Positions 1-64,000 of a DNA stretch of 64,000 nt are shown here, in pieces. The stretch spans positions 1-64,000 of the forward strand of contig JANXDO010000002.1 in NCBI GenBank assembly GCA_025059375.1. The letters run 5' to 3'. The number at the start of each line of letters is the position of its first letter. The first letter of the stretch is position 1. The translations under genes were made by a program, and so were the position numbers. Under the pieces are notes generated by a model. That model saw only the letters and a list, made by a program, of their open reading frames with translations. It was not told where the DNA came from and searched no databases. Source of the stretch: Candidatus Nezhaarchaeota archaeon. GTDB lineage: Archaea > Thermoproteota > Methanomethylicia > Nezhaarchaeales > WYZ-LMO8.

Positions 1-1062
1 GTTCAAATATAATGCCTCTAACACGGCGTAGGGCATAGCGTCCACGTGAGATGGATATAACATCATCTTCGCCTTAGCAACAATAGATAAAAACTCCTCC
101 CTCGAAATAAACCCAGTAAATAAAACGTTGTCCTCAATACCCAATTTGTAGCAAAACTTTCTCAGCTTAGCTAGAATATTGGGTTCGATATCTCCACTAA
201 TCACTAACCTATAATCTTGTCCTACCTTCTTCACAATGTATTTCCACGCTATTAACCCTTCAATTACCCCCTTCTCTGGGCTTGGCCTTCCTCCAAACAC
301 AACAACCTTTTCCTTATTGATGGACCTTCTGGATATCTTGTCGATCATCTGGAGGTCGTCTTGAGATAATGCCACACCTGGGTCTAAGGAGACCACTTTA
401 CTAAGCCGCTCCTCACCCATCTCAATTGGTATCGACTTTGAGACAGCCAATATCAAGTCAAAGCTATTCAACATATTTCTCAAAACTTTAAATGTTTCTC
501 GTTCAACATTTCTCCATACGAAGGACCAGACCTCCCCTAAGAGGGGGTTAGGGCTTACTATTTTAGACCAAAGATAACGTGTTCTTCCAATGTTTTCTAT
601 ACGATTTACATTTCCATAAAATGGAGGTGACTGTAGCAGTGCTATTCGCTTTAGAGAAAATCTTTTACCGATCTGTAGACACGTGAACAATGCATCAACA
701 CCCTCATGTAACGATATCACGCATTGAGATCTACGTGCAACATCTTCGTCGATTGAAACTTTTATGGGAAAATTATGAATTACTAAGAGCTGAGTCAACG
801 TGTTTCTCATGGGAAGGTTTGGATGGATAACCTTTGGTAGCAAGGAGTTCCCATGAATCCCTATTCCCTCTCTAGAGAGAAAGTAGAGACATTCCTCTCT
901 CTTCTCCCTTGAAAGAAGCTGAAAAGCCCATGGTAAGACGAGGAAGGTATTGATCCCACGTTTCCTATATTCTTTAATTGATAGTAGAGCCCGATAACCT
1001 CCACCGCTAACGAAAGGAAAGGGCTTAGCAACTACAACTGCATTCACTCTATCACATGACAT
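1..1062 (-). CDS. Glycosyltransferase family 4 (GT-B fold), 3' end cut by window edge
   Basis: The minus strand is open from an ATG at 1062 to the window edge (354 codons, no stop reached). The start of the protein (AKPFPFVSGGGYRAL) looks like the N-terminal Rossmann half of a GT4 enzyme, including the glycine-rich acceptor loop. The second half shows VVFGGRPSPEKG, a short SGD strand, LFTGFISREE and YPSHVDAMPYAVLEA, the usual nucleotide-sugar site ending in the EA of the E-x7-E motif. Such enzymes transfer a sugar from NDP- or lipid-linked donors, mostly for N-glycans, S-layer or exopolysaccharide. A second glycosyltransferase-like gene lies just upstream in the same orientation. Donor and acceptor cannot be told. 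Confidence 0.85.
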   Translation of the reverse strand, partial: MSCDRVNAVVVAKPFPFVSGGGYRALLSIKEYRKRGINTFLVLPWAFQLLSREKREECLYFLSREGIGIHGNSLLPKVIHPNLPMRNTLTQLLVIHNFPIKVSIDEDVARRSQCVISLHEGVDALFTCLQIGKRFSLKRIALLQSPPFYGNVNRIENIGRTRYLWSKIVSPNPLLGEVWSFVWRNVERETFKVLRNMLNSFDLILAVSKSIPIEMGEERLSKVVSLDPGVALSQDDLQMIDKISRRSINKEKVVVFGGRPSPEKGVIEGLIAWKYIVKKVGQDYRLVISGDIEPNILAKLRKFCYKLGIEDNVLFTGFISREEFLSIVAKAKMMLYPSHVDAMPYAVLEALYLN

Positions 1063-1232
1063 TTCTCTCAATAATAAAAAAGAGGATAACTAATAAGAGT
1101 TTTTAATTTATTACCTCTTTATCGGCTTTCAATTCCTTTCGTCGAGCAATTTTCTTTCACCTTTTTCAGTATTGAATTTAACTTAAGCTCCCAAAAATTT
1201 GCTTGAATAAAGAGCGTACAGGAGGAATTTTA

Positions 1233-2128
1233 CTATTCATCGACTTCCTCTAATACGGGGTGGAATATGCCGAATTCCTTGTGTGCAAGTATATCCTGTT
1301 TCTTATGGTAGGGTCTGTAGCGAACCATTGGGAAATTCAAGTTAGTGCATCTGAAGCCCAGTGCCGTTATGATTGTCGGCCATCGCATCTCGCAGTATCC
1401 ATAGTGGGGATAGGGTACCCTTTCGAGTCTCTCGAGAACCCTGCGTGAGACCATGTTTCCAGCTAATAAACATCCATAGAGCGTGGTTTTTAACCCCCCC
1501 TCTCCCGCAGCCAATTTATCAAGAACTCTCTCGCTTTGTGTGGGCTGTGGTACCACTTCCACTTAAGAGATGCTGGCCCATAGTGTGTGAAACCTGCATC
1601 GTAATCGGTGTACTTGGAGTATATGTCGCTCACCGGTTTTGTTAGGTACACGTCGTGCTCCAAGAAAATTAAGTGCTCGAAGTCTATGTTCTTTCCTTGT
1701 GAAGAGAACCATTTTATGATGACGATGTCTAGGTTGTGCCACCCCATGGGTGTATAGTCGCAGTACAGGTTCAAGCCCCATCGCTCTAGGAGCCTCCTTA
1801 GGGAGGAGATCTCGCTTTGTCTGCGGAAGCTCTCAACCCTTTGGTTGAGGTATTCTAGTGCCCTGTAAATCGTCCTCGACCTTAAGGCTGCTAGGTTCAA
1901 CACCCTCATCTCCCTAGTGTTGATCGTTATTCCAGGGAAGAAGAGTCGCTGTTGCACTCCGAACATCGGGATGATGACGTCATCTCTGTTCATGTCTCTT
2001 AACCTCTTTAGCCTTCGTAATACTACTGGTGTTATTTTGTGGAAGGTGAAGAGTATGACGAAATTGCTCAAGTTGGACCCCACCTCTTTCAGCACGTGTG
2101 AGGGGCTAAAGTTGCTACTCGACCCCAT
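1233..2128 (-). pseudogene. Glycosyltransferase-like gene broken by a one-base frameshift in a G run
   Basis: Two minus-strand reading frames abut. The first (2128 to 1490, 212 residues) carries an acidic EHDVYL motif that may be the DxD-like metal site of a GT-A fold enzyme. The second (1562 to 1233) continues with a plausible C-terminal half (GCLLAGNMVSRRVLERLE, then YGYCEMRWP). They join at a run of seven C on the plus strand (1494-1500); with eight bases the first frame would read straight into the second, giving about 298 residues. So this is one gene with an apparent single-base deletion: a sequencing or assembly slip, a true mutation, or slippage at the homopolymer. It sits beside a GT4 gene, which fits a cell-surface glycan locus. 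The exact family was not identified. Confidence 0.6.
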
Positions 2129-2227
2129 CCCCGCTCGTTGAAGCCCTGCCCCTAGAGCTCGAATCCAAGCACTGATATAAAAAAGGTGGTGTTAGGGGGT
2201 TTGACGCACGGTTGAAGGGGTCGTTGG

Positions 2228-2839
2228 CTAGAGGTACTGCTTCAGTCTCCTGTTCACTTCATCCCAGTTGACTATGCTCCAGAAGGCCTCAACGTAGTCC
2301 GCTCTCCTGTTCTTGTAGTCTATGTAGTAGGCGTGTTCGAAAACGTCTAAGACCATCAGCACTGGGTGTGAGGGGAACACGTTGACGTTGTGTTTCTCTA
2401 TCTGCATTATCATTAATCGATTGGTTTGCTTACATATTGTTAGTGCTGCCCAGCCAGAGCCTTCAACGGTTACCGCGGCTTGGGTGAACTCTTTCCTGAA
2501 CCTATCGAAGCTTCCAAACTCACTATTGATTAGATCGGCTAGCTCACCTCCAGGCTTGCCACCGCCCTTACTCGGTGGAGCCATGTTGGTCCAGAATAGA
2601 GAGTGCAGTATGTGCCCACCGACGTTCCATGATAGCTCCTTCAGCGCAGCTTTAACGTCTACTTCTAGGTTCTCTTTTCGAGCAGCATCCAACCTCTTTA
2701 GCACTGCATTAGCTCCATTGACGTAAGCTTGATGGTGAATAGTGTGGTGTATGCGTAACTGCTCCTCAGACATGTATGGTGCTAGGTCTCCGTAGCCGTA
2801 GGGTAATCGTGGTAGGACGTAAAACTTAGCAGCCTCCAC
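2228..2839 (-). CDS. sodA: Iron/manganese superoxide dismutase
   Basis: 203 residues, the normal length of the Fe/Mn SOD family, which converts superoxide to oxygen and hydrogen peroxide in the cytoplasm. All four metal ligands are visible: H31 (in IHHTIHH), H79 (in GGHILHS), D165 and H169 (in DVFEHAYY). Second-shell residues typical of the family (Y39, Q146, W130) are also in place. The start is GTG at 2839; a Shine-Dalgarno-like GGAGGT overlaps the stop codon of the rubredoxin gene just upstream, so the two are probably translated as a coupled pair. Whether iron or manganese is used cannot be decided from the residues alone. Its presence indicates exposure to oxygen at least part of the time. 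Confidence 0.95.
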
Positions 2840-2850
2840 ACATACACCTC

Positions 2851-3012
2851 CTAGTCCATCCTCTCAAACATGCTTTTTGGAACTCCACAAACTGGGCACT
2901 TCCAATCGTCTGGCAGGCTTTCGAATGGTGTTCCAGGTCTTATGCCTCGACTTGGATCTCCATAATCTGGATCGTAGATGTAGCCGCATACTTGACACCT
3001 CCACCTACCCAA
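2851..3012 (-). CDS. rub: Rubredoxin
   Basis: 53 residues with the two knuckles CQVCG and CPVCG that hold one iron by four cysteines, plus the family's Y-D-P-x-x-G and P-x-D-W segments. It is a small cytoplasmic one-electron carrier, often feeding peroxide- or superoxide-detoxifying enzymes. The reading frame is open for 42 more codons upstream, but a strong GGAGGAGG lies five bases before a TTG at 3012, and starting there gives the classic rubredoxin length, so that start was chosen. A TATA-like box at 3051-3060 also lies inside the longer version. It is first in an operon with superoxide dismutase, 11 bases apart. Confidence 0.93.
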
Positions 3013-3050
3013 AAGTGTCCTCCTCCAAATCGTTGTAGCGTTATTTTGAT

Positions 3051-3151
3051 GTTTATTTAAGCTCGATATTTTAAGATTTCGTTGGAAGGTCTCTTTAATA
3101 CATGGTGTCTTGCTGAATAATAAGAGGCGGAAATTCACCTAGAGTTATAAG
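3051..3151. promoter_or_regulatory. Divergent promoter region of rubredoxin/SOD and copA
   Basis: Two back-to-back TATA-like boxes. On the minus strand TTAAATAAAC (3051-3060) should start transcription near 3030, just before the rubredoxin ribosome site. On the plus strand GTTATAAG (3144-3151) lies about 22-25 bases before the TTG start of the copper ATPase at 3169, so that mRNA may be leaderless. No clear operator palindrome was seen between them. Confidence 0.45.
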
Positions 3152-3168
3152 GGGGTACATTTTAATTA

Positions 3169-5277
3169 TTGGGGCACGATATCCTAGGTTTGGGTCTACA
3201 ATTGCCTAGAGACCCTGTTTGTGGAATGATTGTCGATGTGGATAGTGCTATTAAGCGTAAGATAGGTGATCGAGTATACTACTTTTGCTGTGAAGCTTGT
3301 GCTAGGGTATACGAGCAACCTGAGTTAGAGCTAAAAGCTATGAAGCATCGAGCCACTTTAGCCCTCATAGGGGTTGTTAGCGTTGCTGTCCTAAGGGTCC
3401 TAGTCATGTTCGGGCTCGTTGCGGCCATGATGACACTTGAATTTTTTGGGCTGCACGCTTGGGACCTCATGCTCTTCATCGTATCGACACCCATAATCTG
3501 GATAGCTGGCTGGAGCGTATTTTATGGTGCCTATAAGGCTCTTAGGAGTCGAAGCATAAACATGGACGTCCTGGTGACTGTGAGCGTACTCGCAGGTTGG
3601 GGTTACGGTGCTACCTGCACCTTCATTCCATGGATTGGCTCTGAAGGATTCAGCTACATGGAGACGTCTATGGGAATACTGGCCTTCATACTCTTGGGGA
3701 GGTTTATTGAGGAGAGGGTTCGAAGAAGATCGGCAGCAGCGATTCGTAAACTGCTTGAGCTACAGCCAACGTACGCAAGAGTCTTGAGGGGTGGTCAAGA
3801 GGTGGAGGTGCCAGTCGATGAGGTCCAAGTCGGTGACGTTATCATTGTTAAGCCTGGTGAGAGAATTCCAACTGATGGAGTTGTCATTGAAGGCCACTCC
3901 TTGGTTAATGAAAGCATGATTACTGGAGAGAGCGTGCCCAAAGAGAAGAGTGTGGGTGATGAGGTTGTGGGTGGGACCGTGAATGAAGCTGGCTTTCTAA
4001 AGATTAGGGCTAATAAAGTTGGTGGTGAAACTGCTCTAGCACAGATAATACGTTTAGTTGAGGAGGCTCAGTCATCTACTGCACCAATTCAGAGGTTTGC
4101 TGATAGAGTTGTTGGGTACTTTGTTCCAGCGGTCTTCATAATTGCAATTGCAGCCTTCCTCTACTGGCTCTTCACTGCTAGCTTTACGCACGCCTTCTTG
4201 GTACTACTATCAGTCCTATTGATAGCTTGCCCATGCGCACTGGGCATAGCAACACCAACAGCGATACTTGCTGGTGTTGGTAAGGGTGCAGAGCATGGGA
4301 TACTATTGAGAGGTGGAGAGTATGTTGAGAGAGCACGTAGGTTAACAACAATAATCTTTGATAAGACCGGCACATTGACTATGGGGAAACCTACAGTTAC
4401 TGATGTGATACCAGTTGGAAGCTATAGTAGGGAGGATGTGATGAAGCTGGCTGCAATAGCAGAGAAGAGCTCAGAGCATCCACTTGCTGAGGCTATAATT
4501 AAGGCTGCAGATAACTTGGGGTTTAAAGCATCAAGCCCAAGCTCATTCGATGTAATTCCAGGTGGAGGTGTTAGAGCCACTTATGAGGGTCATCTAGTGT
4601 TTCTTGGAAACAGTAGATTAATGGAGGGTAATGGAGTTGACGTATCGAGAGTCAAAGATACAGTCTCTAAGCTTGAGGAGCAGGGTAAGATGGTAGTGTT
4701 CCTAGCGGTCGATGGAGATTTAGTGGGAGTTATTGCAGCTATGGACACGCCAAAGGAAGAGGCAGCTGAAGTTGTAAGTCGATTGAAGGAAATGGGCTTT
4801 GAGATCATAATGTTAACTGGAGATAATGAGCGGACAGCAAAAGCAATAGCTAGACAGCTAGGTATCGATAATGTCATCGCTGAGGTCATGCCATGGGAGA
4901 AGGCAGACATCATCAAGAAGTTGCAAGCTAAGGGTAAAGTTGTTGCTATGGTCGGTGATGGAATTAATGATGCACCTGCTCTCGCTCAAGCAGATATAGG
5001 TATAGCAGTAGGTAGTGGGACTGACATAGCTAAAGAAGCTGGTGGCATAGTCTTAATTAAGAGTGACTTGAGGGATGTCGTTAAGGCGATTAAGCTTAGT
5101 AAGGTGACTATGAAGAAGATTAAGCAGAACCTATTCTGGGCCTTAATTTACAATACGCTTGCAATCCCAATAGCTGCACTTGGACTATTAACCCCATTAA
5201 TAGCAGCTGGAGCCATGGCTCTAAGCTCACTCTTCGTTACAATCAACTCAGCAACATTAAAATTACAGAGATTATGA
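3169..5277 (+). CDS. copA: Copper(I)-exporting P1B-type ATPase with N-terminal YHS domain
   Basis: 702 residues. An N-terminal YHS/TRASH-like metal domain (DPVCGM, then YFCCEAC, residues about 15-47) replaces the usual heavy-metal-associated domains. Then come transmembrane helices, the actuator motif TGES, the membrane metal site CPC (354-356), the phosphorylation motif DKTGT (D398), the nucleotide-domain SEHPL motif and the hinge GDGINDAP (D597). Helices 7 and 8 carry YN and MALSS, the signature of Cu(I)-transporting CopA. It exports cytoplasmic Cu(I) using ATP. The TTG at 3169 was taken as start because a TATA-like box lies about 25 bases upstream; later TTGs before DPVCGM are possible. 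A free YHS protein follows 37 bases downstream. Confidence 0.93.
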
Positions 5278-5314
5278 GTTGTAGGCGTATGGGAGGCTTT
5301 AGAGGTGGGTTTTA

Positions 5315-5467
5315 ATGGTTAAAGACCCGGTTTGCGGGATGGATGTTGATGAAAGGAAATCCAAGTTTAAGTCGGAGTATAGGGGTAAAACCTACTACTT
5401 CTGTTGCAAACCATGCAAAGATGCCTTCGATAGAAATCCAAGTAAATATTTAAGTGGGCAAGCATAG
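5315..5467 (+). CDS. Stand-alone YHS-domain protein, 50 residues
   Basis: A short ORF with ATG at 5315, preceded by an AGAGGTGGG ribosome site. It begins KDPVCGMDVDE and continues YYFCCKPCKDAF, matching the N-terminal YHS domain of the copper ATPase just upstream almost motif for motif (DPVCGM, then Y-F-C-C-x-x-C). Four cysteines could bind a metal ion. Placed 37 bases after copA on the same strand, it is probably a copper-binding helper or chaperone delivering metal to the pump, or a metal-sensing partner. The role is inferred from position and domain only. Confidence 0.85.
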   Translation: MVKDPVCGMDVDERKSKFKSEYRGKTYYFCCKPCKDAFDRNPSKYLSGQA

Positions 5468-5800
5468 TTCAATGTGATCATAAGGGTATAGCCCCAATAT
5501 TTAACTGGTGACGTACCGCTCATTAACCTCTTTAACTATGTATCCTTAGAAATCATAGTTACACGTTAAAGTTCCTAGTGGTCAACTTTAACTCTCTAAA
5601 CTTAAACCAATATTGGAAGAAGCTCCAAGATTGTCAGCCAGGGGACTCCAGATTTTCATGTATGCTATCGATCCTTAATATGAGGGTGCTCTATCCGTCA
5701 TCGCATTTAGATTATGAAGGAGATTATGGCTTTTGGGCTATCATCGTAAAACTAAAATAAATTACTCAATATATAGTCAATATATGGTGAGGGGCACTAA
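5468..5800. other. Intergenic region with a TATA box before the FrhB-like gene
   Basis: About 330 bases without a convincing gene; a 60-codon GTG-started frame at 5578-5760 has no recognisable features. Near the right end GTCAATATAT occurs with a second near-copy (about 5770-5786), giving a TATA-like element 15-30 bases before the downstream GTG start. Nothing else was recognised. Confidence 0.4.
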
Positions 5801-6898
5801 GTGTTGCTCGAGATGAGTTTGAGGACTCTCGGATTCAATGACCTAGTGTCTACTGTGATATTGAGGGGTCTATGTGTTAAGTGTGGTTTATGTGTCTCAT
5901 CATGTCCTTTAAACTCACTAATCATGACGGACTATGGCCCTCTAAGAGTGGCACCATGCAGGAATTGTGAAGCTTGTTATTATGGCTGTCCTCGTAGTCC
6001 AGCTTTTTCACATGACGCGCTTGAAGCTTCCATAGGCACAAAAGCGGGAGGTTTAGGGAATTATTTTGTAGCTGTATCTACGAGATCCACTTTAACCAGT
6101 ACTAATGGTAGGATGCAGCAGAGTCACGTACTACTTACACTTCTACTCTATGCTTTAGAGAATGGTATCATAGATTCAATGATTCTACCCGGTGAAAATC
6201 GATATCAGAAGTGGAGGCCAACCCCTATCCTAGTATCTAATAGAGATTGGCTTATAAACGCGATTGAATCTAGAGGTGAGTACATCAAGGTTGAATATGG
6301 CGACGCTCTACATCTATCCATGAGGTACACTAATGCCCCCCTACTATCGCTACTTAAACCAGCCGTCTACAGTTATGAGTTTAGTAGGGTAGCAGTTGTT
6401 GGTCCTCCATGTCAAACAACTGCTGCTAGAAACGTGAAGGTGAAGCGTGAAGCCGCCACGAAGCTTGGAGATAAGATAGCGCTGATAATAGGGGTCTTCT
6501 GTATGGGCGCCTTCCCATATCTTGGAATTGCTGAGTACATGAAGTCTAAGGGAATCGAGCTGTCTAAGATAACTAAGTTTGATATAAAGGAGGGCAAGTT
6601 TAAAGCTTACATTGGTGACGTGGAGGTTTTAAGCGAACCAGTTAATGAGGTTAAGAACTTAACGAATAAGCCTTGCGAGTTGTGCAGAGACTTAACTGGG
6701 CTCTACACTGACATATCTATTGGAACCTTAGGCTCACTACCTGGCTGGGTCTCAGTGATAGCTAGAACAAAAGTTGGGGTTGAAGTGCTCAATGGAGCTA
6801 TTGAAGCTGGCTACTTAGAGGCTAAGGATATAGGCAAGGGCATCGAGATGATAATGACGGTAGCAAGGAGGAAGGCGCAAGCAGCTCCACTCCTCTAA
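5801..6898 (+). CDS. Coenzyme F420 hydrogenase/dehydrogenase beta-subunit (FrhB) family protein
   Basis: 365 residues. Near the N-terminus lie two 4Fe-4S motifs, CVKCGLCVSSCP and CRNCEACYYGCP, followed by the FrhB-type domain with TKAGGLG, GPPCQT and the cysteine-bearing GVFCMG and KPCELCRD segments. FrhB-like proteins carry FAD and iron-sulfur clusters and pass electrons between coenzyme F420 and a partner enzyme. No hydrogenase or dehydrogenase partner is next to it, so it may act alone as an F420-dependent oxidoreductase. GTG 5801 was preferred because GGTGAGGGG lies six bases upstream. The nitroreductase 260 bases further on is also of a flavin type sometimes linked with F420. Confidence 0.85.
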   Translation: MLLEMSLRTLGFNDLVSTVILRGLCVKCGLCVSSCPLNSLIMTDYGPLRVAPCRNCEACYYGCPRSPAFSHDALEASIGTKAGGLGNYFVAVSTRSTLTSTNGRMQQSHVLLTLLLYALENGIIDSMILPGENRYQKWRPTPILVSNRDWLINAIESRGEYIKVEYGDALHLSMRYTNAPLLSLLKPAVYSYEFSRVAVVGPPCQTTAARNVKVKREAATKLGDKIALIIGVFCMGAFPYLGIAEYMKSKGIELSKITKFDIKEGKFKAYIGDVEVLSEPVNEVKNLTNKPCELCRDLTGLYTDISIGTLGSLPGWVSVIARTKVGVEVLNGAIEAGYLEAKDIGKGIEMIMTVARRKAQAAPLL

Positions 6899-7155
6899 AC
6901 ATTGATCATCACCAATGGGTAAACAGCTCGCGAGACAATGCTGTTGACGTGCTGGCGCTAAATCTCAGTCATGCACCACTACTTAGGTTTTCTAGTGGCA
7001 CAACCTCCTAGTTAAAGTCATGAGATCCACAAGCCCCCTTGATCTAGCCTTAAGTGGAGCATTTTAATTTATGAAGACTGTGTGCAATTGAAGTTATGCT
7101 GATCACTCTCAACTCTCTAGGCTACTTTAGCATCCTCAAGCTATGGCGTATCTCT

Positions 7156-7800
7156 CTACGAGTCGTGTGCATGCCATTCACCTAAATCTATCAACATCAA
7201 CACTTGGTTTAGAGGCTTTCTTGCAGGCATTGAAGGTTTTTCAGCTGGATATCCAACCTCCACTATTGCTTGAGGCTCATAATCCTCAGGTAGATTAAGC
7301 ACTCTCTCAACCTCCTCTTGAGCGAATAGTGGAGCACACCTCCAGCATCCAGCTAGTCCAAGTGCATGTAGAGCTAGTAGAAAGTTCTCTATGGCTACTG
7401 CTACGCTTTGAACCCCCATAATCCACTCAGCCCTGGACCTCCTCTCATCAGGATACCTTTCAAGATCCTCCTTAGCTAGACAGAAGAGCACTAACAATGG
7501 TGCCTTCATGAACCTCTCAGCTGAGCTTGAAACTATGAGCTCAGCTTCATCTCTTGGAACTCCATCCTTAATTAGGTCCTCCATAAACTTCTTAGACATG
7601 GACTCAACGAGCCTCCTCCTCACCTCACCCCTACCAATGACTATGAACCTCCATGGTTGAGAATTGTGAGCTGATGGAGCCCAAGTGGCTGCTTCAAGAG
7701 CTTTAAGTACTAGCTCTAGTGGCACGTCACGATCCTCGAAAACTCTAATAGTCCTCCTAGCCCTTAGGAGTTCAAGCAAGCTGCTCAAAGTTTGCACCAC
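7156..7800 (-). CDS. Nitroreductase-family flavoprotein
   Basis: 214 residues. The N-terminal RRTIRVFEDRDVP and the WAPSAHNSQPWRF segment are the FMN-binding signature of the nitroreductase superfamily, and the C-terminal GLAGCWRCAPLF with VEVGYPAE completes the fold. These are cytoplasmic FMN enzymes that reduce nitro groups, quinones, enones or flavins. The pattern is also close to the C-terminal domain of FbiB, which reduces dehydro-F420, and an FrhB-type F420 protein lies nearby, but the substrate cannot be fixed. Start is one of two adjacent GTG codons (7800 or 7797), without a clear ribosome site. Confidence 0.85.
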   Translation of the reverse strand: MVQTLSSLLELLRARRTIRVFEDRDVPLELVLKALEAATWAPSAHNSQPWRFIVIGRGEVRRRLVESMSKKFMEDLIKDGVPRDEAELIVSSSAERFMKAPLLVLFCLAKEDLERYPDERRSRAEWIMGVQSVAVAIENFLLALHALGLAGCWRCAPLFAQEEVERVLNLPEDYEPQAIVEVGYPAEKPSMPARKPLNQVLMLIDLGEWHAHDS

Positions 7801-7839
7801 CAGAATTGATTTAGCGTCCCTTCACGTCAACCTCTTGAC

Positions 7840-8523
7840 CTATTGCTTAAGAGGTTTTTTAGCTATTGCTACTATGTGTGGTATGCTTGGAGCATCGTCA
7901 CCCTTCAACTCCTCAACCATCACTGGGAATGAGTGTACTCCTACAGGTGGGTGAGTTACACCATAGAATTTTATTGGTTCAAAGCCCACCTCAATTAATG
8001 TTGATCTTAAGCTTTGAGGATTGAAGCCCCTCGCCTCTCGTGCCCTCATCACATCAACTTCAAGGTTTAGAGACTTGCCGGTCAAGGCAGTTAGTTTAAG
8101 CTGATCAGCTATGAAGCGGCTTGCACAACCAGAAGCATTTGGCGTCTCGATTACTATGAGGCCACCATTCCTCAGAGTTCTAAGGGACTCTTTAAGCATG
8201 TTTAGCGGATTTTTAAGGTGCTCTATCACCTCGAAGGCCGTTATTAAGTCGAACACCCCTCCACGGAACGGTAGCGATTCTGCTTCTAACTCGCACTTCA
8301 ATGCCGTTATGCCCCTCCTCCCCGCCCTCAATAATGCTCTCTCATCTCTATCGACTCCATACACCTCTAAGGCCCCTAAGATTGTTGCCACCTTTCTCGT
8401 CAACTCACCATCTCCACAACCAACATCTAGATACTTTATCTTAGAGGGTAGAAGCTTCTTCACCCATTCTATCACGAGTCTTGGGGTCCAGGAGCCTAGG
8501 AGCTCGGAGAACACGGCGCTCAA
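7840..8523 (-). CDS. SAM-dependent methyltransferase, class I
   Basis: 227 residues. Motif I YLDVGCGDGELT (near residue 30) binds SAM, followed by the acidic end of strand 2 (VYGVDRDE), motif II FDLITAFEVIEHL and the later GGLIVIETPN strand. This is the common methyltransferase-11 type, used on small molecules, quinones, lipids or sugars. The start TTG at 8523 is followed directly by the conserved region. It lies 39 bases upstream (in transcription order) of the nitroreductase gene on the same strand, so the two may be cotranscribed. Substrate unknown. Confidence 0.85.
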   Translation of the reverse strand: MSAVFSELLGSWTPRLVIEWVKKLLPSKIKYLDVGCGDGELTRKVATILGALEVYGVDRDERALLRAGRRGITALKCELEAESLPFRGGVFDLITAFEVIEHLKNPLNMLKESLRTLRNGGLIVIETPNASGCASRFIADQLKLTALTGKSLNLEVDVMRAREARGFNPQSLRSTLIEVGFEPIKFYGVTHPPVGVHSFPVMVEELKGDDAPSIPHIVAIAKKPLKQ

Positions 8524-8593
8524 ACCCCTTAAACTTAGTTCCTAGACGTTAAGCTTTCGCAGACCATTTTGAGGTGATTAGGCTGCACATGGG

Positions 8594-9004
8594 TTAGGGG
8601 ATGAAGAGGGTCTCCACATTAACTCTCTCAGCCACCTCTGCTTGATACCTATCTGAGGTTAGGAGCTTAGCTTCAATGTGCTTGGCTTGAGCTATGTAAA
8701 GCGCATCGTAAATCGTTATATCGTGGCTTAAGGAGAGGTCAAAAGCTTGCTCAATGTACTTGTCCTGCGAGTCTAGGAGTATTACCTTCTCCTTAATAAG
8801 CATCATCAGTACGTTAAAGACCTCCTTAGCCACATCCCCCTCAATCCTCTTGAGCTTAATGCTGTGCCTCCATATGGTGTTCGCCACCTCCTTCACTACG
8901 AGATCTAGAGAATGAACTCCTTCAACCATTCTGGACTCCACGTCCCTCCAACCCTGCTCCCTCAAGATGTACTTCGCGAGAGCAGAGGCATCAATGACTA
9001 TCAC
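8594..9004 (-). CDS. vapC: PIN-domain ribonuclease toxin, VapC family
   Basis: 136 residues with the PIN-domain acidic residues in order: IDAS (D5), VKEVAN (glutamate near 39), IYDALY and LLTSDRY. VapC toxins are Mg-dependent RNases that cut specific tRNAs or rRNA and are held inactive by their VapB partner. The ATG at 9004 overlaps the end of the antitoxin gene by 14 bases, which is usual for coupled toxin-antitoxin translation. Length and order (antitoxin first) are normal for archaeal VapBC pairs. The target RNA is not predictable. Confidence 0.9.
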   Translation of the reverse strand: MIVIDASALAKYILREQGWRDVESRMVEGVHSLDLVVKEVANTIWRHSIKLKRIEGDVAKEVFNVLMMLIKEKVILLDSQDKYIEQAFDLSLSHDITIYDALYIAQAKHIEAKLLTSDRYQAEVAERVNVETLFIP

Positions 9005-9218
9005 GATCCTCCCTCACGTAGCTGAAGGTCGTGCCGCGAGGAGCTTCTGGTAACTTCTCTATCACCTTACGAGCTTCAGCCAATGCCTTCAATCTACGGT
9101 AGTATTCAATTCTACTGTTCAAGAACGATATTATCTCCCCCCTCCAATCAACGTCTTTAAGCTCCTCAAGCGACTTTTTGAGGTCTCTAGGTATACGTAT
9201 ACTCAGCACATCGCTCAT
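8991..9218 (-). CDS. vapB: VapB-type ribbon-helix-helix antitoxin
   Basis: 75 residues. The N-terminal VLSIRIPRDLKKSLEEL is a typical ribbon-helix-helix strand and first helix that binds DNA as a dimer; the charged C-terminal tail (about 45-75) would wrap the VapC toxin. It overlaps vapC by 14 bases. Its own start region and promoter contain repeated GTATAC palindromes, the likely operators through which the VapB or VapBC complex represses its own transcription. ATG at 9218 follows a GGTGG element. Confidence 0.88.
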   Translation of the reverse strand: MSDVLSIRIPRDLKKSLEELKDVDWRGEIISFLNSRIEYYRRLKALAEARKVIEKLPEAPRGTTFSYVREDRDSH

Positions 9219-9272
9219 ATACGAGCCACCACATGTTATTCGTATACAGCGGGCCTATAAAGCTTTGTATAC
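9191..9272 (-). promoter_or_regulatory. vapBC promoter with four GTATAC operator half-sites
   Basis: GTATAC palindromes occur twice in tandem (9191-9202, inside the first codons of vapB), at 9242-9247 and at 9267-9272. The last two flank a TATA-like box (CTTTATAGG on the minus strand, about 9255-9263) and are 25 bases apart. Bound protein would cover both sides of the TATA box and the start region, as expected for autorepression by a ribbon-helix-helix antitoxin. Confidence 0.6.
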
Positions 9273-9475
9273 AGATCACTAGATCATAGAATGACAGTTG
9301 ACAGTGCAGCCCACAACAACCCTTAGTTAGTAGGAGGCAAATAGTGCTTTAAATCCATTAATCTAAACTTCTTTTTGACGGTTGACCACAAAGCTGGCTA
9401 TAATTCAAAAGCACTATAGATTGTAGTAATTTATGACCTTTGGCTTATCGTCCTAGAAGCTCGAAAATCACAATT

Positions 9476-10882
9476 TCACCCTTCAACTCTCTTAACTCTT
9501 ATTACTTGCTCGTCTCCTCTAAGCCCGTAAGTTAAGATTGCTAGGTCTCCAAGCTTAACTTCATTTAATTGTCTAAGTAGCTTGAATGTTTCTTCTAGAC
9601 CCTCATCATAGCTTGACGCTTTAACCAAGTAGCCTTTAACTCCCCATAGTATGTTTATCTGCCTTAAGACCTTAATGTTTGGTGTTCCAACATAGAAGTC
9701 TACTGTTGGCCTCATTAGTGATGCTAGTCTAGCTGTATTGCCATAGACGCTGTAGATTATGAGCTTAGCTTTCAAGTCCTCAGCTAGTGATATGACCCCC
9801 TTAGTGAAGCTTGCCCATAGACTCTTAGCTTCACGATGCCTTGTTACCTGCAAGTTTTCCTCAGCAACCTTGATTATCCTCCTTAACCACTTTACAGCCT
9901 CAATTGGATACTTACCTACAGCTGTCTCTCCAGTTAACATGAGGGCGTCAACACCTTCAGATACTGCAGCGTTGATGTCGACGACCTCAGCTCTCGTTGG
10001 TACTGGACTATCCATCATTGACTCTAAAAGTTGAGTAGCAATTATCACGGGCCTCTCCATATCTATAGCCTTGCTAACTATGAGTCTCTGAAGTCGTGGG
10101 ACATTCTCTAGCCCCATAGCCATACCTAAGTCTCCTCGAGCAACGAGCACGGCATCAGCTGCCTCCACTATTTCATCAAGGTTCTCAATAGCAGACTTAG
10201 TCTCTATCTTAGCTATTACCTTGACGTCTTCGTGCCCCCACCTCTTCAGTATGCTGCGTAGGGACAGAATGTCTGCTGGAGTCCTCACGTAGCTTAAGCC
10301 TAAGTAGTCTACGTTACGATTCAAAGCGAACTTTAAGTCAGCTAAGTCCTTGTCGGTTAATGCTGGGAGCTCGAAGTCTTTGTTTAAGACGGCTAGAGAC
10401 TTCCTAGACCATATGACGGCATCGGTTAAAGCCATTAACTCCTTGTAATTTGAAGTCACATCGAGGACTTGTAGCTTCACCTTACCGTCATCCATTAGTA
10501 TGACGTCCTCAACATCCAGGAGCTCGTAAACCACCTTAACTGGTAGAGGTACTTCATGCTTATCTGCAGACCCCTTATCACTTAAAATCAACTTTACTTT
10601 ATCACCTCTCTTAAGTTGAATCACTCCATTAATCTCACCAAGCCTAATCGATGAGCCACGCAAATCTCCTATAAGTGTTAAAGGTCTCCTCAAGAGCTCT
10701 TCAACCTTAAACAAGTTGTCTATAACGTGTGACCAGAAGGAGTGGTCTCCATGAGCAAAGTTTATCCTAAATCCTGAAACTCCAGCTTCAACTAGCTTAA
10801 GTATAGTCTCAAAGCTGCTAGATGATGGCCCCAGTGAGGCTATAATCTTCGTCTTAACATCTTTAACCATAGGATTCAACAT
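9476..10882 (-). CDS. pyk: Pyruvate kinase
   Basis: 468 residues, the short form lacking a C-terminal phosphotransferase-like extension. It makes pyruvate and ATP from phosphoenolpyruvate and ADP, the last step of glycolysis. Visible signatures: KTKIIASLGPSS at the N-terminus, FRINFAHG (substrate loop), the B domain around residues 65-165, AKIET with the catalytic lysine, ARGDLGM (metal and substrate site) and LTGETAVGKYP. The start ATG at 10882 lies about 25 bases after a TATA box, so the mRNA appears leaderless. No other glycolytic genes are near. Confidence 0.95.
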   Translation of the reverse strand: MLNPMVKDVKTKIIASLGPSSSSFETILKLVEAGVSGFRINFAHGDHSFWSHVIDNLFKVEELLRRPLTLIGDLRGSSIRLGEINGVIQLKRGDKVKLILSDKGSADKHEVPLPVKVVYELLDVEDVILMDDGKVKLQVLDVTSNYKELMALTDAVIWSRKSLAVLNKDFELPALTDKDLADLKFALNRNVDYLGLSYVRTPADILSLRSILKRWGHEDVKVIAKIETKSAIENLDEIVEAADAVLVARGDLGMAMGLENVPRLQRLIVSKAIDMERPVIIATQLLESMMDSPVPTRAEVVDINAAVSEGVDALMLTGETAVGKYPIEAVKWLRRIIKVAEENLQVTRHREAKSLWASFTKGVISLAEDLKAKLIIYSVYGNTARLASLMRPTVDFYVGTPNIKVLRQINILWGVKGYLVKASSYDEGLEETFKLLRQLNEVKLGDLAILTYGLRGDEQVIRVKRVEG

Positions 10883-10902
10883 GAAGTTAGAGGAACTCTA
10901 CA

Positions 10903-10910
10903 CTATAAAT
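10903..10910 (-). promoter_or_regulatory. TATA box of pyruvate kinase, leaderless start
   Basis: On the minus strand CATTTATAG is centred near 10907. Archaeal transcription starts about 26 bases downstream, which coincides with the ATG at 10882, predicting an mRNA with almost no 5' leader. Confidence 0.5.
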
Positions 10911-10921
10911 GTATATTATCC

Positions 10922-11460
10922 TTAGAAGCTACCTCGTCTCACCATCCTACTACATGAGAGGAGGTCGTTTAAAGCTTCACGAATATCATCTCTAAGAACC
11001 TCTTCAGATGATGACCGCTCAATAACCTTAACTCTCTCCTTAACTTCATCTTTAAGTAGCCTATAATGTAGGCTTTAATTTACCATTCATTCTGTCCAAG
11101 TATACGTAGATACCGAGACCATCAACATCGAAGACTTGAATTATGAAGGAAGTAATTCTATTTAAATCATCCGCATGGATCATTGGTCTACGAACCCCTA
11201 CGACTATTAGTGGTTCATGCTCTAGCACATAATCAAATACATGAGGTACACTAGAGAAGCCCATAACAGCATGGTTTTCATGAAGCTCGCAGTCTCATTA
11301 TCGTAACCGGTACTAACACCCCGCTTGACGTCGAGGTTGCCTGCTCTATTGTGCCTGAATCCGTATCGTTTCGGTCTACATCGAGTATGCAAAGCCTGTA
11401 ACCATAACCTAGTATAGCTAATCCTACCTTTAACGGTAGGAAACTTCAACTTACAACCGG
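10922..11460 (-). pseudogene. Decayed protein-coding gene, family not recognised
   Basis: Coding-like stretches follow one another in different minus-strand frames: about 11455-11280 (LGYGYRLCILDVDRND), 11280-11061 (GFSSVPHVFDYVLEHEPL then LIVVGVRRPMIHADDL) and 11075-10922 (RLLKDEVKERVKVIERSSS). Each shows normal amino-acid composition and ends in a stop that a frame change would bypass. The simplest reading is one former gene of about 170 residues with at least two frameshifts. The longest intact frame, 11061-11264, has no independent start signal. I do not recognise the family. Its remains fill the gap between pyruvate kinase and the divergent MFS gene. Confidence 0.4.
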
Positions 11461-11497
11461 TCTCGATGGTGACGTCAAGCTCCTCTTTAAGGGAAAG

Positions 11498-11505
11498 TTT
11501 TAAAT
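11498..11505 (+). promoter_or_regulatory. TATA box deciding the MFS start at 11529
   Basis: TTTTAAAT at 11498-11505 is preceded by a purine-rich BRE-like stretch and lies 26 bases before a GTG at 11529. It sits downstream of the longer possible start at 11466, so the shorter protein is favoured. Confidence 0.5.
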
Positions 11506-11528
11506 TGACTTTGCCTTCACTCATTGCT

Positions 11529-12953
11529 GTGAAGGCTAAGTACGCTGCTTTGATTGCCAGCGGATTATCATCCTTCTTGACCCCCTTCATAGCTTCTGCA
11601 ATAAATGTTGCTCTTCCATCGATTGGTAGGGAGTTTAGAGTTGATGCTGTGACTCTTGGCTGGATAGTTTCATCTTACCTCCTCGTGGCTGGGATGCTAT
11701 CTCTCTCCTTTGGGAGGTTGTCCGACATTAGGGGTTGGAGGAGGATCTTCATTGTGGGGTTATTGATCTCCACTACTGCTTCAATACTATCATCGATGTC
11801 GCCGACAGCCTACTTCTTAATTGCTTTTAGGGTGGTGCAAGGAGTTGGAGGAGCAATGATGTTCGCTACATCAATGGCTATCCTCACATCAATCTTCCCT
11901 CCCAACGAGAGGGGGAAGGCTATTGGGATTAATACTGGGATGGTCTACGTGGGGGCAACTGCTGGACCCTCCCTTGGTGGATTTATTACTCAGAATCTTG
12001 GTTGGAGGGTCCTCTTCCTGGTTACTGGTGCTATTAGCTTGGTAAGCCTCATAGTTGCTCTGCTCTACTTAAGTGGTGATTGGGCTGAGGCTGTTGACGA
12101 GAAGTTTGACTATAAGGGCTCAGTTCTCTACGGCTTCATGTTCTTCTCCTTGATTTATGGTCTCTCAGAGTCTATACACTTCTTCATCCTCCTCGGCGTC
12201 ACACTACTTGCCCTCTTAATTTTCTTAGAGGCTAGAGTTGAGAGTCCAGTCTTCCCCGTCCACTTATTTCTTAGAAATCAGCTGTTCCTTTTTTCAAGTA
12301 TTGCAGCTCTAATCAACTATGCTGCAATCTTTGCCTCTGGCTACTTAATGAGCCTATATCTTCAGCTGATTAAGGGTCTTGACTCTCAAGCAGCAGGAGT
12401 TATCCTGCTATTTCAACCTGTTGTGATGGCTATCTCAGCACCAATTGCTGGGTGGCTCTCAGATAGGATAGAGCCTAGAGTGGTTGCATCAGTGGGTATG
12501 GCTGTGACAACCTTAAGCTTAGCCCTGCTCTCATCAATAAGTGAGGCAACCGACGTCAATAACATAATAGTCTACTTGGTGTTGATGGGCCTCGGTATAG
12601 GTCTATTTAGTTCCCCAAACACTAACGCCATGATGAGCTCAGTCGATAGGAGGTTCTTTGGGGTAGCTTCAGCTACTGTCGCGACGATGCGTGTAATTGG
12701 TCAGACTCTGAGCATGGCTATAGCCATGTTGATAGCGTCGATTGTTGTGGGGAGGGTAGAGATAACAATGGAGGTCTACGTTAAGTTCATTGAAAGCTTA
12801 AACTTGACGTTCAAGGTGTCTGCAATCCTCTGCTTCATCGGGATATTTATGTCGCTTGGAAGGGGGAGGTTGAGGAGAAGTGAATCTACTCGATTAGCTC
12901 TTAATTGTGGTTCACGTAGCCGCTTCAACTTGAATAATCATGCCTCCACATAG
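11529..12953 (+). CDS. MFS drug/organic-ion efflux transporter, DHA2 (EmrB/QacA) type
   Basis: 474 residues, almost entirely hydrophobic, with about 14 membrane segments. Motifs: INVALPSIGREF in helix 1 (the DHA2 pattern, normally D..IVNVALP), GRLSDIRGWRRIF in the helix 2-3 loop, RVVQGVGGAMMFA (motif B/C region) and a second-half loop GWLSDRIEPR. This family exports drugs, dyes or organic ions by proton antiport. An ATG at 11466 would add 21 residues, but a TATA-like box (11498-11505) lies between, so GTG 11529 is taken and the mRNA is probably leaderless. No linked regulator; substrate unknown. Confidence 0.85.
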   Translation: MKAKYAALIASGLSSFLTPFIASAINVALPSIGREFRVDAVTLGWIVSSYLLVAGMLSLSFGRLSDIRGWRRIFIVGLLISTTASILSSMSPTAYFLIAFRVVQGVGGAMMFATSMAILTSIFPPNERGKAIGINTGMVYVGATAGPSLGGFITQNLGWRVLFLVTGAISLVSLIVALLYLSGDWAEAVDEKFDYKGSVLYGFMFFSLIYGLSESIHFFILLGVTLLALLIFLEARVESPVFPVHLFLRNQLFLFSSIAALINYAAIFASGYLMSLYLQLIKGLDSQAAGVILLFQPVVMAISAPIAGWLSDRIEPRVVASVGMAVTTLSLALLSSISEATDVNNIIVYLVLMGLGIGLFSSPNTNAMMSSVDRRFFGVASATVATMRVIGQTLSMAIAMLIASIVVGRVEITMEVYVKFIESLNLTFKVSAILCFIGIFMSLGRGRLRRSESTRLALNCGSRSRFNLNNHAST

Positions 12954-13022
12954 CCTTTAATACCCTATGTTTAAGCAAGCTTCAAGTGATTGAGTGGTGG
13001 TCTAGGTCTTTAGCCAACCCCA

Positions 13023-14183
13023 TCACTTCTTCTTGGACCTCTTAACCTTCTCAGTCCTCTCCTCCTCAACCTTCTCCTCGCTCGCCGCTATGCCTACACC
13101 TATGAGCCTCTTCAGTGCTGAGTCCAAAAACTTTATGTAGACTCCTCTCTGACCAACAAATGCTCCAAACTCCTCCTTAACCTTTACCATTAGGTTTGGC
13201 CCGGCAAAGTCAGCGTCAACTATGTGCTTGTGGATCCAAGCTACTGGATGTATCGCTCTTACAAGCTCATTGAAGTTTAGCGTCAGCTCTATCGCTCTAA
13301 GTTTGAGGTCTGCCTCCTTCTCGATCTTAGTTATCCTCTCGCCGCCCTTGCCTATGAGTCGAGCTAGGTAGCCCTCCTTAACTATCACTAAGGCGTCTGG
13401 AACGTTCTCGGCTGTTATCTCGAAGCTCCTCTTGTCGTCTATTAAGTCTAGGACCGTCACCACATCAGCGTCTGGAGCGTAGATCCTAGCCAGGTCGATG
13501 ACGCTCCTCTCAACGTTGTTCAATGGCCTCTTCCTCATCTTCATCTCGAGCAAGAGCCTTATGCCCTTCTTAGCCCCAGGCCTCACTATGTCCTTCAACC
13601 CTAAATCCACGACCTTGGCTGCCTCCTCTCCAAGAAGAACCTCTCTAAGCATCACGACCCCGCTGGCTTCCACTCCCAAGACGCTTTGAAGCACTGGATC
13701 TCCAGCTATTAAGAGCTTGCTTCCACGACCAACCCTCATGAACGCCTCTATTATGCTCTCTGGCATGACGACTTGAGCATCGTCAACGAATATCACGGAC
13801 TCGTCGAACGTCCTGCCCCTCAAGTAGTGAGAGTCCGCGAACAATAGCTTTCCCTCGCGTATCAGCTTCTCAACGTCTTGCCACTCAACTAGCCCAGTTA
13901 ATATGTCCTTTAGGTAGGCCGAGGCTATATCGTAGTACAGCGTTCCAGCCTCAATTGAGGTTACGTCCTTGCCGCTCACGACGTCGACGACCGGCTTAAC
14001 TATCACGAACCTCTTGTACTTGCCCTCAACGACGCTGTCAATTCCATATGCAACGCTGAGCAAGCTCTTGCCGGTGCCTGTTGGACCGAAGACCCCCACG
14101 ACTTCGTAGCTATCGTCCTTTAGAGCCTTAATGAGCTCCTCCTGCCCACGGCTCATGGGCTTTATGCTCTCGAGCAACTTCAA
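13023..14183 (-). CDS. PhoH-like ATPase with KH RNA-binding domain
   Basis: 386 residues. The N-terminal P-loop ATPase of PhoH type has Walker A GPTGTGKS (33-40) and Walker B VIFVDDAQ, with the family's GDP(V)LQ sensor segment. Around residue 280 a KH-type fold follows (GYLARLIGKGGERITKIEK, with the GxxG loop), and the tail is strongly basic (KVKRSKKK). The combination points to an ATP-driven RNA-binding or RNA-remodelling protein, conserved in archaea; PhoH relatives are tied to RNA decay or ribosome work. A TATA-like box (AGCTTTTAAG, minus strand, about 14242-14251) lies upstream. It seems to be a single-gene unit. Confidence 0.8.
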   Translation of the reverse strand: MKLLESIKPMSRGQEELIKALKDDSYEVVGVFGPTGTGKSLLSVAYGIDSVVEGKYKRFVIVKPVVDVVSGKDVTSIEAGTLYYDIASAYLKDILTGLVEWQDVEKLIREGKLLFADSHYLRGRTFDESVIFVDDAQVVMPESIIEAFMRVGRGSKLLIAGDPVLQSVLGVEASGVVMLREVLLGEEAAKVVDLGLKDIVRPGAKKGIRLLLEMKMRKRPLNNVERSVIDLARIYAPDADVVTVLDLIDDKRSFEITAENVPDALVIVKEGYLARLIGKGGERITKIEKEADLKLRAIELTLNFNELVRAIHPVAWIHKHIVDADFAGPNLMVKVKEEFGAFVGQRGVYIKFLDSALKRLIGVGIAASEEKVEEERTEKVKRSKKK

Positions 14184-14279
14184 GGCATGACACCACCGTG
14201 GACTGATTAGCAGTCAATACTGTGCTGGACAGAGACATAAACTTAAAAGCTGGTAGAAGGCTGCTGTGCAGCTCATAAG

Positions 14280-15050
14280 CTAGATGAAGAGGAGTGTTAG
14301 TAGGAGGGCCATGATACCGCTGAGGTATATGCCATCAAATGTCCCCGCTCCACCTATACTCACCAATGGTGATTGGAGCTTATCGAGGTGTCTAATCAGG
14401 TTGACTATGTCTGCTCCAATTAGAGTCCCAATTACTGCTCCACTGTAAGCTATAGCTGGCGCAAACTCCATCACGTTAATTAAGCTCGCCAAAAGTATTG
14501 TTGAGAGAGCAGCTATTAATGGAGGTACTAGTGCTGGCACAACAATGCCGACGCCTGGAATAATTCTTGAGGTTACATGTGATATTAAGGAGACGATCGC
14601 CATGACCCCTAGGAAGACTAAGGTTGATCGGTGAGGGTCATTGCTTAGAGCCATTAGTGAGAGCATTAATGTGGAAATTAAGATTGGGATCACTGCTCCC
14701 CCCACATTCACACCAATTACCATCTTAGGGACTACGAACCTTATCCTAGGGACTGGATATGGAATGCCAAAGAAGTACACGTATCGCATCTCAACCTTAA
14801 TTTCAGGCATAATCGTTCGTCTTGGGATCTCCACGACCGCTATGTTGACGAAGCTAAAGAGTATTGAAAGCAAGATCATAACTAAGGCTATAGCATAGCT
14901 CACTGGTGGGCTTAGCCCTAGGGGTTGAAATGCTTGTGCTAATGCTTGGGGGATGAAGTAGAGCCATATGAGTGGAGTTAAAGCTAGTAGAACTAGGAGG
15001 AACATGAGCATTGGGTGTGATGGCAGTTGCAGTATGACCTTCCTCTTCAT
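14280..15050 (-). CDS. DUF1614 integral membrane protein
   Basis: 256 residues with about seven hydrophobic segments, beginning after a short basic tail (MKRK). Family marks: NVGGAVIPILIS in the middle, SRIIPGVGIVVPALVPP, YSGAVIGTLIGADIVNL and GAGTFDGIYLSGI near the end. DUF1614 proteins are widespread in archaea and some bacteria and have no assigned function. ATG at 15050 follows a GGAG-type site, and a TATA-like box lies near 15083-15094. A 24-residue membrane peptide is encoded just upstream on the same strand. Confidence 0.85.
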   Translation of the reverse strand: MKRKVILQLPSHPMLMFLLVLLALTPLIWLYFIPQALAQAFQPLGLSPPVSYAIALVMILLSILFSFVNIAVVEIPRRTIMPEIKVEMRYVYFFGIPYPVPRIRFVVPKMVIGVNVGGAVIPILISTLMLSLMALSNDPHRSTLVFLGVMAIVSLISHVTSRIIPGVGIVVPALVPPLIAALSTILLASLINVMEFAPAIAYSGAVIGTLIGADIVNLIRHLDKLQSPLVSIGGAGTFDGIYLSGIMALLLTLLFI

Positions 15051-15111
15051 TAAACAACAGCTCCAAGACTATATCAGCTCAACACTTATTAAACCTTTAG
15101 AGAAGACTAAG

Positions 15112-15186
15112 CTACTTCCTCTTAACTATAGCCACTATTATCACTGCAAGTAGTGCAACTATTAAGACTAGAATGTCTGAGGTCAT
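15112..15186 (-). CDS. 24-residue single-helix membrane peptide
   Basis: ATG at 15186 is preceded by a strong GGAGGGGTGG ribosome site at normal spacing and by a TATA-like box (about 15225-15238). The peptide starts MTSDI, has about 17 hydrophobic residues (LVLIVALLAVIIVAIV) and ends KRK, the layout of a small membrane protein with its C-terminus in the cytoplasm. It lies 61 bases upstream of the DUF1614 membrane protein on the same strand and could be its partner. Good expression signals rather than homology support it. Confidence 0.55.
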   Translation of the reverse strand: MTSDILVLIVALLAVIIVAIVKRK

Positions 15187-15397
15187 GGAGTCCACCCCTC
15201 CAAGCTATCATAGCGTAATAGCTAGGTGGTTTAAGTATTAAGCTTAATTTCATAGCTGTAGTAGTGGTGATCACGACTTGAGGAGCGTTCACTAGGTCGC
15301 ATTGATGGCTTAGCTTAAGCTCTACTAGATTAATTCATGAGCGATTTCTAGCTGGGTTAATTTAATATCCTCCTAGATATGTATCGAGTGTTTTGCT

Positions 15398-15814
15398 GTG
15401 ACTGGCCCTAGTGAGGGTAAGATTAAGCTTGATGCACAAATTTACTTGAATGGTGAGCTGCTAGAAGATGCAGAGGTCTACATTCACGTTAAAGGCTATT
15501 CCCTAGCTAGAGTCACGCACTTAGACGTTGAACATCGAAGGATAAATGAATTCTTAAGACCTGGCTCAGGCTCATTCCTCAAGGTTGTTGGCATTAAGGG
15601 CGGCTTCACCGTGATTGGTGGGGATTGGAGCCTCGTTGTGAAGAGCTCTATGCTCAGCGACCTATTGCCATTAGGTGAGGAGACCTATGCTTGGGTTGGA
15701 GGTAAGTTGGGAGGGCTATACGTAGGCTTTAAGAAGGTGTACGTTGAGAAGCTCGAGGACAAGGCCATTAGGATCTTTAATGTAGCTCCTAAGCAGTCTA
15801 AATGGTCACGGTGA
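15398..15814 (+). CDS. Hypothetical protein, 138 residues
   Basis: A small soluble protein without signal peptide or membrane helix. It has a mix of beta-rich segments (IKLDAQIYLNGELLEDAEVYI, GGFTVIGGDWSLVV) and ends in a basic tail. I do not recognise the family. GTG at 15398 lies about 30 bases after a TATA-like box (TTAATTTAATA, near 15355-15367), so the mRNA is likely leaderless. It stands alone between the DUF1614 gene and an MFS gene, on the opposite strand to the former. Confidence 0.65.
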   Translation: MTGPSEGKIKLDAQIYLNGELLEDAEVYIHVKGYSLARVTHLDVEHRRINEFLRPGSGSFLKVVGIKGGFTVIGGDWSLVVKSSMLSDLLPLGEETYAWVGGKLGGLYVGFKKVYVEKLEDKAIRIFNVAPKQSKWSR

Positions 15815-15925
15815 AGCTCATCTCTGCATCTCTAGGCTCACAGTTAAAGTTCATCAAAGCTAAGTCGCTGCTAACGAAATGGATATTTACGTAGTTGTGT
15901 AGCTCAGCAGAGGAGGCATTATTGA

Positions 15926-17113
15926 ATGCGTCGTGAATCCATGGTCTTAGCTGCTTCCTTCTCTACAGCATTCATGGCTTATGGCGTCCGCTACACCTTC
16001 AGCATGCTGCTGCCAGAGATGATGGGGGAGCTCAACTTAACTAACACTCAAGCTGGCTTAATGTACACCAGCTTCCTGACCCTATACACGGTAGCTTCAG
16101 TTCTCGTTGGCTTCTTAGTTGACGTTGAGGGGGTCAAGAGGACGATGCTAAAGTTCCTCCCACTCTTTGGTCTTGGGACGGGGTTGATGTCCTTAACTTT
16201 CTCTGATTGGAGTGGAGCCATCTTTTTCGGCATAGCTGGCTTAGGTGCTTCAGCTTGTTGGACGCCGCTCATAGTTTGGGTTCAGAAGGCCTATCAATTT
16301 AGGCGAGGATTGTTTCTAGGGGTACTTCAAGTTGGCTGCAACATGGGCTTCGGGGTCTTGGGGGTGCTGATACCATTGATGCTGCCTCATCTAGGTTGGA
16401 GGGGTTGTTGGGCTATGTTAGGGGTGTTATCGATGGCTTGGTTAATGCCCTTAATTGTCATGGCGCACGAGCCGATCATCGAGAGTACTCGAGAGAGAAG
16501 CTTATTGAAGCATGTTAAGGGCTTTAAAGCTTTATTGAGAAGCAGACAATTCTGGTTTGGTGGCTCATCCTACATGTTAGCAGCTTTCGCCATAATGGTC
16601 CCAATGACCTTCACGAAGGCGTATGCAAATCTCGAGTTGAACGTAAGCTCAGAAGCTGCTACAGCACTCTTCACTGTAATAGGATTTGTGGGGATAGCTG
16701 GATCACTACTACTTCCACCACTATCAGATAAACTAGGCAGGAGAAGCTCAATCTTAATGTGCAACTCAATAATGGCTATTGGGCTATTAGGCTCAATGAT
16801 CACGATCCCCTCATTCACGCACATAGCTTTGTGGAGCGCCATAATCGGATTAAGCTATGGAGCCATATGGCCCCTATATGCAGCCCTGATTAAGGACCTC
16901 TACACTTGGAGTGTTGTGGGGTCTATAATGGGCTCCTGGACCATGATGTGTGGCATCGGCCTCTTACTCTCACCAGCAGTGGGTGGACTAATAACTGATG
17001 TCTTCAGTAGCTATAAGCCCACGTACTTCATGGCGTTCACCACAGCATTAGCATCCATGGTGCTCACACTCCCAATAAAGAAGATTAAGCTAAGTAAAGT
17101 TAAGGATAATTAA
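15926..17113 (+). CDS. MFS transporter, 12-helix organic anion/monocarboxylate-like type
   Basis: 395 residues with 12 predicted membrane helices. Features include LPEMMGELNLTNTQAGLMYT at the first loop, a weak motif A (DVEGVKR), GLGASACWTPLIVWVQKAY in helix 4-5, and DKLGRRSSILMCN in the second-half motif A. The architecture matches the OFA/MCT-like or YbfB-like branch, carriers of organic acids and similar anions. It is clearly related to the MFS gene at 23505-24734 (same helix 4 pattern, ASAWTPMV there), so the genome has at least two members. A GAGGAGG ribosome site lies at about 15911 before the ATG. Confidence 0.85.
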   Translation: MRRESMVLAASFSTAFMAYGVRYTFSMLLPEMMGELNLTNTQAGLMYTSFLTLYTVASVLVGFLVDVEGVKRTMLKFLPLFGLGTGLMSLTFSDWSGAIFFGIAGLGASACWTPLIVWVQKAYQFRRGLFLGVLQVGCNMGFGVLGVLIPLMLPHLGWRGCWAMLGVLSMAWLMPLIVMAHEPIIESTRERSLLKHVKGFKALLRSRQFWFGGSSYMLAAFAIMVPMTFTKAYANLELNVSSEAATALFTVIGFVGIAGSLLLPPLSDKLGRRSSILMCNSIMAIGLLGSMITIPSFTHIALWSAIIGLSYGAIWPLYAALIKDLYTWSVVGSIMGSWTMMCGIGLLLSPAVGGLITDVFSSYKPTYFMAFTTALASMVLTLPIKKIKLSKVKDN

Positions 17114-17167
17114 GTTAAGCTTGTTACTTGAAGACTAAAACTTAAGTTTAACGTCATTAAGAGAAGT

Positions 17168-17593
17168 TTGGTGTACGTTTTGAGTGATGAATTGAGAAAT
17201 AGGTTGCTTAAAGTATTTAGGCAAGATCCATATGCTAAGTTTCTTGGGATAGAGCTTCTTGAAGTGAGAGATGGCTATAGTAAGGCTGCTTTAACTGTTC
17301 AGGATTTTATGTTGAACTTTCACGGAGTTGCTCACGGCGGCTTAATAGCATCCTTAGCTGATGCCGCCTTTGCAGCAGCAAGCAATTCTCATAATAAAAA
17401 AGCTGTGGCACTCTCATTGAATATAAATTACCGTAAACCAGCCAGAGTGGGTGACGTACTCATAGCTGAAGCGTTTGAGGAAAGTCTAGGTAAAATTACT
17501 GCCACGTATAGAATTGCAGTTAAGAATTCTGAAGACAACTTAGTGGCTGTAGGTCAAGGTCTAGTATACAGGATGGAGGAGTCCATTTTATAG
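17168..17593 (+). CDS. PaaI-family hotdog-fold acyl-CoA thioesterase
   Basis: 141 residues. The HGVAHGGLIASLADAAFAAA stretch is the active-site helix of the PaaI/4-hydroxybenzoyl-CoA thioesterase group, with the catalytic aspartate in LADAA. The second half (LNINYRKPARVGDVLIAEA) completes the hotdog fold. These tetrameric cytoplasmic enzymes cut acyl- or aryl-CoA esters, in PaaI's case clearing dead-end CoA esters in aromatic-acid degradation. The start is TTG 17168 or GTG 17171. It follows the MFS carrier by 54 bases with its own TATA-like element, so common control is possible but not shown. Confidence 0.85.
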   Translation: MVYVLSDELRNRLLKVFRQDPYAKFLGIELLEVRDGYSKAALTVQDFMLNFHGVAHGGLIASLADAAFAAASNSHNKKAVALSLNINYRKPARVGDVLIAEAFEESLGKITATYRIAVKNSEDNLVAVGQGLVYRMEESIL

Positions 17594-17672
17594 AGGATTT
17601 CACTCAATCACATTAATGAGCTATGTGAAGCTAGAACAAGAAAAAGGAAGAGTTTTATGTTAGAGTTTTATG

Positions 17673-19127
17673 TTACTCTACTCTCTGTAGTGGTGCAGCT
17701 TTACGTTTCGTTGCCAGCGTTACTATTGGACATAGCACTAGTGTCACTATGAAGGCTATGAAGAAAGCACTTATAGGTAAGGGGGCTATGAAGCGAGCAT
17801 AGTATCCAATGGCAAAGCTTAGTATGAGACCTACAATTATTGATGCTGCAGCACCATAGCGATTAATGAGCCTTGGCACGAAGAGAGCATAGATAAATAT
17901 TGTGCCTAGTGTTGCACCCGCAGAACCCTCTGCAACCCATATGAACCATGGTATTATGGCTGGAGGCTCTAATGCCACGAGCATGGCTACTAGACCTATT
18001 GCTAACACAGCTATCTTAGATATCGTGATGAGCTTTCTATCGTCGGCTCTCGGATTTATAAACCTTTGGTAAATGTCTCGTGAAATGAAGGCTGCAGCTG
18101 TTACAAGCATTGAATCTGCAGTAGACATGCAAGCAGCAAATAGTCCTGCTAGGAAGAAGCCAGCTAGTATCGGATCAACCATGTAGCGCGCGAAGTACGG
18201 TAGAGCCCAGTCTGATGTTGGGGGTCTAGGCATAGCGCCCCCCTCTACAAGGACTCTTGTCGCCATTGCTGCAAACTTTGGAGTTATGAAGGCAATAACG
18301 TAGGCTGTGAGGCATACTATTGGTAACCACTTGAAGAAGCTCTCCGACCTCACCGAGTATATCCTATGGAACATTCTTGGGTGCACCGTGAGGCCAATGG
18401 CTGTAACTATGAAGTGCGTTGCCAGGAATGGCATTGAGAAGACTCCTGCTGGTGCAAAAGTAGCTGTTAGTGCAGGGCTAATCTCATTAAGCCTGGCGAT
18501 GAGGTTGTCGAGTCCACCAACCATGCTTACACCGATTATGGCGAGAGCTATTGCTGTTACCATTAGCGTGAGGCCTTGGACCACGTCAGTCCACGCGACA
18601 GCCCAAATACCACCTATCACAGTGTAGAATAGAGTTATAGCAGTGCCTAACACTACTGCCACTTGGAATGGTAACCCTAAAAGCACCGTTAAACCTATAC
18701 CTACAGCCGTCCACTGACCAATTAGCAATATGACTATAGTTATGAAGACCACTATTGCGCCCAGTATCCTCATCAGGGATCCTCCAAAGCGATGCTCCAA
18801 GTAGTCTGGTATCGTCATTAAGTTGTGCTTCCTAATGTACCTCCACAGCCTCGACCCGAAGATGGTGGTTAGAAGTATCATGCCGACGGGGGGCCATAGC
18901 TCCCAAAAGGCGCTTACACCGAAAGCATAGTTTAGACCCGAGGCCCCTATGTACGACATGCCGCTGTACAGCGTCGCGACAATGTGTAGGGCTATGGCTA
19001 TTGGTGGGAGGGCTCCTAAGAGGTAATCTCTATAGCTTCTCTCTGCATAACGCCTGGTCAAGAAGCCTATCGCGATCAGTAGAATGAAGTACGCTGTTAC
19101 AATCGTGTAGATTATTTGCGCGCTCAC
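17673..19127 (-). CDS. Sodium/solute symporter (SSS family)
   Basis: 484 residues, about 13 membrane helices. The N-terminal helix is followed by YLLGALPPIAIALHIVATLYSGMSYIGASG, the SSS helix 1-2 region, then the TIPDYLEHRFG loop and GGIWAVAWTDVVQG, the family's diagnostic segment. SSS proteins import organic acids, sugars, amino acids or urea with sodium; the sequence does not fix the substrate. GTG 19127 overlaps by four bases (GTGA) the stop of a 39-residue single-helix protein, so the two are translationally coupled, as for symporters that need a small partner subunit. Confidence 0.9.
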   Translation of the reverse strand: MSAQIIYTIVTAYFILLIAIGFLTRRYAERSYRDYLLGALPPIAIALHIVATLYSGMSYIGASGLNYAFGVSAFWELWPPVGMILLTTIFGSRLWRYIRKHNLMTIPDYLEHRFGGSLMRILGAIVVFITIVILLIGQWTAVGIGLTVLLGLPFQVAVVLGTAITLFYTVIGGIWAVAWTDVVQGLTLMVTAIALAIIGVSMVGGLDNLIARLNEISPALTATFAPAGVFSMPFLATHFIVTAIGLTVHPRMFHRIYSVRSESFFKWLPIVCLTAYVIAFITPKFAAMATRVLVEGGAMPRPPTSDWALPYFARYMVDPILAGFFLAGLFAACMSTADSMLVTAAAFISRDIYQRFINPRADDRKLITISKIAVLAIGLVAMLVALEPPAIIPWFIWVAEGSAGATLGTIFIYALFVPRLINRYGAAASIIVGLILSFAIGYYARFIAPLPISAFFIAFIVTLVLCPIVTLATKRKAAPLQRVE

Positions 19128-19243
19128 GAGCTTTCACCCTTCGGCTTATAGATGAAGAACCACACTATCGCTATGATCACTAAAAGCAACAGCAGCACGA
19201 AAGCCCCTATGGGCATACCAATTATAAGGTTACTAGGCATCAT
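19124..19243 (-). CDS. Small one-helix partner subunit of the symporter
   Basis: 39 residues from tandem ATG codons at 19243/19240, with GAGGGG six bases upstream. It has a short N-terminus (MMPSNLIIG), one long hydrophobic helix rich in L, V and I, and a charged tail KPKGESS. Its stop overlaps the GTG start of the sodium/solute symporter. Some SSS carriers are made with small helix proteins encoded directly upstream; this fits that layout. A second, unrelated-looking case in this window (63530-63634) shows the same arrangement. Confidence 0.75.
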   Translation of the reverse strand: MMPSNLIIGMPIGAFVLLLLLVIIAIVWFFIYKPKGESS

Positions 19244-19266
19244 CAACCCCTCAACCTTATCGTTAA

Positions 19267-19281
19267 CAAGAGGTCCTCTTG
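19267..19281. promoter_or_regulatory. Palindrome at the symporter transcription start
   Basis: CAAGAGG-T-CCTCTTG, a perfect 7-base inverted repeat around one base. On the minus strand a TATA-like box (CTATATTAG, about 19290-19300) would start transcription at or inside this palindrome, so a bound protein would block initiation. Alternatively it forms a small hairpin at the mRNA 5' end. Confidence 0.4.
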
Positions 19282-19528
19282 CCCTTCCCTAATATAGCTT
19301 ACGCTCTGAACCACTTACTAGTTAGTAATAGCCTCAAGATAGCTTATCCCTTTTCGCCTTCCTTTTGCATGGCTTTAATAAAATATATGCGCTCTATAGT
19401 TGAGTCACTGTGCAAATATTCTCGTAAAAGGCTTGCACGTCAGGTGTTCCGCCTTAAGCACACAAGAAAGCTAATGCTCTTATTCTTCATGTAATACGGT
19501 TGCTTACTTGACGCGCCCTCAACGTTGT

Positions 19529-20098
19529 CTACGTGAATTTGGGGATTTTATAGGTTAACCTGCTAGGATATGCCTCCATGGTCTCGAGGCTTCCATCAAT
19601 TAATCCTTTCAGGTAGCCCTCCAAGTAGCCCCTCATGAACTCTGACTCCGCCACCAGGGGATTGAATATTATCAGTATGTTGCTGTGGATCCTGAAGTTG
19701 CCCCACCCAGATCTTCTTGAGAGCTCTAGTAGTAAGCGCGATGCTTCATCCCTACTGTTTAACGTAACACCTTCAGGTGGTGGTGCTAGGAACGACATCG
19801 TTATCCTCGATTTGTACCCAACGTCCTTGCCGACGTTGTACTGCTTCTCAGGTTCAAGGCTTTGAAGTATCCCGGTGAAGGTCTCCTGAGTTATTATCCC
19901 AATCCTCCTAGGACCGTAGTAGAAGATTCCCTCGCTCCAACCAGTTATCCCCGTGTACTTGTCTAGGTCCAGTAGCTTCTCCACCAAGCTTCTAAGGTCC
20001 TTGGCAACACCAGTCCTTATTAGCTCCATCGCATGCCTATAGTGCTCCTCTGATAAGTATAGAGTTGTCTTGACCTTCTTCTCAGCCATCACCACCAC
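19529..20098 (-). CDS. Ribbon-helix-helix DNA-binding regulator with C-terminal sensor-like domain
   Basis: 189 residues. The N-terminus (KKVKTTLYLSEEHYRHAMEL, then SLVEKLLDLD) has the strand-helix-helix pattern of ribbon-helix-helix regulators. The rest (about 50-189) is an alpha/beta domain containing FYYGPRRIGIITQ and, near the end, ESEFMRGYLEGYLKGLID, which recalls the C-terminal helix of V4R small-molecule sensor domains, although the V4R cysteines are absent. It is divergent from the transhydroxylase-like operon with 229 bases between the starts. It is therefore a good candidate for that operon's regulator; the ligand might be a phenolic compound. Function is inferred. Confidence 0.6.
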   Translation of the reverse strand: MVVMAEKKVKTTLYLSEEHYRHAMELIRTGVAKDLRSLVEKLLDLDKYTGITGWSEGIFYYGPRRIGIITQETFTGILQSLEPEKQYNVGKDVGYKSRITMSFLAPPPEGVTLNSRDEASRLLLELSRRSGWGNFRIHSNILIIFNPLVAESEFMRGYLEGYLKGLIDGSLETMEAYPSRLTYKIPKFT

Positions 20099-20279
20099 CC
20101 TACGAACTCAATTCGAGTATTAAAGGAGGCTTTAAGCTATAAGCTTTGAAGGAGCTCATCGCTCTACGGCGAGCCACAACTGGACCTCGAGCTTTGAGCA
20201 ATTGAGGTTCGAGGGGTTACCGTAGACCTTTAAGCAACGCATCTCTGGACAGGCATAGATGTAATGTGACGGTTCTAGA

Positions 20280-20305
20280 CGTCTGCAGACGCAAAGCTTA
20301 TCCGC
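20280..20305 (+). promoter_or_regulatory. Operator palindrome and TATA box of the transhydroxylase-like operon
   Basis: CGTCTGCAGACG (20280-20291) is a perfect 12-base palindrome. Directly after it AAAGCTTATC (about 20293-20302) can serve as TATA box; its expected start point, near 20325, matches the ATG at 20328, implying a leaderless mRNA. Overlapping the palindrome is GACGTCT, also found at the promoter of the MFS gene at the other end of the locus. Confidence 0.5.
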
Positions 20306-20327
20306 TGTATCGTGATATGCAGTAGTC

Positions 20328-22910
20328 ATGCCCACAAATGCCTTCCCAACAGATCACAATGAGAAGATCTACACGAATTGTACTGTTGGTGGCCCAGTCC
20401 ACGTTCACGTTAAGGATGGCAGGATAGTCAGGATAAGGCCTCTCGACATAAGGCCTGAAGATGTTGAACCGTGGGTCATAGAGGCGAGGGATCGTAGGTT
20501 CTCTCCTCCAATCAAGGTGACCGTGGCGCCTTACGTGCTAGCTGAGAGGTGTCGAGTGTACTCACCTAAGAGGGTCCTTAAGCCGCTTAAGAGGGTGGAC
20601 TTTGACCCTGATGGCGAGAGGAACCCCCAAAATAGGGGTTTATCGGGTTACGTGGAGATATCGTGGGGTGAAGCTATCGAGATCGTGGTCAACGAGATCG
20701 TTAGGCTTAAGGAGAGGTATGGCGCATCGTCGATAGCTGCGTTGGCATCATCACACCACACGTGGGGTAACATAGGGTACAGGACTAGCGCATTTCAACG
20801 CTTCTTCAACATGCTCGGCTGCACTTACATCGATCACAATCTCGATAGTTGGGAGGGCTGGTATTGGGGGGCAATACACACATGGGGCTTCTACTGGAGA
20901 TTGGGGCAGCCAGAACAGTACGACCTGCTCGAGGACGCCCTCAAGCACACTGAAATGATAGTCTTCTGGTCTGCGGACCCAACAGCAACTCAAGGGAACT
21001 ACGCTGGTCAAGAGTCTGAGAGGTGGAGATTGTGGTTGAAGGAGTTGGGCGTGAAGATGGTCTTCATAGACCCCTTCTTCAATCACACAGCCGCTAAGTA
21101 CGCTGACAAGTGGCTATCCCCATATCCAGGGACCGACGTGGCTCTAGCCCTAGCAATTGCCTACACTTGGATCAAGGAGGGGACGTATGACGAGGACTAT
21201 GTGAGCAAGAGGTGTCACGGATTCGATGAGTGGAAGAGGTACGTGCTGGGTGAAGAGGATGGAACCCCCAAGACGCCTGAGTGGGCTGAGGAGATATGTG
21301 GGGTCTCGAGGGGCGACATAGTGTGGTTGGCTAGGGAGTGGGCATCGAGGAGGACCATGTTGGCCCCCGGCGGTAGACCGGGCTTTGGAGGGGCTTGTAG
21401 GACAGCTTATGGTCACGAGTGGTCTAGGATGATGGTCACGCTCCAAGCAATGCAGGGGCTTGGGAAGCCTGGCGTGAACATATGGTCTACGACCACTGGA
21501 GCTCCTTGGAACTATGAGTTCTACTTCCCAGGTTATGGGGAGTGCGGCATCTCAGGCGATGGAGCTGGCATACTGCGTCTAGTGCCCAGTGGCTTCGTGA
21601 AGAGGGTTACGAGGAACACCGTGAGGCAAGTAGTTAACAGGTTGCTACTGCCCGAGGCCATACTCAACCCCCCGCTCTCATGGAGGAGGTGCTCTCCTTG
21701 GGGTGAGTCGATGGAAGTTCAATTCGATCTCTGCACGTACCCAATGCAGGGCTACTCTAAGATTAAGATGCTCTACAGGTATGGAGCCTCCTACATTGGG
21801 ACCATGACTGAGACGAACAGGTACATTAGAATGTACAGGAGCCCAAACCTCGAGTTCGTCGTGTGCCAGACGATATGGATGGAGCCTGAAGCCAAGTTCG
21901 CCGACTTGATACTCCCGGCGTGCACGAACTTCGAGAGGTGGGATATAGGCGAGTGGGCTGGCATATCGGGTTACAGCCCAGACCTAGCCTCCTGCAACTT
22001 CAGGATAATAGTGTTGCAGATGAAGTGCATTGAGCCCCTGGGGGAGTCTAAATCCGACTACGATATCTTCACAATGTTGGCTGAGGAGCTGGACTTCAAG
22101 GAGGAGTACACAGAGGGCAATAGCGAGCTGGATTGGGTCAAGAGGATGTTTGAGGTGAGCGACATGCCAAAGTACATCTCGTGGCAGGACTTCATGAAGA
22201 AGGGCTACTTCATAGTCCCAATACCGAAGCCGTACAGGTCGAGGACCGCATTTAGGTGGTTCTACGAGGGCAGGAAGAAGGACACCCCCGACAGAGGTCC
22301 AACGCCTAAAGATAGGCCAGTCTACGGTTATGGGCTAGCGACCCCGACCGGGAAGATAGAGCTTGTATCTGAGAACTTGAAGAGGTTTGATCCCAATGAT
22401 CCTGAGAGACCAGTAAAGCCCAAGTTCATAGAGCCTTGGGAGTGGTACAGGAGTGAGAGAGCGAAGAAGTACCCATTGCAGTTGGTCTCCCCACACCCTA
22501 GGTACAGCTTCCACACTCAATACGATGGCAAGGAGACCTGGATTGACGAGATACCGCTGCACAGGAGGAGAGGGCCTGATGGCAGGTATTACTGGGTGTT
22601 GAGGATAAACCCCAGCGATGCGGAGCCCAGGGGGATTAGGGATGGGGATCTAGTCAAGGTCTACAATGATCGTGGAGCTGTCGTGTGCATAGCAGAGGTG
22701 ACTGAGCGCATTAGGCCAGGCGTCGTCCACGCCTACGAGTCTTCAGGACTCTATGAGCCCATTGGAGATCCAGGGAAACCTGATAGCATAGATCTAGGTG
22801 GCTGCATCAACTTGTTAACCCCCTCACGATTAATGTCTAGGAACGCTACGGCCATGGCCCCGAACTCATGCTTAGTTGAAGTTGAGAAGTGGGGTGGGCT
22901 CGGTGGTTAA
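20328..22910 (+). CDS. Molybdopterin oxidoreductase, pyrogallol-phloroglucinol transhydroxylase-like alpha subunit
   Basis: 860 residues of the DMSO-reductase family. From memory it follows the Pelobacter acidigallici transhydroxylase large subunit along its whole length: GGPVHVHVKDGRIVRI, ERNPQ, SSHHTWGNIGYR, DHNLDSWEGW, EQYDLLEDALKH, YEFYFPGY. The residues known there as Mo ligand and active site (Ser175, Asp174, His144, Tyr152, Arg153, Tyr404) line up with S174, D173, H143, Y151, R152 and Y403. Trp354 appears as F353. The N-terminal 4Fe-4S cysteines of most relatives are missing, as in transhydroxylase, and there is no Tat signal, so it should be cytoplasmic. That enzyme moves a hydroxyl between trihydroxybenzenes. 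The beta subunit gene overlaps its end. A related hydratase or dehydroxylase activity remains possible. Confidence 0.82.
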   Translation: MPTNAFPTDHNEKIYTNCTVGGPVHVHVKDGRIVRIRPLDIRPEDVEPWVIEARDRRFSPPIKVTVAPYVLAERCRVYSPKRVLKPLKRVDFDPDGERNPQNRGLSGYVEISWGEAIEIVVNEIVRLKERYGASSIAALASSHHTWGNIGYRTSAFQRFFNMLGCTYIDHNLDSWEGWYWGAIHTWGFYWRLGQPEQYDLLEDALKHTEMIVFWSADPTATQGNYAGQESERWRLWLKELGVKMVFIDPFFNHTAAKYADKWLSPYPGTDVALALAIAYTWIKEGTYDEDYVSKRCHGFDEWKRYVLGEEDGTPKTPEWAEEICGVSRGDIVWLAREWASRRTMLAPGGRPGFGGACRTAYGHEWSRMMVTLQAMQGLGKPGVNIWSTTTGAPWNYEFYFPGYGECGISGDGAGILRLVPSGFVKRVTRNTVRQVVNRLLLPEAILNPPLSWRRCSPWGESMEVQFDLCTYPMQGYSKIKMLYRYGASYIGTMTETNRYIRMYRSPNLEFVVCQTIWMEPEAKFADLILPACTNFERWDIGEWAGISGYSPDLASCNFRIIVLQMKCIEPLGESKSDYDIFTMLAEELDFKEEYTEGNSELDWVKRMFEVSDMPKYISWQDFMKKGYFIVPIPKPYRSRTAFRWFYEGRKKDTPDRGPTPKDRPVYGYGLATPTGKIELVSENLKRFDPNDPERPVKPKFIEPWEWYRSERAKKYPLQLVSPHPRYSFHTQYDGKETWIDEIPLHRRRGPDGRYYWVLRINPSDAEPRGIRDGDLVKVYNDRGAVVCIAEVTERIRPGVVHAYESSGLYEPIGDPGKPDSIDLGGCINLLTPSRLMSRNATAMAPNSCLVEVEKWGGLGG

Positions 22911-23487
22911 GTGGGCAATGGTAATAGACCTGAAGAAGTGCACGGGCTGCTATAATTGTGTATTGGCGTGTAAGGATGAGTTCTGGGGCAACCCCTACCC
23001 CCCGTACTCAGCTCCACAGCCAAAGTTTGGTCACTTCTGGATTAGGATAGAGAAGAGGGAGGAGGGTAGGTGGCCAAACCTGATAAGAGTGACGTACACC
23101 CCCATGCTTTGCATGCACTGCGATGAGCCATCGTGCATTAAGGTCGCCAAGGGCAATGCAGTGTACAAGAGGTCTGACGGCATCGTAATAATTGACCCGG
23201 AGAGGTCTAGGGGGCAGAGGGAGATAGTTGACTCCTGTCCATATCGATCAGTGTTCTGGAATGAGGATCTACAGATACCTCAAAAGTGCACGTTCTGCGC
23301 CCACTTGATAGATAGAGGTTGGACGAAGCCTAGATGCGTTGAAGCTTGCCCAGTAGACGCCATAGTGTTTGGCGACGCAGAGGACCCGAGCAGCGAGGTC
23401 TCAATGCTAATATCTCTGGGGAAGGCTAAACCCCTACATCCAGAGTATGGGACTAGGCCCAGAGTCTACTACATAGGCTTGAGGTGA
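22903..23487 (+). CDS. Transhydroxylase-like beta subunit, three 4Fe-4S clusters
   Basis: 194 residues. Cysteine motifs CTGCYNCVLAC, CMHCDEPSC, SCPY and CTFCAHLI with later RCVEACP can hold three 4Fe-4S clusters, as in the transhydroxylase beta subunit. Shared details include MVIDLKKC, GHFWIRIEKRE, DGIVIIDPE, QKCTFCAHL and a final RVYYIGL. The Pelobacter protein then continues with a prealbumin-like domain of about 75 residues; here the gene stops, so that domain is absent. GTG 22903, just before the alpha stop and giving an 8-base overlap, was chosen because the N-terminus then matches the family; a TTG at 22876 is possible. It also resembles NrfC-type electron carriers, but the paired alpha subunit decides the call. 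Confidence 0.85.
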   Translation: MVKWAMVIDLKKCTGCYNCVLACKDEFWGNPYPPYSAPQPKFGHFWIRIEKREEGRWPNLIRVTYTPMLCMHCDEPSCIKVAKGNAVYKRSDGIVIIDPERSRGQREIVDSCPYRSVFWNEDLQIPQKCTFCAHLIDRGWTKPRCVEACPVDAIVFGDAEDPSSEVSMLISLGKAKPLHPEYGTRPRVYYIGLR

Positions 23488-23504
23488 GCTTGCCGCTCGA
23501 CTTG

Positions 23505-24734
23505 CTACCACGATGTGCCCTTCTTTGAAGGCTTCATCTTGGCTAAGCCAGCTACAGCCAGGACTAGTGCCATCAAGTAGGTCGCCATGCCCAATTGCAG
23601 TGCAGCCACGTAGCTCTTGGTGACGTCGGCTATCAGCCCACCAATCACCGGTGACGTCAGGGAGCTCAGCCCCAGCATGAGGGTCCATAGCCCCAAGACA
23701 GTTCCAACGGAGCTCGGGCATATGTCGCCAGCGCAAGCTGCATAAGTCGGCCACAGACCTCCAAAGAATAGCCCATACATCAACATTATCAACGGCAGCA
23801 AGCGCACGAGCGGGGTGCTTTGTGGGAGGAGCGAGAATAGGGCTAAGCTAACTGATGCAACCCCATTGCTGGCTGCTAGAATCGTGGCCCTCCCAACTCT
23901 GTCAGAGACCCAGCTCAGTAGCAGTGCTCCAGCAATGCCAGTGAAGCCCATGAGGCTGATCATCGATGAGGCCTCGACGTACGGCATCTTGACCTCACGC
24001 TCCAAGAAGTCCACTAGGAACGTTAGGACTATGTACGTCCCAAAACCCATGAAGGAGTAGGAGAGGCCAATCAACCAGAATCGCCTCGAAGACAGCACAT
24101 CCCTGTAATTAACGAGCCTCCTACCCTCAAGCCTCAGGCTAGACCCTCCACCCGCCCTCGCGAGCCAATGAAACGCTAAAGCGTAGGCGAATAGGGGGAG
24201 TGCGAAGACGAGCCAAGCCGCTCTCCAGCCCAGGGCCAGAGCCACTGGAGGCAACAGTAGACCGACGGCTCCATGAGAGGCCCTTATCCCCACCTCCAAC
24301 ACCCCAGCGCTCCTACCCCTCCAAGAGCTCGGCAGGTACGAGGATGCCAAGGCGACCATGGGCGTCCAAGCCGACGCTGCCCCCAAGCCAGCAAAGGCTA
24401 GCGAGAGCAGCAGGGATGGGTAGTTGCTCGATAGCCCCACCAGGACCATGCCGAGCCCGTAGACGACGCACAAGGCGCTCACAATCCTAATGCCAAACCT
24501 ATCGAAGAGCCTACCAGAGGCCACCGAGAACGCGGAGTACAGCATTATGTACACGGAGTACGCGAAGCCAGCTTCAGCCCTACTGAGGCCCAGGTCCTCA
24601 ATCATCCTCGGCAGGAGGACGCCGTAACCGAACCTAGCAATGTAGGAGAAGAAGAGGAAGGAGGAGGCTAGCGACAGGATCAACACGTAGAACCTAGTAG
24701 ACCCCCTAGAGCCCAATCCTCGACCATCGACCAT
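23505..24734 (-). CDS. MFS transporter next to the transhydroxylase-like operon
   Basis: 409 residues, 12 membrane helices, OFA/MCT-like pattern: GYGVLLPRMIEDLGLSRAEAG, GRLFDRFGIR (motif A), GLGAASAWTPMVALASSY and SDRVGRATILAASNG. It is a paralogue of the MFS gene at 15926. The gene converges on the transhydroxylase-like operon (17-base gap). A start at 24815 would lie upstream of the TATA-like box (24773-24789), so ATG 24734 is preferred. The promoter carries the GACGTCT motif also found at the transhydroxylase promoter, so a role as importer or exporter of its phenolic substrate or product is a reasonable guess, not proven. Confidence 0.82.
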   Translation of the reverse strand: MVDGRGLGSRGSTRFYVLILSLASSFLFFSYIARFGYGVLLPRMIEDLGLSRAEAGFAYSVYIMLYSAFSVASGRLFDRFGIRIVSALCVVYGLGMVLVGLSSNYPSLLLSLAFAGLGAASAWTPMVALASSYLPSSWRGRSAGVLEVGIRASHGAVGLLLPPVALALGWRAAWLVFALPLFAYALAFHWLARAGGGSSLRLEGRRLVNYRDVLSSRRFWLIGLSYSFMGFGTYIVLTFLVDFLEREVKMPYVEASSMISLMGFTGIAGALLLSWVSDRVGRATILAASNGVASVSLALFSLLPQSTPLVRLLPLIMLMYGLFFGGLWPTYAACAGDICPSSVGTVLGLWTLMLGLSSLTSPVIGGLIADVTKSYVAALQLGMATYLMALVLAVAGLAKMKPSKKGTSW

Positions 24735-24759
24735 CAACGCCCACCATCCAGTGATGTCA

Positions 24760-24789
24760 ACGTCCCTGGACGTCTTAAAGCTTTTTAGC
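24760..24789 (-). promoter_or_regulatory. MFS promoter with inverted repeat and TATA box
   Basis: On the minus strand AAAAAGCTTTAAG (about 24774-24787) is a TATA-like box; directly after it comes ACGTCC-AG-GGACGT, an inverted repeat at 24760-24773 located between TATA box and start point, where a repressor would act. Plus-strand GACGTCT (24769-24775) is identical to the core at 20278-20284 by the transhydroxylase start. Confidence 0.45.
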
Positions 24790-24808
24790 GAGGAGAGTGG
24801 AGCTAGAT

Positions 24809-24841
24809 GCCCCACGAGCTAATGAATTCGATTGGTGGGGC
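24809..24841. repeat. Inverted repeat GCCCCAC/GTGGGGC
   Basis: Seven-base perfect arms (24809-24815 and 24835-24841) separated by 19 bases, in the intergenic region between the MFS gene and the surface-protein operon. It could be an operator or an RNA hairpin; no U run follows it. Confidence 0.35.
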
Positions 24842-24974
24842 TTGAGCCGTGAACTATTACAGCTATTGTAGGAGCTAGCAGGATCTCGAGGCAAGGAAAA
24901 CTCGGTCAACAAGTATTACCCAGAAAGCTTTTTTAACGCGATTAACACAGTGTCGGCTTGATTGGGGGGCTAGT

Positions 24975-25556
24975 ATGAAGGGCTACTTAACGATAGCACC
25001 AATAGTGGTGCTCCTAGCGACCTCAATAGCGCTGGCAACAGTGTTCGTCTACTACCCACTAACAGTAACCATAGAGCCAACGGCACCAGGAGTGAGGTTT
25101 TGGAAGGGTAGCAATGCCGATCAACCAGACATCGGCCCTTACAGGATCACTGTGACCCTCGGGCTTAACAATACTAGTGCATCCATCGTGATACACCCAA
25201 CGTACCAAGAGAACTACTACAAGGACATCTTACGAGTCCGTAATTACGACGACGACGCGATGTACGTGTACTTCATCTTCTACAGCTGCGAGGGGAACCT
25301 GCCACCCGGGAGTAGCGTCGTGATGATTATATATGAGGGTGCAACGAAACTCAACGTAACTAATATCACAGTCCCGACACTGAATCAAGCAATTTACATG
25401 AACCGAATTGGTTCAAAAGGTATTTGGCAGATCGACTTCTACGTAAATATGACTGAAGGACACGATATAACCTCCGCAATATATGTGGCTACCATGCGCT
25501 TGGTCTACACGCCTGTTAACGAGACCCCACCAGTAACACCATCGACAGGTAGATAG
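24975..25556 (+). CDS. Secreted pilin/fibre-like protein (TasA or archaeal bundling-pilin type)
   Basis: 193 residues. The N-terminus (MKGYLTIAPIVVLLATSIALATVFVYYP) is one hydrophobic helix that could be a signal peptide ending at an A-T-x region; the rest is extracytoplasmic and beta-rich with several N-x-S/T sites, ending in a P/T-rich tail. ILRVRNYDDDAMYVYFIFYS resembles the core strands of camelysin/TasA-type proteins. It is directly followed by an ER-type signal peptidase gene (14-base gap), the order of Bacillus tapA-sipW-tasA and of archaeal bundling-pili loci. Its YYPLTVTIEP junction recurs in the 754-residue protein downstream (YYPVTVGVSP). The fibre role is inferred from these parallels. 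A GGGGGG ribosome site precedes the ATG. Confidence 0.55.
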   Translation: MKGYLTIAPIVVLLATSIALATVFVYYPLTVTIEPTAPGVRFWKGSNADQPDIGPYRITVTLGLNNTSASIVIHPTYQENYYKDILRVRNYDDDAMYVYFIFYSCEGNLPPGSSVVMIIYEGATKLNVTNITVPTLNQAIYMNRIGSKGIWQIDFYVNMTEGHDITSAIYVATMRLVYTPVNETPPVTPSTGR

Positions 25557-25570
25557 CAGCGAGATGCTCT

Positions 25571-26647
25571 ATGTCGACTAAATCTCTCTCTTTTTTAATT
25601 CGTGTCTCTACTATAGTGTTCGTATTGGTCTCGATAGTCCTGGTCTTCTCTCTCCTATCCAGGTTAGGCTACTTGAACTTCTTTGGCGTTGCCATAGTCT
25701 TCTCTGGCAGCATGGAGCCAACTCTTAGCAGGGGCGACTTGGTCCTCTACGCCAACCTCGACTACTCGCCTGGAGACATCATCGTCTACTGTAAGACTCC
25801 AAGCTACGCCGTCGTCCACAGGTTTGTTGAGGTCTCTCCGTGGAATGGCGAGGTGATATTTACCAAGGGCGATGCCAACGACGTCTACGATCCACCAGTC
25901 CATAGGGGCATGGTCAGGGGAAGGGTCTTGCTCGCAGTCCCGTGGTTCTTGTGGGCACCTCTCACTGCCCTATTCATTGCCTTCGCCATTTACGACATGT
26001 TGAGGTCTGGAGCCATAGGCTACTCCTACGCCATAGCGTTCACGCTAGCCTTAGCCTACATATTCGCTGTCTACGCCGTCGCTCCTCAGCCAATTGCGCT
26101 TGGCCCCGTTAGGCTCCCGTTGATGAGCTTGTCGGGGGTCTACGTCAACTACGATGATGGCACGATTAGGGTCAAGTACACTGGTGAGCTCTCGATAACC
26201 GACGTATCGGTCTACGTGAACGGGGTCCCCGTCAAGGTCTTGTGGTTTAGTGAGAGGGAGGTGGTCTTGCAGCCCCCTCTAGAGCTCCTGGGCGAGGCCT
26301 TCGAGCTTCACAAGCCGCTCCAAATAACAGTGGAGGCCAGGCTCAACATGATCGGCAAGCTATCTGGCAACTACACCACGCTGGTTGGCGGTTGGGACCT
26401 GCAGGTCTCTCCAGTCGATGGCCTCCTGTACGTTAGGAACCCCAACTGCTTCCCGGTCTCGGCTAGGGTCTCAATTAGGTACAGCTATGGTGGTGAGTGG
26501 ATGTGGTTGAACAGGACCCTGGTGGTCGATGGGAGGTCTCAGGTCGTCGTCGAGCCACCTGAGGGCTCTAGGTATGCTTACGCCTACGTGTACTGGCTAA
26601 ATCAGGGTGTTGAGAGGTGGGTGGGCGTACCGCTGAGGAGAGGCTGA
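25571..26647 (+). CDS. Signal peptidase I, archaeal/ER (S26B) type, with extracytoplasmic extension
   Basis: 358 residues. After one N-terminal membrane helix comes FSGSMEPTL with the nucleophile S47, then VVHRF with H83 (this branch uses histidine instead of lysine) and KGDANDVYD with the acidic residues. A second pair of helices (about 130-172) is followed by some 185 residues of beta-rich extracytoplasmic sequence, more than the roughly 150-200 residues of an ordinary archaeal enzyme. The enzyme cleaves signal peptides at the outer face of the membrane. Placed between two secreted or surface protein genes it is probably dedicated to them, like SipW in Bacillus. Its end overlaps the next gene by 31 bases. 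Confidence 0.88.
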   Translation: MSTKSLSFLIRVSTIVFVLVSIVLVFSLLSRLGYLNFFGVAIVFSGSMEPTLSRGDLVLYANLDYSPGDIIVYCKTPSYAVVHRFVEVSPWNGEVIFTKGDANDVYDPPVHRGMVRGRVLLAVPWFLWAPLTALFIAFAIYDMLRSGAIGYSYAIAFTLALAYIFAVYAVAPQPIALGPVRLPLMSLSGVYVNYDDGTIRVKYTGELSITDVSVYVNGVPVKVLWFSEREVVLQPPLELLGEAFELHKPLQITVEARLNMIGKLSGNYTTLVGGWDLQVSPVDGLLYVRNPNCFPVSARVSIRYSYGGEWMWLNRTLVVDGRSQVVVEPPEGSRYAYAYVYWLNQGVERWVGVPLRRG

Positions 26648-28881
26648 GCAGCTTATCCAGGCTGCTAATCGTAGCATCCGGTGCCCTAGGCATAGTCGTC
26701 TCCCTGCTCTACCTCTTGGTCGCGCTCATGCCGATATGGTACTTCGAGGGCTACATTGCTGGCTACTACGGCTTCATAGACTACAGGCTGGTATACAACC
26801 ACGATGGCCAGCTAATAGTCCTCCCGCACGCAAACTACGTGAGGCACGTCTCGATCTCGTTCGCCATGGCGTCGATGGTCATGCTCGCCCTATCCACGAC
26901 GTCGACATTGCTAGCAGCCATGAATAGGAGGGTGCTGGCTCAAGCAGGAGTCATCTACGGGGTCTCGTGCGGCTTCGTCATAACCTTTGGGCTCCTCTAC
27001 GGCTACCTGTACAGGGTTATGGACCTGGACGTCAGCGCGTTTAGTTCACTGATAACCAATGGCGAGCCCCTAGTCTTCAGGACGAGCGCTGGAGTCGTCA
27101 TCTACGAGGGCGTGACGGTGAGGCCGAGCCCCATATACACCTACGTGCTCGCGAATGGGGTCTTGAGGCTGCTAATAACACCGGCCTCTGTGCTATCTGC
27201 GCTAGCCTTAGCCATAGCGTTATTGAAGGACTTGAGGCGAGCAGAGGTTGAGTTGAAGCGAGGCGAACCTTTAAGTCCGGTGAGGCTCAGGATGGCGCTA
27301 ACGTACTCCTTGCTGTTCTCAACGGTGCTCTTCTCAGTAGCTTCAGTCTACACGTACTATCCAGTAACTGTAGGGGTGAGCCCAGTACCACCAACAGCAA
27401 CATTTGAGCCACCGCCCTATTACCTCACGTGCGTTGCGTTGACGAGGACCGCTAGAGGGGCATTGAACTGGACGGACTTCGAGACGTACCCGGTGCCAGG
27501 GTGGGCATCTCGAGGGGGCATCTGGAGCCTCGGCACTGGGTTCAAGGGCTTTGCTCTAAACGGGACGGACAATAATGGGGGTATAGGGTGGGCTTCTCAG
27601 TACTACTGGAACCGCAGCGTTGGTAACTACAGTAGCCTCTGGGTAGCTGTCAAGACCAGGGCACACACAACAACAGACGCGTACAAGGGGATAGGACTCA
27701 TCAATGGAACCTTGAATAGGATCTACGAGATAGCGGTGTACGGTAGTGCGTTAACTATTTATAAATGGAACGGAACCTGGAGGCTTTTAGGCAGCTCTTC
27801 AATACCCGGTTACTCACCAACTGCTTGGTACACGATAGTGGTCAACTACAGCGTTACGGGCGTAGAAGTCAGGCTTGTGGCCTGGGCCTACAACGCCACT
27901 GGGTCGTTGGTGGCCAGTCTAAACGTATCGGATAGAGCGACTGATAGGTTCACTCCAGTGTACGTTGGCGTCACGATAGATGGTCTTGGCTACCACCTCT
28001 TCGACGACTTCATCGTCTCCACGAGGGACCCAAGGAGCATCCTGTTTGACGGATTCGACTCCGGCATGAGGGTTGAGGTCTGGGATGATCTCGGCATCCT
28101 AGTCAACTCCACGACCGCCCCAGCACCATCCTTCCACCTGGGCGTTACGACTGACGTGGTTGTTGGTAGGGGTTCTGATGGCAGGATAGTCGTTAGGTAC
28201 CCCGATGGCTTCCTCTCCGGCAATTACACTGTCCCTCTAGCGGATGCGATCTTGGGCGGCGACGTCTACAATCTGTCCTTGCGCCCCATGTTCTGGAGCT
28301 TCGGCCCCAATAGGACGAGTGCTAACTTGATGGTGTACTTATCGAGTAGCATTGCTTTCAACACCACGGCTAGGATCCTCAGGGTGAATACGAGTCAGCA
28401 GCTCTATGCCAGGTTAATACTGGAGAACATAAGTGCCCCGACGACTTTGAATGCAAGTCTATGGTTGATTGGTTCGATCAACTCCACTAGCATAGAGATC
28501 TGGAGTGGCGTGCCCCTCACCAGGACCACAAACATCGTAGCGCTCAACCTTGGGCTCAATAATTCGCTAGCACTATCAGGCTACTTCGCAACCACCGGCC
28601 AGAACGCGACTTTATGGTTGAAGCTGGAGTTCTGCACGCTACCCGATGGTCGAGGAGCGTGCTTCTACTACCCAATACGCCTAGAGCTGAGGAGCGGCTC
28701 GTCGAGTGGCACGACCACTGCACCACTCGGCACTACGACCATTGAGCCTGGTCCAAGCGACTACTTCGTGGAGTGGGGCTCCGATGTGGGCCCTACGGTT
28801 GATCATGCCGTGCACGATGGCGTGGATTACCACGTTGATGAAGAGCGACTCGGTGAAGATCGTGTGACTGCTCGAGATTGA
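26617..28881 (+). CDS. Large membrane-anchored surface protein with pilin-like and LamG-like regions
   Basis: 754 residues. Residues 1-200 contain four hydrophobic helices. A fifth helix (about 228-248) runs into VYTYYPVTVGVSPVPP, very like the mature start of the 193-residue protein upstream (VFVYYPLTVTIEP). From about 280 to 480 a beta-rich region (DFETYPVPGWASRGG, then YYEWNR-like and VNYSVTGVEVRL segments, FDDFIVST) resembles LamG/concanavalin-type folds; many N-x-S/T sites follow. Near 715 there is a T/S/P-rich linker. The last 35 residues are hydrophilic, whereas another frame there encodes a membrane anchor, so a late frameshift is possible. Probably a surface or fibre-associated protein; not assigned to a named family. 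GTG 26617 has GAGAGGT upstream. Confidence 0.6.
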   Translation: MGGRTAEERLSSLSRLLIVASGALGIVVSLLYLLVALMPIWYFEGYIAGYYGFIDYRLVYNHDGQLIVLPHANYVRHVSISFAMASMVMLALSTTSTLLAAMNRRVLAQAGVIYGVSCGFVITFGLLYGYLYRVMDLDVSAFSSLITNGEPLVFRTSAGVVIYEGVTVRPSPIYTYVLANGVLRLLITPASVLSALALAIALLKDLRRAEVELKRGEPLSPVRLRMALTYSLLFSTVLFSVASVYTYYPVTVGVSPVPPTATFEPPPYYLTCVALTRTARGALNWTDFETYPVPGWASRGGIWSLGTGFKGFALNGTDNNGGIGWASQYYWNRSVGNYSSLWVAVKTRAHTTTDAYKGIGLINGTLNRIYEIAVYGSALTIYKWNGTWRLLGSSSIPGYSPTAWYTIVVNYSVTGVEVRLVAWAYNATGSLVASLNVSDRATDRFTPVYVGVTIDGLGYHLFDDFIVSTRDPRSILFDGFDSGMRVEVWDDLGILVNSTTAPAPSFHLGVTTDVVVGRGSDGRIVVRYPDGFLSGNYTVPLADAILGGDVYNLSLRPMFWSFGPNRTSANLMVYLSSSIAFNTTARILRVNTSQQLYARLILENISAPTTLNASLWLIGSINSTSIEIWSGVPLTRTTNIVALNLGLNNSLALSGYFATTGQNATLWLKLEFCTLPDGRGACFYYPIRLELRSGSSSGTTTAPLGTTTIEPGPSDYFVEWGSDVGPTVDHAVHDGVDYHVDEERLGEDRVTARD

Positions 28882-29005
28882 GGCGAGCCCCGGTGGTCAT
28901 CGATTGAGCTCAAATTGCCCCTGCTATCTAGCCGGCTTCAGGGCTCGATCGTGATCTAGCTCGTGCACCAAGTGACTCGAAGGCCTGGCTCCTTGTGGCA
29001 GTGGC

Positions 29006-29920
29006 ATGGCCGCTGACCCCTCAAAGCAAGCTATTAATAGCCTCTGGCGTCACAGGGGGTATCGGAGGGCCAGCCACTTGAGGGCTCTTAACGACCTCCT
29101 ATTCGGGACCGCTGGCATACCGATCAGCACGCCAAAGCCCGCCACCAGCGTTAACGGGATCTTGAGGGTCAGGGAGCTGGGTCTTGGAGCCATGGAGCTG
29201 GAGTTCGTTAGGGGGGTTAGGATGAGCGATGACCTGGCCTACAAGGTTAGGAGCGTTAGCGAGGCTGCCAAGGTAGTATTAACAGCACACGCCCCATACT
29301 ACATAAACCTGAACTCGCCGGATAGATCCAAGGTTGAGGCTAGCATAGGCAGGATACTCGACACAGCTAGGGTAGCGTACAAGGCTGGTGGCTGGTCCAT
29401 AGTCTTCCACCCAGCTTACTACGGCGGCGACCCCCCTAGCATAGTCTACGATAGGGTTAAGGAGAGTCTAAAGAGGATAGTGAGGGCCCTTAGGGATGAG
29501 GGCGTCGAGATATGGGTCAGGCCGGAGACCTCGGGTGGGCTCGCTGAGTTTGGGAGCTTGGAGGAGGTCGTGAGGCTTAGCTTGGATGTCGAGATGGTCT
29601 TGCCGTGCATAGACTTCGCTCACATTCACGCCAGGACTCTCGGTAAGTATAACGGGTATGAAGAGTTCGTCGAGATACTGAACTACCTCGAGAAGGAGCT
29701 GGGTAAGGAGGTGTTGAGGAACATGCACATGCACTTCTCAGGCATAGAGTACGGGGATAGGGGCGAGGTCAAGCACGTCAACCTAGACGAGTCCGACTTC
29801 AACTACAGGGAGCTAGCTAAGATCCTCAAGGACTACTCGATTAGGGGCGTCATCATAAGCGAGTCCCCGAACATAGAGGGGGACGCCCTCATACTGAAGA
29901 GGGCTTACGAGGAGGGTTGA
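29006..29920 (+). CDS. Endonuclease IV-like TIM-barrel protein (AP endonuclease 2 family)
   Basis: 304 residues. The metal-binding residues of endonuclease IV appear in order: HAPYY, FHPAYYGG, RPETSGG, CIDFAHIHA, MHMHFSG, a D-x-x-x-x-x-H segment (GDRGEVKH) and SESPN. The enzyme family opens DNA at abasic sites with three zinc ions, but related sugar isomerases share the barrel; the complete ligand set favours a nuclease. The first 30 residues before LLFGTAGIP look non-conserved and the true start may be a TTG at 29078. The following gene, a deacetylase-fold hydrolase, is 72 bases downstream on the same strand. Confidence 0.75.
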   Translation: MAADPSKQAINSLWRHRGYRRASHLRALNDLLFGTAGIPISTPKPATSVNGILRVRELGLGAMELEFVRGVRMSDDLAYKVRSVSEAAKVVLTAHAPYYINLNSPDRSKVEASIGRILDTARVAYKAGGWSIVFHPAYYGGDPPSIVYDRVKESLKRIVRALRDEGVEIWVRPETSGGLAEFGSLEEVVRLSLDVEMVLPCIDFAHIHARTLGKYNGYEEFVEILNYLEKELGKEVLRNMHMHFSGIEYGDRGEVKHVNLDESDFNYRELAKILKDYSIRGVIISESPNIEGDALILKRAYEEG

Positions 29921-29992
29921 GGGCGAGCTAGATCGCCGACGAGCCCATGATGGATGAAGCCCTTAATAGTTGTACGCATTCGGTGATGCCTC

Positions 29993-30838
29993 GTGCCCAA
30001 GACGGGCGTATTCTTCAGCCCAGTCCTGAGGGGCAGGGATTGGCCGATCATCGGCGACAAGTTCGCTAACTTCCCGGACGTCATGGCCGACGTCCTCAAG
30101 AACCCGAACATTGCCCTCTACAGCCCCAGGCCAATCGATGAAAAGCTGCTCTACAAGGTCCACACGGCAAACGTGATCATGGACTTGAAGTCGGCTTGGT
30201 ACTACGAGGGCGCCATATACTCTGTCGGCGGGTGCGTCGAGGCCTTGGAGAGGGTGTGTCGAGGGGAGATAGTTAACGCCCTGGTCTTCAATGTGGCGGC
30301 TGGCCATCACGCTGGCCCCTCGTACGCTTGGGGCGGGACCTACGTTTCGTGCACTGGGCCCATGATAGTCAATGCTAGGCAGAAGTTCGGCGTGGAGCGC
30401 TTCGCCATAGTTGACACCGACAGCCATCACGGCGATGGCGATAGAGCCATGTTCAAGGGGGACCACAATGTGCTGCACGTCTGCTTCTGCAGTAGGAATG
30501 CCGTCGAGGATGGTGGCACGAAGATAGACGTGGACGTCGGCTGGAGGACCACGGACAGCGACTACTTAAGGATTGTTGAGAGGGAGTTGAGGTCGAGGGC
30601 CTTGGAGTTCAAGCCATACGCCATAATACACTTCTTTGGCCACGACACCTGCATTGGGGACTACGGGGATCGAGGGCTAACGCCCAGCCTTTACCTGGAC
30701 CTAGCTAGGCTGGTCAAGTCGATAGCTGAGGAGGCCTGCGAGGGCAGGTACATCATAATAACCGGTGGGGGGTCGAGGAGGGACGTCGCTGAGTACATCT
30801 TCCCGAGGATAGCGAGGATACTGGCCGAGCAAGCTTAA
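29993..30838 (+). CDS. Histone-deacetylase-fold hydrolase
   Basis: 281 residues of the arginase/deacetylase superfamily. Signatures: the tandem histidines AAGHHAG (H105, H106), the zinc site DTDSHHGDG (D143, H145), the third ligand in FFGHDTCIGDYGDRGLT, and the closing GGGSRRD. Such zinc enzymes remove acetyl groups from lysines, polyamines or small molecules; archaeal members act on Alba, histones or acetylpolyamines, so the substrate is open. It is shorter than the classic 340-400-residue members and has an unusual C-terminus. The start GTG 29993 is close to the first strand. It probably forms a unit with the endonuclease IV-like gene upstream. Confidence 0.82.
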   Translation: MPKTGVFFSPVLRGRDWPIIGDKFANFPDVMADVLKNPNIALYSPRPIDEKLLYKVHTANVIMDLKSAWYYEGAIYSVGGCVEALERVCRGEIVNALVFNVAAGHHAGPSYAWGGTYVSCTGPMIVNARQKFGVERFAIVDTDSHHGDGDRAMFKGDHNVLHVCFCSRNAVEDGGTKIDVDVGWRTTDSDYLRIVERELRSRALEFKPYAIIHFFGHDTCIGDYGDRGLTPSLYLDLARLVKSIAEEACEGRYIIITGGGSRRDVAEYIFPRIARILAEQA

Positions 30839-31837
30839 TCAGAGCATCTTAAACGTTGACAGCAGCGCCAGCAGGATTGATGTCGCGGTTAGGTCAGCCG
30901 TTGTGCCCGGGTTGTAGGAGGGGCCCTTGAGCTCTAGCTCCCTGTCAAGCTCCTCCAAGAGCCTCCTACCACTACTCGTCATGAGTCCACCGAGCTCCAG
31001 GATTTCGCGAGCCCTCTTAGACATAGCCTCAGCCTCAATTAAGCCCAACTTAACAGCCTCGTCTATTGGTGCATCTGGTTTAAGCGCGAGCCCAACGTTC
31101 CTAGCAATGAACGTGTCAGGCTTCTCAGAGAGTATTTTTAGGAAGCAGTGGACTATGGCCACGTTCACGTCATTGCTCCTCTCATAGGCCTCTATTAAGG
31201 ACGGGAGCCCAATCCTTAAGCTGATGTTTAAGCCTGAGGTTAACTCCTCGGCGACTCCATCCCACCTCGATGACTCCTTGAGGAGCTCGTACAGCGTTAG
31301 CCTGGTCCTCTGACCTCTAGATGCATCGGGCAGCCCCCTCGGGGGCTTGCCCAAGCCGCTGGGCTTTATTAGAGCTATGGCCCTCATGAGGGCGTTGGCG
31401 TCCTTAGATGTAGTGGCTCGAAGCACCCTCAAGACTGCACCACCTAGATCCTCTATGCTTTTGCCCTCAATCATCCACATCGGTGTGGAGGATGCTATCG
31501 GTATGAAGAGGATTATGACGCCCAAGTGGGTGTTGCCAGCGCTGTGAGCTTGTAGTTGAAGTTTCACTGCCTTCTCTATGAGGGAACCAATCCCCACAGC
31601 CTTCAAGTTGCTGCGAGTCCATGCCCTGTAACCCCTGATGAAGGCCTCCTTAACTGCTGGACCCATAGCAATGGAGCCCGCGATGAACTGCTCAAACCTT
31701 TTGCCCCACTTATCGCTTAACCTATGAATGTTGCCTGGCTTTGGGTAGGCTGAAGCTTCTAGCGCAGCTGCCAGCTGTGCCTTGACCATGAAGTCGAGGG
31801 CCTTCTCCTCAATCCTCTCCATCACCAAGAGTGTCAC
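30839..31837 (-). CDS. Triphosphoribosyl-dephospho-CoA synthase family protein (CitG/MdcB)
   Basis: 332 residues. Family marks: EASAYPKPGNIHRL near the N-terminus, HSAGNTHLGVIILF, the GLGKPPRGLPDASRG loop and NPGTTADLTATS at the C-terminus. In bacteria these enzymes make the prosthetic group of citrate or malonate lyase from dephospho-CoA and ATP. Neither lyase is in the window, and archaeal members are thought to have other roles, so only the family can be called. The stop codon abuts that of the convergent deacetylase-fold gene with no gap. The start may be ATG 31837 or the methionine at residue 6. Confidence 0.8.
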   Translation of the reverse strand: MTLLVMERIEEKALDFMVKAQLAAALEASAYPKPGNIHRLSDKWGKRFEQFIAGSIAMGPAVKEAFIRGYRAWTRSNLKAVGIGSLIEKAVKLQLQAHSAGNTHLGVIILFIPIASSTPMWMIEGKSIEDLGGAVLRVLRATTSKDANALMRAIALIKPSGLGKPPRGLPDASRGQRTRLTLYELLKESSRWDGVAEELTSGLNISLRIGLPSLIEAYERSNDVNVAIVHCFLKILSEKPDTFIARNVGLALKPDAPIDEAVKLGLIEAEAMSKRAREILELGGLMTSSGRRLLEELDRELELKGPSYNPGTTADLTATSILLALLSTFKML

Positions 31838-31883
31838 CTACACAAGCTTAATATCCCTTAGTTGCTAGAGGAGACTTGGTGGA

Positions 31884-32228
31884 ATGATGGAAATAAAGTT
31901 TAAGGCCGTGGTGATAAGCAAGTCGATATACGGTGACCCAATGGGCGGCAAGGGGGTCAAGATAGAGCTCGCCGAGGAGAGGGAGCTTCCGCCACCAATA
32001 TTCATGTCTAGGGGGGAGGGCTCCGAGATAATGAAGGAGGTAATGCCTCTTGTGAGCCAAATAGTTCAAGCCCTACCATTCACTAGGGGAGGGAAGGTTA
32101 CAGTTCCTAGATTAATGCTGTGGTTGTCTGAGGATGAGTGGGATAAGTTGGAGCCCAAGCCGGATATAGGGGATGAAGTTGAGGTTGTGGTGTCTTCAGG
32201 TAGGGTAACTATATCCTCGTCCAGGTGA
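31884..32228 (+). CDS. Arcadin-1-like protein
   Basis: 114 residues. The N-terminal FKAVVISKSIYGDPMGGKGVKIELAEERELPPP pattern (shown in parts: VVISKSIYGDPMGG, KIELAEERELPPP) matches my recollection of arcadin-1, a protein encoded with crenactin, the archaeal actin of Thermoproteales, Korarchaeota and Caldiarchaeum. The C-terminal half (IGDEVEVVVSSGRVTI) suggests a small beta fold. Crenactin itself is not in the window. The gene overlaps moaE by four bases (ATGA), so the two are cotranslated. If the family call is wrong it is a conserved archaeal protein of unknown role. Confidence 0.5.
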   Translation: MMEIKFKAVVISKSIYGDPMGGKGVKIELAEERELPPPIFMSRGEGSEIMKEVMPLVSQIVQALPFTRGGKVTVPRLMLWLSEDEWDKLEPKPDIGDEVEVVVSSGRVTISSSR

Positions 32229-32683
32229 TGATTATGATTAAGGATGTTGGAGTGCACCCTAAAGGTTCTATAACCCTCCAAGAGTTAATGGATGACGTCA
32301 AGAGGGGGCCAAACGCTCATAGAATAGGTTGCATGCTCACGTTTACTGGTGTGGTTAGGGGGGTAACGAAGGAGGGGTTGAGAGTTCATAAGCTGGAGTA
32401 TGAGGCGTACCCTGAGATTGCTGAGGCTAGGCTTAAACAGATAGTTGAGGATCTTAAGCGCATACCAGGCATAATTGATGTTAGGATACACCACGCTACT
32501 GGATCACTCAACGTTGGAGAGGAGTCTGTATACATAGTAGTAGCATCTGAACATAGAGAGGAGGGTTTTAAAGCTCTTAGAGAAGCTATAGAGAGAGTTA
32601 AAGCTGAGGTGCCCATATGGAAGAAGGAGTACACTGAAGAGGGTTCTTATTGGGTTGGAGTGGAGAGTCCTGAACAGCACTGA
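32225..32683 (+). CDS. moaE: Molybdopterin synthase catalytic subunit MoaE
   Basis: 152 residues. GCMLTFTGVVRG is the family's start strand, KLEYEAYPEIAE follows, then SEHREEGFKALREAIERVKAEVP in parts and the catalytic-lysine motif PIWKKEYTEEGSYW. MoaE with thiocarboxylated MoaD inserts two sulfurs into precursor Z to make molybdopterin, in the cytoplasm. The cofactor is required by the transhydroxylase-like enzyme 9 kb upstream, although the genes are not in one operon. ATG 32225 overlaps the previous stop by four bases. Confidence 0.92.
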   Translation: MMIMIKDVGVHPKGSITLQELMDDVKRGPNAHRIGCMLTFTGVVRGVTKEGLRVHKLEYEAYPEIAEARLKQIVEDLKRIPGIIDVRIHHATGSLNVGEESVYIVVASEHREEGFKALREAIERVKAEVPIWKKEYTEEGSYWVGVESPEQH

Positions 32684-32820
32684 GACCCTTCTTGGCAGCC
32701 TCATGGTAGCTTAACAACTAGTGCTCTCAATGCTCATTAAGATCGGCAATCTAACTTAAGCTTTCAGGGCACCTTCATGGCTTAGATGAAGCTCAACAGC
32801 TTTAGACGGGTTTCTTAGTA

Positions 32821-32832
32821 AAGCTTTTAAGC
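32821..32832 (+). promoter_or_regulatory. TATA box of the C/D sRNA
   Basis: AAGCTTTTAAGC at 32821-32832 is a well-formed TATA element centred 32 bases before the C box at 32859. It predicts an RNA start near 32852, a few bases ahead of the C box, as expected for an independently transcribed guide RNA. Confidence 0.55.
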
Positions 32833-32850
32833 GTGTTTGGATCTCATCAT

Positions 32851-32918
32851 CTTGGCCGATGATGAGGTTCTTTGCAATCTGAAGAATTGTGAAGATAAGA
32901 GGGTCAACTGAGGGTCGT
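32851..32918 (+). ncRNA. Box C/D guide sRNA (2'-O-methylation)
   Basis: All four boxes occur at archaeal spacing: C box ATGATGA (32859-32865), D' box CTGA (32879-32882), C' box GTGAAGA (32889-32895, one mismatch to RTGATGA) and D box CTGA (32908-32911). The guides are 13 and 12 bases, and the D'-C' spacer is six. Such RNAs bind L7Ae, Nop5 and fibrillarin and direct ribose methylation of the base pairing with the fifth guide base from the D or D' box. The predicted targets contain UUGACCCUCUUA (C at position 5) and AUUGCAAAGAACC (C at position 5); I cannot check them against the rRNA. No convincing terminal stem was seen; ends are approximate. Confidence 0.7.
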
Positions 32919-32998
32919 GGACTAGCTGATGTTGCTCGTCATGGCAGTGATGGTCTCAATCCCTATGTACCGAGAATGTTGAGGTTGCCTCGGGGAAG

Positions 32999-34453
32999 TT
33001 ATGTTAAGCTTCTAAGCCTAGATATTACCACGTTATTGAACACTATCCTGAGGAGGCTCTTGAAGGCCTTCATCTTAACTTGCTTAACCATGAACCTTAA
33101 TCTTAAGTAGAATCTCCTGTACGCTTCCCTGAATATGGACTCGAGATCCTTTAGGGTGAAGTGGAACCCCCTCATTACTGGCCTTAAGGTCGTGTAGTGA
33201 CTCCAATCGTGATCTACTATTAGGTTATGGCTCTTAGCCATCTCGTAGAGGGGGGTGCCGGGATATGGTGTCGCGTAAGTGAATTGTGCGTAGTCTGGAT
33301 CTAGCTTTAGAGCGAACTTTAACGTCTGCTTCATGTCGCTTATGGTCTCCCACGGGAAGCCGAGCATGAATGTGGCCACCATGGTCCCTCCAATCCTCCT
33401 TATTGTTTCGAAGACTCTTTGAACTTGATTTAGACTTATTCTCTTGCCTATCCTCTCCAATGTCCTCTGAGATCCTGACTCAACACCAAAGTATATCGTC
33501 TTGCAACCGTGAGAGTACATCTTCCTCAGGAGCTCGTCGTCGACTGTGTCTACCCTGGACCCGCAAGTCCACCGTATGTCTAAGCCCCTCTCCCTCAAGC
33601 CCCTGAGGAAGTCGTTCATCCACCGCTTATTTATCGTCAGCTCATCGTCCGTGAAGACGAACGTTCTAGTCTTATACTTGTCCTTGCACTCTGCTATCTC
33701 ATCAAGCACACTATCAACCCTCCTATATCGAACCCTCCTACCGAAGAAGTAGCTTGTGACGCAGAAGATGCAGCCATAGGGGCAGCCCCTACTCGCCATC
33801 AAGTGGATAACCCTTATGGGCTTGTCGAATAGGGTGTACTTATCCATTGGTAGTAGGTGCCTAGCTGGTGGAGGGATGGAGTCCAGGTCTACTGACCTCC
33901 AAGGTCCCGTGCATACTGGCTCGCCCTGCTCATTCCTCAAAGCTATACCCTGCACGTGACGTGGTATGCACCCCCTCTCGATAGCCTCAACGAGCATGAG
34001 CATCGAGCGCTCCCCTTCACCCAAGACCACGTAGTCGATGTCTCGACACGAGTTGAGAACCTCATGCCACATGAACGTTGCGTGAGGACCCCCCACGATC
34101 ACCTTAATGTCCCTGTCAACGGTCTTAACGGCTCTAGCAGCCTTGTAAGCGAGCTTGATTGTGGGTGTTAGGGAGCTTAAGCCCACTATGCTTGGGCTCC
34201 ACGACTTAACTGCATTGACGAAATCCGTGATTGAAAGCCCTAGAGTTGGAGAGTCAATTATCTTGACTTCGTGGCCGTGGCTCTCAAGCACGCTCGCTAT
34301 CCAAGCTAACCCTAGGGGAGGGGCCTTGATGCCGGCTACCTGGTATACCTCGAGCTTATCGCAGCCAGGTGGCACTGCTAATAGGATCTTTGCTGTCAGC
34401 CTCCTCACCATAAAAGTTCTTGGCTTTAAAAGATTTCTACATTTCTCCTCCAT
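32999..34453 (-). CDS. B12-binding radical SAM enzyme
   Basis: 484 residues. An N-terminal cobalamin-binding domain (about 20-190; PPLGLAWIASVLESHGHEV, IVGGPHAT, VVLGEGE) is followed by the radical SAM core with ASRGCPYGCIFC (cluster cysteines C-x3-C-x2-C), FTDDELT and FGVESGSQRTLERIGK. This architecture is that of class B-like radical SAM methyltransferases and the BchE/hopanoid-type enzymes; in archaea some act on lipids or cofactors. The basic C-terminus could touch the membrane. The start is uncertain: ATG 34453, or ATG 34411, since a TATA-like ATCTTTTAAAG lies between them. Substrate unknown. Confidence 0.85.
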   Translation of the reverse strand: MEEKCRNLLKPRTFMVRRLTAKILLAVPPGCDKLEVYQVAGIKAPPLGLAWIASVLESHGHEVKIIDSPTLGLSITDFVNAVKSWSPSIVGLSSLTPTIKLAYKAARAVKTVDRDIKVIVGGPHATFMWHEVLNSCRDIDYVVLGEGERSMLMLVEAIERGCIPRHVQGIALRNEQGEPVCTGPWRSVDLDSIPPPARHLLPMDKYTLFDKPIRVIHLMASRGCPYGCIFCVTSYFFGRRVRYRRVDSVLDEIAECKDKYKTRTFVFTDDELTINKRWMNDFLRGLRERGLDIRWTCGSRVDTVDDELLRKMYSHGCKTIYFGVESGSQRTLERIGKRISLNQVQRVFETIRRIGGTMVATFMLGFPWETISDMKQTLKFALKLDPDYAQFTYATPYPGTPLYEMAKSHNLIVDHDWSHYTTLRPVMRGFHFTLKDLESIFREAYRRFYLRLRFMVKQVKMKAFKSLLRIVFNNVVISRLRSLT

Positions 34454-34483
34454 GCGATGGCTCTCGAAGTCCTACTGCAACAC

Positions 34484-34987
34484 TTAGCTCTCAGAGAGGA
34501 TCAACATTACACCTCTATATCCTAAGGCAGATCCAACTACTATTAAAGCTACTGCTATAGCTATGAGGCTCAAGGAGGCTTCCTCCCTATAGAGCACCTT
34601 AAAGTTATACTTGAGCACGCCGTCATCCTCAGGCACTACGAATGCTTCTTCAATAATGCACCCAGTTAAGTGGATGTTGTTTGTCGACTCGGGGGTTAGG
34701 TTTACGATCATAATCGATTTAGATCCATTTAGATGTGATAGGGATAGGTGGATGGTAGCTTTAACTGATGGGTTTAAGGTGATGTTGCCCCACAATGCAC
34801 CGTGCTCAGCGCTGAAGTTGATGAGGTCAAGGAGGTAAGTCTCCTCAGCAGCCTTTAAGCTTAACGTGTAAGTAGTGCTCTCAAATAGTGGAGAGTATTT
34901 GGGGATGGTTAGGTAGAGTGATAGAACGAAACCTATTGTCAGCATCACTAGGCTCATAGCTACGTGCTTTGAGCCCCTCTTAATCAT
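34484..34987 (-). CDS. Membrane protein of unknown function after the peptide ABC operon
   Basis: 167 residues with one membrane helix near each end and an extracytoplasmic middle of about 100 residues containing several N-x-S/T sites. I do not recognise a family. ATG 34987 is chosen because GGAGGT lies six bases upstream, overlapping the stop of the ABC ATPase gene; an earlier frame start at 35011 would overlap that gene. It is the last gene of the oligopeptide transporter operon and may help at the membrane, but no role is visible. Confidence 0.65.
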   Translation of the reverse strand: MIKRGSKHVAMSLVMLTIGFVLSLYLTIPKYSPLFESTTYTLSLKAAEETYLLDLINFSAEHGALWGNITLNPSVKATIHLSLSHLNGSKSIMIVNLTPESTNNIHLTGCIIEEAFVVPEDDGVLKYNFKVLYREEASLSLIAIAVALIVVGSALGYRGVMLILSES

Positions 34988-34989
34988 TA

Positions 34990-35988
34990 TTAACCTCCAT
35001 AGAGCCAACACGAGACGAAATGGTTAGGTTCCACCCCGTTAATTGGAGGTTCTAATTCGCATTTATCAGTTCTAAATGGGCATCTAGGTGCGAAGCGACA
35101 ACCACTTGGAGGATTAATTAGGTCTGGAGGTTCTCCGGGCGGTATCTTCCTCATCTTGAACCTGTTTGATGGGTCTGGATCCGGTATAGCCTCTATTAGT
35201 GCCTGTGAGTATGGATGCAGCGGCTTCTCTATGATCTTTCTTGTTTGACCCAGCTCTATGATCTTCCCAGCATACATTACTGCTATCCTATTTGAGAAGT
35301 ACTTCGCAGTTGCTATGTCGTGAGTTATGTACATGAACGATATCCCATACTTATCTTGCAGGTCGTGGAGCAAGTACAGGATCTCTATCCTAACTGAGGC
35401 ATCGAGCATGGAGACAGGCTCATCAGCAACGACGAACTCTGGCTCTAAGATTAAGGCCCTAGCTATTGCAACTCTCTGCCTCTGACCTCCACTTAACATG
35501 TGCGGATACTTGGACACAAAGTCTTCAACTGGTGTAAGCTTCACATCCTCTAAGACCCTATAAACCCTCTCCTCTCTCTCCTCTTTAGATCCAATTCTAT
35601 GGATGATTAGAGGCTCCTCGAGGATTCTACGAACGTTGAAGAATGGATTTAAGCTGCTAAAGGGATCTTGATGTATCATCTGGGCCTTCCTTCTATACCA
35701 CTTAAGCTCCCTCTCCTTAAAGTAGGTTATATCGCGACCTCTATAGAGTATCTTGCCGTCAAATGGTCTGTAGATCCTTAGGAGGGTCTTGCCGAGCGTG
35801 GTCTTGCCACAACCTGACTCCCCAACAACCGCTAAGGTCTCCCCCTCATGAATCGTAATGTCAACCCCATCAACTGCCCTAACATATTTAGGCTTACTGA
35901 GGAGCCTTGTCTTAATTGGGAACCAGGTCCTAAGACCTTGAGCTTCAATTAATGTCTTCAATACTGATCCCTCTAGTACAATGCGCAC
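34990..35988 (-). CDS. oppF: Oligopeptide ABC transporter ATPase (OppF/DppF type)
   Basis: 332 residues. Walker A GESGCGKTTL, Q-loop MIHQDPFSSLNP, ABC signature LSGGQRQRVAIARAL and Walker B FVVADEPVSMLD are all present, then the C-terminal Opp/Dpp-type region with the cysteine-rich PSGCRFAPRCPFRTDKC that can hold an iron-sulfur cluster. With its partner it powers import of peptides or similar solutes. It overlaps the oppD-type gene by 16 bases in a five-gene minus-strand operon. Confidence 0.93.
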   Translation of the reverse strand: MRIVLEGSVLKTLIEAQGLRTWFPIKTRLLSKPKYVRAVDGVDITIHEGETLAVVGESGCGKTTLGKTLLRIYRPFDGKILYRGRDITYFKERELKWYRRKAQMIHQDPFSSLNPFFNVRRILEEPLIIHRIGSKEEREERVYRVLEDVKLTPVEDFVSKYPHMLSGGQRQRVAIARALILEPEFVVADEPVSMLDASVRIEILYLLHDLQDKYGISFMYITHDIATAKYFSNRIAVMYAGKIIELGQTRKIIEKPLHPYSQALIEAIPDPDPSNRFKMRKIPPGEPPDLINPPSGCRFAPRCPFRTDKCELEPPINGVEPNHFVSCWLYGG

Positions 35989-36929
35989 GCCACGTAATGG
36001 TCCTTCTCCACCTCTCTCAGATCTAAATCATCATGCAAACTTATTGAGCACTTCCCCCTCAAATCACATCTAGGAGAAAACCTGCAACCAACTGGTGGTT
36101 GCACTAAGTCGGGTGGAGAGCCTGGTATGTAGCTTAGAATCTTCTCAGTCCTTAATGTTGGGACACTACTAATAAGCTTCTGGGTGTACGGGTGTAGAGG
36201 TCCATTGAATACTTGTTCAGCTGTTCCTAATTCAACTATCTTGCCCGCATACATGACTGCTACTTTATCTGCAAGCTCACTAGCTAATGGTAGGTCATGG
36301 GTTATGAATATGTATGATAGCTTCAGATCCCACTTTAAGCTCTTCAGTAAGTTCATTATGTTAGCTTGAGTTATTACGTCGAGAGCGCTTGTTGGCTCGT
36401 CTAGGATTACTAGCGGAGGCCTCATAAGCAGGGCCATGGCTATGACGACCCTCTGCTTCATGCCCCCACTAAGCTCGTGAGGGTACCTGTTTAACACTAA
36501 ACCTGGCAAGTTGACTAGCTTTAATGCTTCCCTGGCTCTTTCTAGAGCTTCCTTCCTCTCCATTCCTTCATGCACTATTAATGGCTCAGCCACCTGTTCT
36601 CCCACCTTAATCACTGGGTTTAATGAGTTCATGGCCCCTTGGAACACCATCGATATCTTCTTCCACCTAATGCTCCTCCTAAACTCTTCGTCACTGAGCT
36701 TCATGAGCTCTTGCCCCTCAAACCTTATCGACCCCTCGTACGTATGGACGTTTGCTGGTAATAGCCTCATTATCGCAATGGCCGTCGATGATTTTCCACA
36801 ACCTGATTCTCCAACTATAGCTAAGGTCTCCCCCTTCTCAAGGTTGAAGAAGACCTTGTCTACTGCTTTCACTGGACCTCGAGACGTCCTATAGTAGAGC
36901 TTTAGGTCTTCTACTTCAAGAATCTTCAT
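35973..36929 (-). CDS. oppD: Oligopeptide ABC transporter ATPase (OppD/DppD type)
   Basis: 318 residues. Walker A GESGCGKSST, Q-loop MVFQGAMNSLNP, signature LSGGMKQRVVIAMALL and Walker B LVILDEPTSALD; C-terminal PVGCRFSPRCDLRGKC cysteine segment. It pairs with the OppF-type ATPase encoded next to form the motor dimer on the inner face of the membrane. ATG region at 36929 overlaps the upstream permease gene's stop by four bases. Confidence 0.93.
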   Translation of the reverse strand: MKILEVEDLKLYYRTSRGPVKAVDKVFFNLEKGETLAIVGESGCGKSSTAIAIMRLLPANVHTYEGSIRFEGQELMKLSDEEFRRSIRWKKISMVFQGAMNSLNPVIKVGEQVAEPLIVHEGMERKEALERAREALKLVNLPGLVLNRYPHELSGGMKQRVVIAMALLMRPPLVILDEPTSALDVITQANIMNLLKSLKWDLKLSYIFITHDLPLASELADKVAVMYAGKIVELGTAEQVFNGPLHPYTQKLISSVPTLRTEKILSYIPGSPPDLVQPPVGCRFSPRCDLRGKCSISLHDDLDLREVEKDHYVACALY

Positions 36930-38350
36930 TGCTCTCTAAGCCTCGGGTTAAGTATCTTGTCGAACGCGTACCCAATCATAGCGAAGGCGGAGGCCGTCAG
37001 TATCACCATCCCTGCTGGTATGAGGATCCACCACCAGATGCCGTAGTAGAGTGCTCCAGCATCATAAGCTTCACTTATCAACTTACCCCACGTGGGGAGT
37101 ATGGGATCCCCCAGCCCCAGTAGACTTAGAGCTGCTTCTAGGAAGACGTATGCTGGAACGGTCATGACCATGTTGGCGAAGGCGTAGGGCATTATCCTGG
37201 GCATTATGTAGAGGATTAGTATTCTACGCTTGCTGGCTCCATAGGATATTGCAGACTCTATGTACATCTCCTCCTTTATCTGGAAGGCCATGCTCCTAGC
37301 GGTCTTGGTTATGGTGCCGAAGAGGCTCAGCATGATTACAGCTAAGAGGAGGCTCCATATGGTTAGCTTATATATGAACGATATCGTTACGAGGATTGGG
37401 AGGAATGGTATGACTAGGTAGATGTCCGTGATTCTCTGAACAACTTCATCTACTCTGCCGCCATACCATGCGCTTAGAGCCCCCGCGAGGGCTTGTACTA
37501 TTGTAGTCACAATCGACGCTATTAGGCCAAATGCTAGGGCTACTGGTGCACCCCATAAAACGCCTATGAGCAGGTCTCTTCGCTTGTCGTCAGTCCCAGC
37601 CACTCCAAATACTTTTCCATACACTACTAGGTGCGCATTGACGTCATCATCATCTTCATACATCAATGCTCGTACCCTAATCTTGTAGGGCACGGGGGGA
37701 TCGTAGTCATGGCTCTTTAGAACCTCGTACTTGCCCTCCCTCATTCCATTGAGGCGCGCAAACAAGACGACGTGGGGCGTTATGCTGTCTAAGGTCACTT
37801 CCTTGGAGGCCAACCACTTAGCGACATTGTCCTTTACGTCACTACTTACTGAGATGGGTAGCGTCCATAATCCTCTTGAATGCACTAGTCCAGAGAATAT
37901 TTCAACTTCCTCGCCATCGGGCCTAATTAGCCACGCAATCACGTGAGGCCTCTTCTCAAGGAACTTTACATCCATGAATAGCGTGATCTCTGATGGAAAG
38001 TCATCGTATGAAAAGTACCACCTTCCCTCGAGAGTGATAATTTTCAGCCCCCCTGGTGATATTGTGGAGGCTTTTACAAAGTCTTCTTCGGATAGCTCTA
38101 TGTTCCTGGGCAACCTCTTTCCAATGAAAAGCTCAATCCACTCTGGAGATGCTAATCTAGGATACTTCTGCCATGCCATCGGCTCATTCCAAATCTTAAT
38201 GATGTCGTAGGGATATGCTGTAATGACGATTATTGAGAGCAACACTAATACAACTAGGATTGCTATGCCCGCTAAGCCGCTTTTAGATCTTAAGACCTCC
38301 TTCACGACAGCTTTTGGCCCTAAGGCAACGCTCATAACATCACCCTGCAA
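36926..38350 (-). CDS. dppC: Oligopeptide ABC transporter permease (DppC type) with large insert
   Basis: 474 residues, against about 300 for a usual DppC. After the first helix (about 25-47) there is an extra region of some 200 residues predicted to face outside (YFSYDDFPSEITLFMDVKF, HVVLFARLNGMREG), then GVAGTDDKRRDLLIGVLWGAP, the normal DppC core and the EAA loop ISYGASKRRILILYIMPRI. Archaeal members often carry such inserts, which may touch the binding protein. It overlaps the DppB-type gene by 11 bases. Confidence 0.9.
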   Translation of the reverse strand: MQGDVMSVALGPKAVVKEVLRSKSGLAGIAILVVLVLLSIIVITAYPYDIIKIWNEPMAWQKYPRLASPEWIELFIGKRLPRNIELSEEDFVKASTISPGGLKIITLEGRWYFSYDDFPSEITLFMDVKFLEKRPHVIAWLIRPDGEEVEIFSGLVHSRGLWTLPISVSSDVKDNVAKWLASKEVTLDSITPHVVLFARLNGMREGKYEVLKSHDYDPPVPYKIRVRALMYEDDDDVNAHLVVYGKVFGVAGTDDKRRDLLIGVLWGAPVALAFGLIASIVTTIVQALAGALSAWYGGRVDEVVQRITDIYLVIPFLPILVTISFIYKLTIWSLLLAVIMLSLFGTITKTARSMAFQIKEEMYIESAISYGASKRRILILYIMPRIMPYAFANMVMTVPAYVFLEAALSLLGLGDPILPTWGKLISEAYDAGALYYGIWWWILIPAGMVILTASAFAMIGYAFDKILNPRLREQ

Positions 38351-39395
38351 CCTTTATCCTTGGGTCTAAGATGCCGTACATTACATCGAGCACTAGGACT
38401 GTTATCACTAGCAGGTAGGCATAGACCACCGTTATGCCTATAATTACTGGAGCGTCGAGGCTCTCTATGGCTGCGTAGAGGAGGCTTCCTAGCCCAGGCC
38501 AATTGAATACGGTTTCAGTTATTATCGCACCCATCCAGGATGCTATTAATGCTAATGCAGCATTCGTAACTATTGGTGGGAGTGCTGGCCTCAGTATGTG
38601 CTTCCTAATTATCATGCTTTCGGGGAGACCTTTAGCCTTAGCAGCAACAACATGATCCTCGCTTGCTATCTGTATGACTATGTTCCTGGTTATGTAAGCC
38701 CAGTAGCCGAAGAGCGAGAAGACCCAGGTCAACATTGGCAATGCTAGGTGGTAGAGGACGTCGAGAGCGTAGCTAACTGGGTCTGGTGGGGGTGGTACGC
38801 TAACTAAGCCGCCATACGGGAAGAGGTTCAAGTAGAATGAGAATATGAGTATGAATAGGATGCCAAAAAACCATGGGGGTATGACTGAGGTTATGATGGC
38901 GTACCCAACCATGAACCTGTCGAATAGCCTCCCAGGTTTCCTAGCCATGCGTAGTCCGAACCAAGTCCCTACTAGGATGTAAACTATCGTGCCAGTCGTG
39001 AATAATAGGATGGTTTGAGGTAATCTTTCAAGGATTATTGCAGCAACACTGCTAGAACCTGCAGCACTTCTTAGTGTTATTGCTCTTCCAAGGTTTAGGG
39101 TTAGAGCATCAACTAAGTATATGAAGCTCCTAACTATGAAGGGCTTGTCAAAGCCCTTACTTGATAGTATTGCTTGAACCCTCTCCTCTATGATCCTTTG
39201 CTTTTCATCTTCTGGAAGCCTAGCGAAAATGGGGTCGCGAGCAAGGCTAGTGCTCACGGAGTATTGAACCTGGCTTTTAATAATGTTGTCGATGAAGCCG
39301 CCAGCATTAGCTACCAGCACCGTTATGTAGGTTGCAATAACCAATGTTAAGGCTAGGAATAGTGCTCTCTTTGCTATGTACCTCTTAGGGAGCAA
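38340..39395 (-). CDS. dppB: Oligopeptide ABC transporter permease (DppB type)
   Basis: 351 residues with six main membrane helices. The first helix is followed by a 90-residue outer loop, then SSVAAIILERLPQTILLFTTGT and the ATPase-contact loop DHVVAAKAKGLPESMIIRKHILRPA, typical of DppB/OppB. It forms the transmembrane channel with the DppC-type protein. About 100 bases separate it from the solute-binding protein gene upstream. Confidence 0.92.
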   Translation of the reverse strand: MLPKRYIAKRALFLALTLVIATYITVLVANAGGFIDNIIKSQVQYSVSTSLARDPIFARLPEDEKQRIIEERVQAILSSKGFDKPFIVRSFIYLVDALTLNLGRAITLRSAAGSSSVAAIILERLPQTILLFTTGTIVYILVGTWFGLRMARKPGRLFDRFMVGYAIITSVIPPWFFGILFILIFSFYLNLFPYGGLVSVPPPPDPVSYALDVLYHLALPMLTWVFSLFGYWAYITRNIVIQIASEDHVVAAKAKGLPESMIIRKHILRPALPPIVTNAALALIASWMGAIITETVFNWPGLGSLLYAAIESLDAPVIIGITVVYAYLLVITVLVLDVMYGILDPRIKVAG

Positions 39396-39494
39396 CTTAA
39401 ACCCTCTTTATGCTTGCAAGCCCAACTAGCACCCTAGAAATGGGGATATGAGATAAGCTTTTCTCTACTTACATGAAGAAGAAAAATGGAGAGA

Positions 39495-42155
39495 TTATGA
39501 TGTGGCTTTTACCTTCCTCACAATGGCTATCGCGGCCATGATTACGGCTACTATAGCTATCACCATGCTAGCAGTTGCCAACCCCATGAGCGTGCTTAAT
39601 GCTCTTTGAACGTCCGCAATGGCTGACGACAATCTATCTAATGATGCCTCTATTCTTGATGCCCTTGCATTGAAGCTCGATGACGCTTCATCTATGAGTC
39701 CTTTAAGGTATGGTGCTAATGGCTGGGCCATGAGTGTTCCGGTCATGACCTCCGGCAATGCTACCTCTACGCTGGTGGCGACTATTGTTAGCTCGTAAGC
39801 TCCTGGCGTCAGCGCTCCAGTTATATTTGATGAGAGCGTTATGGTGAATAAGCCTGTTGCCACCATTGATGCCTTCCCCTTATCAATAATCTCTCCCTCG
39901 GGATCGAACAGGAAGTATGCTACATCGACATCGGGGTAGGGTCTACCTTTGAGTGTTGCCGTTACATTAATTTTAGCTTCAAAGCCCGGAACCACTGTCG
40001 GTGGGATGCTTAAGCTTATAGTTGGCTTTGCTGGAGCTGCTAAGCGAGCCCAGTAGTCAGCCTTAAACGGGTACTCTCTAAACGCCGCTAAGACAACCTG
40101 CAAGGCCGCTGTGTCCACCTTCTCGATGTAGAAGGGTCCATTGGAGACGTAGAAGTGACCCCTAGTCTCATACCACTTTCGCAGAGAACTCCATCTTCGT
40201 GACGCCTCATCGGGGGTCACGAGCTTTGCTATGGCTTCCGGCACGTAGTTCCTCTCTGATAGACTTCTTAGGTACTCCTCAAGGATGCTTAGGCTTCCAC
40301 CTTTAGTCAAATCGAGCCACTCAACACCCCACTCTTCACTTTTAGTGTCGGAGAACGCTAGCTTCCTATCTTTAACTGCAGCGTTCATTAAAGCGACAAC
40401 CTCCCAGGGCAGTGAAGGCCACACATCGGATTGAGCTGCAATGAACGTTGAATCCACGTGCCAGTAGTCTATGTACACCTCTATTGCTGTCGCATTAATG
40501 ACCCTAACGCCCCTTAAGTTGTTTACGAATGTTCTGATAGCTGGCGTTACGGCTGCAGCATCATATATGGGGCTATCGGGCGATGCAATTAGGAAGTACT
40601 CGGATACCCACATCAGTACATCGCTCATGTTAACTGGCTGACCGCTATGCCACTTCCCGAATACGTAGTTGAATGTTACCTTGCTCGTAGACTTGACGCC
40701 TGGCCCAACCTCTTTCCACGACATTGTCTTGACGTCGAATATCGTAGCATTGCTTGGGACGTCGAGCTTTCCTTCAGGTCCAGCCGTCACAACATGGAAT
40801 TGAGCCCTAATGGGTATGTAACGACCATTGTGTGGATGCACATAAACTCCGAAGTCTCGGACACCGCTCGTTATTAGCACTTCATAGAGCCACTTTTCTC
40901 CTCCTATGGGGTTGTAGGCGCTTAGAAACATTAATCGATTACCTAGCTTTAGCTCTCCACCAACCTTATCCTTGAACTTCATGGCTCTAGAGGCTAGAGA
41001 GTACCATAAGCCTGCGTAAAGGTCGTACACCAACCTGTCTTTGTCTAGATCGACTGAGAATGGGAATGGTGTCACTTGATCGACAAGCCAAACTCTTACA
41101 GAGTCCTGGAGGGCCAACTTCGTTATCTCCCTGACGAGCGACATTCGCTCCTCCATCGACTTATAGTCGGCACCAGCTAGCTTTCTCGCTAAGTACAGTA
41201 ACTCTGCAGGAGGCTTGTAGACCTCAAAAACTGCACCAGAGTATGGTGAAGTACAGTAGAATTCGGGATCTGTGTCATCGTATATGGATAGGCCGGTATA
41301 AGCCCACCCCTCAGTGTATAGATTCCATTGACCAGCAGTTGGATCTCCACTGTAAACTATTGGTATGGCATCCCTGCCGGGCTTGTAGAGCCTCTCAACC
41401 TTGAACCCTACTTTCTCAAGTTGACCAGCTACATAGTCTCCTATGTCTCTCCTCGCATCCTCTATCCTTATAAAGAACTTTATCGTTATCGGAGAGTCAT
41501 TGTAGTGCCACGTGCCATCAACGAGCTTAGCACCAGCCTCTATGAGGGCCTTCGCTATCATGGCTCTCCCTTTCTCGAGGTCATAAGCATATTGTCTCTC
41601 TAAGCCGCTGACGAGGTCGTACATCCTATGGTAATCCATGGACACAGACCTAAAGACCGTCAACCTTGGGACAGCATATCCCTTGAGTATCTCGCTAGCT
41701 ATGTACCTCCTATCAACTATGTAGTTTAGAGCTTCTCTGACCTCCCTTATAGTGAAGGGGTTGAAGCCGTCCTTAAATTCGCATGGGTTTACGAATAAGT
41801 CGTAAACTCCTGCATAAGTTGTCACCATGTCGACTTTGGGTGAGGCCTCTATAGCCTTTATAGTCTCCACCTTTGAGGGGTTATAGAGCCATACGTGCAT
41901 ATCGCCTTGCTCTATCAATCTTACAGCCAAGCCTTCATCAACCACTCTAAAGTACACAATTCTATCAACCCATGGACCGTATGGAGCTTCAGATGCTGTT
42001 GGCGACCTTACAAGCCACGTAAGGTCGTAGCGCCAGCACCAAGTGGGGGTGGATTCAGATGCTTGAACGTATGCAGGTAGACTTGGAGCTAGAGTTGCCA
42101 ATACCAAGAGTACAATTGACACTACTACAAACAGCCTCTTCAAGTTAAACACCAT
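39495..42155 (-). CDS. Extracellular solute-binding protein, family 5 (peptide-binding)
   Basis: 886 residues, longer than bacterial OppA/DppA. An N-terminal signal helix (LFVVVSIVLLVLATLAPSLPAYVQA) leads to an SBP_bac_5-type domain with MHVWLYNPSK, REVREALNYIVDRRYIASEIL and DYVAGQLEKVGFKVE segments; after about residue 740 comes a small beta domain (VPGFEAKINVTATLKG), a coiled-coil-like stretch and a C-terminal membrane helix (ATASMVIAIVAVIMAAIAIV) that anchors it outside. This is the usual archaeal layout. It captures peptides or other solutes and hands them to the permease pair encoded downstream. Confidence 0.9.
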   Translation of the reverse strand: MVFNLKRLFVVVSIVLLVLATLAPSLPAYVQASESTPTWCWRYDLTWLVRSPTASEAPYGPWVDRIVYFRVVDEGLAVRLIEQGDMHVWLYNPSKVETIKAIEASPKVDMVTTYAGVYDLFVNPCEFKDGFNPFTIREVREALNYIVDRRYIASEILKGYAVPRLTVFRSVSMDYHRMYDLVSGLERQYAYDLEKGRAMIAKALIEAGAKLVDGTWHYNDSPITIKFFIRIEDARRDIGDYVAGQLEKVGFKVERLYKPGRDAIPIVYSGDPTAGQWNLYTEGWAYTGLSIYDDTDPEFYCTSPYSGAVFEVYKPPAELLYLARKLAGADYKSMEERMSLVREITKLALQDSVRVWLVDQVTPFPFSVDLDKDRLVYDLYAGLWYSLASRAMKFKDKVGGELKLGNRLMFLSAYNPIGGEKWLYEVLITSGVRDFGVYVHPHNGRYIPIRAQFHVVTAGPEGKLDVPSNATIFDVKTMSWKEVGPGVKSTSKVTFNYVFGKWHSGQPVNMSDVLMWVSEYFLIASPDSPIYDAAAVTPAIRTFVNNLRGVRVINATAIEVYIDYWHVDSTFIAAQSDVWPSLPWEVVALMNAAVKDRKLAFSDTKSEEWGVEWLDLTKGGSLSILEEYLRSLSERNYVPEAIAKLVTPDEASRRWSSLRKWYETRGHFYVSNGPFYIEKVDTAALQVVLAAFREYPFKADYWARLAAPAKPTISLSIPPTVVPGFEAKINVTATLKGRPYPDVDVAYFLFDPEGEIIDKGKASMVATGLFTITLSSNITGALTPGAYELTIVATSVEVALPEVMTGTLMAQPLAPYLKGLIDEASSSFNARASRIEASLDRLSSAIADVQRALSTLMGLATASMVIAIVAVIMAAIAIVRKVKATS

Positions 42156-42290
42156 AATAAGTTATAGCAATTGTGTAAATAAGCTTTGTCAGGATCATGA
42201 CTAGACTCCGTCAACATGCTTCAACTTAATTCCTTTGAATCTCCGGTCACACGTTTCGTTGAAAACCTTTAAGGGATGCTTTGATCTATC

Positions 42291-42599
42291 TTGTTTTGGT
42301 GCAAGGTCTTGCACGCTCAAGAGAGCAAGGATCTAATAGTTGTTACGGTCTTAGGGGTTGATAGGCCTGGAATAGTTGCTGGCATCACCAGCGTGCTTGC
42401 TAGCTTTAATGTCAATATAGAGGATATTAGCCAAACTGTTTTGAGGAATCTCTTCGCTATGATTCTGATAGCCGACATGAGCAAAGCTACTTGTACTCTA
42501 CGTGAGCTTAGGGAGAAGCTTGAGGCTAAGGCTAAGGAGCTTGGAGTTGAGGTTTTCGTCCAGCACATGAACATCTTTAGAGCCATGCACAGGATATAA
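42291..42599 (+). CDS. ACT-domain regulatory protein (UPF0237 type)
   Basis: 102 residues, a single ACT domain: LIVVTVLGVDRPGIVAGITSVLASFNVNIEDI (seen in parts as VLGVDRPGIVAGIT and NVNIEDISQTV) is the ligand-binding half, and the rest closes the ferredoxin-like fold. These proteins bind small ligands, often amino acids. A TATA-like AACCTTTAAGG (42264-42274) lies about 25 bases before TTG 42291. It is followed by a PFL/UPF0210 gene, a pair kept together in many archaea and bacteria (gcvR/yjjI-like neighbourhoods); the shared role is unknown. Confidence 0.82.
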   Translation: MFWCKVLHAQESKDLIVVTVLGVDRPGIVAGITSVLASFNVNIEDISQTVLRNLFAMILIADMSKATCTLRELREKLEAKAKELGVEVFVQHMNIFRAMHRI

Positions 42600-42777
42600 T
42601 GGCACGTAAATAAGCCTCTAGCGTAGTGCGCTTTCCTCTGAACTAGAGTGTACGAAAGGTCCCATGCTCCTCTCAAGCTTAGACCACAAGGTCATCTGTA
42701 AAGTGATTGAAAGCTTTAAGCGCACTAGTGTGTTAGCGTAAGACTACTGACCTGGCAGATGGTCTTGGTGGGTTCAA

Positions 42778-44157
42778 ATGCCAATAGTCATTCACCCGAC
42801 TGAGATCCTTGAGACTATAGAGATGATAAAGTACTTGAAGTTCGACATTAGAGCCGTTACCTTAAGCATTAGCTTGATGGACTGCATTGATGGTAACCTA
42901 GAGTCGATGATGAGGAAGATTGAGAGGAAGCTTAATGATGTCTTGCCCAACTTTGTAAGCGTGACCAGTGATGTGGCGGATAGGTATCAAGTGCCCATAG
43001 TCAATAAGAGGGTCTCAGTAACCCCTCTCAGCATGCTTGTTGAGCCTTACGCGTCCACTAGCTTGAGTGAAGGGAGGAGAGCCCTTCTTGAGCTAGCCAA
43101 GTTCATGGACTCACTGATGAAGATTCACGGGATAGACTACGTTGGTGGACTCTCAGCCCATGTTGCTAGAGGTTCAACCCCTGGTGATAAGGTGGTATTG
43201 ACTTCCATAGCTGAGGCGCTATCGCAGACTGAGAAGCTATTCTCATCTATAAATGCTGCTCAGACCGGCATAGGGATTAACATTGACGCCATTCTTGAAG
43301 TTTCGAAGCAAATTAAGGAGCTAAGTGAGAGGACACCTAAAGGTGTTGGCTGCGCAAAATTGGGCGTGTTTGCGAACCTACCTGAGGATGTACCATTCAT
43401 GCCAGGTGCTCACCATGGGCATAACATGCCTGAGCTAGCCCTCCACGTAGCCATAAGCGGTCCAGGTGTTGTAGAGCATGCAGTGAAGAGTAGGTGTCAG
43501 GGGATGAGCTTAACAGAGATGTTGGAGGAGATAAAGAGGGTCATATTTAAGATAACGAGGGTTGGTGAGCTTATTGGTTGGGAGATAGCTAATAGAATTA
43601 AGGTTAGGCTGTGCACCGTCGATCTGTCGCTAGCTCCAACACCGACAGTAGGAGATTCCGTGGCTGACGTAATTGAGGCTATGGGGATTGAGAGCTTTGG
43701 AGCACCAGGTACCTTAACTGCCTTAATGCTTCTAAGCGAGGCTTTAAGAAGAGGAGGGTCAATGGCTGCCACTAACGTTGGGGGGTTGAGTGGCGTAATG
43801 TTGCCGGGGAGTGAGGATCTTGGACTATCTGAAGCCATAAAGCGAGGTTCTGTGTCTCTATGGGCCTTGATAGCATCGTGTGCTATATGTTCAACAGGCC
43901 TCGACATGGTCTGCATACCTGGAGATACACCAGCAGAGGTCGTGGCTGGGTTGATATCCGATGTGCTATCAATAGGGGTTATAAACGGCAAGTCTCTAGG
44001 TGTTAGGATAATTCCAGTTCCAGGGTCGAAGCCTGGCGATGAAGTTGATTTTGGTGGACTCCTCGGTAAGAGCGTAATACTCGACGTTACCTCTTATTCA
44101 CCGAAGATATTCGTTGCAAGAGGTGGTGAGATACCTCACTACAAGCATAGGTGGTGA
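42778..44157 (+). CDS. PFL-family protein (UPF0210/DUF711)
   Basis: 459 residues, the usual length. Typical pieces are PTEILETIEMIKY, DIRAVTLSISL, NKRVSVTPLSML, the glycine-rich GSTPGDKVVLTSI, CAKLGVFANLPEDVPFMPGAHHG (seen in parts) and LAPTPTVGDSVADV. The family is structurally related to pyruvate-formate-lyase-like glycyl-radical barrels but no reaction is established. It is paired with an ACT-domain gene 178 bases upstream, which suggests ligand control. ATG follows immediately after a GGTGGG site. Confidence 0.88.
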   Translation: MPIVIHPTEILETIEMIKYLKFDIRAVTLSISLMDCIDGNLESMMRKIERKLNDVLPNFVSVTSDVADRYQVPIVNKRVSVTPLSMLVEPYASTSLSEGRRALLELAKFMDSLMKIHGIDYVGGLSAHVARGSTPGDKVVLTSIAEALSQTEKLFSSINAAQTGIGINIDAILEVSKQIKELSERTPKGVGCAKLGVFANLPEDVPFMPGAHHGHNMPELALHVAISGPGVVEHAVKSRCQGMSLTEMLEEIKRVIFKITRVGELIGWEIANRIKVRLCTVDLSLAPTPTVGDSVADVIEAMGIESFGAPGTLTALMLLSEALRRGGSMAATNVGGLSGVMLPGSEDLGLSEAIKRGSVSLWALIASCAICSTGLDMVCIPGDTPAEVVAGLISDVLSIGVINGKSLGVRIIPVPGSKPGDEVDFGGLLGKSVILDVTSYSPKIFVARGGEIPHYKHRW

Positions 44158-44237
44158 TGGCTCCTAAAGCTCAGAATTTCAAGCACTAGCAATCTTTAAG
44201 CTTACTCAATGACAACTTAGTTCTGGTTGAACCCTAC

Positions 44238-44693
44238 ATGAGTGATGGGAGGCCAAGTTGGGACGAATACTTCATGAGGATAGCACACGATGTAGCTTCG
44301 AGATCTACGTGCTTAAGGCGTAAGGTTGGAGCAATACTTGTTAAGGACAAGAGGATTCTAGCTACAGGCTATAATGGTGCACCAAAAAATCTACCACACT
44401 GCATTAAATGCTTAAGAGAGGAGTTGGGGGTTCCATCAGGTCAGAGACATGAACTTTGCCGGGGAGTTCACGCTGAGCAGAATGCAATAATTCAAGCAGC
44501 CGTCTTCGGTGTTAGCACGAAGGGGGCCACGCTGTACACGACGACATTCCCTTGCGTTATATGTGCCAAGATGCTAATAAATGCTGAAATATCGGAGATA
44601 GTCTACGACTCGAACTACGAGGATCCAGAAGCAGCTAAACTACTTGGTGAGGCAAGGATCAAGGTTAGAGCATTTAGGTTGAGGAGCCAGTAA
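44238..44693 (+). CDS. Deoxycytidylate (dCMP) deaminase
   Basis: 151 residues. Zinc-site motifs GVHAEQNAI (H78, E80) and TTFPCVICA (C106, C109) define the cytidine deaminase fold; the N-terminal [17 protein letters not shown] and [12 protein letters not shown] are those of dCMP deaminase. It converts dCMP to dUMP for thymidylate synthesis. It lies three bases before an RNase HI gene on the same strand, so both probably share one mRNA. Confidence 0.9.
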
Positions 44694-44696
44694 ACC

Positions 44697-45125
44697 ATGC
44701 TCATAGGTAGAGTGTACGTGGATGGAGCTTCCCATGGAAATCCAGGGCCAGCTGGAATAGGCATAGTGATATTGAACTCTGAGGGTAGAGTGCTTAGAGA
44801 GCACCGTGAGTTTATTGGGGTTCACCTCACTAATAACCAAGCCGAGTACATGGCGATCATAAGGGCCCTGGACCTCTGTTCATCGATCTTTTCGAGTGGA
44901 GTGCTACACGTGTTCAGCGACTCTGAGCTACTCATTAGACAGCTTAATGGAATCTACAAGGTTAGGAGTCTAAACCTGAAAAGCCTCTTTATAGAGGTTA
45001 AGCGTAGAGAGAAGCTCTTCACAACAGTACACTATCATCACGTCAGCCGCGAGCACAACAAAAAGGCAAATGAGTTAGCTAACAAGGCAGTAGAGGAGGG
45101 TCTCAAAGGGTTGAAGTTGACCTAA
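44697..45125 (+). CDS. rnhA: Ribonuclease HI
   Basis: 142 residues. Catalytic acids D9 (VYVDGASHGNPGP), E50 (NNQAEYMA) and D75 (FSDSELLIRQ) are present and the C-terminal VSREHNKKANELANKA is in place. The fourth position, usually aspartate (AD-x-LA), is asparagine N125 here. The enzyme cuts the RNA strand of RNA-DNA hybrids. The short form lacks the N-terminal hybrid-binding domain of eukaryotic RNases H1. It directly follows the dCMP deaminase gene and is followed by a large helicase gene. Confidence 0.9.
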   Translation: MLIGRVYVDGASHGNPGPAGIGIVILNSEGRVLREHREFIGVHLTNNQAEYMAIIRALDLCSSIFSSGVLHVFSDSELLIRQLNGIYKVRSLNLKSLFIEVKRREKLFTTVHYHHVSREHNKKANELANKAVEEGLKGLKLT

Positions 45126-45203
45126 ACTTCAAGGAGCATATATTGAGACTACAATGTTCATGAGCTTGCATTAAAGATGACGCTCTAAGCGCTTTAGCTT
45201 AAG

Positions 45204-48200
45204 TTGAGCGTAGCCTCTATAAAAAGGCGTAGAGAACAAGAGTTAGGAGATGCCTTGCCATCGAATAGGGTTGATTCATCAAAGCTGCTCTCAAGCTTGG
45301 GCTACGACTTTTACTCCTACGTTGAGGCTGCTGTGAAGCCTGATGTAGTTGAAGAGACGTTCAACGACGTGATTCCTCAGCTATCATCAGGCTTCCCTAT
45401 ATCAGGAAAGAAGATTTACAAGCATCAACTTGAAGCTCTCGAAGCATTGAGATCGGGGTTTAATGTGATATTGAGGTCTGGGACGGGCTCCGGTAAGACT
45501 GAGGCATGGCTGCTCTACTCCCTTAAGTACAAGGTCCCCACCTTAGCGATCTATCCAACTTTAGCATTAGCTAACGATCAGATTAGAAGGATTAGAGGTT
45601 ACGCTTCAGCATTAAAGCTGGATGTAGAGGTAATAGATGCAGCTACGAGAGACCTCCTCGTGAAGGAGAAGGGGAGATCTAAGTTAAGATCAATCCTAAC
45701 TGGTTGCGATATTGTGGTTACGAACCCAGCCTTCCTACTACACGAGGTTAGGAGGGTCGCTTTAAAGGGAGGGTCGCTTCTCGATGGCTTCCTCCTCAAG
45801 CTTGGATTACTCGTGTTGGATGAAGTGGATTTCTATGGTCCAAGAGAGGTAGCTCTACTCTTAGCCCTCATAGAGATTATGACGATGATGTTCAAGTCGA
45901 AATTTCAGGTTGCAGTTCTAACGGCAGCCATCGAGAACCCTGATGAGCTCGCCTCCTTCCTAGACAGGGTAACTGGAAGAGAGACTAAGATAATTGAGGG
46001 GAAGCCATTTAGAGTCGAGAATAGGGTTTATGTCGTCTTAGGGAGGAACCTGAAAACTGTATGGGAGCATCTTAGAGCTAAGCGAGGAGACTTCGAGAGA
46101 GCTGGTGTAGGAGGAGACGTCATTGAGGCCCTAGACAGCTTTGAGCTGTTTAAGGAGAGGATCTATAATGTCATTGAGGCTGCAAGAGCTATAGGCCTAC
46201 ACGCTCCAAGCCTAGACTTTGACCCAACAGACCTTCTGAGGTCGTATATCGATGATCATGGCGTGACCCTAGTGTTCACTAAGAGCATAGCAAAAGCTGA
46301 AGAGATAGCTCGAAAACTTAGAGCTGAGCTTCCAATAGCTCATAGGGATTGCGTAGCTGCTCACCACCACCTGGCCTCTAAGGACTATAGGGTAATGGTT
46401 GAGGAGGCTGCTCGACAGGGTATTGTAAAGATACTGATCTCGCCGAGAACTCTAAGTCAAGGCATAGACATAGGTACGGTGGTTAGGATAGTCCATTTAG
46501 GTCTACCAGAGAGTCTTAGAGAGTTCTATCAGCGTGAAGGGAGGAAGGGGAGAAGGGAGGAACTAAGCTTCTCAGAGACTATAATCCTACCAAGCGGCAA
46601 GTGGGATAGGGACATCCTATCGAGGGGGCTAAGCGCTCTAAAGTCTTGGCTTCAAATGCCGATAGAGAAGGTGATAATAAATCCAGATAATAAGTACCTA
46701 CTTTTATTTAAGGCCCTGCTTAAGTTCGCTTCTCCAAGACTTAAAGATAGGCTGAGTGGGGAGGAATATCAGTTTCTAGAGAGCCTTGGCATGGTAAGGC
46801 GAGGTGAACTTACAAGCAGAGGTGAAGAGGCCTTAAGGAATATGAACTTCTACGAGTATGGACCTCCATACGGTGTGAACAGGGTCATGGTTGAAGATGG
46901 TGAGGTTAAGTACCTTGAGAGCATATCTCACTGCGATCTCGTTGAGAAGTTCCAGATAGGTTGCATAGACTACACCTCTGATGGTATCGTAGTAGAGCAT
47001 AGAGTTGGAGGTAAAACTGGCAGGATGGTTACGGCTGTTGTGGAGGAGAAGCTTAGAGAAGCTGCATTGTGGAGGAGAGAGGCCTTAGCTTTAGCTCTCG
47101 AGGAGTACGAGGAGGCTAAGGTGAGGTGGGGGGAGGAGCCCTCCATACTCAGCGATTACGTCCATGGAAGGCTCCACTCAGAGATTATGTGTGTTGTATA
47201 CCCACCTAAGAGAGGATTTGGTAAATACATTAAGGTGCCTAATAGGGTCTTGTGGAGGGTTGTAAGCTCCAGGTCAAAGCTCAAGACTATTGATAGCAGG
47301 ACGATAACATTCAGGGATTACAAGGTAATAGAGGTTCCAACAGCTACTTATGGTAAGTACAGTGATTACACTTATGGAGCTTACTTTGAACTCGACCCTG
47401 CTGAGGATCTCACCCTCATGAGGATTGGGCTGGCCCTCCTAATGATAGTCCTTAGAAAGAAGCTTAGAGTGCCATTAGAGACGTTAATGTACAGTCTTGG
47501 AGCTATTGGAGAGAAGAAGCTCATGGTGATCCATGAACCTGAAAGTGCTGGACTAATTGAGAAGCTTGATTGGCTTGAATTAAAGAGGTTGATTGAGGAG
47601 TATGAGCCTGATCCTTTAGATGAGGTTATAATGGAGTCTTTTGATGAGTATGCTTACTCAGACTTCATATCTCTAGGTTTAAACTGGGATTTAGCTAAGC
47701 ACTACGCTGTTAAAGCCGTTGAGTACATGCTTCTCGAGCACAGGATACCGATTGAGTTTAAGGGCTTGCAGCTAGCAATACCAAAGCCCTCGAGGGCCCT
47801 TAAGTTGGCATCTATTGATGCTGTCTACTTGAAGCTTATGGATAAGGCTGATACAGGAATATTGAGCCTAGCAGTGTACGATGGAGAGGATGTGAAAGCT
47901 TTAACCCTGTATAGAGATTTTGGTCTAATGCATCCAGACCCTCAAGCTGAGCTAATCTTATCATCACTCGTTAACCAGGACTTCACGATCCTCACCTACG
48001 GATTCAGTCAACTTCTGAGTTCATTATCTAGTGGAGGGTTTAAGACGCATGTCCTCATCTTAAAGTCCTTGACGTTAGAGGGCAAGGTAATTGATGTTAA
48101 GGAGTGTACAACTAAATCTCTTGGCTTGAGCTTAGCGCCATTAGAGGAGGTTGAGAGGTCCTTGAATATACATAGATCCGTCACGCTCGCTGACGTGATG

Positions 48201-48377
48201 AGTGAGCTTGAAAACTCGAGAAGGAGGATAGTGAGTGAGCCGCCGGGTTCATGGATCAACTTCACAAAGTACCTTAGAGAAAAAGTTGAGGTATACTTGA
48301 GTGAGAGCGTTAAATCCATGTACCTAGTGTACTTAGTGTTAAAGGAGTATGAGAGGAGAGTTAGAGCAACTAAGTGA
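45204..48377 (+). CDS. Large SF2 DExH-box helicase
   Basis: 1057 residues. Motif I GTGSGKTEAW (93-99), motif II DEVD (206-209), a Q-like region KIYKHQLEALEAL, and a second RecA domain with ILISPRTLSQGIDIG and the motif VI QREGRKGRRE. The remaining 550 residues show no cysteine cluster and no DUF1998 zinc domain, so it is not a plain YprA/MrfA, although the core is closest to that group by eye. It is conserved-looking but I cannot name a family. It probably unwinds or translocates along nucleic acid. TTG 45204 is the apparent start. RNase HI lies just upstream, which hints at R-loop or repair work. Confidence 0.78.
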   Translation: MSVASIKRRREQELGDALPSNRVDSSKLLSSLGYDFYSYVEAAVKPDVVEETFNDVIPQLSSGFPISGKKIYKHQLEALEALRSGFNVILRSGTGSGKTEAWLLYSLKYKVPTLAIYPTLALANDQIRRIRGYASALKLDVEVIDAATRDLLVKEKGRSKLRSILTGCDIVVTNPAFLLHEVRRVALKGGSLLDGFLLKLGLLVLDEVDFYGPREVALLLALIEIMTMMFKSKFQVAVLTAAIENPDELASFLDRVTGRETKIIEGKPFRVENRVYVVLGRNLKTVWEHLRAKRGDFERAGVGGDVIEALDSFELFKERIYNVIEAARAIGLHAPSLDFDPTDLLRSYIDDHGVTLVFTKSIAKAEEIARKLRAELPIAHRDCVAAHHHLASKDYRVMVEEAARQGIVKILISPRTLSQGIDIGTVVRIVHLGLPESLREFYQREGRKGRREELSFSETIILPSGKWDRDILSRGLSALKSWLQMPIEKVIINPDNKYLLLFKALLKFASPRLKDRLSGEEYQFLESLGMVRRGELTSRGEEALRNMNFYEYGPPYGVNRVMVEDGEVKYLESISHCDLVEKFQIGCIDYTSDGIVVEHRVGGKTGRMVTAVVEEKLREAALWRREALALALEEYEEAKVRWGEEPSILSDYVHGRLHSEIMCVVYPPKRGFGKYIKVPNRVLWRVVSSRSKLKTIDSRTITFRDYKVIEVPTATYGKYSDYTYGAYFELDPAEDLTLMRIGLALLMIVLRKKLRVPLETLMYSLGAIGEKKLMVIHEPESAGLIEKLDWLELKRLIEEYEPDPLDEVIMESFDEYAYSDFISLGLNWDLAKHYAVKAVEYMLLEHRIPIEFKGLQLAIPKPSRALKLASIDAVYLKLMDKADTGILSLAVYDGEDVKALTLYRDFGLMHPDPQAELILSSLVNQDFTILTYGFSQLLSSLSSGGFKTHVLILKSLTLEGKVIDVKECTTKSLGLSLAPLEEVERSLNIHRSVTLADVMSELENSRRRIVSEPPGSWINFTKYLREKVEVYLSESVKSMYLVYLVLKEYERRVRATK

Positions 48378-48713
48378 AAGCCCATCACATTAAGTTTAAG
48401 CGTGCTTTCACACATTAAATATGGCATGGAGGCTGGGACAACCTAACTACTACTCACATTGTTACGTCTCCTGAGGCTTAAGCTCACCTGTTAAGTAACC
48501 CTAAGTTTTGAGGTTCACTTCAGTTTTTAGAAGCTCAGCGTTTAATAAGGGCATTTAGCTTCAAGCAACGTTAGCAGATAGTGTAGAATCTAACCTAGCT
48601 CCTAAGCTAAAAGGCTTTTCGATGAGTGTTCATGAGTGGTTGAGGATAAATAAAAGGAGGGGATTATTACGTACCTGTGCCTTAAGTATTGAGGGTAGTT
48701 TACTTTATGTGAG
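48378..48713. other. Intergenic region between converging helicase and TRAP genes
   Basis: About 336 bases with no convincing gene. A plus-strand frame from 48622 has an ATG but runs antisense into the TRAP permease gene and shows no family features. A TATA-like CTAAAAGG (about 48607-48614) is present. Nothing else was recognised. Confidence 0.4.
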
Positions 48714-50747
48714 TTATGTTGATAGCACTTTGTACTTAGCAAGCTCTCTACCATATACCCTGCTCTCATTAATTAAGATCCAAAGTGATATGGCCGCTAC
48801 TATTGCGGCAAGCATAATCTCGAAGTATTCTAGCAGTAATGGTCGACCTACCAGGATGAGGGCAGACAGTATGATTAGGGCCCCTCTTATGAGGGCAATT
48901 AAGCTCCTTCTCTTAACCACATCCTCCAAGTACTTGCTACTGTATATTCCTAGTGGAATACCGATTACAGCGAAGAGCATGCATAGGAAGGCTATGAATG
49001 TCTGACCCGACCATAATAGTAGTTCGGGCCATGTGAAGAAGCTAAAGCATATCATGAATAGTGGGAGTCCTATCTTAATGGATTCAATGGCTATCGCACC
49101 AAACCTCTCTTCTGCAATTTTTGCTGCTGTAGCTGCAGCAATAGCGACTGGTGGTGTTATTGCTGATAGTACGGCTATCCAGAATATGAAGAAGTGAACT
49201 ATGAGTGGCGGTACATTGAGAATTGAAAATGGTACTGTAGCTATCGATATGGTTATAACGTATACGCCTGTTGCAGATACACCGAACCCAAGTAGTGTGG
49301 CTATAAGCCATACTGCTAGTGCCAGTAGCGCTAAGTTGTATCCTACCGCGTGTGTGAGGCCCATGGACCATCTTAGAACTAGCCCTGTAACTGTGAGCAC
49401 ACCGGTGATTATATTGATTGTAGCGAGCATGACTCCAACAGTAGCTGCTAGGGTACCTCCCTCCTCTACAGCGGTGGCAGACCTTTTTGCAAAGTCTTTG
49501 ATGTAGTCTTTAAACGATGACTTCTCTTTAGACCCTCTAAAGACGACGAGATAGTTATAGACGAATGCTAAGGGGATGTACGAAATGAGCGTATAAAAGC
49601 AGGCGATTAGGGGGTCCATTCGGTAGTAGGCCATTAAGAATACTAAGAGGGTCAAGCCAACTATGAATGGCACGCTAACCTTCATAACCACTCTTAACCC
49701 TACCTTAGGGTAGTCCCTTAAGAAGGTATGTGCTCTTGATAGATCCAGGTACTTGCGCGATATGCAGAAGACGGCTACTGATGTGGACAAGTAGTAAAGT
49801 ACTGCTGGCAACACTGCTACAGCACATATGTATATGTAAGGTACTCCAAGCACTGCAGCCATGATGAAGGCCGCTGCCCCCATTACCGGTGGAACTATTA
49901 AACCTCCACTTGAAGCAACACTCTCTATTGCTCCTGCAAACTTTGCTGGCACACCAATACGCTTATTCATCGGTATCGTGAAGACACCTGTACCAGCAAC
50001 ATTTGCGGGTGCGCTACCGCTAAACATGCCGAAGAGCGCGCTTGCTACGACACCTGTCTGAGGTACTAGGTGTGGTCCTCGACTCACCATGTACCTCATT
50101 AGGTTAAATAGCGTGTCAAACCCACCAAGTGCTCTAAGGAAGGCTGCAAGTATCACGAAGGCTGAGATCCACGTGAAGGCTATTTGTGTGAGATCCCCAA
50201 AAATTCCTATAGGTAAGTCAGCTGAAAGAGACCTGAATAGATCTGTTAAAGGAAGGCCTGCGTGTCTTAAGCCCTCAATGGGTATGTACGGCCCTATGTA
50301 CGCGTAGACCATGAATGCCACAGCCACTATCATAATCCACTTCTCGACATTCTTTCTACAACATTCAAGCACTATAATTAGGGTTATGGCACCGAGAGTG
50401 ACGTCATATATGTTGCCTATACCCATTCTGTAGTAGTATATGGCGAAGTACTCTTGAAAGAAGTATATGCAGCTTGTAACTACAAGCACTATCAATGCTA
50501 TCGATAACACTCTATTAAGTAGGGGGCTTCTTAGACCAAAAAGTCTACTGCGTCCAATGACGGAGTCTAATAGTATGACTGTACATGCCAACATTAAGTA
50601 CGGTATTACGGCTCGAGCTCTCTCCATGGGCAGCATACCAGCATACCACATGACGTAGCACGTTATTGCTAGGCATACCGCTAAGTAGACGTATCTCGCG
50701 ACTCTTGAAAAAGTTCCGCTAGATTGTACTTGCGTCATCCTTATCAC
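48714..50747 (-). CDS. TRAP transporter permease, fused 4TM/12TM (DctQM) type
   Basis: 677 residues with about 17 membrane helices. The N-terminal quarter corresponds to the small DctQ-like part, then GFDTLFNLMRYMVSRGP and SALFGMFSGSAPANVAGTGVFTIP with GAIESVASSGGLIVPPVMGAAAF are hallmarks of the DctM-like transport domain of TAXI-type TRAP systems. It imports organic acids or amino acids with a sodium gradient, fed by the binding protein encoded upstream. Start GTG 50747 or ATG 50738. Confidence 0.92.
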   Translation of the reverse strand: MIRMTQVQSSGTFSRVARYVYLAVCLAITCYVMWYAGMLPMERARAVIPYLMLACTVILLDSVIGRSRLFGLRSPLLNRVLSIALIVLVVTSCIYFFQEYFAIYYYRMGIGNIYDVTLGAITLIIVLECCRKNVEKWIMIVAVAFMVYAYIGPYIPIEGLRHAGLPLTDLFRSLSADLPIGIFGDLTQIAFTWISAFVILAAFLRALGGFDTLFNLMRYMVSRGPHLVPQTGVVASALFGMFSGSAPANVAGTGVFTIPMNKRIGVPAKFAGAIESVASSGGLIVPPVMGAAAFIMAAVLGVPYIYICAVAVLPAVLYYLSTSVAVFCISRKYLDLSRAHTFLRDYPKVGLRVVMKVSVPFIVGLTLLVFLMAYYRMDPLIACFYTLISYIPLAFVYNYLVVFRGSKEKSSFKDYIKDFAKRSATAVEEGGTLAATVGVMLATINIITGVLTVTGLVLRWSMGLTHAVGYNLALLALAVWLIATLLGFGVSATGVYVITISIATVPFSILNVPPLIVHFFIFWIAVLSAITPPVAIAAATAAKIAEERFGAIAIESIKIGLPLFMICFSFFTWPELLLWSGQTFIAFLCMLFAVIGIPLGIYSSKYLEDVVKRRSLIALIRGALIILSALILVGRPLLLEYFEIMLAAIVAAISLWILINESRVYGRELAKYKVLST

Positions 50748-50841
50748 TTAGCTAGAGTGGTTGAACATTAGTTTAAAAAACTTACCAGCAGAATTTAAGG
50801 ACCTAGGTAGAGACTTTCTCGTATCATTCCTTAATAAAAAC

Positions 50842-50881
50842 AGAGTAAATGTTATGGAATAAAATAGAGTAAATGTTATGG
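50842..50881. repeat. Tandem 24-base repeat between the two TRAP genes
   Basis: AGAGTAAATGTTATGG occurs at 50842-50857 and again, identical, at 50866-50881, a 24-base period with an AT-rich filler. It lies in the 147-base gap between the TAXI binding protein and the permease. It may be a simple duplication, or mark an mRNA processing or regulatory site that sets the protein ratio. Confidence 0.6.
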
Positions 50882-50894
50882 TCTTTATGAACTC

Positions 50895-52049
50895 TCAACG
50901 TTCTGCTACAAGTATTCCCAGTTCTTCTAGGTTGTAGCCTAGCTCTTTCAGGTATAGAGCTACGCCAGGATGTATTGGAGCACCGTATTTAGATTGTACT
51001 TGGAAGGCTTTAATGTTGAACTCTAATCCCCATTTAGAGAAGCCCGTGAATGTGGCTAAAGCCTTTTCAAATGCTGTAGCGTTCGTAAAGTGTGTCTTGA
51101 AGAAGTAATATACATGCTCTTTACTGAGCTCTCTAGAAGATCCAACGAATCCAAATGGTACAGCAACGACGTCGATGAGGGTCTTACCATCTGCGGTCTT
51201 CACATTATAGGGTGTCAAGTTCATTGTGAAGGGTACTAGAGAGCCTGATCTCGCAAGCAGCAAACTCAACTCCTCTGGGCTTGGTGGTACGGCAACCAAC
51301 CTATATCCTACTTTTGCAAAGGATTCTGCTACCCATGAAGCGGGACCACCAGGATCACCATAGCCCCACACTATCTTAACTCGACCTAGTGTTATTGCAT
51401 CACCTACTCCACCGACATCCATTATTTCAAGCCTCAATACCTTATATATGTCCTCAGGGTCAACGTCGTATAGTATCGAGAATACCTCCTTAAACACTTC
51501 GTGACTTGCAAAAGGTACCGGTGTTGGGAATATTCCTGCACCGACATCCTTAATGTCCTTCCAACACTTAACCTTTCCAGCAAGGTCCTCCGTTACGAAT
51601 ATAGTGTATATTATTGGGTACTGGTACATTATGACGGACATCTCACCTGCTCTCCTTGGTGTTGCTACGCCAGGTGCCCACCTACCAGTCTTAGTCATAT
51701 ACTGGTAGACTACGTTTAATGCTGTATAACCCATTTCAGCTCTACCTGCATCCCAAGCAGCGTGACCAGCTGCAGCACAACCAGCAACTGTTACTGAAAT
51801 GGAGAACCACTCCGGGTACTGTCTATTAATTATGTCTGCTGTTGCAGCGTGCGCTATGTATCCTATTGAGCCAACACCGCATGTGGCAATGCGCCACGTT
51901 GCTCTCCCTGGAGGTACCATTGGTCCGGGTGGGGTGGGCGGAGTGGGCGGAGTAACTGGTGTTGGAGGTCGTGAAAGGAACAGCCAAGCAGCTCCTCCAG
52001 CTACCACGACTACTACTACGATTACAGCTATAATCACACTCTTTTTCAT
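50895..52049 (-). CDS. TRAP transporter solute receptor, TAXI family
   Basis: 384 residues. An N-terminal membrane helix (VIIAVIVVVVVVAGGAAWLF) acts as signal-anchor, followed by a proline/threonine linker typical of archaeal surface proteins. The binding domain shows RIATCGVGSIGYIAHAATADII and GRAEMGYTALNVVYQYM, the TAXI-family N-lobe, and later KVKCWKDIKDVGAGIFPTPVP (seen in parts). It binds glutamate-like or dicarboxylate-type ligands in known cases; here the ligand is unknown. It is first in an operon with the fused TRAP permease. TATA-like boxes lie near 52069-52085. Confidence 0.9.
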   Translation of the reverse strand: MKKSVIIAVIVVVVVVAGGAAWLFLSRPPTPVTPPTPPTPPGPMVPPGRATWRIATCGVGSIGYIAHAATADIINRQYPEWFSISVTVAGCAAAGHAAWDAGRAEMGYTALNVVYQYMTKTGRWAPGVATPRRAGEMSVIMYQYPIIYTIFVTEDLAGKVKCWKDIKDVGAGIFPTPVPFASHEVFKEVFSILYDVDPEDIYKVLRLEIMDVGGVGDAITLGRVKIVWGYGDPGGPASWVAESFAKVGYRLVAVPPSPEELSLLLARSGSLVPFTMNLTPYNVKTADGKTLIDVVAVPFGFVGSSRELSKEHVYYFFKTHFTNATAFEKALATFTGFSKWGLEFNIKAFQVQSKYGAPIHPGVALYLKELGYNLEELGILVAER

Positions 52050-52438
52050 TTTATTCTCTCACCACACCGCTTAAAACAGTATATAGCTATAATGAAAAAG
52101 CTTTCGGTCTGTAAGAGATGAGTAGAGACTCGTTGGAGAGTCAAGTGTAGTGGTGAGTTGCTACCGATAACACTCATGACTACCATCTCGAACCTCAAAA
52201 TCTCAAGGCCTTGAAGCTTTAATGGAGCTCACGTTAATCATTAAACGATCTAATGACATTTAAAGGCGTCTTTAAGCTAGTTAATCTTCAAGCTTTATGC
52301 AAGGCTATTGGGCAGTAACGTACTTATGCTCATGGAGCAGATATGAGGGGTTAAAGATGGGCACGCAATGCATATAAGCTGATAGACGTACATTAAGGAG
52401 CTGGTGAATGGATTTAGAGCTGAAAGGGTGATGTTGAA
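52050..52438. promoter_or_regulatory. Divergent promoter region of TAXI and sucC genes
   Basis: 389 bases, AT-rich, no gene recognised. Leftward: TATA-like GTTTTAAGC and CTATATAC (about 52069-52085, minus strand) for the TAXI gene. Rightward: GCATATAAG (about 52371-52379) with a GGGTGAT ribosome site just before the sucC ATG. The middle (52120-52300) holds several TTTAAAGG and CTTTAAGC elements without an attached reading frame. Confidence 0.4.
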
Positions 52439-53584
52439 ATGCGTCTCTACGAGTATGAGGCTAAGGCTATTTTTAATAGATTTGGAATACCTATTCCACA
52501 AGGTTGGCTTGTAAGTACTTCGAAAGATGCTCGCAATGCTGTCTCTAAATTGAGTAGACCAGCTGTATTGAAAGCTCAGCTCCTCATTGGTGGCCGTGGA
52601 AAAAGTGGTGGCATAAGGTTTGTGAAAACACCTGAAGAGGCTGAAGAGGAGGCTGAGAAGCTTTTTAAGACTGAGATAGGTGGTTTAAAAGTCACTAAGC
52701 TTCTTATTGAAGAGAAGATTGATATCGTAAAAGAGCTTTATTTGAGTGTAAGTGTGGATAGCACATACGGCTCGCCTATAGTAATGGCTAGCTCCGAGGG
52801 TGGAGTTGACATAGAGGATATTGCTCGTATCCACCCAGAAAAAATCATAATGTTTCGACCAGACATTATAAAGGGGCTAAGAGAGCATGAGGCTAGGAGG
52901 ATACTTAAGCAGGTAGGCTTAAGTGGCAGTATCTTGATAGAAGCGACCAACATATTGTGTAGGCTCTATCAAGTTTTCAGAGCGTATGACGCCGAGATAG
53001 CTGAAATTAACCCGTTAGCTGTGACCAATGATAGGAAGGTCATTGCCATTGATGCCAGATTAAATGTGGATGACCATGCACTATTTAGACACCCCGAGCT
53101 AGAGGCATTAAGGGGTGAGCGGTTCGAAAATCCTCTTGAACTTGAAGGTCATAGAAGAGGAGTGAATTATGTTGACCTCAAGGGCAACATAGCTGTTATG
53201 GGTAATGGAGCGGGGCTCGTCATGATGCTTCTAGATGCTATAAAAATTTATGGAGGCCAACCAGCATGCTTCTTAGACGCTGGTGGAGGCATGACAGCAC
53301 AGAGGGTGGAGAATGCCCTCGACCTTCTTTTAATGAAGGCTGAAAGGGATCGTGACGTAAAGGTAATTTTTTTCGCCTTCTGGTTCATGATATCCCCTGC
53401 TGAGGAGACAACTAAGGGGTTCCTCAATGCAATATCGAAGAGGAGGCCTCAAATACCGATAATCGGGGTGATTCAAGGAGTAGGTGCACAACAGGCTGCT
53501 GAGACCCTAAGGAAAGCCGGTATAAAGTGTTACCCCACGATAGAGGATGGCATCAAGGCGGCCATTGAAATTGCAAAGGGGTGA
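52439..53584 (+). CDS. sucC: Succinyl-CoA ligase-type beta subunit (ATP-grasp)
   Basis: 381 residues. MRLYEYEAKAIFNRFGIPIP is the standard SucC start, then the ATP-grasp segment KAQLLIGGRGKSGG, EINPLAV and the CoA-ligase domain GNGAGLVMMLLDAI with LDAGGGMTAQ. With the alpha subunit encoded five bases downstream it makes or breaks an acyl-CoA at the cost of a nucleotide. Succinate is the likely substrate, but malate-CoA ligase (MtkAB) and other short acids share the fold and cannot be excluded. Confidence 0.9.
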   Translation: MRLYEYEAKAIFNRFGIPIPQGWLVSTSKDARNAVSKLSRPAVLKAQLLIGGRGKSGGIRFVKTPEEAEEEAEKLFKTEIGGLKVTKLLIEEKIDIVKELYLSVSVDSTYGSPIVMASSEGGVDIEDIARIHPEKIIMFRPDIIKGLREHEARRILKQVGLSGSILIEATNILCRLYQVFRAYDAEIAEINPLAVTNDRKVIAIDARLNVDDHALFRHPELEALRGERFENPLELEGHRRGVNYVDLKGNIAVMGNGAGLVMMLLDAIKIYGGQPACFLDAGGGMTAQRVENALDLLLMKAERDRDVKVIFFAFWFMISPAEETTKGFLNAISKRRPQIPIIGVIQGVGAQQAAETLRKAGIKCYPTIEDGIKAAIEIAKG

Positions 53585-53589
53585 TGTGA

Positions 53590-54456
53590 ATGGGCATACT
53601 TGTTAATAAAGATACGCGCGTAATAGTTCAAGGTATAACTGGAAGATTAGGTTCTGCTCAAACAAAGATGATGCTAGAGTATGGAACGAAAATAGTTGCA
53701 GGAGTAACTCCTGGAAGAGGTGGAGAGACTATTTTTGGAATTCCAGTCTATGATTCCGTTGAAGAAGCTTTGAGGGAGCATGAAGCTGATGCCTCAGTGC
53801 TGTATGTGCCAGCACCATCTTTAAAGGAGGCTGCGTTTGAGGCGATGGAGGCTGGCATAAAGTTTATGGTAATCATAACTGATTGGGTGCCAGTTCATGA
53901 CGCCCTTGAAATAAAGGCTTTTGCAAGTAGGCTTGGAGCTCGCTATATAGGGCCAAATACCCCCGGCATAACGGTACCAGGTGAAATAAAGCTTGGTATG
54001 ATACACACAGTGACGCCAGGCAACATCGCGGTGATTTCAAGAAGCGGAACATTAACCGGTGAAGTTACCAATCTCCTTACCACTAGCGGCTTAGGTCAAA
54101 GCGTAGTACTTGGATTAGGAGGAGATCCAGTTGTAGGTCTACGTCTAAAGGAGGTTCTAGAGTTACTAGAGAGGGATGAACATACCGAGGCCATAGTAAT
54201 AATAGGCGAGATAGGTGGTACGATGGAGGAGGAGGCTGCTGATTACATAAGGAGGCACGTCAGTAAGCCTGTTGCCGCCTTCATAGCTGGTATCACAGCT
54301 CCACCGGAGAAGAGGATGGGGCATGCTGGTGCCATAATAACGGGAGGACGTGGTACTGCAGAGAGTAAGATAAGTGCCTTAAAGAGCGCAGGAGTTAAGA
54401 TTGCAAAAACTCCATGGGATCTTCCAACGCTATTAAAAGATATGTTAAGGCGATAG
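53590..54456 (+). CDS. sucD: Succinyl-CoA ligase-type alpha subunit
   Basis: 288 residues. N-terminal Rossmann CoA-binding domain (VIVQGITGRLGSAQTKMML, VTPGRGGETIFGIPVYDSV seen in parts), then ISRSGTLTGEV and the phospho-histidine H245 in RMGHAGAIITGGRGTAESK. The segment ITDWVPVHDAL replaces the common TEGIP-type loop near the active site, which may bear on substrate choice. It follows sucC with a GGGGTGATGTGA ribosome site overlapping the sucC stop. Confidence 0.9.
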   Translation: MGILVNKDTRVIVQGITGRLGSAQTKMMLEYGTKIVAGVTPGRGGETIFGIPVYDSVEEALREHEADASVLYVPAPSLKEAAFEAMEAGIKFMVIITDWVPVHDALEIKAFASRLGARYIGPNTPGITVPGEIKLGMIHTVTPGNIAVISRSGTLTGEVTNLLTTSGLGQSVVLGLGGDPVVGLRLKEVLELLERDEHTEAIVIIGEIGGTMEEEAADYIRRHVSKPVAAFIAGITAPPEKRMGHAGAIITGGRGTAESKISALKSAGVKIAKTPWDLPTLLKDMLRR

Positions 54457-54568
54457 CAATCAAGGGCACCTCAAGCAAAAGGTTCGATACCCCTTCTCTA
54501 CAGTGCCTAGAAGCTCTAGTGTTGAGTAAGCATCAAAGAAGAAGTGACGTAAAGAAGAGTTGTGGAGG

Positions 54569-55762
54569 TTATTGACCTACAATCTCTCTTTTGAATGCAT
54601 TAATGCCGGTAATGTATCTTCCCAGTATGAGCGTGTGAATATCATCTGTCCCCTCATACGTGTAGACGCTCTCTATGTTAGCCATGTGCCTTATGGGCGA
54701 GTACTCGAGGCTTATCCCGTTCGCACCTAAGATCTCTCTCGCAGTTCTAGCACAGAACCTTGCAACTCGAACATTATTTCTTTTCGCGAAGGATATCTGT
54801 TCAGGTGTGGCTTTTCCAGCATCCATTAACCTACCTAAACGCCAAGCAACGAGCTGACCCTTAGTTATCTCTGTAAACATCTCAACAAGCTTTTCTTGAA
54901 TTAGCTGATAGGATGCTATTGGTGCCCCAAACTGCTTTCTGTTCTTCGCATACTCTAATGCGGTTAAATAACAATCAATCGCGGCTCCTATAGCCCCCCA
55001 AGCGATTCCAAACCTTGCTGGATCAAGACAACTTAGAGCGTACCTTAACCCAATGGCTTTTGGAAGCCTGTTCTCTTCAGCAACTCTACAATCAGATAGG
55101 TAAAGCTCCCCCACGTCTCCAGCCCTCATTGAGCCCTTCTTTGTTATTGACTTTTGTTCAAATCCAGGCGTCCCCCTCTCTACTATGAAGCCTTTTATCC
55201 TTTTGTCATCAACATCCCTAGCCCATATAATTGCTATGTCTGCGATTCCACCCTCACTTATCCAAGTTTTGTTCCCATTCAATATCCACTCATCTCCAAC
55301 CCTTTTTGCGGTTGCCTCCATACTGGCAGGATCACTTCCAACGTTTGGCTCCGTCATACCGAAGCAGCCAATTATCTCTCCACGCGCAAGCTTCGGTAAA
55401 TACTTCTTTCTTTGCTCTTCACTTCCATACTGCCATATTGGAAACATGACTAGTCCAGACGTTACGGCGACAAAGCTTCTAAGTGCACTATCAACCATCT
55501 CAACTTCTTGGCATATTAAGCCAAAGGATGTGTAGTTCATGCCTGGACATCCATACTCCTCTGGTATGAAGCTCCCAAGCATCCCAAGCTCTCCAAACTT
55601 CTTGGCGAGTAGCCTTAAATCCAATGGTTCTTCTTTGTGCCATGCATCTATAATGAGTGGTGCAACCTCCTTCTGAAGGAACTCTCTCACCGAGTCTCTC
55701 ACGAGACGCTCTTCTTCACTTAAAAGCTCATTAATAAGGTAAAAATCGGTGGTTTTAGTCAA
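54569..55762 (-). CDS. Acyl-CoA dehydrogenase, glutaryl-CoA dehydrogenase-like
   Basis: 397 residues of the FAD-containing acyl-CoA dehydrogenase family. CFGMTEPNVGSDP and WILNGNKTWIS line the flavin, and the catalytic base E370 lies in YTYEGTDDIHTLILGRYITG, the segment most like glutaryl-CoA dehydrogenase. That enzyme oxidises and decarboxylates glutaryl-CoA to crotonyl-CoA in lysine, tryptophan and anaerobic benzoyl-CoA breakdown. Without an experiment a general short-chain activity remains possible. TTG 55762 is the start: GGAGGTG stands six bases before it. No electron-transfer flavoprotein genes are in the window. Confidence 0.85.
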   Translation of the reverse strand: MTKTTDFYLINELLSEEERLVRDSVREFLQKEVAPLIIDAWHKEEPLDLRLLAKKFGELGMLGSFIPEEYGCPGMNYTSFGLICQEVEMVDSALRSFVAVTSGLVMFPIWQYGSEEQRKKYLPKLARGEIIGCFGMTEPNVGSDPASMEATAKRVGDEWILNGNKTWISEGGIADIAIIWARDVDDKRIKGFIVERGTPGFEQKSITKKGSMRAGDVGELYLSDCRVAEENRLPKAIGLRYALSCLDPARFGIAWGAIGAAIDCYLTALEYAKNRKQFGAPIASYQLIQEKLVEMFTEITKGQLVAWRLGRLMDAGKATPEQISFAKRNNVRVARFCARTAREILGANGISLEYSPIRHMANIESVYTYEGTDDIHTLILGRYITGINAFKREIVGQ

Positions 55763-55942
55763 GATCCCACCTCCTTTCTATTATTAAGTAAAGCGTTTTA
55801 AGGTTTTGTATAGAGAAGTACACCTTTCTATCTGATTTAGGGGTGCTAGCCATCGTAATTATTAGCATTTAAGGTTTTTAGTTAAGGGCAGAATAGCTTG
55901 AAGCTATTGATGAGCTTTGTTAGGACTAATGTCAAGGACTAG

Positions 55943-56803
55943 TCAATTAAATTTAGGGTAGGTATTTAGAGCTTTAGAGAGGAAGTCCTTAATCCAGGGA
56001 GCCTTACTCATGCTCCAAGCTTCATGTGCTTTGTCTAGGTTCTCGTATCTTAGAACGTAGCTCCTTACATATTCAACGTGTTCTTCAATGAGCTTCTTAA
56101 GCTCACTCATAGATAACTTGCCTCTCGCGTACTTTATGTGCATGACCTCGATTGGGGGTCTAAGGTATGGTAGCCCATAGGCTTTAACAGTGACCTTAAT
56201 GTTATTCCTCCTAAGCAATTTGGCTATATCAAACCCCTCAAGCCCACTTAGCACGATTACCATTTCATCCTCGATTTCAGATAAGCAGTTTAGTATGTTG
56301 TTTACCATCATCTCAAGCGATGTCTTGCTTTGAAGGTAATACTTCTCTTCTAACAATTGTAGCCAATCCTGAAGGTCCTTATCACTTGGCTTCTTGATTG
56401 AGGCCCTCAAAGTTAGGGTTGAAATTCTTAATGCTAAGTTATAGTCAGCCTTGACGGCCTCTAAATTGACATAGCATGTAATTCTAACATCCTCCCTTAA
56501 TAACTTCATGAGACATTGCACAATTGGTTCGTAAGCTCTAGCCATGCTCTGAGATGGCGGTAGTAGGCTGAGTCTCATTGCTGATTCTAAGATTTTACTA
56601 GGCTCATCATAGTAACTTAATAGAGCTTCAAAACCCTTGGGCATATCGACTAGTACGCACTTCACGCTGAGGCTTAAGGAGAGGGAGTAGAGGTTTAAGG
56701 CGGTCGCAGCATTAGCGGATCTAAGCCTTGATGGTCTAGTTAATAGTAGTACTTCCTGTGCTTTCATGATTCGCCTAACCATTGTCTCAGTAATTGAATG
56801 CAC
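55943..56803 (-). CDS. Hypothetical protein, 286 residues
   Basis: A soluble, mainly alternating alpha/beta protein without signal peptide or membrane helix. The N-terminal AQEVLLLTRPSRLRSANAATALNLYS and the segment MVIVLSGLEGFDIAKLLRRNNIKV (both seen in parts) suggest Rossmann-like strands with ligand-binding loops. I do not recognise a family. It lies between the two acyl-CoA dehydrogenase genes on the same strand, 180 and 155 bases from them, so a link to acyl-CoA metabolism is possible but only by position. Confidence 0.6.
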   Translation of the reverse strand: MHSITETMVRRIMKAQEVLLLTRPSRLRSANAATALNLYSLSLSLSVKCVLVDMPKGFEALLSYYDEPSKILESAMRLSLLPPSQSMARAYEPIVQCLMKLLREDVRITCYVNLEAVKADYNLALRISTLTLRASIKKPSDKDLQDWLQLLEEKYYLQSKTSLEMMVNNILNCLSEIEDEMVIVLSGLEGFDIAKLLRRNNIKVTVKAYGLPYLRPPIEVMHIKYARGKLSMSELKKLIEEHVEYVRSYVLRYENLDKAHEAWSMSKAPWIKDFLSKALNTYPKFN

Positions 56804-56958
56804 ATTTAAAGGTTCATGTATACTTTGATGGTCAAAAAGATAATTTCACGCTACTCAGTTCCTTAACTATGCTATCTAAGCTAATATGAACAAACACGGA
56901 TCGTAGCTATCGCTCACCTCTTAGTGAAGCTAAAGAGAGGGAGGCGTGAAGTGAAAGG

Positions 56959-58203
56959 TTATTCATACACCTTCTCCCATACTTTATACCAGTCCATCGC
57001 ATCCCTCTCGTAGTCCCTCTCATCTTTGGGTAGGCCCATCATCTTGTAGGTCTCATGCTGAATTAGTAGCTTCATAATCTCATTGCTGCCAGTCCATATG
57101 GGTGCTAAGCGCATGTCACGAAGCATCCTTTCAATTGGGTATACTTGAGTATATCCAATTCCTCCAAGGATCTGTACTGCCTTGTTAACGACGTCCCAAC
57201 CCACTTCAGTTGCGAAGTACTTCGCTTCACTTACTAAACGGCGTGGATCATCGAACTTCCCGATATCGTGTAGGTCCACAGCCTTCGCAGCTGTATAGAC
57301 CAAGGCTCTTGCAGCATCAAGCATGGTTATGGCCTCAGATACCATGAAGCTTACACCCTGAAACTCTCTTATCTTCCTTCCAAAGGCTTTTCGCTTATCC
57401 GAGTACTTAACAGCTACCTCTAACGCAGCTCTCGCTAAGCCTACGGCTCCTGCAGCAGAGGTTAGCCTCTCCGGTATCATCATTCTATTGAATACTACTC
57501 TTGCACCGTTGACTTCACCCAGCACATATTCCTTGGGAACCTCAACATCCTTGAGGACTATCCTCGCCGTTCCCATCCCCCTAAAACCTAGGAGATTGTA
57601 GACCTCCTGAACTTCAATTCCCATGTCTCTCTCAACAATGAAAGCTGTGAGCGCATTGTGGCTGGGAGCATTTGGATCTGTTCGTGCATAAATTAAGAAG
57701 AAGTCTGCAACCTTACCGCCAGCTATGAAGCGCTTCTCACCGTTGAGAATCCAGAGGTCCCCCATCTTCTCTGCTTTAGTGGTCGTACCAAAGAAGTCGC
57801 TACCACCCCTCGGCTCTGTAAGGCCTTCAGCTGCTATCTTTTCCCCCCTTATGAGTGGTTTTAAGAACTCCTCTTTCTGCCACCTTGTGCCGAAACGGTT
57901 TATGGCCTCACCAACTATGCTCACCATGGCATAAGCACAACCAAGTCCCATCCCTAGAACCCCCATCTCCTCCATTGCAACGCTCTCCGCCGTCCAGCTT
58001 AATCCTCTACCACCATAATCCTCTGAGAATCTAAGACCAAGAAGCCTCCTCCTCGCCGCCTCCTTCACGAACTCGAATGGATAATCTATCTCGTTCCTAT
58101 CCATCTTCCTTAGTAGCTCTGGATCAACAGTCTTGACAAACTCTTTAACCTCTTCTCTGAGTTTAATTTCATCCTCTGTTAATAAAACATCGTTTTCCAA
58201 CAA
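56959..58203 (-). CDS. Acyl-CoA dehydrogenase, isovaleryl/long-chain-like catalytic base
   Basis: 414 residues. AEGLTEPRGGSDFFGT and WILNGEKRFIAGG form the flavin pocket; the ILGGIGYTQVYPIERMLRDMR segment is typical of the family. The usual glutamate of the Y-E-G-T motif is replaced (IWTGSNEIM), but a glutamate stands at E245 in MIPERLTSA, the position used as catalytic base by isovaleryl- and long-chain acyl-CoA dehydrogenases. So it should be active, probably on branched or longer acyl-CoAs. Substrate not fixed. ATG/TTG 58203 start; the gene precedes the unknown 286-residue gene in the same orientation. Confidence 0.87.
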   Translation of the reverse strand: MLENDVLLTEDEIKLREEVKEFVKTVDPELLRKMDRNEIDYPFEFVKEAARRRLLGLRFSEDYGGRGLSWTAESVAMEEMGVLGMGLGCAYAMVSIVGEAINRFGTRWQKEEFLKPLIRGEKIAAEGLTEPRGGSDFFGTTTKAEKMGDLWILNGEKRFIAGGKVADFFLIYARTDPNAPSHNALTAFIVERDMGIEVQEVYNLLGFRGMGTARIVLKDVEVPKEYVLGEVNGARVVFNRMMIPERLTSAAGAVGLARAALEVAVKYSDKRKAFGRKIREFQGVSFMVSEAITMLDAARALVYTAAKAVDLHDIGKFDDPRRLVSEAKYFATEVGWDVVNKAVQILGGIGYTQVYPIERMLRDMRLAPIWTGSNEIMKLLIQHETYKMMGLPKDERDYERDAMDWYKVWEKVYE

Positions 58204-58431
58204 CTTAATCTCCCAAAAGTCTATCCTTGAAGTTGCCTTATCAGCTTTCCTAGAGAGCCCACAACTTTATTGAGTTGACCTCCACATCGATGTAGCGGCG
58301 ATCCGACGTTCTCGAGCTAAAAGCCGAGATAGTGGTGTTGTTCAGAGGGCTTTCACTAATGGGACGTAGGGTTCAGGCCCCTTAATAACTCTGCATGAAG
58401 TTATCTTTTTCCCTAAAGAAGTAGTGAAGAT

Positions 58432-59484
58432 TTGTGTGAGACTGTGAACTTGAGGTGTAACATGGAGGGTCAAGGTTATCTAAGAGGGTCCTGTGAAACC
58501 GAGACTCCTGAGGGTCTAAGGCGGGCTTGCCAAGTAACTTTAAAGCGTGAGAAGGGTTCGTGGTTTAGACTCATTGAAGCTATACAGTTATCGAGACCTG
58601 AAGATTACTTATCCATATATCAGTCTGGATGCAACCATACGTGTCTTAAGTGTCATTCGTGGTATTTTACTCAGAGAGCAACTGGTGTATGGATGTCGAC
58701 AGATAGGATAGCTGAGGTAGCTGCTGACTATATGAAGATGGTCACGGTTAAGGAGCCTAGGCATAGAGCCACGATGTGGCATGCAACTGATCTATGTAGG
58801 CACTGTGGAATGTGTGTTCTAACTGGCGAGAGGCATCCACTATGCCCAAACACCTTAAGCCCAGATCAAATAGTCTTAAGCCCTCAAGGCTGGGGGCCAG
58901 CTAGGAATATAGTTTCATTCACTGGTGGAGATATAGCTTGTAGAGCTGAGTTCTATGCTGAGGCAGCTGAGAAGATAAAGAGAGAGTGCAGTGATGTGTG
59001 GGTTCTACTCGAAACAAATGGTTACGGCTTGACTCCGAAGAACCTTGAAGTACTAGCTAGTGGAGGTGTAGACTCATTTTGGCTGGACATAAAGGCCTAC
59101 GATGAGGCCATATACAGGAATCTGTGCGGGACAACTAATAAGTGGATTCTTGAAGCCCCAAAGTTGATAGTTGAGGCAGGGTTTGTCCTTGAGGTCTTAA
59201 CCCTCTATATACCTGGATGGGTTGAGCTTGACCAGATAGCTAAGATAGCTAAGCTGATAGCTGACGTGGACAAGAGCATACCGTTTACGATACTAGCCTT
59301 CTTCCCAGAGTACAAGCTTAGAAACGTGAGATCTCCAACTCTCTACGAGATGATCTCCGCCTACTTCATGGCTAAGAATTGTGGATTAGAGAATGTGAAG
59401 CTGGGTAACGTGCACGTATTTGCTAAGAGTGAGAGTGACTTAGAGCTCCTAGTCAACTTGGTTGGGGCTAGAGCTATAGGGTAA
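58432..59484 (+). CDS. Radical SAM protein, pyruvate-formate-lyase-activase-like, with extra cysteine cluster
   Basis: 350 residues. SGCNHTCLKCHSW is the radical SAM cluster site (C-x3-C-x2-C). About 45 residues later DLCRHCGMCVLTGERHPLCP can bind a second 4Fe-4S cluster, as in some glycyl-radical activases. FTGGDIACRAEFYAE and VLLETNGYGLTP are further core strands. It probably generates a radical on a partner protein or small molecule; no glycyl-radical enzyme is next to it. The start TTG 58432 could also be GTG 58444 or ATG 58462. Confidence 0.82.
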   Translation: MCETVNLRCNMEGQGYLRGSCETETPEGLRRACQVTLKREKGSWFRLIEAIQLSRPEDYLSIYQSGCNHTCLKCHSWYFTQRATGVWMSTDRIAEVAADYMKMVTVKEPRHRATMWHATDLCRHCGMCVLTGERHPLCPNTLSPDQIVLSPQGWGPARNIVSFTGGDIACRAEFYAEAAEKIKRECSDVWVLLETNGYGLTPKNLEVLASGGVDSFWLDIKAYDEAIYRNLCGTTNKWILEAPKLIVEAGFVLEVLTLYIPGWVELDQIAKIAKLIADVDKSIPFTILAFFPEYKLRNVRSPTLYEMISAYFMAKNCGLENVKLGNVHVFAKSESDLELLVNLVGARAIG

Positions 59485-59528
59485 CTGTAGGCTTTCCCCG
59501 GCAAGGAGCTTGATCTTTGAAGGTATGT

Positions 59529-59701
59529 TTATGAGTTGAGGGCTTTTACGATGAGCTCAAAAGCCTTAACAAGCTCATCGCTAATTCGTAGTGAACTTCA
59601 AGAACTTCGAAGGCGTCCACTACGCGCTCAACGTCATAGTTTAAGCTAAGTAGGTGGATAGCTTTAGCGATCGCATCATTGGCATGCTCCTTAATAATCG
59701 T
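59529..59701 (-). pseudogene. Possible remnant of a small helical protein gene
   Basis: On the minus strand an open stretch (59701-59546) reads KEHANDAIAKAIHLLSLN and DVERVVDAFEVLEVHYEL, then ends in a stop; the next frame continues RISDELVKAFELIVKALNS to a stop at 59529. The amino-acid pattern looks coding, but there is no ATG, GTG or TTG in the first part and a frame change is needed. A TATA-like box of the downstream plus-strand gene overlaps its beginning. Either a decayed gene or chance. Confidence 0.3.
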
Positions 59702-59711
59702 TTAAAAGTAT
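59702..59711 (+). promoter_or_regulatory. TATA box of the DUF2119 gene
   Basis: GTTTAAAAGTATC (from about 59700) is a TATA-like element whose expected start point, near 59731, gives a short leader before the GTG at 59753. Confidence 0.45.
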
Positions 59712-59752
59712 CCCCTTAGAAGTCTTGAGGGGCGCATAAAGGCTCCGAGAAT

Positions 59753-60391
59753 GTGAGAGAGTTGAAGATCTACATACTTAGATCAAAGAGGGGAGGCTTA
59801 ATAAGACTCATAGTCGGGGGGCTTCATGGTAGAGAGGGGAAGTCTATTGGCCCCCTGCTTAAACAGCTCACCTTGGAGAGGGGACCTAAAAGCGGCATGT
59901 TGATAGTAGTACCATCTCTATGCGCAATGTCAAAGTACGTAAGCACACTTAACAACAAGTACTTTAACACTAGAGGTGGTAGAAGGCTTCTAAAGTTACT
60001 GCATATATGTAAACCTGATGTGTACGTTGAAGTTCACTGCTACGCGAGGAGGGCATACAGATCCCTCACAAGTTCCTTAAGGATGATTAGGAAGGGGGTC
60101 CCACGGTTCATAGAGCTTGAGGGTGGAGTGCTAATAGGCTCTCCATCACCACAAATTTTAACATTAAACTTGTTTAAGCTCGGCATAACGTTTGAGGTTC
60201 CATGCAATAGTAGGGATTGGGGGGTCATCCTGAGGCTTCTTAGAATCGTAAGGGATGAGAACTCCGTAGAGGGGGTCCTCGACAAGTTGATGATGTTGTA
60301 TCCAAAGCAGATGGCCGAGGCCATTGAGCTATTCAATATTTACGAGGAGGTAAGTAAATTTAAGTTACCGGTCACCCCATGTCGGCTATAA
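59753..60391 (+). CDS. DUF2119 archaeal protein (zinc-carboxypeptidase-like pattern)
   Basis: 212 residues. VGGLHGREGKSIGP near the N-terminus and VYVEVHCYAR in the middle resemble the H-x-x-E ... H zinc ligands of the M14 carboxypeptidase fold, and ITFEVPC follows. DUF2119 is confined to archaea and has no established function; a hydrolase on peptides or amides would fit the motifs. GTG 59753 start. The gene stands alone between a radical SAM gene and a DUF2148 gene on the same strand. Confidence 0.75.
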   Translation: MRELKIYILRSKRGGLIRLIVGGLHGREGKSIGPLLKQLTLERGPKSGMLIVVPSLCAMSKYVSTLNNKYFNTRGGRRLLKLLHICKPDVYVEVHCYARRAYRSLTSSLRMIRKGVPRFIELEGGVLIGSPSPQILTLNLFKLGITFEVPCNSRDWGVILRLLRIVRDENSVEGVLDKLMMLYPKQMAEAIELFNIYEEVSKFKLPVTPCRL

Positions 60392-60605
60392 TCTTGTTAA
60401 ACACTTAGATGAGGTCGTCTGATAACTTCAATATTAAACATTCCCTACAACAATGGTGAAGCCAAAACTTTGTAGATTTAAATGAGGGTGCGGCCTAAGT
60501 CATGAAGATGATACACAATTCATGGACTTTTCACGGACTTCCAGACAGGAACCAGAGCGTAGAGCTTAAAGCAGTCTTAAAGATTGAAGTGGTTAGGGTG
60601 GTGGA

Positions 60606-61160
60606 ATGGTTGTTGATATGTTGAGGCTTGAAGGTGATGGTTTGAAGGTCGTTGCTGGGCTTATGGCTGTAGCGGCTAAGACTGCACCGAAAGCTTATGG
60701 TACTGATTGCATTGAGACGGCTTTGATTGAGGGTAATGAAAAGGAGGAGCTGGCGAAGTACATGGATAAGCTGGCAGAGGAGCTTAAGAGCCCACTGTAT
60801 AGAAGGGATGCAGATAGCGTTAGGATTTCAGGTGCTGTGCTCTTAATAGGTCTTAAAGATGGTGGAGAGGTCACCAATGCTGATTGTGGTGCATGTGGAT
60901 TTCCTACATGTAGTGAGATGCTGAAGAATAGGAGAGCAGGACTATTATTCCCTGGCCCCACGTGCATAGTTAGGGCTATAGACCTAGGCATAGCTATAGG
61001 CTCGGCTGTTAAAACTTGCTCAATTCTAAACGTTGATAATAGAGTGATGTTTAGGGTTGGTGTTGCAGCTAAAAGGTTGGGCTACTTGAAGAGTGACATA
61101 GTAATAGGGATCCCACTTGCAGTGAGGAGCAAGAGCCCCTTCTTTGATAGGAAGTTATGA
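60606..61160 (+). CDS. DUF2148 ferredoxin-domain protein
   Basis: 184 residues. DCGACGFPTCSEM is a 4Fe-4S-like cysteine motif of the DUF2148 family (also seen as C-G-x-C-G-x-x-x-C in CO-dehydrogenase-type subunits), and the N-terminal MAVAAKTAPKAYGTDCIETALI is typical. Function unknown; such proteins occur in anaerobic archaea and bacteria and are presumed redox or cluster-binding. ATG 60606 follows a GGGTGGTGG site. Confidence 0.85.
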   Translation: MVVDMLRLEGDGLKVVAGLMAVAAKTAPKAYGTDCIETALIEGNEKEELAKYMDKLAEELKSPLYRRDADSVRISGAVLLIGLKDGGEVTNADCGACGFPTCSEMLKNRRAGLLFPGPTCIVRAIDLGIAIGSAVKTCSILNVDNRVMFRVGVAAKRLGYLKSDIVIGIPLAVRSKSPFFDRKL

Positions 61161-61278
61161 GCCGCCGAGGACCGACAGTTATTCACCCACCAACAATGTG
61201 AGTGGCGAGACTAATAGTATCGATAAGTACAGGTTACCTGCTTAGCTTAACGTTAAAGAGTCACTTAACTAGCTCTGC

Positions 61279-61935
61279 TTAAGGTTTAAAGGGGGTCTCT
61301 AGTACCTCCTTAACCCTCTTGACTATTGTTTCTCCTATACCTTCAACAGTCCTTGACCAGCCATCAACCCTCTTCAAAGCTTCAAGTGGCGTCCTATAAA
61401 CTCTAAGCACTGCTTCAGCTCTCTCCCTCCCTATCATGGGGAGACCACACATAAAGAAAAGCTGCTCCTCCCTCAAGTCACGCCTCTTAACAACCTTGAC
61501 TCTAACCCTTGAGTATCGCTCTACCTTTCTCTCTTGCTTAGCGAGCGAGACTATTAGCTTAGCTGTCGTAGAGGGTGAGACTGAGGGCAAGATCGGCATG
61601 TTCATCCTAGCTATGAAGGCGAGAGCACCAAGCACAGAGTTCATGTTGATGGAGCTCATGAGGGGAATTGAGCTTAGGTCCCCCTCAAGTATTACTACTG
61701 GTCTACTGAAGCACTCCTTGAGCTTGCTCAGCTGCTCAAATAATCCCCTCTTTGTCAATGTTGATATGAAGTCGCCGATCGTCTTACGCTCAATGCCTAC
61801 ATCTCGTGAGACTACGTAGTCCCCTGCATCAAGAAGTTCTAAGCGGACTAGAGCTCCAAGCCTCTTAATTTCATCGACTATGTGCTTTGCAGATTGAGCC
61901 TCCCTCGAGTCCACAATCACTTCAAGCTGAGCCAT
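61279..61935 (-). CDS. xpf: XPF/ERCC4-type DNA structure nuclease, short archaeal form
   Basis: 218 residues. LEVIVDSREAQSAKHI opens the ERCC4 nuclease domain, GIERKTIGDFIS carries the E-R-K-x3-D active site, and FEQLSKLKECFSRPVVILEGD follows. The C-terminus holds two helix-hairpin-helix motifs (MCGLPMIGRERAEAVL, VEGIGETIVKRV). This short form without helicase is normal for Crenarchaeota and relatives and works with PCNA on branched DNA. A TTG at 61974 would add 13 residues, but a TATATA box (61963-61968) lies between, predicting a leaderless mRNA at ATG 61935. Confidence 0.88.
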   Translation of the reverse strand: MAQLEVIVDSREAQSAKHIVDEIKRLGALVRLELLDAGDYVVSRDVGIERKTIGDFISTLTKRGLFEQLSKLKECFSRPVVILEGDLSSIPLMSSINMNSVLGALAFIARMNMPILPSVSPSTTAKLIVSLAKQERKVERYSRVRVKVVKRRDLREEQLFFMCGLPMIGRERAEAVLRVYRTPLEALKRVDGWSRTVEGIGETIVKRVKEVLETPFKP

Positions 61936-61962
61936 TGAAGGGGATGGCAACCCTACCACTTC

Positions 61963-61968
61963 TATATA
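61963..61968 (-). promoter_or_regulatory. TATA box of the XPF-type nuclease gene
   Basis: TATATA on the minus strand, centred 30 bases before the ATG at 61935. It predicts a leaderless mRNA and rules against the longer start at 61974. Confidence 0.5.
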
Positions 61969-62001
61969 ACTCAAATGTGCATGAAGGATATTAAGCCTCC
62001 G

Positions 62002-62589
62002 TCAAACAAATAGTGTCAGTATCCTAGATATTATTGATTGACACCTTGCACAGAATAACATGCTCTTGTAGTCGGTGTCGATTATGTTGTTGCTAAAATG
62101 CATTACACAACGAGGATTAGCACAATGTCTAAGTCCTATGGTGTGACCAAGCTCATGGACAATCTCCTTGCAAATCCTCTCAATGAAGAGCTCATAATTC
62201 GATGGTCCACCATAAAACTCGGGTTTAAGTCTAGCGAGGTAAACTATAGCTACTGGTCCATTTAGGAGGGCTTCGCCGAAGACGAAGTTTAACCCGAGTA
62301 CATATGCATCTACATCAACGAGTCCGATAACCCTCTCGTAGCCTTCAAACACCCCCTTATTGTACAAGTGTGATAGCTCCTCAAGAATTATTGAAGAGTT
62401 GTATTGCCTCCTACCCTCATTAAATGCGTGAGTGGGTACGTCAATGTGCTTCTGCGAGATGTCAAACGTTAACGACTTGAAGACGCGGCTGAGCCTAAAG
62501 GCTACGTCCTCCATAACGTTATCGGGTATGTGACCCAAGGCTTGTAGGAGGACTTTAAGAAGCTTGTTTTGAGCGGTTAACACTATCAC
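62002..62589 (-). CDS. amzA: Archaemetzincin zinc metalloprotease
   Basis: 195 residues. The full archaemetzincin signature is present: zinc site H145-E146-x-x-H149-x-x-G-x-x-H155 with C156 next to it (HELGHTIGLRHC), C161-V-M with SNN, and C180-x-x-C183 for the second zinc. The enzyme is a soluble metallo-peptidase; its natural substrates are unknown. ATG 62589 overlaps the stop of the CBS-domain gene (ATGA), so both are cotranslated. Confidence 0.93.
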   Translation of the reverse strand: MIVLTAQNKLLKVLLQALGHIPDNVMEDVAFRLSRVFKSLTFDISQKHIDVPTHAFNEGRRQYNSSIILEELSHLYNKGVFEGYERVIGLVDVDAYVLGLNFVFGEALLNGPVAIVYLARLKPEFYGGPSNYELFIERICKEIVHELGHTIGLRHCANPRCVMHFSNNIIDTDYKSMLFCARCQSIISRILTLFV

Positions 62590-63413
62590 TCACCATGTGC
62601 TATGATGCTCTTAGAAGCTGCGTGGCCCCTAATGATTTCAGCAACATTGAATGCCCCAAGCTCCTTGATCATGTGGAAGAAGAGGTCTTCTAGCTTAACA
62701 AAGCTTACACCCTCGCCATCCCTCGATACGGGTATCAAGTTCAAGCCTTCTCGAAAGGCCACCTCTAATACCTCGTTTATGTCTTTAGCGGGCCTCTCAA
62801 TCACTTTGCACTTGCCATAGACCTTAATGGTCCTAAGCTCTCTCATACTCCTTCCAATAACTTCAGTTATTATATCGCTACCCCTCAAGACCCCAATAAG
62901 TTCATCCTCAACTACGGGAACTTCATAATAACCGGATTCAAGCATGAGCTTATAGGCCTCAGCAAGGCTATTGTGAGCTAAAAGTGTTGTAACATTTCTT
63001 AAAACAATCTTGTCAAAGTTAAGCTTAAACTTCGCACCCAACAACCTCTTGAGGAAGCATCGATGAGTCAGTAGGCCTACGGCCTTCAACCCATCAACCA
63101 TTACTATGTAGCTCTTACCCTCCTCAACCATTAATTGAAGAGCAGCCTCCACTGGATACTTGTGATGCATGGATAGAGGCCTCTCATCTATGAAGAGGCT
63201 TATCGAACTGCTAACGAACCTAGAACCGACGCTAAGAGTTGATATCAGGTTTAAGACCCTCATAATGGTGATTACTCCTCGAAGCTTATCACTACTATCC
63301 ACAACTAGGAGGACGTTAATCCCACGAGATAAGGAGCTTATGACTGTTGCAAGGGGATCTTCAAAACTTACTTTAGTGTAATTACTGGTGTGAGCTAAGT
63401 CGCTTAACCTCAT
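62586..63413 (-). CDS. CBS-domain protein (two CBS pairs)
   Basis: 275 residues containing four CBS repeats: LATVISSLSRGINVLLVVD, KYPVEAALQLMVEEGKSYIVMVD (seen in parts), LAEAYKLMLESGYYEVPVVED and INEVLEVAFREGLNLIPV. CBS pairs bind adenine nucleotides or SAM and regulate partner proteins; no catalytic domain is attached. It is first in an operon with archaemetzincin (four-base overlap), so it may sense energy state for that protease, by position only. Confidence 0.88.
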   Translation of the reverse strand: MRLSDLAHTSNYTKVSFEDPLATVISSLSRGINVLLVVDSSDKLRGVITIMRVLNLISTLSVGSRFVSSSISLFIDERPLSMHHKYPVEAALQLMVEEGKSYIVMVDGLKAVGLLTHRCFLKRLLGAKFKLNFDKIVLRNVTTLLAHNSLAEAYKLMLESGYYEVPVVEDELIGVLRGSDIITEVIGRSMRELRTIKVYGKCKVIERPAKDINEVLEVAFREGLNLIPVSRDGEGVSFVKLEDLFFHMIKELGAFNVAEIIRGHAASKSIIAHGE

Positions 63414-63459
63414 AACAGCTTTACTCTTTCACCCTCTGACTAATAGATCTTGTCCTCAA

Positions 63460-63475
63460 TGTACATTTATGTACA
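63460..63475. promoter_or_regulatory. Paired TGTACA palindromes in the divergent promoter
   Basis: TGTACA at 63460-63465 and again at 63470-63475, four bases apart, together forming a 16-base near-palindrome. They lie between the divergent starts of the CBS/archaemetzincin operon (63413) and the small peptide/symporter genes (63530). A TATA-like CTTAAAAATATT (about 63483-63494) follows for the rightward genes. Confidence 0.4.
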
Positions 63476-63529
63476 CGAATGTCTTAAAAATATTCTAAAA
63501 TGCTCCCTCTTATTCCAGAGGTGTAGGTT

Positions 63530-63634
63530 ATGGTTGAAGTAGACCCGATGATAGTCAGTGGTTACGTTGTAGCAGTGGTAGCCTTGGTCCTTGGCATAGC
63601 TTACGGCGTTTATAAGGCATTGAGGGGTGAGTGA
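63530..63634 (+). CDS. Small one-helix partner of the second symporter
   Basis: 34 residues from ATG 63530, with GAGGTG upstream. MVEVDPMIVSG is followed by about 15 hydrophobic residues (YVVAVVALVLGIAYGVY) and KALRGE. It ends three bases before the likely start of a sodium/solute symporter. The order and size repeat those at 19124-19243, although the two peptides are not obviously similar in sequence. Likely a small subunit needed for the symporter. Confidence 0.7.
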   Translation: MVEVDPMIVSGYVVAVVALVLGIAYGVYKALRGE

Positions 63635-63637
63635 TCT

Positions 63638-64000
63638 ATTTCATTCAACGTATTAGATGTGTCAATAGTTGTAGCGCTAATATTACTGTTGATGATTGTA
63701 GGGGCTAAGGGTTACAGGGTTAGTGGATCTCTAAGTGGCTTCTTCTTGGCTGGCAGGGGGCTGGGGGCATTGTTGCTGGCTTTCTCAATTATGGCTACCT
63801 ACTTTAGTGCTGCCTCTTTTCTGGGTGGAGGCGGAGCAACGTATCTATTCAACTTGGGGTTCGGATCGTGGCTGACGGCCTGGCACGTGATAGGCGTAGT
63901 ATTGATGTGGGTGCTAGTAGCTGAAAGGCTCTTCAAGTATGCATCTAGGGCTAAGATTATAAGCATACCCGACTTCATAGAGCATAGGTATCAGAGTAAA
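63638..64000 (+). CDS. Sodium/solute symporter (SSS family), 3' end cut by window edge
   Basis: 121 codons are present. NVLDVSIVVALILLLMIVGAKGY gives helix 0, followed by FFLAGRGLGALLLAFSIMATYFSAASFLGGGG (seen in parts), the helix 1 sodium site region, and IPDFIEHRYQ, as in all SSS carriers. There is no ATG in reach: in frame after the preceding stop are ATT 63638 and GTG 63659. The family N-terminus and a GAGGGGTGA site seven bases upstream favour ATT, a rare start; GTG would lose the first eight residues. The substrate is unknown. Confidence 0.85.
   Translation, partial: MSFNVLDVSIVVALILLLMIVGAKGYRVSGSLSGFFLAGRGLGALLLAFSIMATYFSAASFLGGGGATYLFNLGFGSWLTAWHVIGVVLMWVLVAERLFKYASRAKIISIPDFIEHRYQSK

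Follow-up and report, generated by a model that had tools for sequence, protein, structure and literature searches.

The 64,000-nucleotide stretch of archaeal DNA analysed here (the window) encodes a two-subunit molybdoenzyme whose catalytic subunit truly belongs to the transhydroxylase (PgtL/AhtL) family, as an archaeal member with modest structural departures. We assign it to this family because it carries the PF21423 domain, has pyrogallol-phloroglucinol transhydroxylase (PGTH) as its best match, retains the serine-ligand motif and the catalytic residues and is accompanied by a beta subunit with three clusters. On balance we think it probable that alpha and beta move hydroxyls between polyhydroxybenzenes and that the product feeds a phloroglucinol/triacetate-type route; we infer both the substrate, plausibly pyrogallol, and the direction of the reaction. 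The name pyrogallol-phloroglucinol transhydroxylase is not established for this enzyme because the host has no recognisable phloroglucinol reductase (PGR) or WPY-type cyclohydrolase. The genes and sites concerned are as follows.

20328..22910, + strand: alpha (catalytic) subunit, bis-MGD molybdoenzyme of the PgtL/AhtL family, 860 aa (phmmer, Pfam, model)
20748..20855, + strand: active-site stretch of alpha, codons 141-176, holding H143, Y151, R152, D173 and S174 (Pelobacter alignment)
22876..23487, + strand: beta subunit, three [4Fe-4S] clusters, 12 Cys (best match 4v4c_B, E 4.7e-48; Cys alignment)
23505..24815, - strand: MFS transporter, convergent to alpha/beta (MFS_1; monocarboxylate/aromatic-acid-type NCBIfam matches below cutoff)
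15926..17113, + strand: second MFS transporter, family c36, context only
17168..17593, + strand: PaaI-type hotdog thioesterase (aromatic acyl-CoA thioesterase family; TIGR02286 121.7 bits, cutoff 118.9), context only

When alpha was compared with solved structures using phmmer, the best match was 4v4c_A (E 7.9e-302, 1007 bits), the large subunit of Pelobacter acidigallici PGTH, and the runner-up was a TMAO reductase at 279 bits. Identity to 4v4c_A is 52.9% over 867 columns (blastp) and about 27% for the next solved structures. Pfam divides alpha into PF21423, PF00384 and PF01568, the first of these (Pyrogallol hydroxytransferase large subunit-like domain 1; 71.5 bits, cutoff 27) being an AhtL-like domain that stands at the N-terminus in place of the Fe-S domain. 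As the original prediction had stated, the N-terminal Fe-S motif is absent from alpha, cysteines occurring only at positions 18 and 75 within the first 100 residues. Alpha was modelled with AlphaFold2 on a 34-sequence alignment (pLDDT 87.7, pTM 0.89), and the top Foldseek match of the model was again 4v4c_A (TM 0.95/0.93, 2.0 Å, 52% identity), followed by DMSO reductases at 27% identity. Two other identities were ruled out, namely acetylene hydratase or catechol dehydroxylase (51 bits for 2e7z versus 1007 bits for 4v4c) and DMSO/TMAO reductase (27% identity and a different ligand context).

Counted from the listed TTG start at 22876, beta is 203 aa long and shares 35 bases with alpha; the true start is probably a GTG in the same frame at 22903, which still overlaps the alpha stop. 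All 12 cysteines of the Pelobacter beta clusters are paired with cysteines of window beta in the alignment. The C-terminal prealbumin/CarboxypepD_reg-like domain is absent from window beta and also from its orthologue in the sister genus (G121), in which alpha and beta form one reading frame of 1086 aa. From its chain length of 274 aa and from prior knowledge, Pelobacter beta presumably carries this prealbumin-like domain, and the domain is present in beta of the homologues from Moorella and from G316, an archaeal genome of another class of the same phylum. With 4v4c_A and 4v4c_B as best matches, the predicted two-subunit transhydroxylase-like enzyme is thus borne out, as is a beta subunit with the three-cluster pattern and without the prealbumin-like domain.

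The family alignment places Pelobacter H144, Y152, R153, D174, S175, W354 and Y404 at window H143, Y151, R152, D173, S174, F353 and Y403, an offset of exactly one residue at all seven named positions, in agreement with the constant offset that had been predicted. Six of these seven pocket residues are identical in window alpha, W354 being replaced by Phe, and the serine-ligand motif N-x-D-S-W-E-G is present together with the catalytic His, Asp and Tyr (H143, D173, S174, Y403). The roles that we give to these residues are those generally known for PGTH. Since the serine at the position of Pelobacter Ser175 is invariant across the family, Ser174, which aligns with it, is the expected molybdenum ligand.

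The claim that the pocket differs from that of Pelobacter by F353 alone proved true of the seven named positions only; elsewhere, as in the loop around Pelobacter 468, the sequences align poorly, and across the clade pocket positions 153, 354 and 468 are variable. Phe is the commonest residue at 354 (47 of the 111 rows of the alignment) and is also found in bacterial copies within phloroglucinol clusters (L043, L047, L049 and L055), and F353 is therefore no special sign of a new activity. Trp354 is carried among the 111 rows by Pelobacter, Desulfofustis, two G316 copies and two betaproteobacterial copies. Arg153 (Pelobacter numbering) is kept in 9 of the 111 rows: Pelobacter, its Desulfofustis relative, the window, G121, the three G316 copies, one Dehalococcoidales and one distant archaeal copy. 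Because this arginine is rare and its carriers are nearly all archaeal or of the Pelobacter type, the window pocket is Pelobacter-like, and judging from the alignment it is R152, not F353, that is the notable likeness.

With SSU, LSU and RNase P models the host was identified as an archaeon, as had been predicted. The nearest named relatives of alpha are bacterial (51-60% identity), Moorella sulfitireducens at 60% being the closest bacterium. In a family tree of 111 rows rooted on DMSO/TMAO reductases, window alpha is paired at 100 with its G121 orthologue (87% identity). These two and the three G316 copies branch off early, immediately outside a clade of 73 rows (SH-aLRT 100) whose members include Pelobacter PGTH, a Desulfofustis sequence 81% identical to it and a large group of bacterial sequences extended at the N-terminus. 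An exclusive grouping of the window and G121 with Pelobacter and Desulfofustis was rejected, at a cost of 87 log units (AU p=0.000332); monophyly of the five archaeal rows gained no support but was not rejected either (AU p=0.40). Tree, structure-database matches and fold together place alpha in the PgtL/AhtL branch, far from the DMSO/TMAO reductases and from acetylene hydratase, and within that branch the tree test excludes it from the Pelobacter clade proper.

Compared with Pelobacter PGTH, the window enzyme has 53% identity in alpha, the same fold (TM 0.95), an aligned serine ligand, the H/Y/R/D/S/Y set, no N-terminal Fe-S cluster and a three-cluster beta, but differs in having Phe for W354, a poorly aligned 468 loop, a beta without the C-terminal domain, a position outside the Pelobacter clade and a host without recognisable PGR or dihydrophloroglucinol cyclohydrolase (DPGC). 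The G316 homologues share 65-67% alpha identity and R153 with it, and two of the G316 alpha copies have the complete Pelobacter set HYRDSWY; in contrast to the window, G316 retains the C-terminal domain of beta, and its genome has a PGR-like SDR, WPY cyclases, a cupin, a BKACE and a 3-hydroxyacyl-CoA dehydrogenase (HADH). The Moorella sulfitireducens homologue (L029; 60% identity) resembles window alpha in its Phe at 354 and in having no N-terminal extension, whereas it has Lys at 153, a phloroglucinol-type cluster and a beta with the C-terminal domain.

Clustering of the genes that neighbour alpha homologues revealed a recurring set made up of an SDR, an HADH, a BKACE, a PF04199 cyclase and a small cupin, at least three members of which were found at eight loci. 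The SDR, HADH, BKACE and PF04199 cyclase match the gene types (PGR, TfD, TAL and DPGC) of the Clostridium scatologenes phloroglucinol cluster (PMC10470551), and most of the cyclases adjoining the module have W20-P-Y22, the substrate residues reported for CsDPGC. Comparison of the SDR, cyclase and BKACE with solved structures gave no match naming phloroglucinol enzymes; these enzymes were identified by gene clustering, the WPY motif and the NCBIfam equivalog. Within the DNA stretch examined, the Moorella copy is adjoined by the set minus the cyclase. In G316, which has three close alpha copies, the contig with one of the alpha/beta pairs also encodes a PGR-like SDR (56%), a cupin (61%), a BKACE (48%), an HADH (45%), a CoA-transferase and an acetoacetate-CoA ligase (TIGR01217), and WPY cyclases adjoin two other G316 alpha copies.

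The host genome (96% complete, 14 contigs) has one BKACE, which matches NF053538, the NCBIfam model of 3,5-dioxohexanoate:acetyl-CoA acetone transferase, at 450.5 bits (cutoff 430); as controls, the BKACE of the full bacterial cluster L043 scored 400.7 and those of G316, G121 and Moorella 210-226. 3,5-Dioxohexanoate (triacetate) is a late intermediate in phloroglucinol degradation. The gene, at C2:326050-326958 of the genome, lies about 300 kb from the window alpha/beta genes, in an operon-like run with two CoA-transferase subunits that share 79% and 78% identity with their counterparts in the G316 cluster. No phloroglucinol genes adjoin alpha/beta in the window, no PGR (SDR) homologue reached E<=1e-3 in either the window genome or that of G121, and the window genome gave neither a cupin nor a DPGC with Trp20/Tyr22, its two PF04199 proteins being without WPY. 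In G121, which has a BKACE (66% to G316) and an HADH (59%), the cupin that adjoins both is split over two reading frames, and the relative G103 has a BKACE and no alpha. In the host's family the phloroglucinol module therefore looks incomplete or altered.

In the reading that we favour, transfer of hydroxyls between polyhydroxybenzenes, alpha would hold a bis-MGD cofactor, presumably of molybdenum rather than tungsten, ligated by Ser174. A polyhydroxybenzene would be bound with His143, Asp173, Tyr403, Tyr151 and Arg152 and a hydroxyl moved between aromatic rings, and beta would carry three [4Fe-4S] clusters. In the Pelobacter reaction 1,2,3,5-tetrahydroxybenzene is the co-substrate and there is no net redox change. 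The product would then enter a phloroglucinol/triacetate-type route, with presumed middle steps, towards 3,5-dioxohexanoate cleavage and the CoA-transferase. The original prediction of trihydroxybenzene chemistry, or of a new activity of the clade, is partly supported, by the PgtL/AhtL branch, by the relatives in phloroglucinol clusters and by the host BKACE. We counted against the favoured reading the missing PGR, cupin and WPY, the loss of the beta domain, the rejected Pelobacter grouping, the distance of the BKACE operon, the BKACE without alpha in G103, the Phe in place of W354 and the empty neighbourhood of alpha/beta as regards phloroglucinol genes. We also consider, as a possible but doubtful scheme, an archaeal polyhydroxybenzene route built on a domain-reduced transhydroxylase (in G121 a single-chain fused one), in which unrelated enzymes replacing PGR and DPGC would carry out ring reduction and opening.

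Among the alternatives, the enzyme might be a net-redox phenol hydroxylase resembling RhL, in which water hydroxylates the phenol and two electrons exit via the beta clusters to a soluble or membrane acceptor. Wells et al. 2023 (PMC10100899) assign RhL to the Ser-ligated branch to which the window enzyme belongs, and by that literature the RhL/RhS resorcinol hydroxylase of Azoarcus anaerobius would share the branch. In the aerobic Burkholderia, Paraburkholderia and Ensifer the homologues have VOC genes, FAH-family genes and often genes for acyl-CoA synthetases as neighbours, and an outer-membrane protein of the OmpW or FadL type is encoded nearby; the VOC and FAH-family genes fit ring hydroxylation before cleavage, and the differing neighbours indicate that the family, taken as a whole, serves more than one physiological purpose. 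The missing host PGR agrees with this alternative too, but we regard it as unlikely given that Arg153 of the Pelobacter type is retained, that the closest bacterial relative is located in a phloroglucinol-type cluster and that no redox partner gene was found beside the window genes. Less likely still is a clade enzyme that acts on another aromatic substrate or in reductive dehydroxylation, with no phloroglucinol link. Such an enzyme would suit a wide clade of aerobes and anaerobes with differing neighbourhoods, a pocket variable at 153, 354 and 468 and a host without PGR or a typical DPGC; against it, the host's 3,5-dioxohexanoate-type BKACE and CoA-transferase are homologous to those of phloroglucinol clusters, and the catechol dehydroxylases fall elsewhere, in a clade close to acetylene hydratase (PMC7028382). 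That the family gained a phloroglucinol cluster and is now losing it, with alpha and beta persisting without a working pathway, seems very improbable. In its favour are the split cupin beside BKACE and HADH in G121, the loss of the C-terminal domain from beta in the two genera and the failure to find PGR or DPGC; but the window and G121 both have undamaged alpha and beta, 87% identical in alpha and with every catalytic residue and each of the 12 Cys in place, which suggests continued selection.

The distribution of the archaeal alpha copies is patchy. Of the phylum's 398 genomes, 8 contain PF21423, and close alpha copies were found in two genomes of the window's family. A G316 query against the 257 genomes of G316's class retrieved close alpha in G316, G510 and G100, a fourth genome having an alpha match at 44% only. 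Of the 285 RhL/PgtL hits counted by Wells et al. 2023 none was archaeal (PMC10100899). The branch does occur in archaea, namely in the window, in its sister genus and in a second archaeal class, where one member is found in a genome that also holds the PGR/DPGC/BKACE-type set. Phloroglucinol clusters were earlier reported in Archaeoglobus (PMC10470551), and archaeal phloroglucinol use as such is therefore not new; what is added is a probable extension of anaerobic polyphenol-type degradation to these archaea, with concrete enzymes, and archaeal branches that bear on the origin of the family.

An MFS transporter (L111:5555-6790) of the same family (c36) as that convergent to window alpha/beta adjoins the orthologous alpha/beta gene in G121. 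The second MFS transporter of the window (15926..17113) is possibly involved in substrate transport, and further transporters lie near the window alpha/beta genes.

As an archaeal candidate for the pyrogallol-phloroglucinol transhydroxylase (PGTH), a gene pair of G316, an archaeon from another class of the same phylum, is stronger than the window gene. This pair has the complete Pelobacter residue set (H144, Y152, R153, D174, S175, W354 and Y404) and shares contig C5 with genes for a PGR-like SDR, cupin, BKACE, HADH, CoA-transferase, acetoacetate-CoA ligase and AOR.

L154 14480-17822 and L112 5904-12902: phloroglucinol-type genes and transhydroxylase pair, G316 contig C5
L123 9323-12836 (own genome C4:164322-167835): second, distant alpha/beta pair

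In the sister genus G121, alpha and beta form one unbroken reading frame of 1086 aa (L111 6848-10108), which may be a natural fusion or else an assembly artefact. The cupin of the G121 phloroglucinol-type cluster is broken across two reading frames (L158 10735-10991) and the adjoining BKACE and HADH genes are intact. On contig C2 of the window archaeon's own genome, an aldehyde ferredoxin oxidoreductase gene adjoins genes for a 3,5-dioxohexanoate-type BKACE and a CoA-transferase (L157 8010-13608).

The second pair of this genome carries the motif HTPDSGY and matches the window gene at about 42%; relatives occur in several of the family's genomes. GlcD-like and TfrB-like genes adjoin this pair, which suggests that it is a redox-coupled relative.

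Most bacterial members carry about 120-180 additional N-terminal residues ahead of the AhtL domain (for example L043, L047 and L105 11623-14601); the one extension scanned, that of L105, had no Pfam match. The L105-L108 homologues, from Burkholderia, Paraburkholderia, Ensifer and Salipiger plasmids, belong to aerobes. Near them lie VOC genes, genes of the fumarylacetoacetate-hydrolase family and, frequently, acyl-CoA synthetase genes, a hint that these homologues may serve an aerobic aromatic route as a molybdenum hydroxylase.

Follow-up and report, generated by a model that had tools for sequence, protein, structure and literature searches.

A tightly packed archaeal operon that probably encodes donor-strand filaments together with their own signal peptidase

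The 64-kb window analysed here (the whole 64,000-nucleotide stretch from a Candidatus Nezhaarchaeota contig) carries a tight operon of three genes, which quite probably encodes a donor-strand filament system of the thread/bundling-pilus type, equipped with its own processing peptidase; one minor subunit would sit at a fibre end, and a membrane protein would serve as anchor or in assembly. The initial annotation had described a fibre- or pilus-type operon with a pilin-like protein and a dedicated peptidase, and the open reading frames, the peptidase family and the predicted fold of the first product all agree with that description. The three genes would let this hot-spring-type archaeon assemble a fibre on its cell surface, and together with their relatives they look like a widespread system, not catalogued before, that is akin to two archaeal fibres described recently.

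Organization of the operon and its relatives in Thermoproteota

The three open reading frames were found where they had been annotated, at 24975-25556 (gene 1, 193 aa), 25571-26647 (gene 2, 358 aa) and 26617-28881 (gene 3, 754 aa); these and all other features given below are on the + strand. Genes 1 and 2 are spaced by 14 nt, while genes 2 and 3 overlap by 31 nt, an overlap also present in two relatives (L026 and L033). The region 5' of gene 1 contains a possible TATA-like box, CTTTTTTAA (24928..24936), and a G-run (24964-24969) which, as read from the sequence, may serve as the ribosome-binding site of this gene.

Relatives of gene 1 (hereafter A) were identified in 41 or more non-redundant loci from various Thermoproteota, mostly within a four-gene cassette, A-B-C-D. 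In this cassette B is likewise pilin-like but carries a variable insert (total length 272-922 aa), C is a signal peptidase (gene 2 of the window) and D a protein with four predicted membrane helices. In most loci B directly adjoins A; in several genomes (L120, L129 and L028, in the last of these on the opposite strand) it lies away from A-C-D. Most relatives encode D and B by two adjacent genes; the two are fused in nine loci, i.e. the window, where the fusion constitutes gene 3, and eight others. The gene order, which had been taken to mirror tapA-sipW-tasA, is a rearranged version of the A-B-C-D cassette.

The association of D with the cassette was also apparent when D alone was used as the query. 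Among 398 genomes this search gave 42 matches in 41 genomes, 31 of them within 7 kb of an A-family match and about half of the remainder at contig edges; the co-occurrence of D and the A family across genomes was highly significant (Fisher p ~4e-23). We found no report in the literature of filaments from organisms that carry the cassette.

The signal peptidase, the cleavage junction and the composite gene 3

The product of gene C (25571..26647) matched TIGR02228, the model of archaeal/ER-type signal peptidases, with 74.4 bits (cut-off 51.85), and the expected residues Ser47-Met48, His83 and Asp101/Asp107 are conserved. These criteria place it among the archaeal/ER-type signal peptidases I (S26B), in line with the initial annotation, and its location next to an A gene in 41 or more non-redundant loci points to a dedicated enzyme. 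The third hydrophobic segment is followed by approximately 186 residues (residues 173-358; 26087..26644), which form an outer C-terminal extension conserved in the cassette family. An unusual extension of 185 residues had been noted before, and it does distinguish gene C from the second signal peptidase of the genome, a housekeeping paralogue on contig 3 that is devoid of it. In profile comparisons of the extension with A or with the core of B the scores were at, or only slightly above, those of shuffled controls, and homology is not claimed.

The signal peptide of A (24975..25037) has a predicted cut between A21 and T22, preceded by A19-L20-A21. A site of this AxA type was present in all aligned members of the A family: in 32 of 32 the residue at position -1 is small and that at -3 is A, V, I, S or T. 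Position +1 is occupied by S, A, T, N, H, W or G, never by D, and is followed by YY or Y only. The N-terminal motif that the family conserves best falls in the predicted donor-strand region, TVFVYYPLTVTIEPT (25038..25082), which is equivalent in position to the donor strand of the thread subunit and would have the same role. Residue 21 of the A model aligns with residue 24 of Saci_0406, the mature N-terminus of that protein.

The A-family profile, built with the window copy left out, selected gene 3 among all open reading frames of the window (17.4 bits, residues 231-264); the best of 1000 shuffles of this segment reached 7.4 bits. The matching region (27280..27363) comprises a fifth helix and a junction with a predicted cut between A242 and S243, where S240-x-A242 obeys the -3/-1 rule, followed by the donor-strand-like SVYTYYPVTVGVSP. 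The junction common to genes A and 3, which the initial annotation had recognized, is on this comparison more than chance, and its AxA-type form in both proteins supports the earlier view that they look like substrates of the same peptidase. We infer from these motifs that both A and B are cleaved.

Gene 3 had been regarded as encoding a large surface protein. Its reading frame was correct, but it encodes a fusion (26617..28881) of the four-helix D with the insert-bearing, pilin-like B, arranged as a 4-TM domain, the signal-type helix with its junction, an inserted domain and a C-terminal domain homologous to A. The D part (26617..27252), as judged from the alignment, hydropathy and flanking charges, crosses the membrane with four helices, has two outer loops and falls into no known family; P39, G45, G49, A158 and G159 are conserved in the alignment. 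Neither D nor the insert of B (approximately residues 287-490; 27475..28086) gave a credible sequence match in Pfam or the PDB, and the insert is, from a reading of its sequence, possibly lectin-like. Matches of gene 3 to DUF4010 and DUF4731 were set aside because they were below the cut-off and confined to hydrophobic stretches. The C-terminal core of B (approximately residues 553-690; 28273..28686) aligned with the A family at 90.8% in hhalign (score 46.5), while 20 column-shuffled controls scored at most 15.0. The suspicion that gene 3 ends in a frameshift was dismissed, since locus L017 has a similar Thr-rich acidic tail. All N-glycosylation sequons, 20 of 20 in gene 3 and 6 of 6 in gene A, are located outside the membrane and signal parts.

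B could also be an adhesin in its own right, tethered to the membrane and having nothing but the export route in common with A; D would be its anchor, and A filaments would assemble without it. The wide variation in the insert and length of B would suit such a protein, as would its position apart from A-C-D in the several genomes named above, and the fused D-B form could stay membrane-bound. However, both the core and the donor-strand region of B are homologous to A, the cleavage motif has been retained even in the D-B fusion, and A and B are immediate neighbours in most loci. We therefore consider an independent adhesin unlikely, and B is treated below as a minor subunit of the filament.

Predicted fold of A and comparison with named filament systems

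The AlphaFold2 model of A (pLDDT 89.4) was compared with the PDB using Foldseek, and only two entries were found with E <0.001: 7PNB, the Sulfolobus thread subunit (E 1.8e-7; VIA Z 13.0; model residues 21-192), and 7UEG, the bundling pilin AbpA of Pyrobaculum (E 3.6e-5; VIA Z 11.6). Both are donor-strand filament subunits. The alignments cover nearly the whole mature chain, N-terminal strand included, and the third-best entry had a Z of 8.0 (VIA). Structure prediction of the 193-residue protein thus bore out the likeness to AbpA bundling pili suggested in the initial annotation, with an even better match to 7PNB; the predicted fold is a beta-sandwich.

It might be argued that A does not polymerise at all, being a beta-sandwich protein that is secreted or associated with the S-layer, and that the operon builds a surface coat, not fibres. 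Beta-sandwich matches are common, the weaker Foldseek matches of the A model include carbohydrate-binding modules, and A is, like S-layer proteins, rich in N-glycosylation sequons. On the other hand, the two top matches are well apart from the rest, and the conserved strand SVFVYYP directly follows the cut site, as a donor strand would. A coat protein of this kind is accordingly a poor candidate, and a filament subunit remains the better description of A.

The closest of the named systems is the thread of Sulfolobus acidocaldarius (Saci_0406, 7PNB), which resembles the window operon in the predicted fold of its subunit, in a Sec/SPI-type signal cut just before a tyrosine-rich N-terminal donor strand, in the many N-glycosylation sequons and in having a gene for a four-helix membrane protein in its vicinity. 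The link between A and the threads rests mainly on the fold and is weak in sequence: the A-family profile reached 7PNB only at E 0.022, although in a small set of Sulfolobales loci it matched thread subunits down to 1e-9. A shares only 14% identity with the thread subunit, and the window operon differs from the thread in having a dedicated, extended signal peptidase and a second subunit with a large insert. The mature Saci_0406 begins with an Asp, proposed to form an isopeptide bond, followed by a YYY motif (PMC9715654). The conserved neighbours of Saci_0406 (saci_0405, 0407 and 0408) are not shared by the cassette: with the exception of one weak B-like match in L080, the open reading frames of thread loci other than the subunits gave no match to the B, C or D profiles. 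It is very improbable that the window system is an orthologous thread system of the Saci_0406 type and not a sister family, because, even though 7PNB is the best match by both fold and sequence and a four-helix membrane protein occurs in 11 of the 12 thread clusters examined, A has no Asp at its mature N-terminus and YY in place of YYY, a C-type peptidase is absent beside the threads, the thread cap and 0407 genes are unmatched to B or D, and the thread four-helix protein, despite its identical layout, shows no significant profile similarity to D (hhalign 0.2%), and homology of the two is not claimed.

The bundling pilus of Pyrobaculum calidifontis (AbpA, 7UEG) is alike in the predicted fold of A but differs in the absence of a sequence-profile match to the A family. 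Run against four genomes, all from a single further family (f12) whose kinship with Pyrobaculum was not established, the peptidase profile gave only compact matches, which carry no information on the AbpA locus. The Pyrodictium cannulae (CanA, 9H8B/9HDI) are also built of an archaeal fibre protein with a beta-sandwich weakly similar to A, at a Z of 6-7, which is the background level of the VIA comparison.

In Bacillus subtilis, tapA-sipW-tasA form one operon of coupled or overlapping genes (PMC10151520). The analogy with this system, drawn in the initial annotation, holds for the set of functions, i.e. a filament subunit, a second, minor substrate and a dedicated ER-type, SipW-like signal peptidase in one operon, but not for membership of the TasA family. 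The TasA/camelysin profile PF12389 matched none of 32 A-family members, although above its cut-off it detected B. subtilis and also three other genomes of the archaeal phylum to which the window belongs; true TasA-SipW pairs, recognizable by sequence, exist elsewhere in that phylum. Assignment of the A family to TasA/camelysin was therefore rejected on sequence grounds; the TasA structures 5OF1 and 8AUR were not among the matches listed in the fold searches with the A model, which by itself does not count against a TasA fold. The window operon further differs in gene order, in the outer extension of the peptidase and in the presence of a four-helix protein, and gene C scored far below the curated cut-off of the SipW equivalog NF046067 (45.9 versus 190 bits).

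Proposed assembly of the filament

In the mechanism we favour, A (24975..25556), a secreted beta-sandwich pilin and the predicted main subunit, would cross the membrane via Sec and be cut by C at ALA|TVFVYYP. Cleavage would release the N-terminal strand to fill the groove left open in the neighbouring subunit, so that a fibre of interlocked beads results. Since B has an A-like core and an inserted surface domain along with, as predicted, the same cut site and donor strand, it is most likely placed at one end of the fibre, either as a TapA-like starter or anchor or as an adhesive cap. B forms one chain with D in the window and is encoded by a separate gene elsewhere, which suggests that D is probably the membrane partner of the end subunit and may position or hold it during assembly.

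Structures have been determined for two archaeal donor-strand fibres. No definite chaperone or usher was found in the thread gene cluster (PMC9715654). The cassette offers two constant candidates for such helpers, the peptidase with its outer domain and the four-helix protein naturally fused to the minor subunit, and these could reveal how such archaeal fibres are made. A more speculative version of the mechanism, which we put forward only tentatively and regard as rather doubtful, is that D may be the missing assembly platform (an "usher substitute") on which the end subunit docks, and that the extension of C may act as a subunit-holding chaperone; cutting, holding and strand exchange would then take place in one membrane complex, of which the D-B fusion might be a trace.

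The link between the cassette and aggregation is anecdotal. As the cassette is compact and present in cultured hyperthermophiles, including two that are described as growing in cell aggregates (Thermosphaera aggregans and Ignisphaera aggregans), the question of assembly is directly testable.

Fold class and relatives of the pilin-like protein

The 193-aa product of gene A (24975-25556), which carries a single hydrophobic helix at its N-terminus, was modelled from an alignment of 32 relatives (mean pLDDT 89.4). A Foldseek search with this model yielded two matches with E < 0.001, the thread subunit Saci_0406 of Sulfolobus acidocaldarius (7PNB, 1.8e-7) and the bundling pilin AbpA of Pyrobaculum calidifontis (7UEG, 3.6e-5), and VIA-align gave Z scores of 13.0 and 11.6, respectively, with the next entry at 8.0. 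When the two structures are aligned, the known mature N-terminus of the thread protein, its residue 24, falls on residue 21 of the model. Against the PDB, the sole match of the A sequence profile was 7PNB, with E falling from 2.2 to 0.022 as the number of sequences in the profile rose from 13 to 32, and in Sulfolobales thread loci the profile retrieved the thread subunits and essentially nothing besides. These fold matches, together with the profile matches to thread subunits, indicate that A, as modelled, belongs to the fold class of both archaeal donor-strand fibres, the thread and the bundling pilus.

Membership of A in the TasA family, with which the initial annotation suggested a comparison, was not borne out by sequence: TasA/camelysin profiles gave no match, and this identity was rejected. 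The mature Asp24 that defines Saci_0406 threads was not found in the A family, nor were the thread partners 0405/0407/0408 found in the cassette (the gene set A-B-C-D). A four-helix membrane protein of ~190-280 aa is conserved in 11 of the 12 thread loci examined (Sulfolobales, L073-L083); its layout is like that of D, but the profile similarity is not significant. We file the cassette as a sister family to threads and bundling pili, and as a member of neither.

True TasA-SipW pairs are present elsewhere in the phylum. At two archaeal loci (L085, L086) a bona fide TasA-type protein adjoins a SipW-type peptidase, and one of these TasA-type proteins matches TasA structures by sequence. At their C-terminus, both peptidases carry a TasA-like start (FFVSG/YFVD, FxLGSFSYFSD), an arrangement that looks like a fusion of a peptidase with the signal of a substrate.

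Operon structure and predicted processing of its products

The three ORFs lie at precisely the positions given in the initial annotation. A gap of 14 nt separates genes 1 and 2, and gene 3 starts 31 nt before the end of gene 2, an overlap of identical length in the relatives L026 and L033; the three thus almost certainly form one operon. Protein C (25571-26647, 358 aa) is an archaeal/ER-type signal peptidase with conserved catalytic residues and ~186 additional outer residues. The one other match to this peptidase profile in the genome, on another contig, lacks this extension, so "dedicated" is a fair description of C.

Gene 3 (26617-28881, 754 aa) is composite. Residues 1-212 constitute a separate four-helix family, D, and the C-terminal core, part of the second pilin-like protein, B, is a homologue of A: hhalign gives 90.8% and a score of 46.5, whereas none of 20 shuffled controls exceeds 15.0. 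Between the junction and this core lies a conserved inserted domain of ~200 residues, which matched no known family. The flanking charges and the sequons, every one at or beyond residue 284, are consistent with a topology, predicted from hydropathy only, of N-in, four helices, C-in, and then an outward B signal helix.

In all 32 aligned A members the -1 residue is small (Ala in 26) and -3 is A/V/I/S/T, with a near-invariant V-F-x-Y-x-P following. The equivalent junction of gene 3 (S240-V241-A242|S243-VYTYYP) matches the A profile; the likeness noted earlier between the junctions of proteins 1 and 3 holds up statistically, and at both sites the residues fit predicted cleavage by a type I signal peptidase.

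The system probably works like threads and bundling pili; all steps past export are inferred. In the most likely scheme, C cuts A after its export, and A then polymerises via donor-strand exchange; B would be an end subunit and D its putative membrane partner, and the outer domain of C might serve to hold subunits. Since B retains both donor strand and core, it could act either as a starter at the base of the fibre, like TapA (PMC10151520), or as a cap.

Other peptidase-linked loci were also observed. In a Sulfolobus acidocaldarius genome (L147:4499-6365), the second signal peptidase, a 368-aa protein that is also extended, adjoins a small secreted beta-rich protein at a distance from the thread genes; this pair is possibly another fibre or coat system. 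A distinct SipW-like substrate system is present in probable Ignisphaera aggregans (L148:5630-9379), whose genome holds the cassette too: an atypical protein with several helices and a C-terminal signal peptidase domain, and three adjoining secreted proteins sharing the junction MWSETLxVNVAV.

Distribution and history of the cassette

A and full-length C occur together at 41 non-redundant loci, the window included, usually in the layout A-B-C-D. In one clade, to which the window belongs, D and B are fused and the order is A-C-(D+B), as seen at nine loci; L028 has A-C-D with B close by on the opposite strand, and in L120 and L129 B is located elsewhere in the genome. When D was the only query against 398 genomes, 41 of them gave matches; 31 of the 42 matches lie within 7 kb of an A-family match, and 6 of the remaining 11 lie less than 2 kb from the start of a contig. 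Weak A matches in four genomes (G057, G078, G285, G309) are supported by a D match 1.5-2 kb away. At L023:7774-10465 (G002, a same-family genome), two tandem A-type subunits are followed by B, with no C or D gene recognised nearby.

The carriers include probable Ignisphaera aggregans and Thermosphaera aggregans, both single-contig genomes. Both species have been described as forming cell aggregates, and unexplained flagella-like appendages have been described in the latter; a tie between aggregation and the cassette is suggestive only.

In the A+C tree the window groups with L124 and L125 (support 100), apart from L015 and L017 of same-family genomes, and the cassette sits in a stretch of raised G+C content (54% vs 46% for the remaining window). 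Horizontal acquisition of the cassette is plausible. This stretch (19500-31900, ~12 kb) has a third-position GC of 0.56-0.78, compared with mostly 0.4-0.5 elsewhere. Besides the filament operon, it includes a molybdopterin oxidoreductase with a pyrogallol-transhydroxylase-like domain (20328-22910) and its Fe-S subunit, an MFS transporter, and xylose-isomerase-like, histone-deacetylase-like and CitG-like proteins.
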